Of a DNA stretch of 64,000 bases, positions 1-64,000 are shown piece after piece. Position 1 is the stretch's first letter. The number at the start of each line of letters is the position of its first letter. The DNA is from Chamaelirium japonicum (Eukaryota > Streptophyta > Magnoliopsida > Liliales > Melanthiaceae), in contig CANTAL010000666.1 in NCBI GenBank assembly GCA_947650365.1, forward strand, positions 1 through 64,000, given 5' to 3'. Below the pieces are notes generated by a model. It was not told the DNA's origin. It ran no database searches and worked only from the letters and a program-made list of their open reading frames with translations. Made by a program: the position numbers and the translations under genes.

Positions 1-294
<294 letters not shown>

Positions 295-295
<1 letters not shown>

Positions 296-1279
296 AACGA
301 CAAAAACTTTTGATTTGCATTTTTTGAAATACTCAATCCATGATTTTTCCTTAATCTAATTTTAGCTATAGTTGTGAAAGGACATGGGTAGAAAGAAATG
401 GGGAAGCTAGATCATCTCTTATCCTGCAATGCCGACTCCGCCATGTTATTGTTTTGGTACATCAAAATCACTGAATTCTATAGATATCATTCATCACGAT
501 TATAGCTCACAATACCGGAGATGCAGGACGTAACTATGTATGGGCCAAAGGTGTAGGATTAGTATTAAGAAGCCAGGGAGGCCGATTCCAGCCGAATTCA
601 TCCCCCTCCGCTCCGATTAGGTGTAAATTCTGAATTTCTCCCCTTTTGATCGGTTTCTTTTAGGGATTGTACATCCAGTTCCCCCCTTTCAATTTTGGAA
701 TTTTGGGTGCTCTCTGGGCTCCTCTCAGATCCGGCGGTTCCCCCATCTCCGGAGTGGTACGGTGGCTCGATTCGTCTTGATGCGGTGGCCTTGAATAGGT
801 CTGGTGCTCGTGTGCGGCGGCTCCCGGTATCGACGTGGTGTGGCGGATGTGACTTGGCTCAGCAGATCCGGTGTGCGGTTTGGATGTCCCTCCGGTTTCC
901 AGTGGATCTTCTCGCCACGTATGGCAGTTCAGCCTGTGGTGGCTGCTTTTATGGCAGCCGGTGGCGGCTCTTCCATAGTATCAATGTAATCTTCTTCTTT
1001 TTTTGGTTGTTTGAGCTTGGTCTTTACTGTGAATTGTATGGGCTTGCCGATCGTTCGGTCGATGTGTCACCACCGGTGTGCGGTGCATGTTCTCGCCAGT
1101 GGATGGTTCTTCCCCCCTCCACGTCATTGGTGGCTTGTGTTTCGCTGTTGCTGCGCCAACATGTGGCGTCTCCGAGAGTTCCATGGTGGCCAAACACCCC
1201 CCCCCCCCCCCCCGCCGCCGCCAAAATCTATGAAATACCAAAAAAAAAAATGTATGGCCAAGAGGGGCCTTTGCACCCC
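295..1279. other. Gene-free interval, G/T-rich with a poly-C run
   Basis: No supported gene. From about 690 to 1190 the plus strand is rich in GGTGG- and CTCC-type words, with a poly-C run at about 1195-1213 and a poly-A run near 1240. The open frames here overlap on both strands, are compositionally biased and match no family I know. A retrotransposon-derived origin is plausible, since similar G/T-rich text recurs at about 4.25-4.6 kb, but this is not shown. Confidence 0.6.
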
Positions 1280-1343
1280 CTCAATTATTATTTTTTAAAA
1301 TTTTATATAATTAATGTCTTGAATCTTAGTATATAAAAAAAAT
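1280..1343. repeat. Direct repeat, right copy
   Basis: Second copy of the sequence at 1-61. It ends in the same A-rich run before diverging into unrelated sequence. Confidence 0.7.
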
Positions 1344-1379
1344 TGGGGGACTTAGTAAGCTGTCTCTGATAAAAAGATC

Positions 1380-1760
1380 GTTTTAGTCTAAGGAGTTTGA
1401 AATGTTGTGGATGAAAATGACCTCCACAGCATTTCAAAATTTCTTTTGCCATGCCTCCCGAACCAGTGAACCCCTCCACACACACCCCCCCTCCTCTTGC
1501 GCCGCCGCCTAACCTAACCGAACCCCCCCGCCGGACCTAACCGAACCCCCCGCCGGACCTAATCTACAGGCCATGGGATGAACCCTAAACCTAACCAAAT
1601 CCCCGCCACCGCCAGAGGTCAAGCTCTCCGGGGTCGTCGAAGTGCGATGCAGCCGCCAGAGGTCGAACTCGTCGGGGTTGTCGAGGTGCGATGCAGCCGC
1701 CGGGGTCGGGAGGTCGAGCTCGCCGGGGTCTAGAGGTCGAGCTCTTGCTACCGCCGCCGT
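1380..1760 (-). repeat. Dispersed repeat family, copy 1
   Basis: This interval shares, in inverted order, several landmarks with 6860-7330 and 39560-39960: a segment about a bloc of CCACAGCATTT, a segment with repeated CCTAACC/CGGTT motifs, and a 'ccatgggatgaaccct' block. The family is unidentified. It contains no intact coding sequence. Confidence 0.55.
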
Positions 1761-1985
1761 CACCGTTCGGGAGAGAGATGGGGTTAGTTTCAGGGTATAT
1801 CATGAAAGGGTAGGGACCTTAGGCTAAATGAAACCTTAAGAGGACCTGTACTTATTATGCTTTGGACCCTCCCAATACAGAATCCTGGCTCCGTAACACA
1901 TAAATAGTTAACACAACCAGTAGCATCCTGAGAAAGAGAGAAAATAACTAATAATAAAAAATAAATAAATAAATAAGATAGCAAT

Positions 1986-1989
1986 AAAA
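1986..1989 (-). terminator. RNA polymerase III oligo-T stop of tRNA-Ser
   Basis: Read on the minus strand, the tRNA 3' end is followed at once by TTTT, the usual Pol III termination signal. This supports the tRNA being a transcribed nuclear gene. Confidence 0.7.
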
Positions 1990-2071
1990 CGTCGACAGCA
2001 GGATTCGAACCTGCGCAGGCATAGCCCAACAGATTTCGAGTCTGTCTCCTTAACCACTCGGACATATCGAC
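1990..2071 (-). tRNA. tRNA-Ser(CGA)
   Basis: The 82-nt minus-strand sequence folds as a class II tRNA. The 7-bp acceptor stem pairs GTCGATA with TGTCGAC with one G-U pair, and G is the discriminator base as is usual for tRNA-Ser. The D-arm contains the A-box (TCCGAGTGGTTAAGG). The anticodon loop CTCGAAA gives anticodon CGA. There is a long variable arm, and the T-arm contains the B-box GGTTCGAATCC. No intron is present. It decodes UCG. It appears intact, lacks an encoded CCA as expected for a eukaryotic gene, and is followed by an oligo-T stop. Confidence 0.96.
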
Positions 2072-2109
2072 TACTTAGTGATGAGGTTGATATCAAATTA
2101 TTAGTAGAC

Positions 2110-3440
2110 ATTCAGACAGGATTGGGTCCAAGAAAGGGCCTCATTGGTGTGGGGAGATCGGATTGAGTGGTTTCACTTACGAAAGGGTCAGTGAGAAGGG
2201 AGCCAAGTTGGGAGCCCCTTGGAGATGCTCTTCCATGGGAACCAAGTGAATTGTCCTCATGCGGCCAACTTGACTTTGGAGTCTGCGAGTCTTCGGCACC
2301 GGCCTCCTCCACCTTCCTCCTCGTCCCACCGCCGCCTGTTTTTGTGCAAACGGCCGACGATGGCCGTGTTTTGTGCGGGCTGTTGATTCGCGGCAATAAA
2401 GATGCTATTGGGGAGGCCGTAGTCTTGTAACCAAACATGATTGCTTTAACTGATTCATCCGTTGGCAAGCGATGTACACCACGGATAACATCTTTCCTTC
2501 CGGTGACCGTATACCACGCCCAATGCTCCGATCGGTAGTTCATCGCCACGCCCTTGTGCTCTGGTCCATCGCCCGTCGACGGATCCGCCGTAAACCATGG
2601 CCCTTGCCTATCTCTGCGACGCTTCTCGCGCCCATCGCTCCCAAGCTGTTGCCCGTTGGCCAACGCTCGAACCTTATCTCCCGCACCTTAGCTTGCTGTA
2701 CTACCACGGATGTGCTCGTGACTGAGTCCGCCGCCACCATGACCGTCGTCGCCTTTAGTCCACCATCCGTCGATAGCCTCTGCAACCTGCTAAACCACAA
2801 TGGAGCCCATGGTCGTGCCTGCCGCCACCGCGCTCGTCAACGCCCACATCGCCCATCGGCGATCCGCACCGGTGCTCGTCGGCTCCTCCACCAGTCACTA
2901 GCCAGCATCCCACATCAGTCCACTCGTCGGCAGCTGAACACGATGCTGTCGGCGACTCCTCGTGCCATCGAGGTACTCCCCCTCGGATCGACAACTGTAC
3001 GTCCCGTGCCATCGCGGCCCGCCACCACAATCCGTTGAGCCGAGGAGGAGGTGCCTAGACCGCACCCTCCTCCTAGTCTCACATCCGGTGTCTCGAACCT
3101 CTCTGAGGGAGGAAGAGCTCGACCACAACCTCACCCTCAATGCCTCCTCCAAAGACCTGAACAATCCGGGGAGAGAGAGCACCGAACCGTGCTTCTCCCT
3201 AAGCCTCTAGCAGTATTTCGCCCTAGGCGTCCACAGTAGCGCCCTGGGCGCCAGCCTTGCTGTTACCGCCTGGCTGCCTGCCCTTCGCCCTGGGCGTCGT
3301 CGTCCTCAGCAGCCGAATCATCCCGGGGGGGGGGGAGGCGCACGAACCTACGAGCACCACCTTGCAACCAACCTCCTCCTTTCCTTTGCCCGGGTTCTTC
3401 CCGAAGCTGTTGTGAGAAGAGCCGCTCCACAATGGCCCCT
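2110..3440. other. GC-rich interval without a recognised gene
   Basis: Long overlapping frames occur on both strands here (for example 2112-2663 minus and 2472-3038 plus). Neither product shows a domain I recognise; both are rich in Arg, Pro and Ser as expected from GC-rich noncoding DNA. A G-run lies at about 3326-3335. A decayed retrotransposon internal region is possible. I do not call a gene. Confidence 0.5.
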
Positions 3441-3443
3441 CAC

Positions 3444-3710
3444 TAGGGATGGCAACGGTGCGGTTTCGGTGCGATTTTGGGCAAAACCGAAACCACATCG
3501 CGACGGTGAACCATTATATAAAACTGAAACCACATCATGTGGTGCGGTGCGACTTTATGCAACTTTGGTCAAAATTGAAACCGCACCGCTATACCGAAAC
3601 CGAAAACCAAAACTGCACCGCAACGATTTAATATTTTGGCAAACCAAAACCGCACTATGCGGTACGATCTACCGCAGTTTTCGATTTTAAATCGCACCTT
3701 TGCCATCCTG
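3444..3710. mobile_element. hAT-like nonautonomous element (MITE)
   Basis: The element begins TAGGGATGGCAACGGTGC and ends with the inverse, GCACCTTTGCCATCCTG. The interior consists of repeated GGTGCGGTTT / AAACCGCACC words. Short TAGGGNTGGCAA termini are typical of plant hAT-type MITEs, and the same termini occur at 25264 and 45651. The target duplication is not clean. It has no coding capacity. Confidence 0.75.
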
Positions 3711-5875
<2,165 letters not shown>

Positions 5876-5999
5876 TATGTATTTACATGCAATAATAGTT
5901 TTAGATCTGAAAATAAATATCATAAAAGTCTTAATTTTAAAGATAATTATCCAACAATAACAACTTGTAGTGAGATATTGAATTTTTGTAGAGTTAGTT

Positions 6000-6625
6000 A
6001 GTCCTAAATTTGTTAAGATATTAGCTAAAGTCCCTCTCGAAGGACACGTTTATACATAAGTCCCTAATTGAAAATGTTAGACTTTTTTTTTACCCTTTAT
6101 ATTACAAAACCGCCTCTTTTGCAAGAGTATATGTTTGTTTTCAATAAGAGTATCCGTTTGTGTTTGGCATGAGTATCCATTCACCGATAAACACTATACA
6201 TGTAGCAGTTGCTACAGTGATTTCACTATAGCTACTACAGCGAAACACTGTAGTAAGAGTATACATTTGTCTTCGGAAGAAAGTATTCATTCATCATTAA
6301 CAAGAGTATTTATTCGCAGGGTGACACTGTGCATGTTGCGGTTGCTCCAATTATTTCACAGTATCAAGAGTATCCATTCGTCTCCAGAAAGAGTACCCAT
6401 TCAGGTAATTGATACTCTTGCCACAGTGAAATCACTGTAGCTACAGTCAATTCGCTAAATTGATATTCTTACCAAATCGAAATGATATTCTTGCTACAGC
6501 AATTTCACACTATAGCAGCTACAGTGAAATCACTGTAGCAACCGCCACATGCACAGTATCAACCAGCGAATGGATACTCTTGTTGTAGATGAATGGATAC
6601 TCCTTTTGAAGCACATGAGGGGAGT
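6000..6625. repeat. Repeat with CTACAGTGA/TCACTGTAG hairpins, copy 1
   Basis: Several short palindromes built from CTACAGTGA and TCACTGTAG are interspersed with repeats of AAGAGTATCCATTCG. A related sequence starting with the same TTAGNTAAAGT...GAAGGACA leader lies at 13530-13800, and a third, more diverged one at about 48437-48620. This looks like a dispersed noncoding element family with many potential hairpins. Confidence 0.7.
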
Positions 6626-6859
6626 TCTCTCTGTGTCTATTGTTGGCCTTTTGAATTTCCCCTCAGGAGTCTTTCTTACTAATTTTTTTTTATAGACTAT
6701 TTTTTTTAATTTTATGAGATTTAAAATATATTTTATATTGATTTCGTTTTTGTGGCTTCCATTTGTTTGATTTCAGAATTGAGACTCCAAGATTGAGAAT
6801 CTTGTCTGATTTTTCGAGTTTGGTAGTTTTTTTTTTTTGGGTAGGAACCTTCTTGTTTG

Positions 6860-7330
6860 GAGGTGAGGTTCCTGACAAAAGATCCATCACGTGAACATGA
6901 TCCCCTAAAGTTTCAGTCTAAGGTTCTGTCTTTTTTGGTAAACCCGAAACTACCCTCTCTTGTTTCTTCTCCCATCTCTCTCGAGCAGCTTCGGTGGAGG
7001 CAATGGTTACAACAGAGGCGGCAGGGGCAGCAGGGTTTGATTGAGGACCCTAGGTCTAAGTTCATCCTATAGTCTGTAGATCTTAGGGTTAGGGTTAGGT
7101 TAGGTTTGGTTCGGCAACAACAGCTCCGGTGTTCGGTATTCGGTTCGGTGGTTCGATGGTAGCGGTCAGCCTTGGCGTTCAGTGGTTCGATGGTGACAAG
7201 CAGTTACAACGGGGTTCACTGGTTCAATGGCATGGCAAAAGAAAATTTAAAATATTATGAAGGAGATTTTCATCCACAGCATTTCAAAGTCCTTCAGCTC
7301 ACTAGGCTACCTAACTTCCAAATCACCACA
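6860..7330 (+). repeat. Dispersed repeat family, copy 2
   Basis: It shares the order of landmarks of 39560-39960: 'aaac...ctcctcccat..ctctc', 'ccctaggtctag', 'ctgtagatctt', repeated TTCGGTT, then CATCCACAGCATTTCAAAGTCCTT. No intact coding sequence is visible. The family is unidentified. Confidence 0.6.
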
Positions 7331-7663
7331 ATTAAAGTTTTAATAGCAATATCACTGATTCGCAAAATCTGGATACTTTTGCTCTCATCCTATTCAATTC
7401 AGTGCATAAAAAAATTGACACCCTAGACTAGTACACAAAAACTATTTTGCACGAATCCCACAGTAAAGTTTTAGATATAAAATATTTATGTTATTTTGAG
7501 TACTGTACTCAAAATAAAAATAACATAAAAAGAACTCAAATCCGCCCCGAAAACTATTCTGCAAGATGTGAGTAATGCACTCAAATTCACCAAAATACAC
7601 TCAAACTCACCTCGAAAACTATTATTCAGTAGGATCTACAAATCCTCTGATGGATGATTCTAT

Positions 7664-8812
7664 CTAATGTTGTTTGAACCAAATGGGTTGCCAATGCACT
7701 TTATGGCCATCCAGATCAAAAAACCTAATGCAGCTATCCTCCAAGCTGAATTCACCCATGTCATGATAGAATATCCCACATTCGCTATCCTCGGTGAAAT
7801 AGATGCAATTTGGTCGGTACCCAGGGAACTGCGCAGCGGGGAGAGAGAACGATTGATTACGGCCGACGAACAGTGCCCGCTCACCTAAGCATGTGATCCT
7901 CTCCCATGGCTCCCGCGTTTTGTACGCGTCCTCGCCTCTATGTCTGAGCCTGAAAACCTCGAAATCAACTGTTTTATACCAGATCTCCTCTTCATCCACT
8001 TCATCCTCCAAATCGTCTGTCTTATAAACGATCTCCATGACCTTCACATGCCTGAAGACATACAACAAATCTTCGGATGACTCCACAAAGTAAACCGGAA
8101 CCACGCAATCCGGAATCATGCTAATCGGTGGCTGCCAAATACTGCCTTCTTGCTTGTTTGAACTGATGTCCCAAACAAAAGGAGTAGGCAGCCGTGCAAC
8201 ATAAAGCCTTCCCTCGTAAAACATGGCATCTGAATGAGGATGACCATGCATGTCGAAGCCGGTCCACGAGCCGTCTGTAGCCATGCAGAACCATACCTCG
8301 TCACGCCATCCACCAACTCTCACAAAGACACAGTCTGGATCTAGAGGATTACTGGATATGATAACCTTTTCAACAAAACAACTCTTCCAATAGCTCTTTC
8401 CTGGATGACCCTCGATAACACCTTCCCTTAATCTGGTGGCGCCTGGGGAGAGTGGAGTGAATGGAGGGAGCACTACTTGAGCTCTCGTGAAAGGGTGTAA
8501 GAGACGAACCACCAGATCATCGTCTACAGTAATCAACCAGCCATCGGATGTCCCACAGCACCGCTTATTGTGGAGCTCGGGGAGATGGAGCTTGAAAACC
8601 TTCTTATCGACAGGGTCATATAAGTTACAGGTCTCGGCGTCTTCCTCATAGGAGGTAATCAACAATGGATGAAAGAGATGGCCCCTTTCCATCCCAACAG
8701 AGCGCCACGAGAGGCAAACAAAAGAAAACCGCTGGATGTCGGGGAGGAATTCCAGCCTTCCAACAATGAGTCGAATGATATCGATCGGAAGCTTCGACCA
8801 ATCGCCCATCAT
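7664..8812 (-). CDS. F-box protein with KIB1-4 beta-propeller (DUF295) domain
   Basis: This is an intact single-exon frame of 382 residues. Residues about 4-40 (SKLPIDIIRLIVGRL ... FSFVCLSWRSV) form an F-box, the module that binds Skp1 in SCF ubiquitin ligases. The rest matches the plant KIB1-4/DUF295 family: a propeller-like body, then a C-terminal block with FEVFRLRHRGED, W-RI-CLGERALFVGRNQSFSLPA and FPGYRPNCIYFTED, the most conserved family signature. Length is usual for the family (about 350-420). Two Met codons start the frame; I take the first. Its likely role is substrate selection for ubiquitination in nucleus or cytosol; the substrate cannot be inferred. It stands alone between repeats. 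No TATA box or intron is obvious. Confidence 0.93.
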   Translation of the reverse strand: MMGDWSKLPIDIIRLIVGRLEFLPDIQRFSFVCLSWRSVGMERGHLFHPLLITSYEEDAETCNLYDPVDKKVFKLHLPELHNKRCCGTSDGWLITVDDDLVVRLLHPFTRAQVVLPPFTPLSPGATRLREGVIEGHPGKSYWKSCFVEKVIISSNPLDPDCVFVRVGGWRDEVWFCMATDGSWTGFDMHGHPHSDAMFYEGRLYVARLPTPFVWDISSNKQEGSIWQPPISMIPDCVVPVYFVESSEDLLYVFRHVKVMEIVYKTDDLEDEVDEEEIWYKTVDFEVFRLRHRGEDAYKTREPWERITCLGERALFVGRNQSFSLPAAQFPGYRPNCIYFTEDSECGIFYHDMGEFSLEDSCIRFFDLDGHKVHWQPIWFKQH

Positions 8813-11000
8813 GAACTTCCTTTAAAAACAGGGATCGATCTGGAAAATAAAGAAAAAGTCAACAATCAGAATTTGCATTTCAGGATAAATCAGAGATCAC
8901 ACTTGGAAATTGCATGTTACTAGATAACTTTTTAAAAAAATCATAAAATGTAAGAAAAAGGGAAATCAGTGTCATATAACTTCCTGCAATCAGCAGTTCA
9001 AACAATACCATAGCCATAACGAAAATGACTAATCTCTGCACCGTCAAAATATATTACCAACAATTTAAACAATAAAAAAACAAAATTAACTTATCGCAGC
9101 TGATGAAGTAAAAGGTAAGACAAGTGAACAATGGAAAACGATGACCGACATATGAAAAACCTTGGAGGAGGATTTCACTAGCACTCCATTTCTCGACCAT
9201 ACGAGATGACCATACAGTTTGATAGTTTTACGCAGTGTTCAAAAATCCGGAACCCGGACTCGACTCGAAAGTCCACCAAGTTGAGTAACTTGAAGACTCG
9301 TGTCACGCCCCAGAAATCTGAAACCGATCCCTGGGGTGTGAGGTGAGGAAAACAAAAGGGTTTTGGATTAAGTCTACTAACTACATCAATTAAGGTTTCT
9401 CACAGGGCTATGATTCTCTCATAAATAAAGAAAGAGGAGGAAGAAACAAGGAATATTTTAAAACTTGATTTTTTTTTTATTTATTTAAAGAAAAGTAGAG
9501 ATAAAATTTTATCATGCTCAGAGAGATGATCACGCTCGACCTTCAACTGGTCTCCGTTCTGTCTGTGGCTGGAACGTCCCGGTCACGAACTGGCAATTGA
9601 ACCATAGGAGCAAGTATTAAAATCTAAAGTTGGCGAGTCTATAAGGAGGAAAAGGTCAAGTCGTGGGGTTCGATTTGTCCTTCGCCCGAGACGATCTCGG
9701 CTAGGGTTTGGGTACGGAAAAAAAATAATATACAGATGAACTCATGGGCCTTACCGAGTCTAAACTCGGATCGGAGGTAATCAACTAGTCTCGTTGGATC
9801 GAATTTGAGAACGACAGGATGGGTACGAGGGTTGCTCAGGTGTGATTTGGTTTGGCTTTGCGAATCCGCCATCGGGCCAACTGCCAACAACAATACCACA
9901 AAAAGAGTATAGCAATTCTACCCAAGATTTTCGGCTTCGGGTGCTCGGCCAATACCGGCAGGTCAGCGGTCATACTAAGCCAAAGGTTGACTGGGTTTGT
10001 TCGGCCATCGGGCACAAGGCATTCAAACGCCATAGCGAACGGAGGGACGGTGTCGGTGGCTGATGATCAAGTCGATGGCCACTTAGGATGGTCGGATGCC
10101 ATCGCTAAGTCGCCGGCCACATGTCTGGCGGCAATGGCTGCGGTAGAAGAAGAGAAGAACATAGGTAGGGGTCTCGGCTAGTCGGGCAGACTCAACAGCG
10201 CCATAGCGAGAGAAAGGGGAAAAACAAGGGGAGTGCTGACCTGAGACGATGGGGAGTCGCTGGCTCCGGCTGCGGCTGCGGCTCCTCCAGCCAGTTGCTC
10301 TACGGCGCCACGCGCGCAGAGCCCTACCGCGAGAGAGAAAAGAAAGATCGGGGGGAAGGAATTGTGGAGAGAGAGAGAGAGATCGGGTTGTAGAGGGGAA
10401 CGGCTGTGATGGGCTGGGTTTAGGGTTTAATAAATAGGGGAGAACGAGGGGCGCTGGGATTTCAGGGGATAAGGGGGGGAGCTGCGGGTATCTCGGAGGG
10501 GGATCGGGATGAGAGAAAGTCGGGGGGAATCGGGGTTGAGATCGGGATTGGAGGGGATCGGGATAAGAGAAAGTCGGGGGGAATCGACAATCCTCCTCCA
10601 CTGCTCCTCGTCCTCCTCTGATCCGACACCGACGGTGCATGATCATCCTCCTCAGTCCTCCCTCGTCCTCCTCTGGTTCGGCTCCAGCCGTGCGGAGGTA
10701 CTCCTCCTCCCTCTTCCCTCCACTATCCTCCTCCCTCCTCCCTCATCAGTCCTCTTCCCTCCTCAGTCCCCCTCCTCCTCTTCTCTTCTCCCACCTCCCT
10801 CCTTCGCCCTTTTCAATCCTCCTCCGCCCTCCTCCAGTCCTCCTCCCTCCGACCATGCGGAGGATATATGTTGGAATACGTATATCTAATTTTTAAATAA
10901 TTTATCATCTTTGTCCCGATTCTTTTTCGATTTTTTTTCTGATTTTTTTTTATTTTTTCCCTTGCCGACTTTTTTTCAGACTTCCGACTTGGTAACAATG
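8813..11000. other. Gene-free, repeat-derived interval
   Basis: No supported gene. At about 9234 a CAGTGTTCAAAAATCCGG sequence resembles the end of the hAT MITE found at 31414, so a decayed copy is likely. About 9640-10440 is GC-rich with a CACGCCCC motif upstream, of the kind often seen at LTR ends, but no partner LTR is visible. 10640-10860 is a CT-rich tract (TCCTCC repeats). Frames through these tracts are low complexity. Confidence 0.5.
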
Positions 11001-12690
11001 CCAATTGCCACTACCAGAGGGGATCAGCAGAGCAGACGGACCACTTAAGAGGAAGCTATCACTCTCTCTAGGTCTCCAAGTGAGAGATAATTAGAGAGAT
11101 GGGAACCAAGTTTGAGCGGCCGCAACGAGCCCAAGGTGGAGCCCAATAGGACTAAAGGAGCTGAATTACTGAAGCAGTCGTGCGCACAACTTAGAATGTG
11201 CGAACGATCTGGGTTAGATCTGGAACGGTTGCATGCACGACTTGAAGACCGCGTGCACAACTTCGATCTATAGGCGTCGTGCTAGACCCACAGGATCCGT
11301 AAGCAAGATGTTCTGGGTACGATATTCCCCAAGTCGTGTGAAAGATGGAGATGGGATTTCCAGATCCGGGTTGTCTGTGCTATTCTCTTTTGGGGGTTCC
11401 TATATAAAGACTTCATCTATTGTTTAATCCTAACCCGAATCATTTACTACCATTAAAAAGGCTTGACGACCGGAGATCGTCTAGGGTTTACTCCCAAAAT
11501 CGAGGAGGAATTCCTTGTTCGTCTATTGGGGATTCTGTGTAGAGGCTTTGTCGAGGTGAGATCCTTCCTTGTATTGAGCCGTTTGCACTTGTTGATTTGA
11601 AGGTAATGGAATCGGTGTGAAGGTAATGGAATCGGTGTGGTGGAGAGATGGCATGGGTAAGTTCGTCGAACCTCTGTAAAGTAAGTCTCTCCAAGTGCTT
11701 GTGGTTGTTTTGCATCTATTGCTTGCTCTCGGTATTATGTAGGGGCTTCCTGATGTTGGAGGATTAGTCCCAACTCGATTAAGTATAGGGCGGAAACAAT
11801 CCTTATACGTATGATGGGACCTCATCTCAACACCTAGGTTTGGGATAGATGAAACCTCTGACAATCTGACCTGATTGGATGCTAAGTTTTTAGGGACGAT
11901 ATCGTTGTTGGATTGCTCTTGTCTTCGGACCCGTCACGATTGTGTGGCATCAGGAGATCTTGGTGTCTCTGTTGTGCTAGTCTGTTACTTGATCACCAAT
12001 AAGGTCGAAGTGGAAGATGATGAGTCGGGATATAAACTACTTTAAAGATGAGGATTTGAACTCCAACCCAAATAGAGATTTTGATTAGTAATATAAAGCA
12101 AAATGTTATCCGCTCCAGTAACGTGCCAGTAATGGCCATGCGGAAGCGCAGGGCATGCAATTTGGTCACAATTAGCCGGCCGGGATCAAATTCGATCCCG
12201 GCGGACCTGGGTGGTCTGTGTCATCTTCTGGGCGAAGATCAGCCACGCCCACGGCCGCAAAGGGAGCATCCCTGAGGTGGCTGAATCGAATTCAGGCAAT
12301 CAAAAACCTAAATCCATAATATACGTACGTACCTTTGATTTGTTGCCTCCGGTCTCCTCCGTCCCCGTTCCTTATAGCTCTGGTGGTGGTGGTGGTTGCG
12401 GTGCAGACGGGAGATCGAGCGGCGTTCACCCTTCGGGGAAGTTCTATCTAGGTTTCACCACCTTCTCTTCGGTTTTATAAAAGAGAGGGAGAGAGAAAGA
12501 TAAAGAACATGACGTTTGCATGCGTCATTTTCCCATCCATCGCACGTGATCCTCCATGTCTTTCACGCTTTGCTTGGCCGGTATAATGAATGGCCAATAC
12601 TAATGCGCCACGTTTCAGATTTGGTTCTAATTTAGAAAGCCAAAACGTATCTCAAAAAAAATAAAAATAAAGGTTAATTAGTTCCAAACA
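11001..12690. other. Gene-free interval
   Basis: No recognised gene. A TATA-like CTATATAAAG occurs near 11400 but no coding frame follows. A tandem duplication of ggtaatggaatcggtgtg lies at about 11603-11640. A short GGT run occurs near 12380. Confidence 0.5.
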
Positions 12691-12699
12691 CTTCGATAG

Positions 12700-13505
12700 G
12701 TCTTTATTTAAACTAGTGGTTTTTCCCAAACTGATCACCAGGTTTGTCTTATTGCTCAAACTAAGAACAGAGCACAAAAAAGTTAATTTTATGATCACCA
12801 AAAAAAAAACTAGACAAAAATACCCTTAATGTAGCGAAATTTTCTTTCGTGAAACCTGTCGAGTTCCAAACGCAAATTTTACGCTTGGTTACATTTTGTT
12901 TATGTTTTCGTTACATTTTGCCGGAACCTCTTAATCGTCGGAACCTCTTCAGAACCCAGTCGGAACCTCTTCATTGCCAAAACCTTGCCGGAGCCTCGCT
13001 GGAACCTCTTTATCGACGTAAACCCGACGTAAACCTGACGTAACCTGATGTTAATTTTACGTTTGTTTACATTTGGTTACGTTTTCGTTACATTTCGCTG
13101 GAACCTTTTCATCGCCGAAACCTCTTTAGAACCCTGCTGGAATCTTGTCAAAACGTCTTTATCGTCGGAACCTCTTTAGAACCCTGTCGAAACCTCGCCG
13201 GAACCTCTTCATCGTCAGAACCTCGCCGAAACCTATTCATCACCGGAACCTCGTCGGAACCTTGCTGGAACCTCACCGGAACCTCTTCATCGACGTAAAA
13301 CCGATGTAAACCCGATGTAAAATTACTCAACCAATGTTTTTACTACTTTTAAGGGAAAAATTGTCAGAAAAAGTCATAAAACACTCGTGCCACTGAATCG
13401 ACACGTGTAGGTGGTAAAAAAAGTAAGATTTTCGGGCTCTGTACTTAGTTAGTGCAATACGACAAACCTGGTGGTCACTTTGGAAAATTTCTCTTTAAAC
13501 TAAAG
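12700..13505. mobile_element. TIR element with internal CGGAACCTC minisatellite
   Basis: The ends are imperfect inverted repeats of roughly 70 bp: the left end contains ATCACCAGGTTTGTCTTATTG and the right end carries GACAAACCTGGTGGTCACT, with matching GGTTTTTCC/GGAAAATTTC and GAGC blocks. The interior (about 12840-13330) is a degenerate minisatellite of CGGAACCTC-NTTCATCG units mixed with GTAAACCCGATGTAAA units. There is no transposase. It could be a nonautonomous DNA transposon of Mutator type; I did not find a clear target duplication. Confidence 0.6.
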
Positions 13506-13529
13506 GATACAACTTGTTCTGATATTAGG

Positions 13530-13800
13530 TAAAGTCTACATTGAAGGACATGTTTGTACAACAAGTCTTTAATAAAAAATATTGACTTTTTTTAATCCTT
13601 TAAATTACAAAATTGTCACTCCAGCAAGAGTATCCATTCGTTTCCAGTAAGAGTATCCCTTTGTTTCTAGTAAGAGTATCCCTTTGTTTCTAGTAAGAAT
13701 ATCCATTCACCGATTAACACTATATATATACTGATTGCTACAGTGATTTCACTGTAGTTACTACAGTGCAAACACTTTAGCAAGAGTTTTCATTTGTCTT
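13530..13800. repeat. Repeat with CACTGTAG hairpins, copy 2
   Basis: This is a diverged copy of the start of the 6000-6625 repeat, with the same GAAGGACA leader, AAGAGTATCCATTCG units and a CTACAGTGATTTCACTGTAG-type palindrome. Confidence 0.65.
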
Positions 13801-14120
13801 GTGGGGGGAGATTATGGACGTCGTACGGTCCCTCTCCAACAATTGATGGAAGGTGTTGACCTTCGAGATGTGGCGCGTTGTAGAGCGCTGAGCTGTCAAA
13901 CTAACACTGACGAGTAGAGAGAGAGAATATCGAGACAAGATTACACAAATAGAGAGAGGGTGGAATGGGCTTGGCTCGAGTCTGAATACCAGAAAGCTCG
14001 AGGAGCTCTGAAAAATAAATAGTGGAATCTGGTCTGGAATTCTGAATCTGGAATATTTGTCGGGTCTGCTATTTATAGAGTTGGGGGAATACTGGGGGTT
14101 TTGGTAAATATCCAAGGGAA
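13801..14120. other. Short interval without a gene
   Basis: Nothing supported. The minus-strand frame here is Ser/Pro-rich and matches no family I know. Confidence 0.4.
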
Positions 14121-14129
14121 TTTACCAAG

Positions 14130-14800
14130 CCCCAAATAGTATTCGCGGGCCCCAAGCAGAGCTACAAGTCCCACCGTCATCTCCGTAGGGCCCAAGCAAA
14201 GCTACGGGACATACAGCCGTCTCCGTGGGGCCTAGGCAGGGCTGTGGGTCCCATGGTTGTCTCTATGGGTCTCAGGTAGGGCTGCGGGTCCCATAGTCAT
14301 CTCCGTAGGCCCCAAGCAAGACTGCAGATCCGATAGTCATTTCTGTGGGCCCTAAGCAGGGCTACGGGTCCCATTATAAGGCGTTATCCAGATTTTACAT
14401 CCACAGTCACCCCCCTCCCAGCTATGCAGGTGCTAACCTAGCTGACTGGGACTCTATGATGCAAAACCGGCTGTGTGTCTGCCAACCTGCTATCCGAGAC
14501 CAATCGACGTGCCTGCCGACCCCCTGCTAAGGGTCGGCCACTGTCCATTTACTGATCCCTTGCCCGGGGATTGATCATAGCACCTGTCGCCCCCCTGCCA
14601 AGGGTCAGCCACTATACATCTACCGACCCCCTTTTCGGGGGCCGATCGTTGCGCTCGTCGACCCCCTCCCAAGGGTTGACCACTGTCCATCTGCCGACCC
14701 CCTGCCAAGGGTCAGCCACTGTCCGTCTGCCGAACCCTGTCCGGGTATCAACCGTAGCGCCTGCCGACCCCTTACCAAGGGCTGGCCACTGTCCATGTGA
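14130..14800. repeat. GC-rich tandem repeats, two unit types
   Basis: About 14130-14370 contains some four units of roughly 60 bp, each with GGGCCCAAGCAGGGCTACGG-like text. About 14505-14800 contains several units of roughly 50 bp with GACCCCCTGCCAAGGGTCAG. Such arrays are common in LTRs or untranslated parts of Ty3/gypsy elements, but no LTR boundary is visible. Confidence 0.7.
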
Positions 14801-14889
14801 GCGGGTTGGACTCATCTGTGCGCGGGTCGGACTCATCGATGTGCGGGTCAGGCGTGTAAGCGGGTTGAACGCATGGCCGATTGGTTGGC

Positions 14890-15250
14890 CACCACTCCTA
14901 CCCTAAACGCACCCGCCCTAAGCTTAACCCTAAACCTACCCCCCCAACCCTAACCCTAAAGCTCCCTCTCCTCTAAGCCTAACCTTAAACCCTACCCCCC
15001 TAACCCTAAACTCAATCCCCCTAAGCTTAACCCTAAACCCTAAACCCACCCCCCCTAAGCCTAACTCCACACCCCTAAACCACCCCCCCCCCCCCCCAAT
15101 AAGCCTAGCTCTACACCCTAAACCCACCCCCCTAAGCCTTACCCTAAACCCACCCCCTCTAAGCCTTGCCCAAAACCCTAAACCCACCCCCCCTAAGCCT
15201 AACCCTAAATCCACCCCTTAAGCCTAACCCTAAACCCACCCCCCTAACCC
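14890..15250. repeat. Degenerate telomere-like (CCCTAAA) tract
   Basis: Roughly 360 bp of C-rich sequence is dominated by AACCCTAAACC, CCCTAAGCCTAACCC and poly-C runs. Intact CCCTAAA heptamers, the plant telomere unit, occur repeatedly, but spacing is irregular and CCCCCTAAGCC variants are frequent. It is interstitial and noncoding. Confidence 0.75.
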
Positions 15251-15379
15251 TGACGGCCGGGCAGTAGTCCCTTATTTGAGCGAGCTTTGGAGGAGGTCAG
15301 GAAATCTCTCGTTTCTTTTTGAAATCGACAGCGAGGGTATCTATCCAGTCGATAGCCTTGGGCTAATTGAATACCTAAT

Positions 15380-15552
15380 CTTTGGATGCTTCAGACCTTG
15401 TCCTTAAGCACTAGAGCCGTCTTTTTGGGCGCGTTGAGTGCCGAGGCGGAGGCTGCCTCGAACTTTGTCTGTGAGTGCTGGAGCTGTCTCTCCGGGCGCA
15501 TTGAGTACCAAGACGGAGGTCGCCTTGGACTTTGTATATGAGTGTTGGAGCT
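15380..15552. repeat. Tandem repeat of a ~75-bp unit
   Basis: At least two, and partly three, units share GAGTGCTGGAGCTGTCTCT, CGTTGAGTGCCGAGGCGG and CCTCGAACTTTGT. The array abuts the LTR fragment starting at 15553. Confidence 0.65.
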
Positions 15553-15856
15553 TGTATGCACAAAAAAAGATTCGGATCGTCTTTATTGCAAACACACGAA
15601 GATTACAGATACCGGGACCCGGGGACTCGGGGGTGGTGAGCCGGGTGCGGTGAATATTCAATCAGGAGATTGTGAGAGAGATCCTCTGGAGGGTCCTTTT
15701 GATCCGCGTCTCTATGTGGTATTTGTGTGAGAGCTCTAAAGGGGTTTCCCAGGACAGAGGTCTTTACAGGGTGAAGGTTTCTTGAGAGGCTAAGGAATAT
15801 CCGCCGTTGCTTTTATCCCTTCCGTGCTTCGCGCTTTCTCAGCTATCCGCCGTTGC
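15553..15856 (-). mobile_element. LTR fragment (family of the 21.6-kb solo LTR)
   Basis: The fragment starts TGTATGCAC and matches the 3' part of the LTR at 21612-23635 on the opposite strand: the CTTTATTGC...ACACGAAGATTACAG block, GGGACCCGGGGACTCGGGGGTG, and the GAGAGCTCT...GACAGAGGTC block. It stops near 15856 where a LINE-like tail begins, so the 5' part of the LTR is missing. Confidence 0.85.
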
Positions 15857-15985
15857 TTTTTTTGAGAAATCCCTCTCAGTGAATGAGGGGGGGTTCGGCC
15901 TAGACCCTGACCAGTAGACGAGAAAAAGAGGGGAGGAAGTACATCGGGGGGAGGAACAGACCTAGCTCCCCCTAGTTACAAAGGT
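15857..15985 (-). mobile_element. LINE-like 3' tail
   Basis: On the minus strand the sequence ends ...CTGAGAGGGATTTCTCAAAAAAA, that is a poly-A tail. A near-identical tail (TTGAGAAATCCCTTTCAGTG) recurs at 44280. Truncation at the 5' end with a poly-A end fits a LINE or a SINE mobilised by one. No coding domain remains. Confidence 0.5.
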
Positions 15986-16520
15986 TCAAAATGAAATCTT
16001 TCGGCCCTGGACTCAAATTACAAGACCAAAGGTGGATCAACGACTTGCAATGAGTGATGACGCTCTCCCTGGTGGCCCGCTTGTGTTTGAACACCCGACG
16101 ATTCCTATCAAGCTAGAGCACCTAGCAGATGCCAATTGCCAGGACATCCCATCCCTTGTGGTCCGATGCGAACTCTTCTTCGACGCCAGGATGCCCAAAG
16201 AGCCCCCACTGATGTCGGGTGGGAAGGTATGTCTAGCTTCCTGGGGAAATGAAGTCAAACACACCGCGAGAACTCACATCTCAGTAGTAGGTGGTCCGTA
16301 GACTTGTCCACAAGCCCGCAAAGTGAGCACGACGGATCTGGCACTCCATGATGGTTGCGTTTTGAGATCCTTGAAGGCGAGCAATATGAAGATCCGACTA
16401 ATTATCGACAGTTCATGGTTCTTATATTATCTACATTTCATTAACGAAATGAATATATCATAGGGTGGCACCATCTGCTCCTATTGACCATTGGAGGGAT
16501 CCCTCAACTAATTAGCTTTT
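15986..16520. other. Gene-free interval
   Basis: Nothing recognisable is encoded. The short plus-strand frame at 16032-16301 matches no family I know. Confidence 0.4.
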
Positions 16521-16530
16521 ATTTTCAATA

Positions 16531-16781
16531 GAGTTATTTTGACTTTGCCCCCCTAAATTTTGCCTTGAATTAGACTTTACCCCCCATTTTTCATTAATTA
16601 TACGTTACCCTCCAAAACTAACTGTTCCGTCAGCTCACCCTTTACGGAAAATAAATAAAGTTTTGAAAGGGTGAGCTGACGGAAAATAAATAAAGTTTTG
16701 AGGGTAAAGTCAAATTAATGAAAATATGGGGGGTAAAGTCTAATTCAAGGCAAAATTTGGGGGGCAAAGTCAAAATAACCC
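16531..16781. mobile_element. Mutator-type foldback MITE
   Basis: The 251-bp element is palindromic almost throughout: the left half reads GTTATTTTGACTTTGCCCCCC and the right half its reverse complement, with GTCAGCTCACCCTTT / AAAGGGTGAGCTGAC at the centre. It is flanked by a perfect 9-bp target duplication TTTTCAATA (16522-16530 and 16782-16790). Long TIRs and a 9-bp duplication are the hallmark of Mutator-superfamily MITEs. Confidence 0.88.
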
Positions 16782-17046
16782 TTTTCAATACCCAAAGTTT
16801 TGCATTCGCACCAACATTTTAGGTTTTGGAAGGCACATGAGTAGGGTTTATGAACTGGTTCCGGGTGTATAGATTTGTAGAAGGAATCTCACAAGAAAAT
16901 GCAGGTTAAACCGCCTTACCGGCTTGCTGACATATCAAGTCGTGCCCCATTTTCTCGTCCGATTTTTATACCAATGTCAATCGTGCTCGTTTTCTCGCCT
17001 GACTTTTATGCCGATGTCAGTCGTGCACACGACCGTGCCTGGCTGA

Positions 17047-18110
17047 TTACTCCTTACTCCTTAGATCTGTCTCCGTTGTTTCTTTATGCACGAACTTCAG
17101 AGTTGTATGTGGCACTTTTGCTTGTTTCCAAACAAGCATGTTTGGAGTAACATTTTCAATAATCTTCACTTTTGCTTCATAACAAGACATGAGCACCTCC
17201 TTGAACACGAACTTCATCTCTTTGCACAGTGAATCCGTTGCTTGATCATCGTCACCATCTTTGCCCCCGAACCGAGAGCCCAATCATCGAGCTTGGTGAT
17301 TGCCCAAGTCTTTCAACCTGGCCACTGGAACCCGCCTCCTAATCATCTTCGTCCTTGAGCGTGCTCTACCTGCACCTTTATTCTTCACTAAATATCGTGC
17401 ATATGTTGCTACCCTCCCGGCTAATCTGTATAGGCCTCCACCTAAGGTTCCCCTAATGGTCATGGAGGTTCCGTCCCAAACCTCCACAACTCCACCTTGA
17501 CCGGTGAAGGTGCGTCCGAGGGAATCTAGTCTGGAAAATGAGACTAGATTTTCTCATCACCCTAAAACATGACAGACATCCTTGAGTGTCTGTATTTGTC
17601 CGTCAAACATCTCAAGTCGAATATCCCCAACTCCTTTTATCGACACCTTGGAGTCGTCGCCAGTCGTCAACTTACCACCATTGCACTCTGCATACTTATC
17701 GAACCATGCCATGTGCGAACAAATATGATGTGTGGCCCCAATATCGATTATCCAGTCATGATCTGATATAGAATCAATGGTAACCATCAGAACATCCCCC
17801 TCATTGAAACCCCTCGATGAGGCATAATTGACAGATCCATCATCCTTAACTTTGGATGACCCTAAGCAATCCGGTCTTGCTTCATCTTTCCACTTGCACT
17901 CCGATTTAAAGTATGTGTCTAGATCTTCCACACTTCCAACAAGTGTCTTGCCTCTTCTTCTTTGCCCTCGCAACCACTGTTAGCGCCTTAGATTGAATGT
18001 CACAACCTGTCTTGATCGTCCTCTTTAACCGAAGCCCATTAGCGAGAAGTATACCTGTGATAATCTCCAACTTGATGGGTTCTTTTTTGTATAGCATCGT
18101 GACCTTCAAA
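17047..18110 (-). pseudogene. Copia retrotransposon gag-protease remnant
   Basis: On the minus strand a CCHC zinc knuckle (DTCWKCGRSRHI) is followed by a spacer and by an aspartic protease core: DHDWIIDIGATHHIC, with catalytic DIGA in place of DSGA, and continuing to DVCHVLG. After an in-frame break come KNLVSFSRLDSLG and GGLYRLAGRVATYARYLVKN, the GAG-pre-integrase region. Stops and frameshifts separate the blocks, so it is dead. No integrase, reverse transcriptase or LTR is attached. The remaining part toward 17047 is unrecognised. Confidence 0.85.
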
Positions 18111-18129
18111 TGCTTGTAGGACTAGGGCA

Positions 18130-18400
18130 AAGATTCTAGAAGAAGTAGCGCCTTTGGTCAAGCAGTCGGATCTGGTCAACAGCTCGACTGATGACCACCA
18201 AACCTAGTTTTAGTGCGGTACATGTCAAACTAAGGAACGCACCTCTAGTAAGGGATATGGATGGCCTGAAGAAGTGGCGTGCCAATGCAACACTAGTCCG
18301 GTGACCAAACACACCGTGGTATTGGGTCGTGGTTTGATCCCTTATACATTGGTGTTCCAAAGTCACATGCAACTGGTAAGTTTATCAGTCATGGTTCCTA
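18130..18400. other. Short interval without a gene
   Basis: It is the upstream side of the Copia remnant on the minus strand and may be its decayed gag leader. Nothing recognisable is encoded. Confidence 0.4.
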
Positions 18401-18761
18401 AGATTTAGGGCCAATTATCCTAAGCAAAAATACGGTTGTGTGCACCGGTGTCTGCTCATCGATCTGTGCACTGTGTTGGTTTCTTTTGTTTCTTTTGATA
18501 CTATTACAATGGTTTTGGATGCAAGCATTGGGATAATATGAGTTTGAAACCATAATCAGTCAGTTACTTCTGAATAATACTCAGATGCTATTAATATGGT
18601 ACTTATAATATATCTAGTATCGTTTTTTAACATAAATATATATTGAGTAACCAAAAAGGGTTACAATCTAATAAATATAAGTTATTTAGTTACAATACAT
18701 ATAATCTAAGTTATTGCGTAACAAATTATTTTAAATGATACTCAATTTACCCAAAATAATA

Positions 18762-21440
<2,679 letters not shown>

Positions 21441-21606
21441 AAAAGGAAGATCATAAAGAGGGATGAGAGAGAGAGAACAAATCCCATAAATTGTTCTCTT
21501 GCATGGCCATTCAACATTCAAAGAGAAAGATAGAAGATAGTATCTCATATTAAATGATTATTACCATATTAGCTCCTTTTATTGGCTGTGCATAAATCTC
21601 ATTAAT

Positions 21607-21611
21607 ACCAT
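21607..21611. repeat. Target-site duplication, left
   Basis: ACCAT, identical to 23636-23640, brackets the solo LTR. Confidence 0.85.
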
Positions 21612-23635
21612 TGTGGGCACCGAAATTAGCCCACGGGTTGAACCCGACCCGCAAGCAAAACCTGGCCCACACACAACGGCCCGCATGCGAACTCGGCCCG
21701 CACACAACGACCCGCATGCGAAACCTAGCCCGCACACAACGACCCGTATACGAAATATGGCCCGCACAAAACGGCCCGCATGCGAACTTGGCCCGCACAC
21801 AACGGTCCGCATGCGAACTCAGCCCACGCACAAATGGCCCGTAAATGAAACGGACCTGACCCAAAGCGAACGGGTCCCCATCAGACCCGCTACCCGAACC
21901 CAAAAAGGGGGCCCACTGGCCCCCCTTCTTGAAAACCGTGCCCCTCCCCATGGGGAGGTGTGGCCGGTCATGAGGGGAAGAAAGGAAAAAAAAAGAAAAG
22001 AAAAAAAAAATCCAAACCACCTCGATGCGGGGGGAGGTGGCGTGGACGTCTACACATCCGTAGATCCACGACAATCCCTCGATCCGACGGACAAGATGAT
22101 ATCGTGTCGCCATGAAATCTGAAAGTGCAAAGATGATAACTCAATCTTCAAAGATCAAGTCATATCTTGCCCATAACCATCCCCACAAAATAGGAAAACA
22201 AATCAAAGTTGGTTCTCCCAAATAAGGTAACCACATCTTGATGGTTATGGGGGGAGATATTGGATGAAACAAAAAGATTTCAGCCATATCTCTCCCAACC
22301 TCCCCTCTTCGCCTATAAATAAAAGGGGTGGGGGAAGGCATGAAGGGTCAAAAAGCTGAAGACGAAAGGTCTCTGCAAAAGGGAGCTCCAAAGCTTGAAG
22401 ATCGAAGGCTTCACGAGGCACGGCAAGCGCGTCTTACGGAAACACTTAGCCCATCAAGTCCTCATCAACGTGAAGGCCTTGCACTCAAAGATCAAAGCTT
22501 CGACTTCTCGCACGAAGAAGAAAGCCCGGAGAAGAAGACCCGGAGTCGTCATCATCCTGACTTCTCCAACAATCTCCATCAACTCCGAAGACGCCGCAAG
22601 CAAAGGCCGAAGAAGAAAATCAAAGCCGACAACACCCCGTTGTCTTCAACAAAGTCTTCGACTCCTCGCACGAAGAAGAAAGCTTGGAGAAGAAGGCCTG
22701 AAGCCGGTGCTACCCTTACCGTCTTCATCAACAAAAGCCGATGCTACAATCATCGCACGAAGATCGATGCCATCTCCATCATCTTTATCAACAAAAGCCG
22801 ATGCTACAACCGTCGCACGAAGATTGGTGCTACACCCGCCGTCGTCCAAACAAAGTCTTTATCTCCGATCAAGCCAAAGAAGCCCGGAGAAGAAGAAAAG
22901 TCAAACCGATGCCACAACCGTTGAGGAAGCCAGAAGAACAAAGAAGCCTTGAAGAAGTAGCTATCGCCGTTCGAGAAGAAGATCGAGCCAACGCCGAAGC
23001 AAAAGCCAAAGCAAAAGCACCGGTAAAGCCCGTGCCAAAGCAACGCAAGTGCCAAAGCCAAGCAACTACGCCGGTCACGAGCAAAGCATCGCACGTTCTA
23101 GCCGATACGACACGAAGTTCGGAAAAACTAAAGCATCGCAAGTCTCTAACCGTCTATGTTCAAGCGCAAGTGCCAAAGCAAAGCAAAAGCCAGAGCCACG
23201 CCAAAGCAAAGCCAAAACCAAAAGCCAAAGCCAAAGCCGACACCAAAGCACGATCGACGCTACGAACTGACGATCAAGGACGCCAAGGTCTAGCAAGGAT
23301 CGAGAAAGACACGAAGACCGAGGAACAAAGTCAAAACCCCATAGCCGAGAAAGCACAAAGCACAAAAGGGACAAAATCAACGATGGATATTCCTTAGCCT
23401 CTCAATAAACCCTCACCCTGTAAAGACCTCTGTCCTGGGCAACCCCTTCAGAGCTCTCGCACGAATACCACGTGGAGCGACGGATCAAAGGGACCCTTCA
23501 GAGGATCTCTCCCACAATCTCCTGATCAAATATTCACCGCGCCCGGACTCGTCACACCCAAGCCCCCAGGTCCCGGTATCTGTAATCTTCATGTGTTCGC
23601 AATAAAGATGACCCAAATCTTTTTCTGTGCATACA
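21612..23635 (+). mobile_element. Solo LTR, 2024 bp, with perfect 5-bp TSD
   Basis: The element begins TGTGGGCACC and ends TGCATACA, has the TG...CA termini of an LTR, and is flanked on both sides by ACCAT. No second LTR or internal region adjoins it. The 5' part holds repeats of CCCGCATGCGAA / CCCGCACACAACG; the middle (about 22340-23400) is an A/G/C-rich tract with minisatellite-like units (CATCAACAAAAGCCGATGC and CACGAAGA...) that gives long Lys/Ala/Ser/Pro-rich frames without a known domain. The 3' part carries an AATAAAG signal near 23600. Related copies lie at 27848-30075 and 61529-63778. Its superfamily cannot be told from an LTR alone. Confidence 0.88.
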
Positions 23636-23640
23636 ACCAT
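23636..23640. repeat. Target-site duplication, right
   Basis: ACCAT, the right partner of the duplication at 21607-21611. Confidence 0.85.
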
Positions 23641-25107
23641 ATTAGCATACTAGCAAGGAAGGTCATAAAAGGGATGAGAGAGAGAGAGAGAATCCTATAA
23701 ATCTCTTGGCTATGCAAACCATATTAGCCCCTAACAACCCAATGGTGCGATGTCAACTGTCCAATTGTGCTTGCTTATATGCAGAGACCACATCAATGAA
23801 CCCATCGATCCAGCTGTGGTTGTCGAGTTCAGAGAAAGCAACCAACACTAATCTCCTCCCCGGCTTCGACATCCATCGCCTATCTGTATCAATGGAATGA
23901 TGATCTACACCGCGCTTCGAGTTTATGCGGGGTCCTGAAATCGATCCTCTATTCGTCGCCGTGAAGTATTTGGTATCATCTCCAATCGAACGGACTTACG
24001 ACGACCACATGCAAATTTATACTCAACTGGACAGAGGTCACCGACAAACTCCAACGTATGATCGTACGAGGGGACGCTCACATGGCAACATCCAAATCGT
24101 CCAGCATCACATGTGTAAAGTCCACAATCCGTGACCACACATGAAGAAAGTACCGGCAAGCGACAACATCCGAATAGACTGTCTATACGAACAAAGGACG
24201 GGCGGTCTATATGCTGACTAGGATAAAATGGAACAAAAAGCTGACTAGATAAAAAGGAATGTTGACTAGACAAAACACCCTCCCTCTCTTCCCCCGATCG
24301 CCCTCTCTTCGTCTCTCTCTCTGTCTCTCTCTCTTCCCCAGATCTCTATCTAATAAGAAAGGAGAGAGAGATTCAAAAGGGAGCAGGGACAGGTCTGCAT
24401 GCATGGCTCGAAGATGGGGTTGGTTTGTATGCGAGTCACGCAAAGTTGTAATGGGTTAAGTCAGGTGCGATGGGCAAAAGGAATAAGAAACGAAAAGAGA
24501 AAATAAAGAGAAGAGAAGAGAAAGATAAGAAAAAGGAAAGGTGGAAATAGAGGAGAGAGAAATGGTGGCAGGCCTGGGTGTTATCCGTGCAACATTCGCA
24601 AGCCACTATCATACTCTGTTAAGTTCCGTAGAACGTTCAAGGTACTCCTCTGGTTCGAATCATGCGATTTGCTGATCCGATGATTTCATTTCTCGATCGA
24701 ATTCCATAATTTTTTTTTTCATTAATTTTCAAAAAACCTCCAAACGAGCTGTGCATCCTCTATCGACTCGCCGTGAGAATATCCATCACTTAGTCACGAT
24801 GCCCTTGAGCTAGCTGCTGTAGGCCAGTATTACCGTCGAAACTGTTTTGTTGCCGAAGGTGGTTAGATGTGTTGTCGTGCGAATACGATGGTGTTTGTGG
24901 GGGTGGTGATGCCAGGGGGTGTCTTGTTGCCGAAGGTGGATCATTGCAGTGCCGACGGGTGTGTGGCCACCGAAGGCGGCCCGCTGCAATGCCGACAGGC
25001 ACGTACATGCACTAGTATTGAAACATTGCATATTCTTTAGCTAATTTAGCATATGCAAAAGGCCTTAAGGATGCCTTTCATTTTTTAATATTATTTTGAA
25101 TAAAATC
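23641..25107. other. Gene-free interval with flank duplications
   Basis: No recognised gene. About 23655-23700 (GGATGAGAGAGAG...CCTATAAAT) resembles 21445-21500 on the other side of the solo LTR, and 24210-24275 (GCTGACTAGGATAAAATGG) resembles 21330-21385. 24290-24540 is rich in CT/GA. The remainder is unremarkable. Confidence 0.5.
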
Positions 25108-26068
25108 TAGGGGTGGGACTTAGGCGGGTTTGACCCGAGCCCGACCCGCCCAACCCAAACAATGGACAAACATGGGGCAAAGTTTGTTAAAAACTTGGAC
25201 GGGTTTGGGCATCATCTTTCCCAACCCTGAGGAACCCAAGGAACCAAAGTAGGCGGGTATAGTTAGGGCTGGCAATTTCGGACCTGATACGACAAACCTG
25301 ACACGACTCGACATGAAGTTAGCGGGTCTGGGTTAGGGTTAAACGGGTTCGGGTCATAAACGGGTTAACACGATAGACCCGTTTAATAAACGGGTCGGGT
25401 CCGGGTTTAGAGTCTGGACACGGTAGACTCGGGAAGACCAGTTTAAAATTCACCGGGTTGTGTCAGGTCGAGTCGGGTTGGGTTTGCCCGCAATCCGATA
25501 CTATAATACATAGTATCAGCGGGTCCATCGGGTAATGTTGGGTTGAGTCGGATCGGGTCAACTGAATAAACCCGTGTGGTAAACGGGTCTTATCGGGTCT
25601 ACCCGTTTATAAACGGGTCAGGTACAGGTTTAGAATCTAGACATGATTAGTTAAACGGGTCGGGTCCGAGTCTAGAGGTTTTGGACACGACCCGAAACTA
25701 GACACGACACGAACCTGACCCGACACAACCCATTGCCACCCCTAGGTACAGTGGCATACATGGTTGCATGGCTGCTGTTGTTGATTCATCACCATAGTCA
25801 TTCGATGGATTTTTTAGAGAGAGAGAGAAAGAGTGGTGTTGACTGATTTTATTTTTTGTAGTAGTGACAATTATTTGTTAATAGAATAATTTATTTTTCT
25901 TCTTCTCTTCTTTTAGTTTTAAAAGATCAAGTATTTTTATTTATTGTGATCATCAAATTAAACCGTCCAACCAGCCCATTTTTTTGTAAATTGGGCAAAA
26001 CGGGTTGAGGTGTGTGTGTAGGTCGGGCTTGCATGTCAACCCGCCAAACCCGCCCAAGTCCCACCCTA
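25108..26068. mobile_element. hAT-like MITE with nested insertion, upstream of the FKBP gene
   Basis: The termini are TAGGGGTGGGACTTAGGCGG and the inverse CCGCCCAAGTCCCACCCTA. A perfect 8-bp target duplication ATAAAATC lies at 25100-25107 and 26069-26076, as expected for the hAT superfamily. The interior holds GGGTTTGACCCG-type repeats and the nested element at 25264-25745. Its right end is only about 120 bp from the FKBP start codon, so it must lie in or next to that gene's promoter. Confidence 0.85.
25264..25745. mobile_element. Nested hAT-like MITE rich in ACCCGTTT repeats
   Basis: Termini are TAGGGCTGGCAATTTCGG and GCCACCCCTAG, with flanking GTATAGT/GTACAGT as a likely target duplication differing at one base. 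The interior is made of AAACGGGTC / GACCCGTTT words in both orientations. A second copy, opposite in orientation, is at 45651-46105. There is no coding capacity. Confidence 0.8.
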
Positions 26069-26148
26069 ATAAAATCCCATACCCGATCCAGTCTTCAACC
26101 CATTGCCTAGCCAATGACCGCACCGTACATCTGAGTCGAGTGAAAAAC

Positions 26149-26186
26149 TTAGCTCAGTTGGTCGAGCGCGTGGCTTGTTTCGACAA
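26149..26186 (+). other. tRNA-Asn-like 5' fragment in the FKBP leader
   Basis: TTAGCTCAGTTGGTCGAGCG followed by CGTGGCTTGTT resembles the D-arm and 5' anticodon stem of nuclear tRNA-Asn, including an A-box. No T-arm or B-box follows; instead the FKBP start codon appears within a few bases. It could be a SINE or tRNA relic or chance. Confidence 0.4.
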
Positions 26187-26187
26187 C

Positions 26188-26463
26188 ATGAGCATCTTCT
26201 CTTCAGCGCTCCGCTCTCCTCCTCCACCGGTTGGTCTCCCGCCCACCCAGAAAACCCTAGCCAACGCCGCCCTTTCACCACCCGCTACCACAAGGAGAGT
26301 TCTTGTTTCTGCTGCGGCGCTCATCTCCTCCGCCCCACTCTTATCATCAGCGGCAGCATCATCTCCTCCCGCCGCGGAGTTTTTCGAGATCCCGGCCTCC
26401 GGCGGGGTGAAGGCCTTGGAACTCCGCGAAGGAGGCGGAGAGATCCCATGCGGCGGCGATGAG
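26188..26463 (+). CDS. FKBP19: FKBP-type PPIase, thylakoid lumen (FKBP19-like), exon 1
   Basis: Exon 1 encodes residues 1-92 of a 212-residue protein; exons 2-4 are at 40358-40480, 44485-44601 and 49378-49500, all phase 0. The family catalyses peptidyl-prolyl cis-trans isomerisation or acts as a chaperone. Residues 1-35 look like a chloroplast transit peptide. A twin-arginine pair (TTRRVLVSAAAL, Arg36-Arg37), a hydrophobic stretch and an AxA site near residue 57 predict Tat import into the thylakoid lumen. The mature part opens EFFEIPASGGVKALELREG, as in Arabidopsis FKBP19. The start gives this targeting peptide; an upstream in-frame Met at 26005 would lie inside the hAT element. The donor is ambiguous: GTGGTA allows exon ends at 26463 or 26466, adding one Val. 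I prefer 26463 because it keeps the family spacing DE-VxIHYYG. Confidence 0.88.
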
Positions 26464-27146
26464 GTGGTAAAAGATTGTTTGTTTATTACTAACACAGTCG
26501 TTCCGTTTCAAATTAGGCTTCTTTTCTTCTTTTCTTTTTGGGGAAATTAAGTGTAGGTCCACGATAACATTTTGGTTATATTAAGAGGACGGTTTCATTT
26601 GTTTGCGTACAGTAGGTCCATATACAATGGTTAATTTTAAAGGTGATCATTTTCCAATTTTTTTTGCACGTAAGAGGCATTTTCAAACCGTTTTGGATGA
26701 CATGTTTTTTTAAAATACCAAAAATACTCATGAGATTTTCCCACATCAATTCACAGTAGATGCTAGTGTCACGGTTTGTTGTTTCGACTCGGGGGGACAA
26801 TGAGTATATTTGGTAAGGGAAGATCTCGAGTATTTTTGGTATTTAAAAAATACGTGTCATCCAAAATGGTTGAAAAGACCCTCTTACTTGCAAAAAACGT
26901 GAAAATGATCGATCACCTTTAAACCGAACTGTTGTCTATGGACCTATTATAAGCAAACAAATGAAATTGTCCTCTTAATATAACGAAAATATTACCGTGG
27001 CTCTGCAGTTAATTTTCCCATAAAATTAACAGGAGGGAATAAATTTGTAATAAGAAAAGAATCATAATATGAAGCAGAACGACTGTGTTAGTAATAAAGA
27101 AACGATCTTTTACCACATGATCGTCGTCAGATAGGGTCTCTCCGTC
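26435..27146. repeat. 0.7-kb imperfect palindrome across the exon 1 splice donor
   Basis: The left arm starts in exon 1 (GCGGAGAG...) and runs through the donor into intron 1. The right arm (to 27146) carries the reverse complement, including the motifs TGGTAAAAGAT, TTATTACTAACACAGTCG, TTATATTAAGAGGAC and GTCCATA. The axis is near 26790. The inner part looks like a foldback element; the outer part is an inverted duplication of the exon-intron junction itself. Confidence 0.85.
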
Positions 27147-27147
27147 A

Positions 27148-27300
27148 TTTGTTTATTACTAATACAGTCGTTCTGCTTGAAATTAGGCTTCTTTTCTCGT
27201 TACTTATTTATTCCCTCATGTTAATTTTATATGTGCATGTGGAATAATAGTGATCTAATAGCTGATTTATATGGGGTTTTCAATTGTAAATGTAAGTTGC
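27148..27300 (+). repeat. Direct duplicate of the start of intron 1
   Basis: Immediately after the palindrome, TTTATTACTAATACAGTCG...AAATTAGGCTTCTTTTCT repeats 26470-26530 in direct orientation. It runs on into TGTGCATGTGGAA and AATAGCTGATTTAT, which recur at 37862-37990. So the 5' end of intron 1 exists in four versions (one inverted). Confidence 0.8.
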
Positions 27301-27411
27301 GGGTGCGATGGTGTTAGCTCAGCTAGTAGAACGATTTATCCTACCCAAAAAAAACCCACCATACATCTCTTATAGTAAATAAATAATAAAATAACCACAT
27401 AGTTTCTATGT

Positions 27412-27486
27412 CTGTCCCAACTCAGTTGGTATAACACATGGGTCGTGACCACGTCGTCGTGGGTTCGAATCCCACAGATGGTACAT
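27412..27486 (+). other. tRNA-like sequence or SINE head
   Basis: An A-box-like segment (CAACTCAGTTGGTATAACAC) is followed 30 bp later by a perfect B-box (GGTTCGAATCC) in a 5-bp T-stem (GTGGG/CCCAC). The presumed anticodon loop would read CGT, but the anticodon and acceptor stems contain mismatches, so an active tRNA is unlikely. A tRNA pseudogene or the head of a SINE fits. A partial A-box-like sequence is also present at 27313 (TTAGCTCAGCTAGTAG). Confidence 0.5.
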
Positions 27487-27619
27487 TTTATTATTATTTT
27501 TGGCATTTCAAATCTGGGGACAACTTGAGCGTAGCCAACACCGCCCTCTTTATTTGTTTTGGGGCGGCTATATACAACACAGTTTTTTGTAAAGGCAAGT
27601 CGCGACCGAAGGTAACCCT

Positions 27620-27847
27620 ATAAGTTATTACCTTTTGCTAGTCCTCTCTTCCTCATTTGCTTGTCGGTGTCGCTAATCTTGTGCAGATCGAGACCTCCTC
27701 CTCCTCCTACATATTCACCTCTTTCCTCCTCCTCCTCCTCTTTATACTCCTCTTCGCCTTCCCTCTCACTTCCTCCCCCTTCCTTCTCTTCTTCTTCTTC
27801 TTCTTCTTCGTCTTCTTCCTACTATCGACCATTTTAGTCCAAGTGTA
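27620..27847. other. CT-rich low-complexity tract
   Basis: CTCCTCCTC and TTCTTCTTC repeats between the tRNA-like sequence and the LTR copy. No gene. Confidence 0.6.
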
Positions 27848-28739
27848 TGTATGCGCAGAAAAAGATACGGGTCGTCTTTATTGCAAACACACGAAGATTA
27901 CAGATGCCGGGACCCGGGGACTCGGGGGTGGTGAGCCAGGTGCGGCGAATATTTGATCAGGAGATTGTGAGAGAGTTCCTCTAGAGGGTCCCTTTGATCC
28001 GCGTCTCTACGTGGTATTCGTGCGAGAGCTCTGAAAGGGTTGCCTAGGACAGAGGTCTTTACAAGGTGAGGGTTTCTTGAGAGGCTAAGGAGTATCTACC
28101 GTTTCTTTTGTCCCTTCCGTGCTTTCTCGGCTATGGGGTTTTTGGCTTCATTCCTCGGTCTTCGTGTCTTTCTCGATCTCTGTTAGACCTTGGCGTTCTT
28201 GATCGTCGGTTCGCGGCGTCAATCGTGCTGTTGGCATCGGCTTTGGCTTTGCTTCGGCGTGGCTCTGGCTTTTGCTTTGCTTTGGCGCTTGCGCTTGAAC
28301 GTAGACGGGTAGAGACTTGCGATGCTTTAGTTCTTCCGGACTTCGCATCGTATCGGCTAGAACGTGCGGTGCTTTGCTCATGACCGGCGTAGTTGCTTGG
28401 CTTTTGGCACTTGTGTTGGTTTGGTGCGGGTTTTACCAGTGCTTTTACTTTGGCTTCTTGCGTTGGCTTTTGCTTTGGCTTCTTGCGTTGGCTTTTGCTT
28501 CGGCGTTGACTCAATCTTCTTCTCGAACGACGATGACTACTTTCTTCAAGGCTTCTTTATTCTTCCGGCTTACTCGACGGTTATGGCATCGGCTTGACTT
28601 CACTTCTTCTCTGAGCTTCTTTGGCTTGATCGGAGTTGAAGGCTCTGTTTTGAAGACGACGGGCCGCGGGCGTAGCGACGCTTCGGGTGTCCTTCTCCAA
28701 GCTTTCTACTTCGTGAATGGAGCGGGCGTTTGTTGAAGA

Positions 28740-28995
28740 TGACGGGGTGATGCCATTTCGATCTTCCTCTCTGGGCTTTTGGACTTGATCGGAGTCGAAG
28801 ACTTGTTGGAGACGACGGGGTGATGTCGCTCCTGTCTTCTTCTCCGGGCTTTTGGGCTTGATCGGAGTCGAAGGCTTGTTGGAGACGACGGGATGATACC
28901 GCTCCTATCTTCTTCTCCGGGCTTTTGGGCTTGATCGGAGTCGAAGGCTCGTTGGAGACGTCGGGGTGGTACCGCTCCTATCTTCTTCTCCGGCC
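28740..28995. repeat. Minisatellite in LTR copy B, ~80-bp unit
   Basis: Three to four units share CTTGATCGGAGTCGAAG, TTGGAGACGACGGGGTGAT and TCTTCTTCTCCGGGCTTTTG. Confidence 0.8.
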
Positions 28996-29106
28996 TTTGC
29001 TTTTGGCGTCTTCGGAGTCAAAGGGTTCTTTTTCTTCGAGCTTTCTCCTTCGTGCATGGAGTTGAATGGGTGATCTTCTTGTGCAAGGGTCTTCACTTTG
29101 AGGAGG

Positions 29107-29347
29107 ACTTTCAATGGACTAAGTCGGTCCCGAAGGGATAGGCTTGCCCGTGCCTCGTGAAGCCTTGGGTCGATAAAGGGCACGTCTCCTCCTCTGCAGA
29201 GCTTCCTTGCTTTGTCTTCAGCTTTGAGGACTTTCAATGGACTAAGTCGGTCCCGAAGGGATAGGCTTGCCCGTGCCTCGTGAAGCCTTGGGTCGATGAA
29301 GGGCGCGTCTCCTCCTCTGCAGAGCTTCCTCGCTTTGTCTTCAGCTT
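29107..29347. repeat. Near-perfect 120-bp tandem duplication in LTR copy B
   Basis: Two adjacent units share ACTTTCAATGGACTAAGTCG, GAAGCCTTGGGTCGAT and TCCTCCTCTGCAGAGCTTCC with only a few base differences, so the duplication is recent. Confidence 0.9.
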
Positions 29348-30075
29348 CCGACCCCCTTGAGCCATCCCCTTCCCTCTCTATTTATAGGTGAAGGGGGGTG
29401 GGAGATATATGGGAAGATTTATTTGAATTCCCTTTAATATCTCCCCCATAACTACCCAAGATTTATTCTTCCATTGATGGGGGGAATAAACCTTTATTTG
29501 CTTTCCTTTTCTGACGGAGTAGTTATGGCTCAATCATTTTTGAATTTATTTGAATCTTGCACATAAAGTCGATGGCGACCCGACTTCGTTTATTGTCCGT
29601 CGGATCGAGGGATCGGCGCAGATCTACGCTTATGTAGACGTCATACGCAACCTCCCCCGCGCATGGCGGTCTTTCTTTCCTTTTTCTTCTTTTCTTTCCT
29701 TTTCTTTCTTTCCTTTTCTTTCTTTTCTCTTTTTTTCTTTTTTTTTCTTGCATGGCCGGCCACCCCTTACCTGCAGGTAAGGGGCTCGGATTTCTAGAAA
29801 GGGGCCGAGTGGGCCCCACTTGAAGGTGGGCCCACCCGGCCTCTTGTTTGGGCTCGGGTCGGGGTCGTCTCCGAGTCGATGCATGCGAGTCCGAGTTTAT
29901 GTCGGGTTTGCCTCCGAGCCGATGCATGCCAGTCGGGTTTGGGTCCGAGTTCGTGTTGGGTTTGCCTCCGATTCGGTGCATACGAGTCGGGTTCGGGTCC
30001 GAGATCGTGTCGGGTTTGCCTCCGAGTCGGTGCATGCAAGTCGGGTTCGGGTTTGACACAATTTGTGTGTCTACA

Positions 30076-30544
30076 GTGCATACACAATCCATTCATCTTG
30101 AGAAAACCGAGTGTATTGTAGTGGCACTCGGCTACTGTCGAACACTCGGCGTCCGCCTCCAACAAAATGATCTGGGTTCCTCATCTTGGATTAGGAGCGA
30201 ACACTAGCAACCTATTCAGGGAAAGAATTGGAACTTCAGCTTAATGTGGCCCAAAGGCCTTTGAGCATTTTGGTTGAAGCCTTAAAGTGATATTGCAGGC
30301 TTTTCACTTAGCTTCTTCTGGATAAATCAGGGATCTTCAATTCGTCGACCGCTCAACTTGGACGCTGAACTCGCTTTTGTGGAGTCCTAATGCACTCCAC
30401 GATTTCTGATACACTTGTTGAAGCACTCGGCCTCGACTGATTGAATGGTCAATAGGAGCACTCGGTTTGCAATTGCCGAATGAGATGCAGAGACTTGGAG
30501 GAGGAAGAAGAAGAGGAAGGAGGGACAAAGAGGAAAACGGAGGT
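30076..30544. other. Interval with recurring ACTCGG words
   Basis: Several GCACTCGG or ACACTCGG words occur between the LTR copy B and the Copia 5' LTR. No coding frame is recognised. It may be the missing or rearranged 5' end of the Copia LTR or another repeat. Confidence 0.4.
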
Positions 30545-31145
30545 GGGCGCCAGTTGTGGCGCCTTGGGCGAAATCCAGAGAGCCCCAGCAGAAATGGTGC
30601 CACAACTGGCGCCCTGCACGAAAACCCTAGAGCACCAGCAGTAAATTTCGCCCTGGACGAAATATTGGCACTCAGGGCACAAAACCTGGAGCTAGGTAGA
30701 ATGGTTTTTTGTAGCCTGACACCCAGTGCAAGAATTTGGCACCCTCGGCTCCCGCACAGCTCGAGGCACGAGTTTGGATTTTTGTAAGGTTTTTCTTTGG
30801 GGTTCAACTAGCTTTTAAGAGCCATCTTTTGTAAGGTTGTTGAAAGAATATTGAGAGACCATTGGAGAGGGTTTAGATCAGCAAGGAGAGGAGTAGAGAG
30901 GTGACGATTGATTGAGGAGAAGACATGGTTGAGTGATTCCCTTGTAGATTGAGAAGGAGTTGTTCCTTCCGATCCGTTTATCCAAAATAGTGAAGTGCAT
31001 GATCTCGTGGTAGGATGTAGGCAATGCCGGACATGGGTAAATCCGTGTGTCCTGTCTTTCTTGTCTATTTACTGGATTCTCTCGTGGATTGTTTTGCTTG
31101 TTTATTGTTGTTTTCTTTTGTCGATCACTTGCACGATCTACAACA
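30545..31145 (+). mobile_element. Copia 5' LTR (5' end truncated)
   Basis: It matches the 3' LTR at 36994-37648 with many substitutions: CCTAGAGCACCAGCAGTAAA, TTTCGCCCTGGACGAAATAT, AGATCAGCAAGGAGAGGAGT, and the end GCACGATCTACAACA. The first ~80 bp present in the 3' LTR are not recognisable here. The divergence implies an old insertion. Confidence 0.88.
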
Positions 31146-31146
31146 A

Positions 31147-31162
31147 CTGGTATTAGAGTGAA
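31147..31162 (+). promoter_or_regulatory. Primer-binding site (initiator tRNA-Met type)
   Basis: CTGGTATTAGAGTGAAG begins one or two bases after the 5' LTR and matches the usual Copia primer site TGGTATCAGAGC with two changes. Confidence 0.75.
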
Positions 31163-31413
31163 GTTTCAAAGGAAGCGATGACAGAAGAAGGAAAGATAAG
31201 GATCAAGAAATTCAATGGGTAGAATTTCGGGTTCTGGATGATGCAGATCGAAGACTACCTCTATCAGAAGGATCTGTATCTGTCGCTCAAAGGAGTAGCA
31301 GGCAAGCCGAAGGACATGGACGAGGCGAATTGGATCATTCTTGACAGAAAAGCCTTAGGTGCGATTCGAATGTCCCTATCTCCAATAGTGGCATTCAATA
31401 TCTCCTTCGAAAC

Positions 31414-31773
31414 CAGTGTTTTAAAACCCGAAAAGTTGACTCAAATCGGAACCTTTTCGAATAGAGTCGACTTGAAAACTTGGTCAAAACTCGACCGAGT
31501 AGTTACCTAGAAATTCGGTTCATAAAACAAGTTACTAATATTTATTATATATTTCTTTATAGTATAAAATCAAATATTATCGATGTATTGTACATAATAT
31601 TAGATTTTTTATATAGCTGTATAAATAAGTTGATGAAAAATATAATTAGGGCGAGTTTTGAAGCATGTTAACCGAGTTTTGGACCGAGTCAACCGAGTTG
31701 TTACCTGTCCGAGTCGATGGGCGAGTCGGCTCGATTTTCTGTCGAGTCGAGTCGAGCTGAGTTTTAAAACACT
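31414..31773. mobile_element. hAT-like MITE inside Copia gag
   Basis: This 360-bp insertion has terminal inverted repeats AGTGTTTTAAAAC / GTTTTAAAACACT and a perfect 8-bp target duplication TTCGAAAC at 31406-31413 and 31774-31781. The interior is rich in GAGTCGA / TCGACT words. It interrupts the gag frame. Confidence 0.9.
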
Positions 31774-33954
31774 TTCGAAACGACTACATATGGTTTGATA
31801 AAAACGACTACATATGTATGAAAAACCCTCATCATCAAACAAGGTTCTTCTGATGACGAAATTGTTCAATCTAAGAATCTGAGTATGAAGGAAGGAGGGA
31901 GCGTGGCTGAAGACCTAAACGATTTCAATATAGTAACGAGTCAATTGAAGTCGGTGAAGATCGCTTTTGATGATGTGATCCGAGCCTTTCTGATTCTCTT
32001 GTTCCTTCCGGACATTTGGGGTGGATTTGTGATGGCCGTCGGCAACACTTCAGGAACGGAGTCTCTAAACTACGAAGATGTCGTAGGTTTGCTATTGAGC
32101 GAGGTGGTTCGAAGAAAGTCATCCGGAGAAGTATTAGGGAGCGCCCTGAACACAAAGAGCAGAGGGAGCCACAAGAACAGAGGTCCTTACAAAGGGAAGA
32201 GCCGTGGAAGATCCAAGTCAAGGGGTCTTCCTGAAAATCGGAAACAAGACGGGTGCTGGAACTGTGGCTAGAAGGGCCACAACAGTAGGGCCTAGGGACT
32301 GTAGACTTCTAAAGGTACAACAACCTAGCCCGAGCAGTGCAGAGCCATCTACAAACGTCTTTGAAGCAGTGCACGACGAGATATTGATACTCTCGATGGA
32401 TGCCAGACAAGAGGTCTGGGTGGTCGATTCGGATGCGTTTTTCCACACAACATCTAACTGGGACATCCTCTGCAATTATGTACAGGGAGATCTCGGAAAT
32501 ATGTACCTTGGAGATGATGAACCGTGCAACATAGTCGGCAAAGGAGATGTCCAGATAGACCTGAGCAACGGTCTTGTTTTGCGGTTGAAGAACATGAGCC
32601 ATGTGCCGAGCTTGAAGAGCAACTTGATCTTCGTCTGCTAATTAGCCGAGGAGGGGTACATGACTACATTCACCGCCGACTTGTGGAAGATCACGAAGGG
32701 ATCCTTAGTCACGACACATGGCAAGGAAAGGATTCTCTACTCCACATTGGGCACAACAAACGTTATCTCGGCAGCCACTGCAAATGAAGATTCGAAGCAG
32801 TGGCACCACCGGTTAGGCCACATGAGTGAGACCAAAATGAAGATCATTCTCTCAGAAGGAGAAGTAAGGGTACCGGGTCTCAAGTCAGTAGACCTTGAGC
32901 TATGCGAGGGCTGCATATTCGGGAAGCAGAAGGTCAGTTTCTCCAAGGACGAAAGACCAAGAAAGTCGGAGAAGCTAAAGCTAGTACACACAGACGTCTG
33001 CGGTCCGGTTCATGTATCATCTATGGGTGGTTCCACCTACTTCGTTACATACAGAGATGATAGTACTAGAAAGCTTTGGGTTTATTTCCTTAAAGCAACA
33101 TCTGATGTATTTGGTACCTTCAAAAAGTGGAAAGTTCTTGTTGAGAATGAGACTGGAAAGAGGCTTAAGGGCCTACGACCAGATAACGGTGGCGAATACT
33201 GCAGTAGAGACTTTGAGGATTACTACGCTACGAACGACATCCAAAAACAAAAGTCCATCCCTCACACACCTCAGCAAAATTGTGTGGCTCAACGGATGAA
33301 TAAAACGTTGATAGAGCGAGCGAGGACCATGCGAATCCACTCCAGTCTGCCGAAGAAGTTTCGGGCCGATGCTGTGAATACGACCGCCTACCTGGTCAAT
33401 CAAGAGTCATCGGTTCCACTAGGAGGTGTGATTTCGGAGAAGTGGACATGTAAGACAATGAGCCTGTCTCACTTGCGCGTCTTTGAATGTACGGCTTACG
33501 TGCACATCGATTCTTAGAAGCGTAGCAAGCTCGATGCGAAATTTTTGAAGTGCTACTTCATCGGCTATGAGCTGAACGAGTTTGGCTATAGACTAGGACG
33601 GCAAGACAAACGATTCTGAGGAGTTAGGACGTCATCTTCATTGAGAAGGTGATGTAAAGTGACAACAGAAGACAGGACTGAGCAGAAAGAGTTCGTTGAA
33701 CTGGATGAGGTCGAGGACAGGCATATTCTGAAGGAACGAGATTTGAATCAGCATGTACATTAGGCTCTGTAAGTCGACCCAGCGCCTTCTACGCCTCCCA
33801 TCGCCATGAGGAGATCAACACATATGCATCAAGCACCGCATAGATACTCTCCATTTCTGCATTATCTATTACTGAGAGCTTCGATGAAGCTGCTTAGGTA
33901 GATGCAAAGGTCAAGTGAGAGCACGCTATGGAAGAGGGGACGGAGTCTCTTCAT

Positions 33955-34528
33955 CATTGTTGTCAAGGCGCGAGCCTAAGCGCACCTAGGCGCACTAGGC
34001 GCCCGGAGACAGCTAGGCCCCAGTGCGCCTAGGCGCACCTCACTAAGTGGCGGCCTAGGCGCGCAGGCGCACTTAGGCGCACGCCTAGTTTTAGGCAATG
34101 ATTTTTATTTTTTTTTTTAAAGTAAAACCCAACCCGCCCCCATCTTCTTTGTTCATTTTGTTGTTGTATACTGGTCAATACTATGTGTTTATTGTGTTGC
34201 ATGCATTTGATTAGAATATGCTCAATTTTATGTTAGCAAGTGTTTGTATTCTATTTGTTCCTTTTGATGTTTACTTGTTTATACTATGTATGTGTCATTG
34301 TGTTGCATGCATTTGACTATAATATGTTCAATTTCATGTTAGTAAGGTGTTATATTGCTTCCTATTACATATATACATGCAAGTATAGACTATACATATA
34401 TACCCGTGCCTGGAGAATGCCTATGCATATAAGGCCACGCCTATGCACGTAAGGCCATGCCTAGGCGAGCCTAGGCTCCTAGGCTCCCTCCGGGTGCCTC
34501 GCCTCGCCTTGACGCCTTGACAACTATG
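33955..34528. mobile_element. hAT-like MITE inside Copia reverse transcriptase region
   Basis: This 574-bp insertion starts CATTGTTGTCAAGGCG and ends CGCCTTGACAACTATG, with a perfect 8-bp target duplication CTCTTCAT at 33947-33954 and 34529-34536. The two ends carry many GCGCCTAGGCGCA-type palindromes; the middle is AT-rich with a repeated TATGTTCAATTT...ATGTTAG segment. Confidence 0.92.
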
Positions 34529-35689
34529 CTCTTCATGACAACTAGACATGGAATCTGGTGAATCTACTAAAGGGAGAGAAGGTTCTACAGAACAATTGGT
34601 TCTACAGGCTAAAGGAAGAGCATGGTGGTTTAAAGCGCTATAAGGCAAGGCTTGTAGTCAAGGGCTTCCAACAGATCTACATTTGGAGGAGTTGGACATG
34701 AAGACGACGTTTCTTCACGGAGACCTCGACGAAGACACATGCAGCAACCACAGGGATTCCTAGCAAAGGGCAAGGAAGGCAAGGTCTGTAGATTGAAAAA
34801 AAGCTCGTATGGTTTGAAGCAAGCGCCACAGTAGTGGTATTAGAAGTTCGATGGCTTTATGTCCAGGAGCAGATACAAGAAGTGCCATTCATATCACTAC
34901 TGCTACTTCAAGAGGTTTGGTGATAGATTCATCATCCTCCTGTAGTATGTTACGACATGCTGGTCGCCAGAGTCGACATAGAGGAGATAAAAAAGCTGAA
35001 GTAGAGGCTGTCAAAGGAGTTCTTGATGAAGGATCTGGGTCCTTCTAGACAGACCCTTGGCATGCGTATCAGCAGGGACAGAAGCACGCGGGTGTTGACA
35101 CTGTCACAGGAGAAATACATGGAGAAGTTCTGGAAGCGGTTTGCAATGGAGAATGCGAAATTGATCAACATGCCCATCACCAATCACTTCAAGTTATCGA
35201 AGCGGGACTGTGTAAAGGCACAACATGAGAAGGACTATATGGCAAAGGTCCCTTACTGCTCTAAAGTCGAGAGCCTAATGTATGCTATGGTCATACGAGG
35301 CCAGATATAGCACAAGCAGTGGGAGTAGTCAGCCGGTACATGAGCAACCCAGACTGTTGCACTGGCAAGCGGTAGAATGGCTATTCAGATGCGTACGGGG
35401 AGCTTCCAAGATGGCGCTGCACTACGGTGGTTCAGAGGTCAGACTGCAAGGTTACGTGGATTCAGATCTAGGAGGAGATCTAGATAAAAGAGGAAGAGCA
35501 CGACAATATACATGTTTATGTTGGGGAGTGGAGGCATCAGTTGGGTTTCACAGTTGCAAAAGGTCGTGGCTCTTTCTACTATCAAGGCCAAGTATGTTGC
35601 GACCTCGGAGGCATGCAAAGAGATGGTGTGGTTGCAGAACCTACTGGAGGAGCTCAAGATGGAGCCTAGGCTTTTTGGCCTGTCTAAGC

Positions 35690-36674
35690 GAAGCGGTGCC
35701 TAGGCGATGAGTAATTATTAAATATTTTTATATATAGTATAAATATTTAAATTCAACTCAATTTTGAGTTAATTCAACTCAATTTTGAAAAACCCCTAAG
35801 TTCTTATGAACCCATCATAAGAATTTGAGTTAGTTCAACTCAATTTGAGTTAATTTTACTCAATTTGAGTTAATTTTACTTAATTTTGAATTAATTCAAC
35901 TCAAATTTGGAAAAAAAATCCAAATTCTTATAAGCCCATCATAAAAAATTGAATTAATTCAACTCAATTTTGAGTTAATTCAACTCAATTTTGAGTTAAT
36001 TCAACTCAATTTTGAAAACCCCCCAAATATTTATGAACCAATCATAATAATTTGAGTTAATTAAACTCAATTTTGAGTTTATTCAACTCAATTTGATTTA
36101 ATGCAGCTCAATTTTGAGTTAATTCAAGTCAATTTTGAAAACCCCCCAAATGCTTATGAACCCAATATAAGAATTTGAGTTAATTCAAATCAAATTTGAA
36201 AAACCCCCAAATTCTTATGAACACATCATAATAATTTGAGCTAATTCAACTCAATTTTAAGTTTGTTCAACTAAATTTTAAGTTTGTTCAACTAAATTTG
36301 TGTTAATGCAACTCAATTTTGAGTTAATTCAACTCAATTTTAAAAACCCCCAAATTCTTATGAACCCATCATAATAATTTGAGTTAATTCAACTCAATTT
36401 TGAAAAACCTCTAAATTCTTATGAACCTATCATAAGAATTTGAGTTAATTTAACTCAATTATGAGTTTGTTCAACTTAATTTGAGTTAATGCAACTCAAT
36501 TATGGTTAATTCAACTCAATTTTGGAAAAATCTCAAATTTGGTCAAGTGAAAAAACTGTCAGGCGCCTAGGTGGTATTGGGGGCCAGGCGGTCCTAGGCG
36601 GCGCCTAGAGAAAATCACTCGCCTAGGGGGTCGCCTAGGCACCCAAGGGTCCAGCGCCTAGGCGACGCTTTGAC
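35690..36674. mobile_element. Related MITE inside Copia RNase H, with tandem array
   Basis: The insertion divides the RNase H frame between LLEELKMEP and SAIYLVKNAVF. Its ends read GTCTAAGCGAAGCGGTGCCTA and, inverted, GTCAAAGCGTCGCCTAGGCG, and contain the same GCCTAGGCG words as the MITE at 33955, so it is likely a family member. A clean target duplication is not visible. Confidence 0.75.
35745..36540. repeat. Tandem array of ~90-bp units with TTGAGTTAATTCAACTCAA palindromes
   Basis: Some eight degenerate units share AATTTTGAAAACCCCCAAAT, TCTTATGAACCCATCATAAT and one or more copies of TTGAGTTAATTCAACTCAA, a near-perfect dyad. The array fills the interior of the MITE at 35690-36674. Confidence 0.85.
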
Positions 36675-36993
36675 TACAGAGAGAGCGCCATCTACCTTGT
36701 GAAGAATGCCGTCTTTAACAAGCGAACAAAACACATCGACATAAAGTTCCACTTTATTCAATCCCTGTTGGAAGACAAGGTGCTGAAGTTGGAGAAGATA
36801 CATATGAGCAAGAATCCGGTGGATATGCTAACCAAGGTGGTCACGGTGGGGAAGCTGAACAGTTGTTCGGTTTCTATCGGTCTAAGGCGATAGACTAAAC
36901 ATTCAAGACCTGTTGCTGCTACTGAGGAGTCACGACTATTGTCATCGAGTTGCTGATTGAAGAACCAGAAGGGTCTATCTACAGGTGGGAGAT

Positions 36994-37648
36994 TGTTGTG
37001 TGTGGAGACCAGACCGCGAACCCAGCTCGGATCATAGCCCGAGTAGTATTGGCACCTTGGGTGCCACTTCTGGCTCCCTAGGCGAAATCCAAAGAAATGG
37101 TGCCCTGGGCAAAAACCTTAGAGCACCAACAGTAAATTTCGCCCTGGGCGAAATATTGGCGCCCAGGGTGCCAAACCTGGAGCTGGGTGCAGTGGTTTTC
37201 TGTAGCCCGGCGCCCAGGGCGAGATTTTGGCGTCTTGGGCGTCCGCACGACTGGAGACACGAGTTTGGGTGTTTTTAGGGTTTTCTTTGGGGTTTAAATA
37301 GGCTTTTGAGAGTTGTCTTTTGTAAGATTGTTGAGAGAACATTGAGAGGCCATTGGAGTGGTTTAGAATCTTTAGATCAGCAAGGAGAGGAGTAGAGAGG
37401 TGGCGATTGATTGAGGAGAAGATATGGTTTAGTGATCCCCTTGTACATCGAGAAGGAGACTTGTTCCTTCTGATCCGTTTCTCCAAGATAGTGAAGTGTA
37501 GATCTCGAGGCAGGACGTAGGAAATATTTGCCCAACCTGGGTAAATCCGTGTATCGTCTCTCTCTCTTGTCTCTTTGGTTGATTCTCTCGTGAATTGTTT
37601 TGCTTGTTTCTTGTTTTCTTTTGTCGATCGCTTGCACGATCTACAACA
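36994..37648 (+). mobile_element. Copia 3' LTR
   Basis: This 655-bp LTR follows a polypurine tract (AGGTGGGAGATTG) and has TGTTG...CAACA termini. It contains several GCGCCCAGGGCG-like words and a TTTAAATAGG TATA-like motif near 37299. It is the partner of the LTR ending at 31145. Confidence 0.9.
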
Positions 37649-37861
37649 CGGCATGCACGGCCGACAATGTTGGCAAAATAGGAGGAAAGAGGGAGAAGGG
37701 AAGGTAAAACTGGGATATGGTGAAAGTCCCTATCTCAGGGTTGCCTTAGGTAAAATATCGGTTTAATGGGTTGCTCGTACATAGAGTTATTTTAGATATA
37801 TTGAATGTATGATTTACAGGCTCCCCCAAGAAAAAGCGGTGATGTATCTAGCCACACCCTA

Positions 37862-37995
37862 TTTGTTTTGTTACTTACAGTCGTTCTGTTTCAAATTAGG
37901 CTTCTTTTGTCGTTACTTTAATTTTACTTGTGCATGTGGAAAATGATTTCTAATAGCTGATTTATATTGATTTGTCTACTTCAAAAAGTAAGTTT
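37862..37995 (+). repeat. Fourth copy of the intron 1 start sequence
   Basis: TTACAGTCGTTCTGTTTCAA...GGCTTCTTTTGTCGTTAC, TGTGCATGTGGAAAAT and AATAGCTGATTTATAT match 27160-27290 and, in part, 26480-26530. It lies just beyond the Copia insertion. Confidence 0.75.
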
Positions 37996-39555
37996 CCGGT
38001 GTTTATGGGTTCTAATTATATGAATTAAGGGTTTTACTCCATACCTGTGCTACTGTCGTCTTTCACTTTTAACATGGTTATTTGCTGTGATAAAGTTAGT
38101 TATTATCGTTTTGTATGGGAGGGGATTTGAACTCTGTAGCTATGTGTGATATTATTATTATTATTTTTTACGACTATGTATTTGTTAATGTTTCTTATTG
38201 TAATTGTAAGTTGTGGGTGTGATGGTGTCTAGTTCTTGACAATAAGGGAGTTCAGTTTTCAATTTCCATGCTGTGAATTTGATTTAATCTGATGAAATGC
38301 TTTCGTTTTTGCCCCCATATATATTTTGGGATTGTGGCAATTAGGGTTTTGCCACTTTACAGTTGTGTAGAAGACAAATCGGTCAAAGATTCGTGCCTGC
38401 GCCAAGTAGACTCTGGACTCCCAAGTAATTCAACTTCTTTTTTTTTGACTCATCACCCACAGATTTCTTCCTATTGGGTTATGATTCCTGAAATGTGAAT
38501 TATATTACGTTACATTATTAATTGTTAGCCTACTGGGAGTGACATGAAGAATAAAATTGGTGGTCGGAAAATGCATTTATGCATTTTATTGAATAACAAA
38601 TGTTGTTGACTTACATCCAATGGTGGTGTGAGAAGTGGTGCTCTTTTATGGATAAAATTAGAGCTCCCAAGGGCTAAAGCAACCGAGGATAGGCACAAAA
38701 CTTTTGACATGGAAGTTGCTATTGTCCTCTAATAGTTGTTGCCTATTTGGAATGAAGACCTGAAGAGGCAACTATGACGATGATGTGTAGAAGGATTGAA
38801 GAGGCTTGGATTAGCAGAGGATTTAGCCTATAATAGAAACATATGGCGAAGAAGGATCGCGAGATCTGACGATTCTGACCCTAACTAGTAGTTTCCATTT
38901 TTTTTTTCTTTCCTCAAGCTTATTACACTGCACTTAGGAATCATCATCAGTATCACCATTACTAATTTACTATTAATATCTGTGCTAGTTTGTTTATATT
39001 AGCATATTTTTCTTTTTCTTGCTCTCCTACCCAATTTTCTTCTGCATCTTCAACCTCTTTCCCACTCATCTGAGTTGTGGACTGCTCTCTACCTTCCAAT
39101 TGACATTTGCCAGACTTCTCGGCACAAACCATGATGGGTTTGATGTCAGACCGTCATTTTGTTGGAGAATGTCTACTAAATATCTTGTGGGAGCCTTCTT
39201 GCAATTGCACTCAGAGTGATATAGCTCCATGTAAGGCCTTGGTTGTTGTTGTTGCATCTGAAGGACTTTGCAAGATTGAAGGTTAAACCAAATTAATCAA
39301 CAGATAACTTCAGAAGAAATAATTTCAGAATTTCGTTGTCTTTCTTCAGTGCCTAAAAAAGAAACCCTCAAGATTGTAAGATCCTTTCACCGAATTATTC
39401 TGAAATTCAAAATAGGAAAACAATATTAAAAGAGCTAATGATGACATAAATCTAGGAAAGAAAGAAGAGTATATTATAGTCCAATTCCTATCCTAGCCCA
39501 CTAGGACGCATATAATCATGAGTATGGCCCCTAAGGGATTTAAACAAGGGTTAAT
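37996..39555. other. FKBP intron 1, mostly unique sequence
   Basis: No gene. About 38770-38880 reads like the end of an RTE-type LINE (ENLAYNRNIWRRRI-like, then TCTGACGATTCTGACCC), but short. A (TTA)n stretch lies at 38150-38170. Confidence 0.5.
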
Positions 39556-39559
39556 GGGT

Positions 39560-39965
39560 GATTAATCCTTGACAAAACATATTTCGAATGCCAACGAGAC
39601 ATTTCGCTTAATGTTAGGTCCCCGGTTTTTTTTTCAGAAACCCAACACTGCCCTCACCTGGCCTCTCCTCCCATTTCTCTCAAGAGCCCGGCCAACGGCT
39701 ACGGCGATAGCTAGCACGAACAGCGGCGCGAGGAGCAGGAGCAGCGGATACGAGAGACCACAGTGTTCGGTTTAGGATCCCTAGGTCTAGGGTTCATACC
39801 ATGGCCTATAGATCTTTGGTTTACGTTCGGTTCGGTGGAGGTGAGAAGCTCCGGCGGCAGAGGTTAAGTTAGGTTCAGGAAAAACAATGGCATTCAAAGG
39901 AAATTACAATGCTATGGAGGTCATTTTCGTCCACAGCATTTTAAAGTCCTTTGCCTTCGTTGATA
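39560..39965 (+). repeat. Dispersed repeat family, copy 3
   Basis: Same landmarks as 6860-7330: TCCCATTTCTCTCAAGAGC, CCCTAGGTCTAGGGTTCA, GGCCTATAGATCTT and CCACAGCATTTTAAAGTCCTT. Confidence 0.6.
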
Positions 39966-40357
39966 TGTTGACCAAGGACGGACCGCTAACTTCCCCTTTA
40001 AATAACCAAGTTCAATTTTATCACCCTCCAAGCGTGTGGTTATCATACATACCCATCGCATAACGGGGTATTTATTGCAATTAATCTGATGCTCAGTATT
40101 GGTCTATAAATATGGATGAGAAACTAAAACAAGGCTGGTTTGTGCATCATCCCTTGATCTGTAGCCATCAGAAGCTTCACAGGATCACAGGCAAGTATCA
40201 CATACGAGATTAACAATTTGTCAATCTTTCTGTCAATCCGATGTGCACCATCTTGTAGACAATGACATTGAATCATTGTACATCATTTTCTTAACATGAT
40301 CATTTTATCTAATTGTCACGGTTTACATGAGTCTGTCATTGGTTCTTGACAATGAAG

Positions 40358-40480
40358 GTTGCAATCCATTACTATGGGAGGTTGGCTGCAAAGCAAGGGT
40401 GGCGCTTTGACTCGACATACGATCACAAGGATGAGATGGGTGGTCCTGTTCCCTTTGTGTTTGTCATTGGCTCCGGAAAA
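40358..40480 (+). CDS. FKBP19: FKBP19-like PPIase, exon 2
   Basis: It encodes residues 93-133, including HYYGRLAAKQGWRFDSTYD, the most diagnostic FKBP19-type block. Phe109 and Asp110 match the conserved FD pair of the FKBP pocket. The acceptor is AAG at 40357 with a weak pyrimidine tract; the donor is GTAAGA at 40481. Intron 1 before it is about 13.9 kb. Confidence 0.93.
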
Positions 40481-42920
40481 GTAAGAAAAAGATAAATTTG
40501 TCATATTCAATTTGTAAAGTTTGTTACATGTTCAGAGCGGTGTTTTGCTTATTTCTTTTGTTAACATGCATGCCACTGCAGTGCAGTCTTGCAATGAACA
40601 TGCTAAAAGAGGTATAAATGAAGACCTCAAAGCCTGCATCTAAACCTAGGCTCTTGACCTGGTGGTACTTCCTCTCTCCCATGTTGGAGAGGATCCCTAT
40701 TCGACTCCCGGTATGGAAACCGTGGATTGAACTTTCCGTCAAGGACGTTGTGTCTTGTTTGTGTGTGCAAATCCTGGTCGTTGATGTCATGTTCACGGGA
40801 TTATGGAATTAATAAATAGCAGCTGCTGCCTCCCCCCGTTTCGATCTTCGGACCTCTTTGAGCCCTTGCTCTAGTGCCCTGTCCTCTGACCGCCTGGCTG
40901 GTCCAACAAAAAAAAAACCTGCATCGAAGTGGAAAGATATTCCCCAATTAGTGCCATAACGTTGCCTCTTTCTGATGACCATTATTCTACCCGCTGAATT
41001 CATATGTAGTCCTTTATGTATGTTGACTTAAAGTAGATGCATAAAATCATGTTGTTCGTCATCAGGTATGAGCTAAATGTATATATTTTTTTGGAGAAAA
41101 TTAATGGTTACAGACATCATCATCATAAATGACATCAATGATGATTGTGACTAGGCGACATATAGCTTTATAGGTCTGTACTTTTCAGTCCTAGGTGGCA
41201 TATTTTAGGATGTTGAAGTTGATGCGATATAACTAGAAGAGAGTGATGCAAAAGTTTTTTAGGTCTTTTAGAAGTAAAACAATCAAGAGAATGAAATGGA
41301 CATGGCTTCCATATTATCTAATGAGGATAATGAGACTTCATTTTTATTTTTTATTGTCATCTTAGAGCTTCACTTTTTGGGTTTTTTTTAGTGAGTTGGA
41401 CTGGTCACATGACGTCTTAAATTAAGCATTTTAGTTTATACAAATGTCGTGACTAGTTTCTCTGTGTTCCGTGGTTTAGAGCGCCAATACACAACGTACA
41501 ATATTTTATGATACATAATGTGCTGCCAGCTGTTCGACATGGCACAAGAATCCTTATCTGCGTATCCTTGTGAACCAGTAGATATCACATATGTTTTGGT
41601 GCGTGCCTGTCACTATATATCGCTCAATACACATAATATGTTGCGATACTGCTCGACATGTGGTATTTATTCTGTAAAAGAGTTAATTGGATTTTATTTT
41701 TTCTTAAGGTTCTGGGAAGTAATTTTCTTCTGACATTTATATTTTAAGCTTTCTTTTTCGTTTTCACTATTTACTTCAACTTTTATATATGATACCTCCA
41801 GAATCCAAGGTGTTATGAAGGGGTTTCAGTTCGAAATTCCGAGAAATGAAGATTTTAGAAATTAGGTGTTCTTAATCTTAGACATTTAATAGATCAAAAT
41901 TTCAGCACAATCATTGCAATATGGGGTCTCAAATGTCATACATCTTTCTTATTTTAATGCAAAAAATGTGTGAGGACAAAGGTTTAAAATCAAAGATTAG
42001 TTTTTCCATTTAAAGGCCACTAGAAGCTATTGACACGGGCTTCCACTCCTAAGGTGATAAACTTGTTTATGCATGCTTGTTTTTCCCTATTCATCTAATG
42101 GACAATAACGAGGGAAGATCAAAAGTTTTTAATGCCTATTTGGTGATAAATGATGAATATTGTTTTCATGTTCATCATTTACTCATTGGGTTTTACTTAT
42201 TAAACATGACTTGAATATGGGAATGTTTCTTGATGTGATTTCTTTCTTTATTGCATTTATTAATGCTGACATATATTTTGATGTCTATGTTGTTTATAAT
42301 TTACTATTGTTTGCTAAGTGATCACAATGGTACTTAATATGTTAGTTTAGATGTTTAATCATTTTAAATAGATTGATGAGCATGTAAGTGATGTTCATCA
42401 GCAATCTGCACGGGTAATAAGTATACACATTATGTTAGATTTTTACAGGAGCATCAAAACATGTTTAATAACTCAAAATGTATGTTATGATCACTATAAT
42501 GCAAATACATATAGCCTCAGTCAAAAGATAAAAGACCTAAAGTATCGTTGGGTGACAACTGTGCGCTAGTAGATAGTCTTGTATTTTTTTTTGTGTCAGT
42601 GTGTGCCTTATGATGGCGCAGGCTCGCAGCACGTCACGACACCATACCTTTATCGTGCCAAAGTCTACATGATACAGACGCTTTCACGGTAATTCCACGG
42701 TGCGCATAGAAATACTAATTAAGCAATGAACTTATAAAGGAGAGTTTTTATTAGGTCAGGAAAGTTCTATTTCCATTGTTGTAAATACTAGATTTTGTTT
42801 TGAAAAGTCTTTATATACAGTCGTAATAAAAGTGATGAGTTTATTTTCGTTTAGCAAAAAATATAAGACCTTTTATTTCTTTCTTCCATGCTGAATTGAT
42901 GATGATTTTATGTTTGAAGG
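40481..42920. other. FKBP intron 2, first part
   Basis: No coding frame is supported. It is AT-rich and mostly without recognisable repeats. Confidence 0.5.
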
Positions 42921-42929
42921 TGACGATTC

Positions 42930-43122
42930 AATTGGTGCCACTCCAACACTCTCTAATGCACTCATTCCTCACTCTATCCCTCCTAGTTTATCCACACATC
43001 CACATTAACATCCTCATCTCTGGGCATGGCAAAGATGAGGATGCTGAGGTGGATGTGCGAAAAAACTAGGAGTGATAGAGTAAAGAATGGGTGTATTAGA
43101 GAAAGTGTTGGAGTGAATAATT
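42930..43122. mobile_element. Foldback MITE in FKBP intron 2
   Basis: The left half (CACTCCAACACTCTCTAATG, CACTCTATCCCTCCTAG, CACATCCAC, CATCCTCATCT) is mirrored as reverse complement in the right half (AGATGAGGATG, GTGGATGTG, CTAGGAGTGATAGAG, GTGTTGGAGTG). It has no coding capacity. Confidence 0.85.
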
Positions 43123-43136
43123 TAGGATAGGATAAT

Positions 43137-43395
43137 GGAGAATAGATTCAGATGGTTTGGCCATGTACAACATAGAATAGAAGCGACCCCGATAAGAATA
43201 GGGTCCCAAATTAGTGTGGAAGGTCCAAAGAGGAGGGGAAGACCTAGAATAATATTGATGGAAGTTGTTAGAAAAGACATGGAAAAACTTTCATTGACAA
43301 CATATATACTCTAAATAGAAATGAATGGCGATGAAGGATTCATAAAACCGACCCCAAGTAGATGGGACATGGCTTGATGGTTATGGTTATGTTTG
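43137..43395 (+). pseudogene. RTE-type LINE, C-terminal remnant
   Basis: The plus strand reads MENRFRWFGHVQHR, then KRRGRPRIILMEVVRKDMEKL, and NEWR-like text, matching the end of RTE-clade LINE polyproteins after the reverse transcriptase. It contains stops and is 5' truncated. Confidence 0.85.
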
Positions 43396-43859
43396 TGAGA
43401 TAATCCCTAGATTAATTTATAGGAAACCTTTTACCCCATCTAGGTTGAAATCTGAAACCTTAAAATCAATTTTCGAAATCCTAATTGACATCCAATGGAG
43501 TTAAATTAGGCACACTAATGGAAGTTAAGGAGTGGGACAAATAGCAGGTGATGTGGTGAAGAACTGTTTAACATGGGTTGCACATGTGCGATAATATTGC
43601 CACAGTTAGGTGGGTAAAGGTTGAAGTATTATAGAAAAGAACATAAATGAGGGAGTGGGGTGGGGGAAAGGCCTAGATGGAAACAAAGAGTTGATTTGAA
43701 GACATTTCGTCTTTAGAGGACTTGGTTCGGTTACAAACCAATGCTGAAGTAGGATATTAGCAAACCCAAATTGCTGGAATAGGGGTGTTAATGTTTATGG
43801 TTGTGCTTTTAAGTTCGAAGTTTTGATGCAGAAATATCACGATTATAGGTTTGATGAAA

Positions 43860-44106
43860 GCTTAGGTGGTCCTTGGCATCATTCCGAAACCGTCCGTTTC
43901 TATTCCCAGTTCCATATTTTAAAACGAACGGATAGTATTTGTTCCGATGGAATGAAGGACTTGGGAATGATATTATATCACTCCGTGTGTTTCTATGCTA
44001 ACCGGAACTCTGAACCTTCAAATTACATTAGAAATAGTAATTGACAAGAATACCCTCTTCTGGATGAGGTTTAAGCGGAACACTTGTTCCTCATGCCAAA
44101 CACACC
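43860..44106. mobile_element. Unclassified dispersed element, copy in FKBP intron 2
   Basis: Landmarks ACCGTCCGTTTCTATTCCC, TTTAAAA-CGAACGGATAG, TTCCGATGGAATGAAG and ATACCCTCTTCTGGATGAGG, GGAACACTTGTTCC also occur at 61370-61528 and 63779-63830. There the LTR copy C interrupts it. Probably a DNA transposon relic. Confidence 0.65.
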
Positions 44107-44266
44107 CTTAGCTTCTACATGTTAAAGCTGTTCAAATACTCACCTTTTCTGTTTTGTGTTTCTAATATCTCCATGGTTCACAATAATAGCAATATAGATC
44201 AAATTCTGAGTTGATGTCTAAATATCTTCAGTATCACCTTCACTTGAGGCTCTAAAAAGGGTTACC

Positions 44267-44350
44267 TCATCTTTTTTTTTGTTTGAGAAATCCCTTTCAG
44301 TGAATGAGGGGAGGTTTGGCCTAGACCCCTACCAGTTTATTAGGAAGGTG
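44267..44350 (-). mobile_element. LINE-like 3' tail
   Basis: The segment TTTGAGAAATCCCTTTCAGT...GAATGAGGGGAGGTTTGGCC, with poly-T in front, repeats 15857-15920; on the minus strand it is a poly-A-tailed 3' end. Confidence 0.55.
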
Positions 44351-44484
44351 ACCTTATGGGCCTCATCTTTTGCCTGTGGAGATTGCAATAGTTGTAGCTA
44401 ACTTGTCAGTCTTGTTACAGGGCCTAAGGTTGTTTTGGTGAAATTGTTGACATTGATACCATGTAATTCTTTAATATTGTGTAG

Positions 44485-44601
44485 GTTATTTCAGGCATTG
44501 AGGCAGCTGTGAAGTCAATGAAAGCGGGAGGTATTCGCCGTGTCATTATTCCTCCATCAGAAGGATATCAAAACACATCCCAAGAACCCATACCGCCTAA
44601 T
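44485..44601 (+). CDS. FKBP19: FKBP19-like PPIase, exon 3
   Basis: It encodes residues 134-172: VISGIEAAVKSMKAGGIRR then VIIPPSEGYQNTSQEPIPPN. In FKBP12 the aligned position of the pocket Trp (GW in VIxGW) is Ile138 here, so isomerase activity may be weak. Flanked by an AG acceptor at 44483-44484 and a GTACGT donor at 44602. Confidence 0.94.
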
Positions 44602-45650
44602 GTACGTTATCTGTTCCTTTGCTTTCACTTTTATTCGATTGGTAAAGTGGCAGTCAAGAATGAAGATTTCTAGTAAACCTGTAGGGACATGGTAAGATAA
44701 AATTAATCTGGCTTCTTACAGTTATATGATATTTTAGCCTTATCACACTAAGTTAATTGAGAGCCACCCTGTATTCCATGCAATTTTCACCATAACATCA
44801 AGCCTCTACCTAGTACTATTGACATCAGAATCCTACTCAAAATTAAGAGTCTACACATCCTGTTGCTGTTGGGCACGCATCAAACTCTTTTGGCTTGTAA
44901 TTGTCAAACTCATTAATCCATACTAATAGGGAAAAAAAAAGTAATTGATAACATTAAATTGCATTGAAATGGTGAAGAACATTGTCAAACTTCCCTTCAT
45001 ACGACAAAGAATTCATGCCGAACGGAAATAGTTGAAATAAGAATTGATGAATAAGGTTATGGTATTTCGCACTAATGCAAACGATAGCTTCTTTAAGGAC
45101 CATCAGGCTAATCCACAATCTTTTAGATTTCTCAAACAAATTTGATGATTTACATATACCTGTCCATCACATTGGCTAAAACCTAGAATTTTTTTCCACT
45201 TACATGGGGACTGACTTCTGGTACAATATGGGTGAAAGTGGGAACAGTAGTCTATATTATAGTGGTATAGGTACATAATTGCATGATACCACTATTATCT
45301 AAAATTTGATTGAGGCATCCACTGAATGTGCAAAACTGTGCAGAATTGTTTTATATTAATATTTGAGTAATAAAGCATTCGATGTTAGTCTCAAGCCCTA
45401 ATATAAAATGTTAAGGTTACCTCCCACTTTCAGTGAGTTATTTTGGTTAACTTGGTTTATAGCTAGTAGTAGGAAAGAAGCTCAAACTATGAACTATGAA
45501 GTTAATCATTTGATTAATTTGATATTTTTTAACACCAGACATAGCCGTCAATAAGAATGACTGGCGACTACGAATTCATAAATCCCGAATAATGATTGTG
45601 GTTATTTGAAAACTTTCAAGCTATTTAAGAGCCTAGCTCAGGGAATTAGG
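44602..45650. other. FKBP intron 3, first part
   Basis: No gene. A short RTE-LINE tail (NDWRLRIHKS, about 45560) is recognisable. Confidence 0.5.
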
Positions 45651-46105
45651 TAGGGGTGGCAATGGGTCGTGTTGGGTCGGGTTCGTGTCGTGTCTAGTTT
45701 CGAGTTGTGTCCAAAACCCCTAGACTCGTACCCGACCCGTTTAACTAATCGTGTCTAGATCCTAAACCCGTACCCGACCCGTTTATAAACGGGTAGACCT
45801 GATAGGACCCGTTAGACCCGTTTACCACACGGGTTTATTCAGTTGACCCGATCCGACCCGACCCGACCTAACCCAATGGATCCGCTAATACTATATATTA
45901 CAGTATCGGATTGCGGGTAGACCCGACCCTACACGACCCGTTAAATATTAAACGGGTCTTCCCGGGTCTACCGTGTCCAGACCCTAAACCCAGACCCGAC
46001 CCGTTTATTAAACGGGTCTATCGTGTCGACCCGTTTACGACCCGAACCCATTTAGCCCTGACCAAGACCCGCTAACTTCGTGTCGGGTCTGCCGTACTCT
46101 AATAG
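45651..46105. mobile_element. hAT-like MITE, second copy of the ACCCGTTT family
   Basis: It begins TAGGGGTGGCAATGGGTCG and is the reverse-orientation homologue of 25264-25745, sharing the ordered blocks TAAACGGGTAGACC, TTATTCAGTTGACCCG, CGGATTGCGGGTAG and CCCGCTAACTTC. The far terminus is lost. Confidence 0.8.
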
Positions 46106-46328
46106 TTATGTATATGAAAAGAAAACTATGTTAGATGATGCAGATATGGTTTAATACTAATTAAATTCAACGTAGAAAAGATAATACTATAATGAGATGT
46201 TGCATTAATTGTGAGCTTACCGAGTCTGAAGCTGAACCCATTTAGCCCTATAAATAGAGCTTGCTATCAAGGTCACAGTTGTTTATGCCTCATGTTGGAA
46301 CCAATTCTCTCTCTCTTTCTCTTTCTTT

Positions 46329-46330
<2 letters not shown>

Positions 46331-46409
<79 letters not shown>
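46331..46409. repeat. (AT)n microsatellite, left of hairpin element
   Basis: Nearly 80 bp of TA dinucleotides next to the hairpin at 46413. Confidence 0.95.
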
Positions 46410-46411
<2 letters not shown>

Positions 46412-46412
46412 G

Positions 46413-46493
46413 AATGCTTAGGTGCGGTCCGCAGCTGTCCGATGCACGCAGCCGGTGCATCGGACGACTGCGGACCGCAGACCACACCTAAGC

Positions 46494-46496
<3 letters not shown>
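46413..46496. mobile_element. 84-bp hairpin element within (AT)n
   Basis: AATGCTTAGGTG...GGTCCGCAG..GTCCGATGCAC is followed after a 7-bp loop by GTGCATCGGAC..CTGCGGACC...CACCTAAGCATT. The arms pair almost completely. AT arrays lie immediately on both sides. Confidence 0.8.

Positions 46497-46545
<49 letters not shown>
46497..46545. repeat. (AT)n microsatellite, right of hairpin element
   Basis: About 49 bp of AT dinucleotides after the hairpin. Confidence 0.95.
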
Positions 46546-46548
<3 letters not shown>

Positions 46549-46984
46549 GGGGGGCATGTGAGTTGCACGTGATAGAGTTCATGTACATTTTGATAACGTT
46601 AATGAAAAAATTCAAAGCAAACTGAATTTGAAACTGAGTGCACGAATCGTTTGATTGATAAAATAAGATTAATGATAATAAGACACCAATATGAATATGA
46701 AGATATAAATATCCGGATTGGTTAGAAAAAAAGGTCTATATCGCAGATCCCATTGAGGAATGCATCCATAGTGATTTATACATCATGAAGTTCTGTATTT
46801 ACAAACGATATTGGTTTTGCTAATAAAAGTTTGGGCTTTGGAATTCACTCATACATGCCCCCAATCTCTAGTAAATATCCGCATCAAGATAATATAGTAT
46901 GTATATAATTAGAAAATAAATTTGGAAAGGTGAAAGGGAAAATTCGAATATAGTGCTTTCTAGTTCTGCATTATAAATAAGGGT

Positions 46985-47490
46985 TTTTTACAAATCAACC
47001 CCTATAATCTTCTTTATTTACATATAAACCCTTATAAAGTCAATATTTACATATAAACCCCTTAAATCATCCAATATTTACATATCGACCTCTACAGTTC
47101 GTTGGCATCCAAAATGAAGGAATATTTCTGAAATATTCCTTCATTTGGCTGTTGTTTTATTAATCTAAAGAGGAAATAACCGATTTACCCATGGTTTTAA
47201 TTACTTAAAATGACATTTTTATTGAACATGGACTTAATCCAAAACAAACATAGACATAACCCGAATTGAACTAGGACCTAATCCGAAGAATTCTCACATT
47301 GGAGGGGTATTTACAGTGTTTAGGTAAAATATCAAGGATGAAATCAAAAATATTCTCTTGTTTTGGATGTCAACTAACTACAGGGGTCAATATGTAATAC
47401 TTGAATGAATTTAGGGGTTTATATGTAAATATCACTTTGATAGGGGTTTATATGCAAATAGAGAAGATTGTAGGGGTTGATTTGTAAATA
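46985..47490. mobile_element. Long-TIR nonautonomous element in FKBP intron 3
   Basis: The left end (ACAAATCAACCCCTATAATC, TTACATATAAACCC, ATCGACCTCTACAGTTCGTTG) is mirrored on the right (GTCAACTAACTACAGGGGTC, GGGTTTATATG, GATTGTAGGGGTTGATTTGT). TIRs are about 130 bp. A central GAAGGAATATTTCTGAAATA dyad lies at 47115. No transposase; a Mutator-type MITE is plausible. Confidence 0.8.
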
Positions 47491-49377
47491 ATTGAAAATT
47501 AATTTGGATAAATAGTCAAATGGGTGTTGGTAGCCTTTAAAAAGAAATATGACTATCGAATTGACACTGGGTACTATTGAGAGAACAACATATCATTTAT
47601 CAAATGCTGTACAGAAATGGGTCATCCTGAGATGACTAACATGTGTGCATGGAGTAAGGCATTGACGAGGAGAATTAGTTTTTCCATGATGGGACTTGTC
47701 ATCAAATTATTAAGGATAAGCTCATTTAAACTGAAACGAATCAAGGACACATGCATTAATTTACTATGTTTACTGTCTGATTAGATTCAAAATCAAGTTG
47801 ATTTTTTTTTTGGAGAAATCAAAATCAAGTTGAAAATGGCATGCCTTTTTGAAACATGTGTGTGTGTATGAATGTTAAGTTTGCATATCTTCATTGTTTG
47901 CCTGTTATTTTTATTATTTTTACAAAAGACTTAAGGTTTAATGTATTAACAAGTTTTCATAAATCATATTAAAAAATATTTGGATTTCTATTATAGTTCA
48001 AGCAGGTTAGTTTCACTATCTTTTCATTTATCACGTCTGATGTCTATATAAGTACATAGATAATCACATGCGTATAATTATTTCATAATAAGCATCAAAT
48101 AAAGTCGGCAACATTTTGTCTCATACTCTGTGAATATGAATAATTTATCGTTCAATTTGTTTGGATGTACACCAGTGAATCATTACAGACTTTTGTCATT
48201 ATAAATAGTGAGGCCACATCTTAGTCTCTCAGCTGATCCATTATGTACCTAGTATGGGTGTATGGATGACAACTGATGAAGGAGGAAGAAAAAAGAGGAA
48301 AAAAAACCGTAACGTGTTGGAGCTCCTCACCGAGGGCCCAGACTCCGGGGATTAAATAGTAGTAGTGCATCTAAGGGGTTGATGTGTTATTGACCTTGTA
48401 TCAGTAGCTTAATTAATTTTGTTCCCCCCAGAAAAAAGGGGAAGTTTGACATAAGTCCTTTTTGAGAGATGACTTTTAGTTGCAGGACATGTTAATTTCA
48501 AAATATATACTCTTTCTGAAGCGAATGTATACTCTTTCTGAAGACGAGTATATGCTCTTTCTGAAGACGAATGTGTACTTGTAGGGATCTTAGCTAATAT
48601 AGCAAATTATGGTGTTCTGCAGCTAATATTGCAAAATAGTTAAGGGCCTATACCTAATTTGCCAAAAAAAAAAAACAAGTCAATGCCATTTCTTAGGCGG
48701 TCACATCTGTTAGACAGTAGAAACACGTCCTGCTGCTCATGCATATAGAGAGAGGAGAGATGCTATTCTGCCAACTGCTTTGCCAACTTTCCATTACCAA
48801 CTTGAGGTGGCACCCGACCAGAGTGGTCTGTTTGCCTGCCAAGGCTGCCAGTTGGGGTTGTGTGCGATTCACCGGTTTGGGCTGGTTTCAATGGATGGCT
48901 ATGACCGTGCCACGGTATGTTGGAATGGAAAGTTGGCAACTCAGGTTGGAAGCATAGAAATCAAGGTACTCAGTGACAACGCTTATGGGATGCTTTAAAA
49001 GGTGACTACATATATGAGATGCAGACTCGGTTAAAATGAAAAAAAAAAACTGGGCATAGGATGGGTAGGAGTAAGTCGAAGGAAGCCGGAAGAGAGGACG
49101 AGATCACATCAAATTCAATTGTTTTAGGCCTGCAGATAAAGTGCTGTTCGAAAGTTTATTAAATGGAGGATTATTTCACATCCACTTTCCCCATTTCACA
49201 ATTTCCTTTCTCGTCTTTGTAACGATGGTTTCAAGGATTGGAAATCTTTAGGGCGAGCGAAAGATTTTGGCAGCGGGAGCTGATAACTTTCGTTTACACC
49301 GATCCCTGTGACCTGATTGATAACTTTCATGAGTTTGTTTTTCAAATGTTTCTCTGATTATCGACTTCGGTCAGCAG
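47491..49377. other. FKBP intron 3, last part
   Basis: No supported gene. About 48437-48620 is a diverged copy of the 6000-6625 repeat (repeated TATACTCTTTCTGAAGACGA). The 72-codon frames at 48739-48998 match no family I know. Confidence 0.45.
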
Positions 49378-49500
49378 ATATTTGATCGGCAGAGGTTGTT
49401 CACCACCATTTTTAATCCGACTCGCCTCGCCAATGGGGAAGGCTCGACTCTGGGAACTCTGATATTTGACATCGAGCTCGTCAGCGTGAGGCGTCCCTGA
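49378..49500 (+). CDS. FKBP19: FKBP19-like PPIase, exon 4 with stop
   Basis: It encodes residues 173-212: IFDRQRLFTTIFNPTRLANG then EGSTLGTLIFDIELVSVRRP and TGA at 49498. The acceptor is a tandem CAGCAG; use of the first site would add one Gln. I chose the second because it leaves PPN-xFDRQRL as in homologues. The C-terminal strand LIFDIELV is the usual end of FKBP domains. Confidence 0.94.
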   Translation: MFDRQRLFTTIFNPTRLANGEGSTLGTLIFDIELVSVRRP

Positions 49501-50409
49501 AGCCGAACTTTCTGCAGGGGAATCACGTGTTTGTCGTGCTAGAGAGATGATGCATGAAGCTGCATTTCGCTTTTTATGTTCAAATGATGGACGCTACCAG
49601 AGCTTTGGCGGTCTGGCTTTTCAAACTTTCGGCTACAATGTTGTCGAGGCTGAACTCCCATATCATCCGTCTATTCGGTAATTTACTTTAATTATATATT
49701 AATATACTAATCGGGGGCTGCCTAACCCCCCATCCATGCTAAGATCCCCTATGAATGGTTAGTTGTTGAATTATATGTACTGGCCTCTGCAAATTTGTTT
49801 TATAAACTCTTTGATCGATTTTTATGTTTTCTTCATTTAGGCATCGTCACGCAATGAAAATGCTGTGGGACTGTTTTGATATTTTTCTATGAAGTATTGT
49901 AGGCTGTGTATGAAAAGCCTGATAAGACTGGAGGGTTGGACTTGGTTGGATCCGGACCAAACACTGATTTCTGTTGAGTTCTGTATTGGACTAGATATTG
50001 CCTAAAACCTGTAGGGGATTTTGCATACACAACCTTAACAAGCATTGATATAACATTACGCACCCCAATTTTAAAGTTTTATGAACCCCGGGCTTTGCCC
50101 AAACACATGGCCCTCAACAGCCGCATTTGAGTCGCTCCACAGAAAAAATTGAATAAAAAATAAAGGAATGCTACCAATGAATACACCGTTTAAGGCTCGG
50201 GCTTCGCTTAACCCTTCATTGCGAAACACATTAGTCTCATGTTAGTACGTCATAGAGAAAACCTAATAAAAAATAAATGAATGCTAGCTACTATAATAGA
50301 ATAGTAACTTCTATTCTATCACACTAAATCACTGAGATTTTAGGAGTTTTTATGTGGTTGCCATGTGTCAACCTCCTTGTGGTACTTCCATTTTAGTGTT
50401 ACCTATATA
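49501..50409. other. FKBP 3' flank
   Basis: It presumably starts with the 3' untranslated region. No further gene is visible before the Helitron cluster. Confidence 0.5.
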
Positions 50410-50750
50410 TCTATACTAAAATGGAAGCCTCTCTCCCGTGTTGTGACACTTAGTCGTCTTTTGAAGAGCTAGAATTCTTCTTCTGTGTGTGAAAATGGCT
50501 CTCTTTTAAATCCATTTAAAAACCTATCATTATAAATTTTCATTCAATGACATTTAATGGTCATTTGATGTTAATATCTCGCTCTCTCTCTCTAACAAGT
50601 GAATCATACTCACTTCAGATTTGTCACTTCTTCGAACAGTTGCAATGTGAGAATTCTTCTTCCGTGTGTGAACGCGGCTCTCTTTGAAATCTATTTAAAA
50701 ATCTATCATGATAAATTTTCATTCAATGACATTTAATGGTCATTTGATGT

Positions 50751-50807
<57 letters not shown>

Positions 50808-50924
50808 ACAAGTGAGTCATACTCGCTTCAGATTTCACACTTCTTCGAACAAACAGTTGCGATGTCGTCTTTGCCAAATGGTGTGCATCAAGCACATTCG
50901 GGTATTGTTCGGGTTTCTTACTAG
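50410..50924 (+). mobile_element. Helitron-like element 1
   Basis: 5' end TCTATACTAAAATGGAAGCC after A; 3' end CTTACTAG before T. The sub-terminal GGGTATTGTTCGGG is a decayed GC hairpin. These are Helitron hallmarks. It holds a partial internal duplication and a (CT)n array at 50752-50806. Nonautonomous. Confidence 0.8.
50752..50806. repeat. (CT)n microsatellite inside a Helitron-like element
   Basis: About 55 bp of CT; the corresponding position in the sister copies holds CT or GA runs of other lengths. Confidence 0.95.
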
Positions 50925-51228
50925 TCTATATATATATACTAAAATGGAAGCCTCTCTCCCGTGTTGTGACACGTGGACGTCTTTTAAAGAGCTAGATTTC
51001 TTCTTTTGTGTATGAATGCGACTCTTTTTTAAATTCATTTACAAACCTACCATAAAGATGATAAATTTTCATTTAATAGCATTCAATAGTCATTTGATGT
51101 TAATCTCTCTCTCTAATAAGTGAATCACACTCATTTTAGATTTCACACTTCTTCGAACAGTTGTGATGTCATCTTTGCCAAATGGCATGCATCAAGCATA
51201 TTTGGGCATTGCCTGGGGTTCTTACTAG
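50925..51228 (+). mobile_element. Helitron-like element 2, joined tail-to-head
   Basis: It starts TCTATATATATACTAAAATGG directly after CTAG of element 1 and ends GGGCATTGCC...TTACTAG at 51228, followed by T. It is 304 bp long with no coding capacity. Confidence 0.8.
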
Positions 51229-51250
51229 TACTAATAAGAAACTCAAGCAT

Positions 51251-51252
<2 letters not shown>

Positions 51253-51300
<48 letters not shown>
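51253..51300. repeat. (GA)n microsatellite
   Basis: GA dinucleotides between Helitron-like element 2 and the following interval. Confidence 0.9.
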
Positions 51301-52379
51301 GAGTTGACAACCCAACTTGCCATTGCATATCCAATATCCATAAATATTCATTTAAAATCACATACCTAATGTTGTTTCAATGCCAACCATTTTATGGCAT
51401 ATAGATTTTTATTTTTCCTAGCACCATTGGGTATATAATAACTGGTAAGGATCCACACCTCTGATAGAATTGAATTTATTTGGAGGATAGCGGACTCCAC
51501 ATGGCAACACCTTGGCTCCCACATAAGATATAAAAATGTAAATTTTTTTTTGCAAAAAAAATGGAATAGAGGAAATAATGCTAACATATTTTGTCTATGT
51601 GTATGTCCCATTGTATATTCAATTAGCAATGCTCAAAACCCACAATACCCTTTTTTTTGTGTGGTAGCATTACAACCTAAAGGTGCTCAAGTAGGCATCA
51701 CAAAAAAAAACCGGGCAGATCGACTATGTCGCCTATAAAACCTCATCAAAATCTCATAGAAATCTAATAATCTTTTTTTTTTGATAGAAGAAGTCTAACA
51801 ATCTATCATATTATAGGAGCATTGCTTCACAATCCCATAGAAATCTAGAATGATCTAAGTGTAAGAGAAACATATCATTTCAAGGCTGTAGCCATAGGCT
51901 GTAGTGGATGGAAACATCGTTGTAGTGTTGGACAAAGAGGTTGTTGACGCCAACTCCCATAGATCGTCGAACAGTCCTTGGGGTCCTCGTCAGTGACGAA
52001 ATAGGGGTGGGACTCGAAGTGCTGGGAGGAGAGGCAAGGGTATCTGTCATAGTCAAAGGGACGGGTAGATCTCCGCACCATATCTCCATGGCTTGTGTCA
52101 CGCTCTTGGGAGGAAATGAAGGAACGGAAGGTGGGTTGATCACATTTATAGAGGGATAGGAGACGCTTCTGTTCTCGGTCACCTTCTGAACTATGGTGGA
52201 AACAAAGGGACGAAAGGTGGTCCGATAGCATTTATGATAGAATGGAGCCGCGTGAGGAATCGAAAAAGCCAGCGATTGAAATGAATCTTTATTTATTTGC
52301 ATGAAATGTGAATCAAAAAAAGACAGTGCTAATTTTATTTCTAAATTAATGCCGTGCCACATGGCCATTTATTTCGCTA

Positions 52380-52380
<1 letters not shown>
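51301..52380. other. Interval with an unassigned minus-strand frame
   Basis: Between Helitron-like copies. A 118-codon minus frame (51875-52231) and an overlapping 162-codon frame (51880-52368) exist. The first contains HPYFVTDEDPKDCSTIYGSW, which looks more protein-like than its surroundings, but I cannot assign it. It could be a captured gene fragment. Confidence 0.35.
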
Positions 52381-52381
<1 letters not shown>

Positions 52382-52456
<75 letters not shown>

Positions 52457-52500
52457 ACACACACACACACACATTCAATCTCTCTCTCTCTCTCTCACAC
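52382..52500. repeat. (TC)n and (CA)n compound microsatellite
   Basis: (TC)n at about 52383-52452 followed by a CA run and a second TC run. Confidence 0.95.
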
Positions 52501-52616
52501 ATTTAATCTGGTGCATTTGTTCATATTTAATCAGGTGCATTTTTTTCCCTAAATGAATGTTGTGCCACATGGCGGAAGCTCCATGTGAGGCTTCCGTTTT
52601 AGTATTGATATATAGA

Positions 52617-52915
52617 CTAGTAAAAAACCCGGGTAATGCCTGAATGTGCTTGATGCATGCCATGCCATTTGGCAAAGACATCGCAACTGTTTGAAGAAGT
52701 GTGAAATCTAAAGTGAGTGTGATTCAATTGTTAAATAGGGAGAGAAAGAGAGAGATTAACATCAAATGACCATTAAATGCTATTGAATGAAAATTTATCC
52801 TCTTAATGGTAGGTTTTTAAATGGATTTAAAAGACAACCGCGTTCACACATAGAAGAACGCTCTTTAAAAGATGTCCACGTGTCACAACACGAGAGGCTT
52901 CCATTTTAGTATAGA
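52617..52915 (-). mobile_element. Helitron-like element 3 (minus)
   Basis: On the minus strand it starts TCTATACTAAAATGGAAGCC and ends ATTACCCGGGTTTTTTACTAG. The hairpin-like GGCATTACCCGGG lies just before the 3' end. Size is 299 bp. Confidence 0.85.
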
Positions 52916-52916
52916 T

Positions 52917-53215
52917 GTTAGTAAAACCCCCAGGCAATGCCCGAATGTGCTTGATGCATGTCATTTGGTAAAGACGACATCACAACTTTTTGAAGAAGTG
53001 TGAAATCTGAAGTGAGTGTGATTTACTTGTTAGAGAGAGAGATTAACATCAAATGACCATTAAATACCATTGAATGAAAATTTATCATCTTTATGATAGG
53101 TTTGTAAATGGAATTAAAAGAGAGCCGTGTTCACACACAGAAGAAGAATTATATCTCTTTAAAAGACATCCACATGTCACAACATTGTAGAAAGGCTTGC
53201 ATTTTAGTATATAGA
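52917..53215 (-). mobile_element. Helitron-like element 4 (minus)
   Basis: It abuts element 3 almost directly, with 3' end GGGCATTGCCTGGGGG-TTTTACTAA (CTAA variant) and 5' end TCTATATACTAAAATGCAAG. The pair repeats the tail-to-head order of elements 1 and 2. Confidence 0.82.
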
Positions 53216-53901
53216 TATAGAATATATAGCTATGATAGCAATTTTGCATGAAATCATAAAAAATTAAAATTATAATCAATATCATATTTTAAGTGTAAGA
53301 TATTTCAAAACCAGAATGAATATATAATGTCTAGTCATTTGCGCGCTAGGCATCACGCATCTAGAGCTAGCTATAAGGCAGAGTATTAAATATATCGTGC
53401 AAACAACCAAAGTGTTTAAGACAAAACAAATAAAATGCTAAGTGAAAGACCATTAGTCAAGATCAAGCAATCAAATTAGTAATTAAAAAAATCCAAAATA
53501 CTCTGAAATATCATATCTAAAGATGAAGACATGAATCCAAGCCCATCAAAACCTTTGATCGAAAGAAGAGATTTGGGATAGACTGAAGTTGGGCGTTGTA
53601 CGCATACCACATCCCAATGACTTTTGCATGGATCAGAAATTTTATATGAATCCAATAGTAAAAAATCTATCTTTGAACTCGGGCGCATCAAACTTTCATC
53701 AGATTAGTGGTTGCATGTTGTTTGCCAGTTTATTGGTATGCAGAAGAGCTGCACATGGCATCATTGTACCCGAGAAGGAATCATCAAACTTTCATCAGAC
53801 AACCGTTGGGTGATGTCAAGGGTTATAGATGGTGATGCACAAGGTCGAACCAAATGCATTGTAAGAGGTGGTGGTGGCCTACCTCCTTGTTATGGTTGTG
53901 G

Positions 53902-53974
<73 letters not shown>

Positions 53975-54555
53975 GGAGATGGGAGCATATATGTGTTAGA
54001 GAGAGAGAAGGTGAAGCATCATATCATCAAATTCTTGATCTTTTAATGTGATGGGGTTCAGTTACATATCATCAAATCCTCTTTTAATTAGTTGTGATAG
54101 GGTTTGGTTACAAAAGTTAAAGAAAGAAAAGTCAGGGCAGAATAGAAGTCATGCATGCATCGCATGTGAGGAATAACATTGGTCACCGGAGATAACGAAC
54201 CCTTGTGAAGCATTGCAGGTGTTTTCCCATCCTCACTATTTTGGCCTTTAATTGCCATTGAATTCTTTAAGAAACGGAAAAGACCATTATTGACCCGCAT
54301 TTAATGAATTCTTTGATGTTATACCAAATATTCTCTCATGGATAGCCATCCAATAACATCATGATCCCTTTATATGGTTCCAAATGGAATTTGTTTTTGA
54401 AAAAATGATGGTTTGTGAAGATCACTATTTAAGGGGTAATAAAAACCTTGCCATAAAATATCATAAAAATCTGCCATAATATAAATAATTACAATAGAGG
54501 GCTTTGTTCACACATGGAAGAAAAATCTCCATTCTCAAAAATCTTCATTTTAGTA
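53216..54555. other. Gene-free interval with (GA)n
   Basis: Contains a (GA)n array at 53905-53971. Two GCATCAAACTTTCATCAGA-like segments (about 53685 and 53782) are a short direct duplication. About 54480-54560 is the 5' end of another minus-strand Helitron-like copy abutting element 5. No gene is supported. Confidence 0.5.
53905..53971. repeat. (GA)n microsatellite
   Basis: Uninterrupted GA dinucleotides, preceded by GGTTGTGGTG. Confidence 0.95.
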
Positions 54556-54561
54556 TAGATA

Positions 54562-54674
54562 CTAGTAAGAAACCTGGGCAATGCTCGAATGTGCTTGATA
54601 CACGCCATTTGGCAAAGACAATATAGCAACTGCTCGAAGAAGTGTGAAATCTTAAGTGAGTCTGATTCATTTGT

Positions 54675-54719
<45 letters not shown>

Positions 54720-54880
54720 ACATCAAATGACCATTAAATGTCATTGAATGAAAATTTATCATCTTTATGGTAGGTTTTTAAATGGATTTAAAAAAGAGTC
54801 GTGTTCACACACGGAGGAAGAATTCTACTTCTTTAAAAGACGTCCACGTGTCACAACACAGAAGAGAGACTTCCGTTAAA
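54562..54880 (-). mobile_element. Helitron-like element 5 (minus), 5' end lost
   Basis: The 3' end (minus) reads GAGCATTGCCCAGGTTTCTTACTAG. A (GA)n run lies at 54675-54714. The 5' end stops at TTCCGTT, where unrelated hairpin sequence before the AT array begins. Confidence 0.8.
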
Positions 54881-54952
54881 AAGTGCAACGCGGCATCCAT
54901 TTAACCCATGGAGTAGGTAAGTTTCCTACTCCATAGAGTAGGCTACCCTTTC

Positions 54953-56470
<1,518 letters not shown>

Positions 56471-56475
56471 TTAAA

Positions 56476-56818
56476 CTAGAAAAAAACCCAAGCAAGCAAT
56501 GCCTGGATGAACTTAATGCATGTCATTTGGTGCATACGATATTTTAATCATCCGAACGATATTTTAATCATCCGAAGAAGTGTACAATCTGGAGTGAGTG
56601 TGATGCACTCATCCCTGTTTAGAAAGAGAGATTGCCTAATGATTTTCCTAATTAAATCAAATGACCATTAAATACCATTCAATGAGTATTTATCATCTTT
56701 ATAGTAATGTTTTAAATGGATTTATGCGAGGGCCATGTTTACACATAGGAGAAAAATTTCGGCTCTTCAAAAAAGGTCCAACTGTCATAACGCGGAAGTG
56801 ATGCTTCCATTTTAGTAT
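56476..56818 (-). mobile_element. Helitron-like element 6 (minus)
   Basis: On the minus strand the 3' end is GGCATTGCTTGCTTGGGTTT...CTAG and the 5' side ends TACTAAAATGGAAGCATC. It is more diverged than the others. Confidence 0.7.
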
Positions 56819-57031
56819 TATACTATTTGATTAGATTAGATACTAATAGATACTACTAGATTAAAGAGAGAGAGAAGTAATTAAACATCATAAGATCGAA
56901 AATATAATTAAAAAGACTACAGGAGTGAGCAAATCTAATTTGATCACTCCAAAGGGATATGTATGTATGTGACTGACTAACAAAGCTAGCTATTGTCATC
57001 TTTATAAACTAACTATTTACTAATGGAAACT

Positions 57032-57140
57032 TCATGCACAGGCTGCTGTGTTCTGATCATGGGGTGCCTCTGGTGCATCCCTGCTCTTCCCCCAAACCAC
57101 CGTATACAGCCCAAAAATTATGAGAATTGCTCCTAGCAGC
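57032..57140 (-). CDS. WAT1-related transporter, exon 7 with stop
   Basis: It encodes LLGAILIIFGLYTVVWGKSR and the short hydrophilic tail ending in Ala-stop. The GLYxVxWGK motif is the usual end of the second EamA domain in this family. The intron before it is 82 nt and ends GCATGCAG. Confidence 0.93.
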
Positions 57141-57222
57141 CTGCATGCAATCAGGAATCCACCGCTTAGCGAAGGAACTAACAGTGCGAGATGGATCATG
57201 GAACTGAGGTGAAGGTTCTTAC

Positions 57223-57374
57223 ATGCCCACAGTCAAGTCCTCCGCTAATAAAAACAATCCGGCTATCGCCACGATGATCATGCTTAGGGGGGTAAAAGCC
57301 GCAACGAAGACCGGCCCCTTTTGCTTCATCACAAATCCTTGAAAGCAGTACACGAGACCTGAACCAACAACAGC
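57223..57374 (-). CDS. WAT1-related transporter, exon 6
   Basis: It encodes AVVGSGLVYCFQGFVMKQKG and PVFVAAFTPLSMIIVAIAGL then FLLAEDLTVG. GPVFVxxFxPLxMIIVA is a strong family signature. The donor is GTAAGA. Confidence 0.95.
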
Positions 57375-57497
57375 CTGCACATCATCCGAACATATATATA
57401 TGCATGTCATCCCACTGAATTTGAGTGCATTTTGGGAACTATAAAAGCCTTTTGTTTTGTAATCATTTGAATTTTAATTTCAATGACGTTTAATTAC

Positions 57498-57659
57498 AGC
57501 GTAAACTATGCCAAGGAGCTTCACATCCCAGCCGATAGACCAAGCTGCCATTCTACCGCGCTCCATCACAAGGGCGACCACTGTGCCCTGCACCGCGCCC
57601 GTGAGGCATATCAAGGTTACAAGTTTGAGCTGTGAAGGATACTCCCTTAATACCTTTGC
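57498..57659 (-). CDS. WAT1-related transporter, exon 5
   Basis: It encodes 54 residues, AKVLREYPSQLKLVTLICL through SIGWDVKLLGIVYA, the start of the second EamA half (YPxxLxLTxxxC and W-GWDxxLLAxVYA in relatives). Confidence 0.95.
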
Positions 57660-57716
57660 CTGTGATCGAGGAAAGAAAAAAAAAAAAACCTCTTAATAAT
57701 TCACTGTCTTATAATA

Positions 57717-58006
57717 TGAGGATGATCACCCTATCTTAGATAGGACACCCACAAAAAATCGGCACATTTTAAAACTTCCAAGGGCATCAAATATGCTTTT
57801 CAATGTAACGGTTAAAATGCATGGCCAATAAAGCTTTTAGCATTTGATGCCCGAACAAGTTTTAGAATGCGTTGATTTTTTGTGGACATTCTATCTAAGG
57901 TAAGGTGATCACCCTCAAAAAAATTCAACACATTCTAAGGTTACAAATTCACCGTATGTCATAGGGTACTCCTATGACATGTCATAGGAACGCAGCCCTC
58001 TATACG

Positions 58007-58008
<2 letters not shown>
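57717..58008. mobile_element. Foldback MITE in WAT1 intron 4
   Basis: It shares with 5386-5771 the blocks GATGATCACCCTATCTTAG, GCATCAAATATG, TAAAGCTTTTAGCATTTGATG and CCTATGACATGTCATAGGAA. The left end is missing or more diverged. The right end touches (AT)n. Confidence 0.85.

Positions 58009-58057
<49 letters not shown>
58009..58057. repeat. (AT)n microsatellite in WAT1 intron 4
   Basis: About 49 bp of AT between the MITE and exon 4, about 30 bp from the splice donor. Confidence 0.95.
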
Positions 58058-58061
<4 letters not shown>

Positions 58062-58086
58062 CTAACATGAACATGTGTGTAATTAC

Positions 58087-58324
58087 TTGAAGAATCAAGG
58101 AAACAGCCCCACTACAGCAATAGAGGACGAGAGAGATGGATCCCTTCAACCAATCCTCATGGACCAATCCCGTCTCAAGCCCGTGAGGCCGCTCCCCACT
58201 TGAGGATCCCGTTCTTAGCACCGGACCCTTATACAATGTAATGACCATTGCACCGGCCAGTGAGATCGCGGTTCCCACTAGCTTGATTATGCTGCTGAGT
58301 TCCCTCAACTCCATCTTCTCCATC
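58087..58324 (-). CDS. WAT1-related transporter, exon 4
   Basis: It encodes MEKMELRELSSIIKLVGTAI, SLAGAMVITLYKGPVLRTG, a variable hydrophilic loop and WLKGSISLVLYCCSGAVSLI. MxxLYKGP is the family motif closing the first EamA half. Acceptor TTTTAAG, donor CAA-GTAATT. Confidence 0.95.
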
Positions 58325-58422
58325 CTTAAAAGAGGAAAAATCGATCATTAACAAATGTGTTTACTTGTTTTCAACCAACTGATCGCACGGCATCATATTA
58401 TTCATTCATTAGGCCAACCAAC

Positions 58423-58539
58423 CTCAAGATCCAAGCAAATATGAGAGTTATGGCCGGAATGGCATTGCTGAATGCTGCAGTGAAGGTGGCTGTTGTGTAT
58501 TTCATCCCCAGGTAGTACAGATTCTGATTCATCACCGGC
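58423..58539 (-). CDS. WAT1-related transporter, exon 3
   Basis: It encodes PVMNQNLYYLGMKYTTATFT and AAFSNAIPAITLIFAWILR. NQNLYYxGMKYTTATF is the most conserved stretch of this family. Donor GTTGGT is non-optimal but is needed to keep the frame. Confidence 0.95.
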
Positions 58540-58628
58540 CTACACGCAAGATCGATCGAAGAATTAGCAGGTTCATATGGCTTAAACGAACAAGTCAGTC
58601 ACTAATTAGTGTGATCATGATTGATTAC

Positions 58629-58691
58629 CCAATTAAACCCAATGCCATTATCTTAAGAAAGATGACAGGTGTCAGCTTAGAACTGGCATTC
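58629..58691 (-). CDS. WAT1-related transporter, exon 2
   Basis: A 63-nt exon encoding NASSKLTPVIFLKIMALGLI. Family members have RKxRPKLTxxIFxKIxLLGLLE at this point. Flanked by CTAACAG and GTAATC. Confidence 0.9.
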
Positions 58692-59063
58692 CTGTTAGGG
58701 TTAGTACAAGCAAAGAAGCAATAGTGTAAGTTAGTTTAAAACAAGGAAATACAAGAAAAAGGAAAATTATACCCCTCCCTCCCCTCTCCGATGACGTACC
58801 AATCAGCATCCTTTTTTGGTTTTTAACCCCTAAAACCTTTTTCCCCCATCACCATTACCTTCTCTCCAAATCCAGTCATCATCTCTCACCCTCCCTCACT
58901 TTTTCACCTCAAGAATTTGGAAGGATCTCGCTTCCAAAAAGCAAAAAAAAAACAGGTGGGGGTGAAAGTGCTAATAGATCAAATTACAGAGGGTCTAGGA
59001 GAGCATTTACGATAAAATCTTTTCTTGTGACATGATAATGCTTTGAAGGAGATGCGAATTTAC

Positions 59064-59281
59064 CTTTCAAGTACGAGAGCAAAGGGTGCGGTCAGCATGG
59101 CAGCGAGGACGTGGCGGTAGACAACGAGCGTGTACGGGCTCATGCCCTCGTTTAGGGCAAACTTACCGATGATGGTCATCCCGGCGTTCCCGAACCGCAC
59201 CATGATCATAAGAGCGTAAGGTTTCGCTTCTCTCCAGACTCCACAAGTCCAATCTCTCCATGTAGGTCTCTCCATGGACAT
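59064..59281 (-). CDS. WAT1-related protein (EamA/nodulin MtN21 family), exon 1
   Basis: The full gene has seven exons (57032-59281) that join to 1059 nt, 352 residues plus stop, with no frame defect. Family members are membrane proteins of about ten helices with two EamA domains; Arabidopsis WAT1 exports auxin from the vacuole and others carry amino acids. The substrate here cannot be predicted. Exon 1 encodes residues 1-72: a short cytosolic N-terminus and the first helices, with MVRFGNAGMTIIGKFALNEG and MSPYTLVVYRHVLAAMLTAP. Two nearby Met codons exist at the start; I take the first. Lengths and phases of the exons agree with the family. The broken copy at 59.55-60.74 kb lies upstream in tandem. 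Confidence 0.93.
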
Positions 59282-59553
59282 CCCTTATCTCCCAACTTCA
59301 AACACATTCAAGCACAAGCTCTTCACCCACATTGGAGCTTAATATAGTGCCTGAGGCATGCCCCTAGCCCAAGAACATTCATTAAAATTGCCTTAATCTG
59401 CAACACTGAATTCAGGAGCCATTTAAATGCTTATTTCTATATATGGATATACTGGAAGGGAATGACCTGGCAAAAGCTAACCGGGCCAGCCAACCCGACC
59501 CTAACCCGGCCAGCCTCGACCCTAACTGGACTAGATATTCACTAATGGAAACT

Positions 59554-60738
59554 TCATGCCTCTTCTGCAGTTTCACTCCGAGCACATACTGCTGTGTCCT
59601 GATCATGGGGTGCCTCTATTCCATCCCTGCTCTTCCCCCACACCACCATATAGAGCCCAAAAATTATGAGAATTGCTCTTATCAGCCTGCATGCAATCAG
59701 GAATCCACCGCTTAGCGAAGGAACTAACATGCCCACAGTCTGCAAGTCCTCTGCTAAGAAAAACAATCCGTCTATCGCCACGATGATCATGCTTAGGGGG
59801 GAAAAAACTGCGACGAAGACCGGCCCCCTGTGCTTCACCACAGATCCTTGAATGCAGTACACGAGACCTGAACCAACAACAGCCTGCACATCATCCGAAC
59901 ATATATATGCATGTCATCCCACTGAATTTGAGTGCATTTGGCTGCAAGTCTGAGCTCTGAAGGATACTCCATTAAAACTATTGCCTGTGATTGAGGGGAG
60001 AAAAAAAAAAGAAGGAAAACCTTCACCCAATCCTCATCGACCAATCCCGTATGAAGCCCGTGATGCTGCTCCTCTCTCGTACAATGTCATGACCATTGCA
60101 CCGGCCAATGAGATCGTCGTTCGCGCTAGCTTGGTTATGCTCCCAAGATCCCTCAACTCCATCTTCTCTATCCATAAAAGATCAAGGAAAAATCAATCAT
60201 AAGCAAATGTGTTTACTAGCTTTGGATCAACCAACCTATCGGCGCCAATTACCAAGCTCAAGATCCAAGCAAATAGGAGGGAAAAATCAATCATAAGCAA
60301 ATGTGTTTACTAGCTTTGGATCAACCAACCTATCTCGTACAATGTCATGACCATTGCCCGTCTGAAGCCCGTGATGCCGCTCCTCTCTCGAGGATCCCGT
60401 TCTGAGCACCGGACTCTCGTACAATGTCATGACCATTGCACCGGCCAGTGAGATCGTCGTTCCCGCTAGCTTGGTTATGCTCCCAAGATCCCTCAACTCC
60501 ATTTTCTCCATCCATACAACATCAAGGAATGGCACTGCTGAATGCCGCTGTGAAGGTGGCTGTTGTATATTTCATCCCCAGGTAGTACAGATTCTGATTC
60601 ATCACCGGCCGGCCTACACCCAAGATCGATCGAAGAATTAGCAGCTTCAGATGGCTTGAATGAACAAGTCAATCACTAAAACAAGCTAATTAGTGGGAAG
60701 ATCAAGGATTGATTACCCAACTAAACCCAATGTCATTA
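59554..60738 (-). pseudogene. Broken tandem copy of the WAT1-related gene
   Basis: Parts of exons 2 to 7 are present in order on the minus strand. Exon 2 is only a tail (about 60705-60737). Exon 3 (about 60530-60610) is intact until SSAIP and then runs into a copy of exon 4 (60330-60525). A second exon 4 copy lies at about 60040-60172 and stops at GIGR. Exon 5 is reduced to some 36 bp (AIVLMEYPSELRLA) fused to intron. Exons 6 and 7 (59554-59886) form one open frame. Exon 1 is absent, and a GC-rich element begins at 60738. A 55-bp segment (AAATCAATCATAAGC...) is duplicated at 60189 and 60283. The locus cannot make a full transporter. Confidence 0.92.
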
Positions 60739-61350
60739 GCTTTTTTTTGGTAGTTCAAAGAGGGGGGGGTCACACCCAGACCCCGGGAGACGCCACAGCC
60801 CGGCGCTAGCACTCCGGCGAGGGACAAACGCCACCTGGCGAGACCCAGTACAAGTACCACCACCACACAATTCGCCACCGGTGGGAGATCACACAGGCCG
60901 CCACCGGCGGGAACCACAGACCAAGAAGCACAAGCTCCTGGAACAAAAAGGAAATAAAAACTTTAAAAAAGAAACACCCAACACAACCCCGGAGCCACCT
61001 CCGGCAACACAGGGGGAGACACCCCGACACCCGCAGCGCCGGCACAAAAGTTGGAGGAGCCCCCGTGGAACCCCAATCTGCCGCCGAATCCACCACCATC
61101 GCACCGCAGAGGAGGAAGATCAAGAACCCCGCAGTCGGAACTTCCGCCGCCGGCGGGCCGACGGCTAGATCTCATTCCGGATGCGAGCGGCAGGAGCCAT
61201 CTACCCCGAGGCCGGGCCGTGACCACCGAGGGAGTCCGCTCGACTCCGGAGATACGTGAACAAAACACCGCCGGCGTCCGAGGAGGCCAAGGGTGCGAAG
61301 CCGAAACCCTAGTCCGGGACCGACGGCGGTTGGGATGGTTACAACCTTGT
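60738..61350 (-). mobile_element. GC-rich retroelement-like insertion with poly-A end
   Basis: On the minus strand the sequence ends in poly-A (TTTTTTTT at about 60742-60749 on plus). It is GC-rich and has CCGCCGG-type words. No known domain is preserved. It separates the WAT1 pseudogene from its missing 5' part. A LINE 3' region is the best guess. Confidence 0.45.
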
Positions 61351-61359
61351 ACAAGCCGA

Positions 61360-61528
61360 AACCCTAATCCGGAACCATCCGTTTCTATCCCCGGTTCCGA
61401 ATTTTAAAAGTAACGGCCTGTATTTGTTCTGGCGGAATGAAGAGTTGGGATTTGGGAAGAGAAATGGTTGCCAACTGCTCGTTGGGCCATCAAATTTACA
61501 CTATATTTGGCTATTGATGGAAATATCA
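61360..61528. mobile_element. Unclassified dispersed element, left part, split by LTR C
   Basis: It matches 43875-43970 (CCATCCGTTTCTATCCCC, TTTTAAAAGTAACGGCC, GGCGGAATGAAGAGTTGGGA). The right part of the same element continues at 63779 (ATACCCTCTGTTGGATGAGG, GGAACAGTTGTTCCGCATGC). Confidence 0.65.
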
Positions 61529-63778
61529 TGTAGCTGCAAAAGAAAAAAATATTCGGATTGTCTTTATTTCGAACACACGGAGATTACAAGGCTGGGACCT
61601 GGGGACTCGGGGGTGATGAGCCGGGTGCGACAAAGATTTCATCAGGAGATTGTGGGAACGATCCTCTGGAGTGTCCCTTTGATCCGCGTTTCCACGTTAC
61701 TTTGTGCGAGAGCTCTGGAGGGGTTGCCCAGGACAGAGATCCTTACAGGGTGAGGATTTCTTGAGAGGCTAAGGCGTCTTCGCCGTTGCTTTTTTCCCCT
61801 TCCGTGCTTCGCGCTTCTTGACTAGGGGGTTTTTGTCTTCGCTCATTAGTTTTCGTGTCTCCCTCGACTCTTGCTAGATCTCGGCATCCTTGATCATCGG
61901 TTCACAACGTCGATCGTACTTCTGATGTCGGCTTTGGCTTTGGATTTCGGTTTTGCTTTGGCGTGGCTCTGGCTTTTGCTTTGCTTTGGTGCTTGTGCTT
62001 GAACGTAGACGGGTAGAGGCTTGCGATGCTTTACTTCTTCCGGACTTCGCATCGTATCGGCTATAACGTGCGGTGCTTTGCTCGTGACCGTCGTAGTTGC
62101 TTGGCTTTGGCATGTGCGTTGCTTTGGTGCGGACTTTACCGGTGCTTTTGATTCGGCTTTCTTGCATTGGATTTTGCTTTGGTGTTGGCTCGATCTTCTT
62201 CTCGAACGGCGATGCATATGGCTATGTTTCCAAGGCTTCTTTATTCTTCCGGCTTCTTGGGGATGGATTTCGGCAATGACGTTTGTTGCATCGACTTTGG
62301 CTTTTTTTCTTCTCCCGGCTTCTTTGGCGTGATCGAAGTCGAAGGCTTCTTTTGAAGACGGTGGATGTAGCATCGATCTCCGTGCGAAGGTTATGGCGCC
62401 AGCTTTGCTTTTCTTCTTCTCTGGGCTTCTTTGGCGTGATCAGAGTCGAATGTATCTTTTAAAGACGACGAGGATAGCACCGATTTTTGTGCGACGGTTA
62501 TGGCGTCGACTTTCTTTCTCTTCTTCTCCGAGCTTTTTTGGCGTGATCGGAGTCGAATGCTTCTTTTGAAGACGACGGAGGTAGCACTGATCTCCGTGCG
62601 ACGGTTGTAGCGTTGGCTTTTGTTGATGAAGACGGTAGGGGTAGCACCGATCTCTGTGCGATGATTGTAGCATCGTCTTTTGTTGATGAAGACAGCGAGG
62701 GTAGCACCGATCTTCGTGCGATGGCTGTATCATGGCTTTTGTTAATGAAGACGGCGGGGGTAGCACTGATCTTCGTGCGACGGTTATAGCGTCAGCTTTT
62801 GTTGATGAAGACGGCGGGAGTAGCACCGGCTTCGGGCCTTCTTCTCCAAGCTTTCTTCTTCGTACGAGGAGTTGACGTCTTTGTTGAAGACAACGGAGTG
62901 TTGTCGGCTTCGATCTTCTTCTCCGACCTTTACTTATGGCGTCTTCAGAGTTGATGAAGATCGTTGGAGACGTCGCGGTGATGAAGACTCCAGACCTTCT
63001 TCTTCGTGCAAGGAGTCGAAGATTTGATCTTCGAGTGCAAGGCCTTTGCTTTGATGAGGACTTCGATAGGCGACTCCGCTTTGTTGGGGATGTGCCTTTT
63101 CGTTCCTCACGAAGCCTTCGGTCTTTAAGCGTTGGAGCCCCCTTTTTACAGAGTCTTTTTGTCTTCAGCTTCCGACCATTTATGCTTTCCCCCACCCCTT
63201 CTATTTATAGGCAAAAGGGGGGAGGTTGGGAGAGATATTGCTGCGATTTTTTGAGTCAATCCCATATCTCCCCCCATAACCATCAAAATGTTGTTTCCCC
63301 TTTTGGGGGAAACAAATTTGATCCATTTTCTTATTTTGTGGGGATGGTTATGGGGTTGTTATGAGTTAATCTTTTAAAGATAAGTTGTCATCTTTGCACC
63401 TTCCAATTGTATGGCAACACGATGTCATCTTGTTCGTCGGATCAAGGGATCGTCGCAGATCTATAGTTGTGTAGACGTCCACATCACCTCCCCTCGCATT
63501 GAGGCAGTTAGGATTTTTTTTCTTTTCATTTTTTTTTCTTCCCTTTATGGCCGGCCACACCTCCCCATGGGGAGGGGGCACCGGTTCCAAAAAAGGGGTC
63601 GGCGGGTCCCTTTTTGTGTTCGAATTGCGGGTCCGATAGGGCCCGTTTTCATCGAGTCAAGTCCGTTTCGTATGTGGGCCGTTGTATGCGGGTCAAGTCT
63701 CGCATGCAGGCCGTTGTGTGTGGGCCATGTTTTACATGTGGGTCGATTTCGATCCGTGGGCTAATTTCGGTGCCCACA
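61529..63778 (-). mobile_element. LTR copy C, 2.25 kb
   Basis: On the minus strand it starts TGTGGGCACCGAAATTAGCC and ends at TG...TGTAGCTGC on plus. It matches the solo LTR at 21612-23635 along its length. It carries an expanded minisatellite at 62580-62830. The flanks TATCA/TACCC are not a clear target duplication, but the LTR sits inside the element split at 61528/63779, so the insertion is younger than that element. Confidence 0.85.
62575..62830. repeat. Minisatellite in LTR copy C, ~63-bp unit
   Basis: About four units share TTTTGTTGATGAAGACGG, GGGGTAGCACCGATCT and GTGCGACGGTTATAGCGTC. The homologous segment in the 21.6-kb LTR (about 22715-22830) has fewer units. Confidence 0.85.
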
Positions 63779-63832
63779 TACCCTCTGTTGGATGAGGATT
63801 AAACGGAACAGTTGTTCCGCATGCTAGCTGAG
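63779..63832. mobile_element. Unclassified dispersed element, right part
   Basis: Continuation of 61360-61528 beyond the LTR; equals 44054-44100 (TGGATGAGGTTTAAGCGGAACACTTGTTCC in that copy, here with small changes). Confidence 0.65.
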
Positions 63833-63835
63833 TTA

Positions 63836-64000
63836 TTGCGAGTTAGCAAGTTGGACTATGCTTGGTGTCTTCTTAGAGATTTCAATTGTGTGCTTACGCT
63901 AGCTGATTTGAGGGGGGGGGGGGGGGGGGCTGCTCAGATAGAGTAGCAGCTCGTTGGCTTTCTTGCAGATGTTACAAAGGTGCGGGCTGAAAGATGTGTG
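63836..64000 (+). pseudogene. L1-type LINE endonuclease fragment
   Basis: The plus strand reads AWCLLRDFNCVLTLADLRG followed, after a poly-G run at 63913-63929, by QLVGFLADVTKVRAERC. DFN followed by a loop and a FxDxxxxxxL-type helix is typical of the apurinic endonuclease domain of plant L1 elements. The poly-G and lack of frame continuity suggest it is dead; it runs off the window. Confidence 0.6.

Follow-up and report, generated by a model that had tools for sequence, protein, structure and literature searches.

An FKBP gene of Chamaelirium japonicum with an inverted copy of its exon 1/intron 1 junction next to a transposon end

The exon 1/intron 1 junction of an FKBP gene of Chamaelirium japonicum is followed by an inverted copy of itself, and the two form a palindrome whose inverted arms are confirmed by alignment. 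From outside to inside, the arms carry 28 bp of exon 1, the splice donor with 76-98 bp of the intron start (host sequence L), and a repeat portion of about 205 bp (M1). All positions refer to the window, i.e. the whole stretch of 64,000 nucleotides analysed (assembly GCA_947650365.1, contig CANTAL010000666.1), and the features are collected in Table 1. Most likely, the palindrome is a scar of a familiar kind, left by repair or replication next to a transposon end. More precisely, we give somewhat better than an even chance to an old inverted duplication of the host edge together with the transposon end, produced within the FKBP gene by break repair or template switching.

Table 1. Positions of the FKBP exons, the palindrome, the direct copies of L and the transposon of intron 1 in the window
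Feature	Position	Strand	Remarks
FKBP exon 1, coding part	26188..26463	+	ATG to likely donor; open frame; splice site inferred from reading phase
Arm A	26436..26744	+	exon edge 26436-26463; intron start L 26464-26539; M1 5' end from 26540
Spacer, 71 bp	26745..26815	.	first 32-34 bp are M1 continuing from arm A (3 of 3 M1 loci compared)
Arm B	26816..27144	-	all inverted; M1 5' end 26816-27018; L 27019-27116; exon edge 27117-27144
Copy C	27147..27320	+	direct; L and R (the intron part after L); lacks M1, exon edge and donor
Transposon X	27561..37860	.	at start of copy D; nested LTR elements inside, flanked by pieces of the X family
Copy D	37861..38235	+	direct; L and R; without M1, exon edge and donor
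FKBP exon 2	40358..40480	+	open frame; splice sites by eye
FKBP exon 3	near 44485-44601	+	frame; splice sites by eye
FKBP exon 4	near 49378-49488	+	frame; splice sites by eye

The protein joined from the four exons matches Pfam FKBP_C (E 5.3e-20), and its top match in the PDB is a 70-kDa peptidyl-prolyl isomerase (E 7.8e-17); exon 2 alone gives a weak match to FKBP_C (E 0.059). The frames of the coding exons are open. Intron 1 measures 13,894 bp on this four-exon model, most of it being transposon X with its nested LTR elements. Judging by reading phase, the donor of exon 1 most likely follows position 26463 (GAG/GTGGTA), with exon 2 beginning GTT GCA at 40358. This donor places 28 bp of exon 1 inside the arm, and the alternative donor (GTG/GTAAAA) would place 31 bp there. 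A sequence-only reading of the same DNA had assigned the last 30 bp of exon 1 to the arm: the exon edge is indeed there, and its length is corrected accordingly.

The same reading had described an inverted copy of the junction, and had set an arm identity below about 70% as its refutation. Using BLAST of 26200-27400 against the window, we found that 26436-27144 matches its own reverse complement over 751 gapped columns with 74.0% identity (E 1e-116), and the self-match was recovered in the genome search (73%, E 1.5e-120). With gaps left out, the two arms are identical at 20 of 28 positions of the exon edge (71%), 66 of 76 positions of L (86.8%) and 169 of 197 positions of M1 (85.8%). The arms thus lie above the 70% limit. 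The similar values for L and M1 are those expected from one event. The exon edge, on the other side, is less alike than L (P = 0.08), which speaks against a common origin by repair. Moreover, L counts 22 columns fewer in arm A than in arm B; we read this as a deletion in arm A, which a repair origin would require to be later than the duplication itself.

We then considered the direct copies of L. Those announced at 27148 and 37862 are present, restricted to the intron part. Within the window, BLAST aligned 27147-27305 with 37861-38001 (74.7% identity), 27148-27209 with 26478-26539 (87.3%) and 26478-26537 with 37862-37919 (83.6%). Copies C and D both start about 12-15 bp into the intron, and both run uninterrupted across the point of the L-M1 junction, the M1 position being empty in each. 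Searches of the whole 1.52-Gb assembly, in which very common words were skipped, returned four matches for 26100-26539 and three for 37862-38300, all within the FKBP gene. L therefore exists in four copies, namely A, B (inverted), C and D. Break repair or template switching would be recognised by an inverted copy of adjacent unique sequence that an unrearranged relative lacks; of this, the inverted copy of unique sequence is seen in this assembly.

The start of copy D is today 10.7 kb away from copy C and would follow it by about 404 bp once transposon X is removed. X is flanked by an exact 9-bp target duplication, ATTTGTTTT (27552-27560 = 37861-37869), which suggests a Mutator-like DNA transposon. 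Four X loci were compared with the window: the parts near 30075 and at 37649-37860 are matched by all of them, the part near 30415-30547 by three and the part near 27552-27641 by two. One of the nested LTR elements that separate these parts has LTRs at 30604-31145 and 37095-37648 that are 82% alike. A candidate decayed exon edge upstream of D (37722-37763) was dropped because this stretch belongs to X; 20 of 300 shuffles were equally good. Just left of X, 27532-27547 shares 15 of 16 bases with 26258-26273 of exon 1 (2 of 1000 shuffles equal for 160 bp; BLAST E 0.18); it might be what is left of a duplicated exon 1, and we note it as a lead only. In addition, 27416-27483 resembles a tRNA (24.3 bits against an Rfam cut-off of 29) and is perhaps a piece of a SINE.

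M1 belongs to a transposon family. Of 580 first-look candidates, 40 were scored, and the M1 arm matches at least 39 places beyond the window; 26 of these were fetched, 6 with 1.5 kb on each side and 20 with about 0.5-0.7 kb. None of these 26 copies carries an M1 arm in opposite orientation within the stretch fetched, and no long opposite arm was found at any of 20 M1 loci searched over up to 5 kb of interior (2.2 kb for one locus, and 2,500 N in another). Inverted matches of 14-29 nt, like short terminal repeats, occur at five of the 20 loci. Seven of the eight copies tried have a common 3' sequence, and the element length by best flank match is 953-1140 bp in six of these seven and 1550 bp in the other. 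The best 9-mer for a target duplication of the kind that a Mutator-like DNA transposon would leave, chosen among many positions tried, is exact in one of the seven, agrees at 8 of 9 bases in another and at 5-7 of 9 in the remaining five. In the FKBP gene, L lies outside the outer end of M1 and adjoins it in both arms; the exon was therefore not taken up between M1 ends, and capture by a Pack-TYPE transposon was discarded for the same reason.

The relationship between the two M1 parts was investigated in a multiple alignment of the family. At least seven other copies, with 84.5% (L004, the best) down to 81.7%, are closer to arm A than arm B is (81.4%), and the tree of 28 M1 rows leaves A and B unjoined. 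The row closest to arm B is arm A (81.4%), the runner-up having 80.1%, and the median identity of the family is 79.4%. A and B have in common three letters that are rare in the family; 325 other pairs average 0.81, and several of them reach three or more. From the tree and the identities, the sisterhood of the two M1 parts is not established. The identities are compatible with a duplication soon after the insertion of M1, without proving it.

The order and orientation of the elements, the uniqueness of the host part in this assembly and the empty M1 positions in C and D are established directly, and the following history is proposed from them. M1 would have inserted into the first copy of L, and a break or a stalled fork would then have occurred within M1. 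Repair by fold-back of a strand, or by fusion of sister strands, would have copied backwards the M1 end, L and the exon edge, i.e. about 330 bp, and the end so produced would have been attached to the beginning of copy C, an L copy lacking M1. X inserted later at the start of D and shifted D 10 kb away. This origin is favoured by the restriction of the exon edge and L to the FKBP gene in the assembly searches, by the single long arm of the M1 copies examined elsewhere, by the position of L at the outer M1 end of both arms, by the proximity of arm B to arm A among the M1 rows and by the empty M1 positions. Against it stand the tree, in which A and B remain apart, and the distance of A from B relative to at least seven other copies; nor does it account for how C and D arose or for their common start in L.

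These two M1 observations speak for another reading, in which M1 inserted twice, independently and in opposite orientations, or conversion later reshaped the arms, next to an inverted copy of L and the exon edge that arose separately. This reading is a minority possibility. It has to contend with the agreement of the two arms, which run in one order through exon edge and L to the same end of M1, and both insertions must have hit L at nearly one place. The three rare letters common to A and B also argue against it, although several other pairs share as many.

To evaluate what the palindrome could do in RNA, we predicted its folding. The 709 nt have a predicted minimum free energy of -366 kcal/mol, against a mean of -193 kcal/mol (SD 40) for windows of 709 nt taken in steps of 500 bases, palindrome windows included. 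Co-transcriptional folding was predicted for growing transcripts starting at 26187 and ending at various positions. The pair 26468-27112, between the donor and arm B, has a probability of 0.999 for transcripts ending at 27145, 27200, 27330 and 27500, and of 0.001 for the end 27240, where B is predicted to pair with C instead. When arm A (26436-26540) was forced open, the transcript ending at 27330 lost 45 kcal/mol, a constraint that also bars pairing of A with exon 1. For ends up to 27030, where arm B does not yet exist, G26464 and U26465 have an unpaired probability of at most 0.19 and 26468-26470 are open (0.65-0.97). Part of the donor region would thus be newly closed by arm B. The long stem over the donor envisaged by the sequence-only reading is therefore borne out by prediction. 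Its proposal that the stem hides the donor is a prediction only: the predicted stem covers the donor, but B pairs with C at the end 27240, and the GU at 26464-26465 is mostly paired beforehand. In addition, binding of U1 ahead of the synthesis of arm B, about 650 nt later, would weaken the hiding of the donor.

By default, we assume no function beyond that of an intronic hairpin tolerated by the gene. The stem may also be a source of 24-nt siRNAs, by analogy with many plant inverted repeats: a review (PMC12595863) reports such siRNAs for 486 of the 634 inverted repeats located close to genes in Arabidopsis. That the hairpin is a maintained regulator, hiding the donor or feeding small RNAs that mark the 5' end of the FKBP gene, is unlikely in our view, even with these siRNAs, the strong predicted stem across the donor and a perfect run of 22 bp within L. 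Changes between the arms that favour wobble pairs are not significantly in excess (17 vs. 8; P = 0.11), and L differs within the stem as much as among the direct copies, i.e. it is conserved no better. The open coding exons and the competing B-C hairpin also argue against it. Even less probable is a scheme in which B would serve as a shared partner for the donor region of A and for C: nascent RNA would toggle between donor-locked and donor-released states, small RNAs from the stem would mark the 5' end of the gene, and a transposon-linked repair scar would, in a single step, have turned into a cis switch. On the minus strand, the B-C hairpin (27018-27232) matches MIR5048 in Rfam with 33.4 bits (E 2e-05), the cut-off being 160; this identity was rejected as lying below the cut-off, and the match was read as a general hairpin resemblance.

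The sequence-only reading had also suggested that a foldback element captured the exon edge, so that the palindrome of 709 bp would be a mobile unit whose arms carry the exon edge and the donor. The near-symmetrical arms, the short spacer and a core belonging to a transposon family are what such an element would present, and the arms had likewise pointed to the long terminal repeats of a foldback element or a MITE. This candidate was dropped once the M1 copies examined were found to lack the opposite arm (0 of 26 in the stretch fetched; 0 of 20 with a long one within up to 5 kb), and capture now appears very improbable. In the assembly searches the host part matched the FKBP gene only, it lies outside the outer end of M1, and arm A is in its place within the open FKBP frame. 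Moreover, no direct 9-bp duplication was seen by eye around 26436-27144, the nine bases before 26436 differing from those after 27144. An artefact of assembly is hardly credible: the contig is only 71,253 bp long, but the arms differ by about 14%, where a read-level palindrome would be expected to be nearly identical, and the four copies of L differ from one another.

A repair or replication scar of this kind can be compared with several known systems. In template-switch hairpin mutations (PMC8794818), a single event likewise produces the reverse complement of a neighbouring stretch, which is able to fold into a stem; the FKBP copy differs in its length (about 330 bp) and in the transposon end that it includes, and its own event is a proposed one. 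In the inverted duplication model of plant MIRNA origin (PMC3237417), inverted duplication of a gene or transposon also generates a hairpin, whereas the FKBP inverted copy lies within an intron of its own source gene. Gene-proximal inverted repeats and MITEs of plants, which are reviewed in PMC12595863 as sources of 24-nt siRNAs, likewise place a transposon-containing inverted repeat in a gene; the FKBP repeat, in contrast, is not formed by the transposon's own terminal repeats and includes an exon edge and a donor. Pack-TYPE transposons also have a gene piece next to a transposon end, the piece being located between the ends and not outside the terminus as in FKBP. If the repair origin is correct, the splice donor of the gene would have been duplicated in inverted orientation next to a transposon end, with the coding exons still open. 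The gene would offer a natural test of how well a donor is spliced in plants when a stem of about 300 bp can lock it. The locus also shows that a palindrome bearing a repeat is not necessarily a foldback element.

Elsewhere in the window, two further palindromic repeats, each about 0.5 kb long, were observed, one pairing 46984-47144 with 47331-47491 (81% alike) and the other 6140-6268 with 6480-6610 (74% alike). Finally, an open frame on the minus strand (7664-8812) encodes an F-box protein with a KIB1-4 beta-propeller domain.
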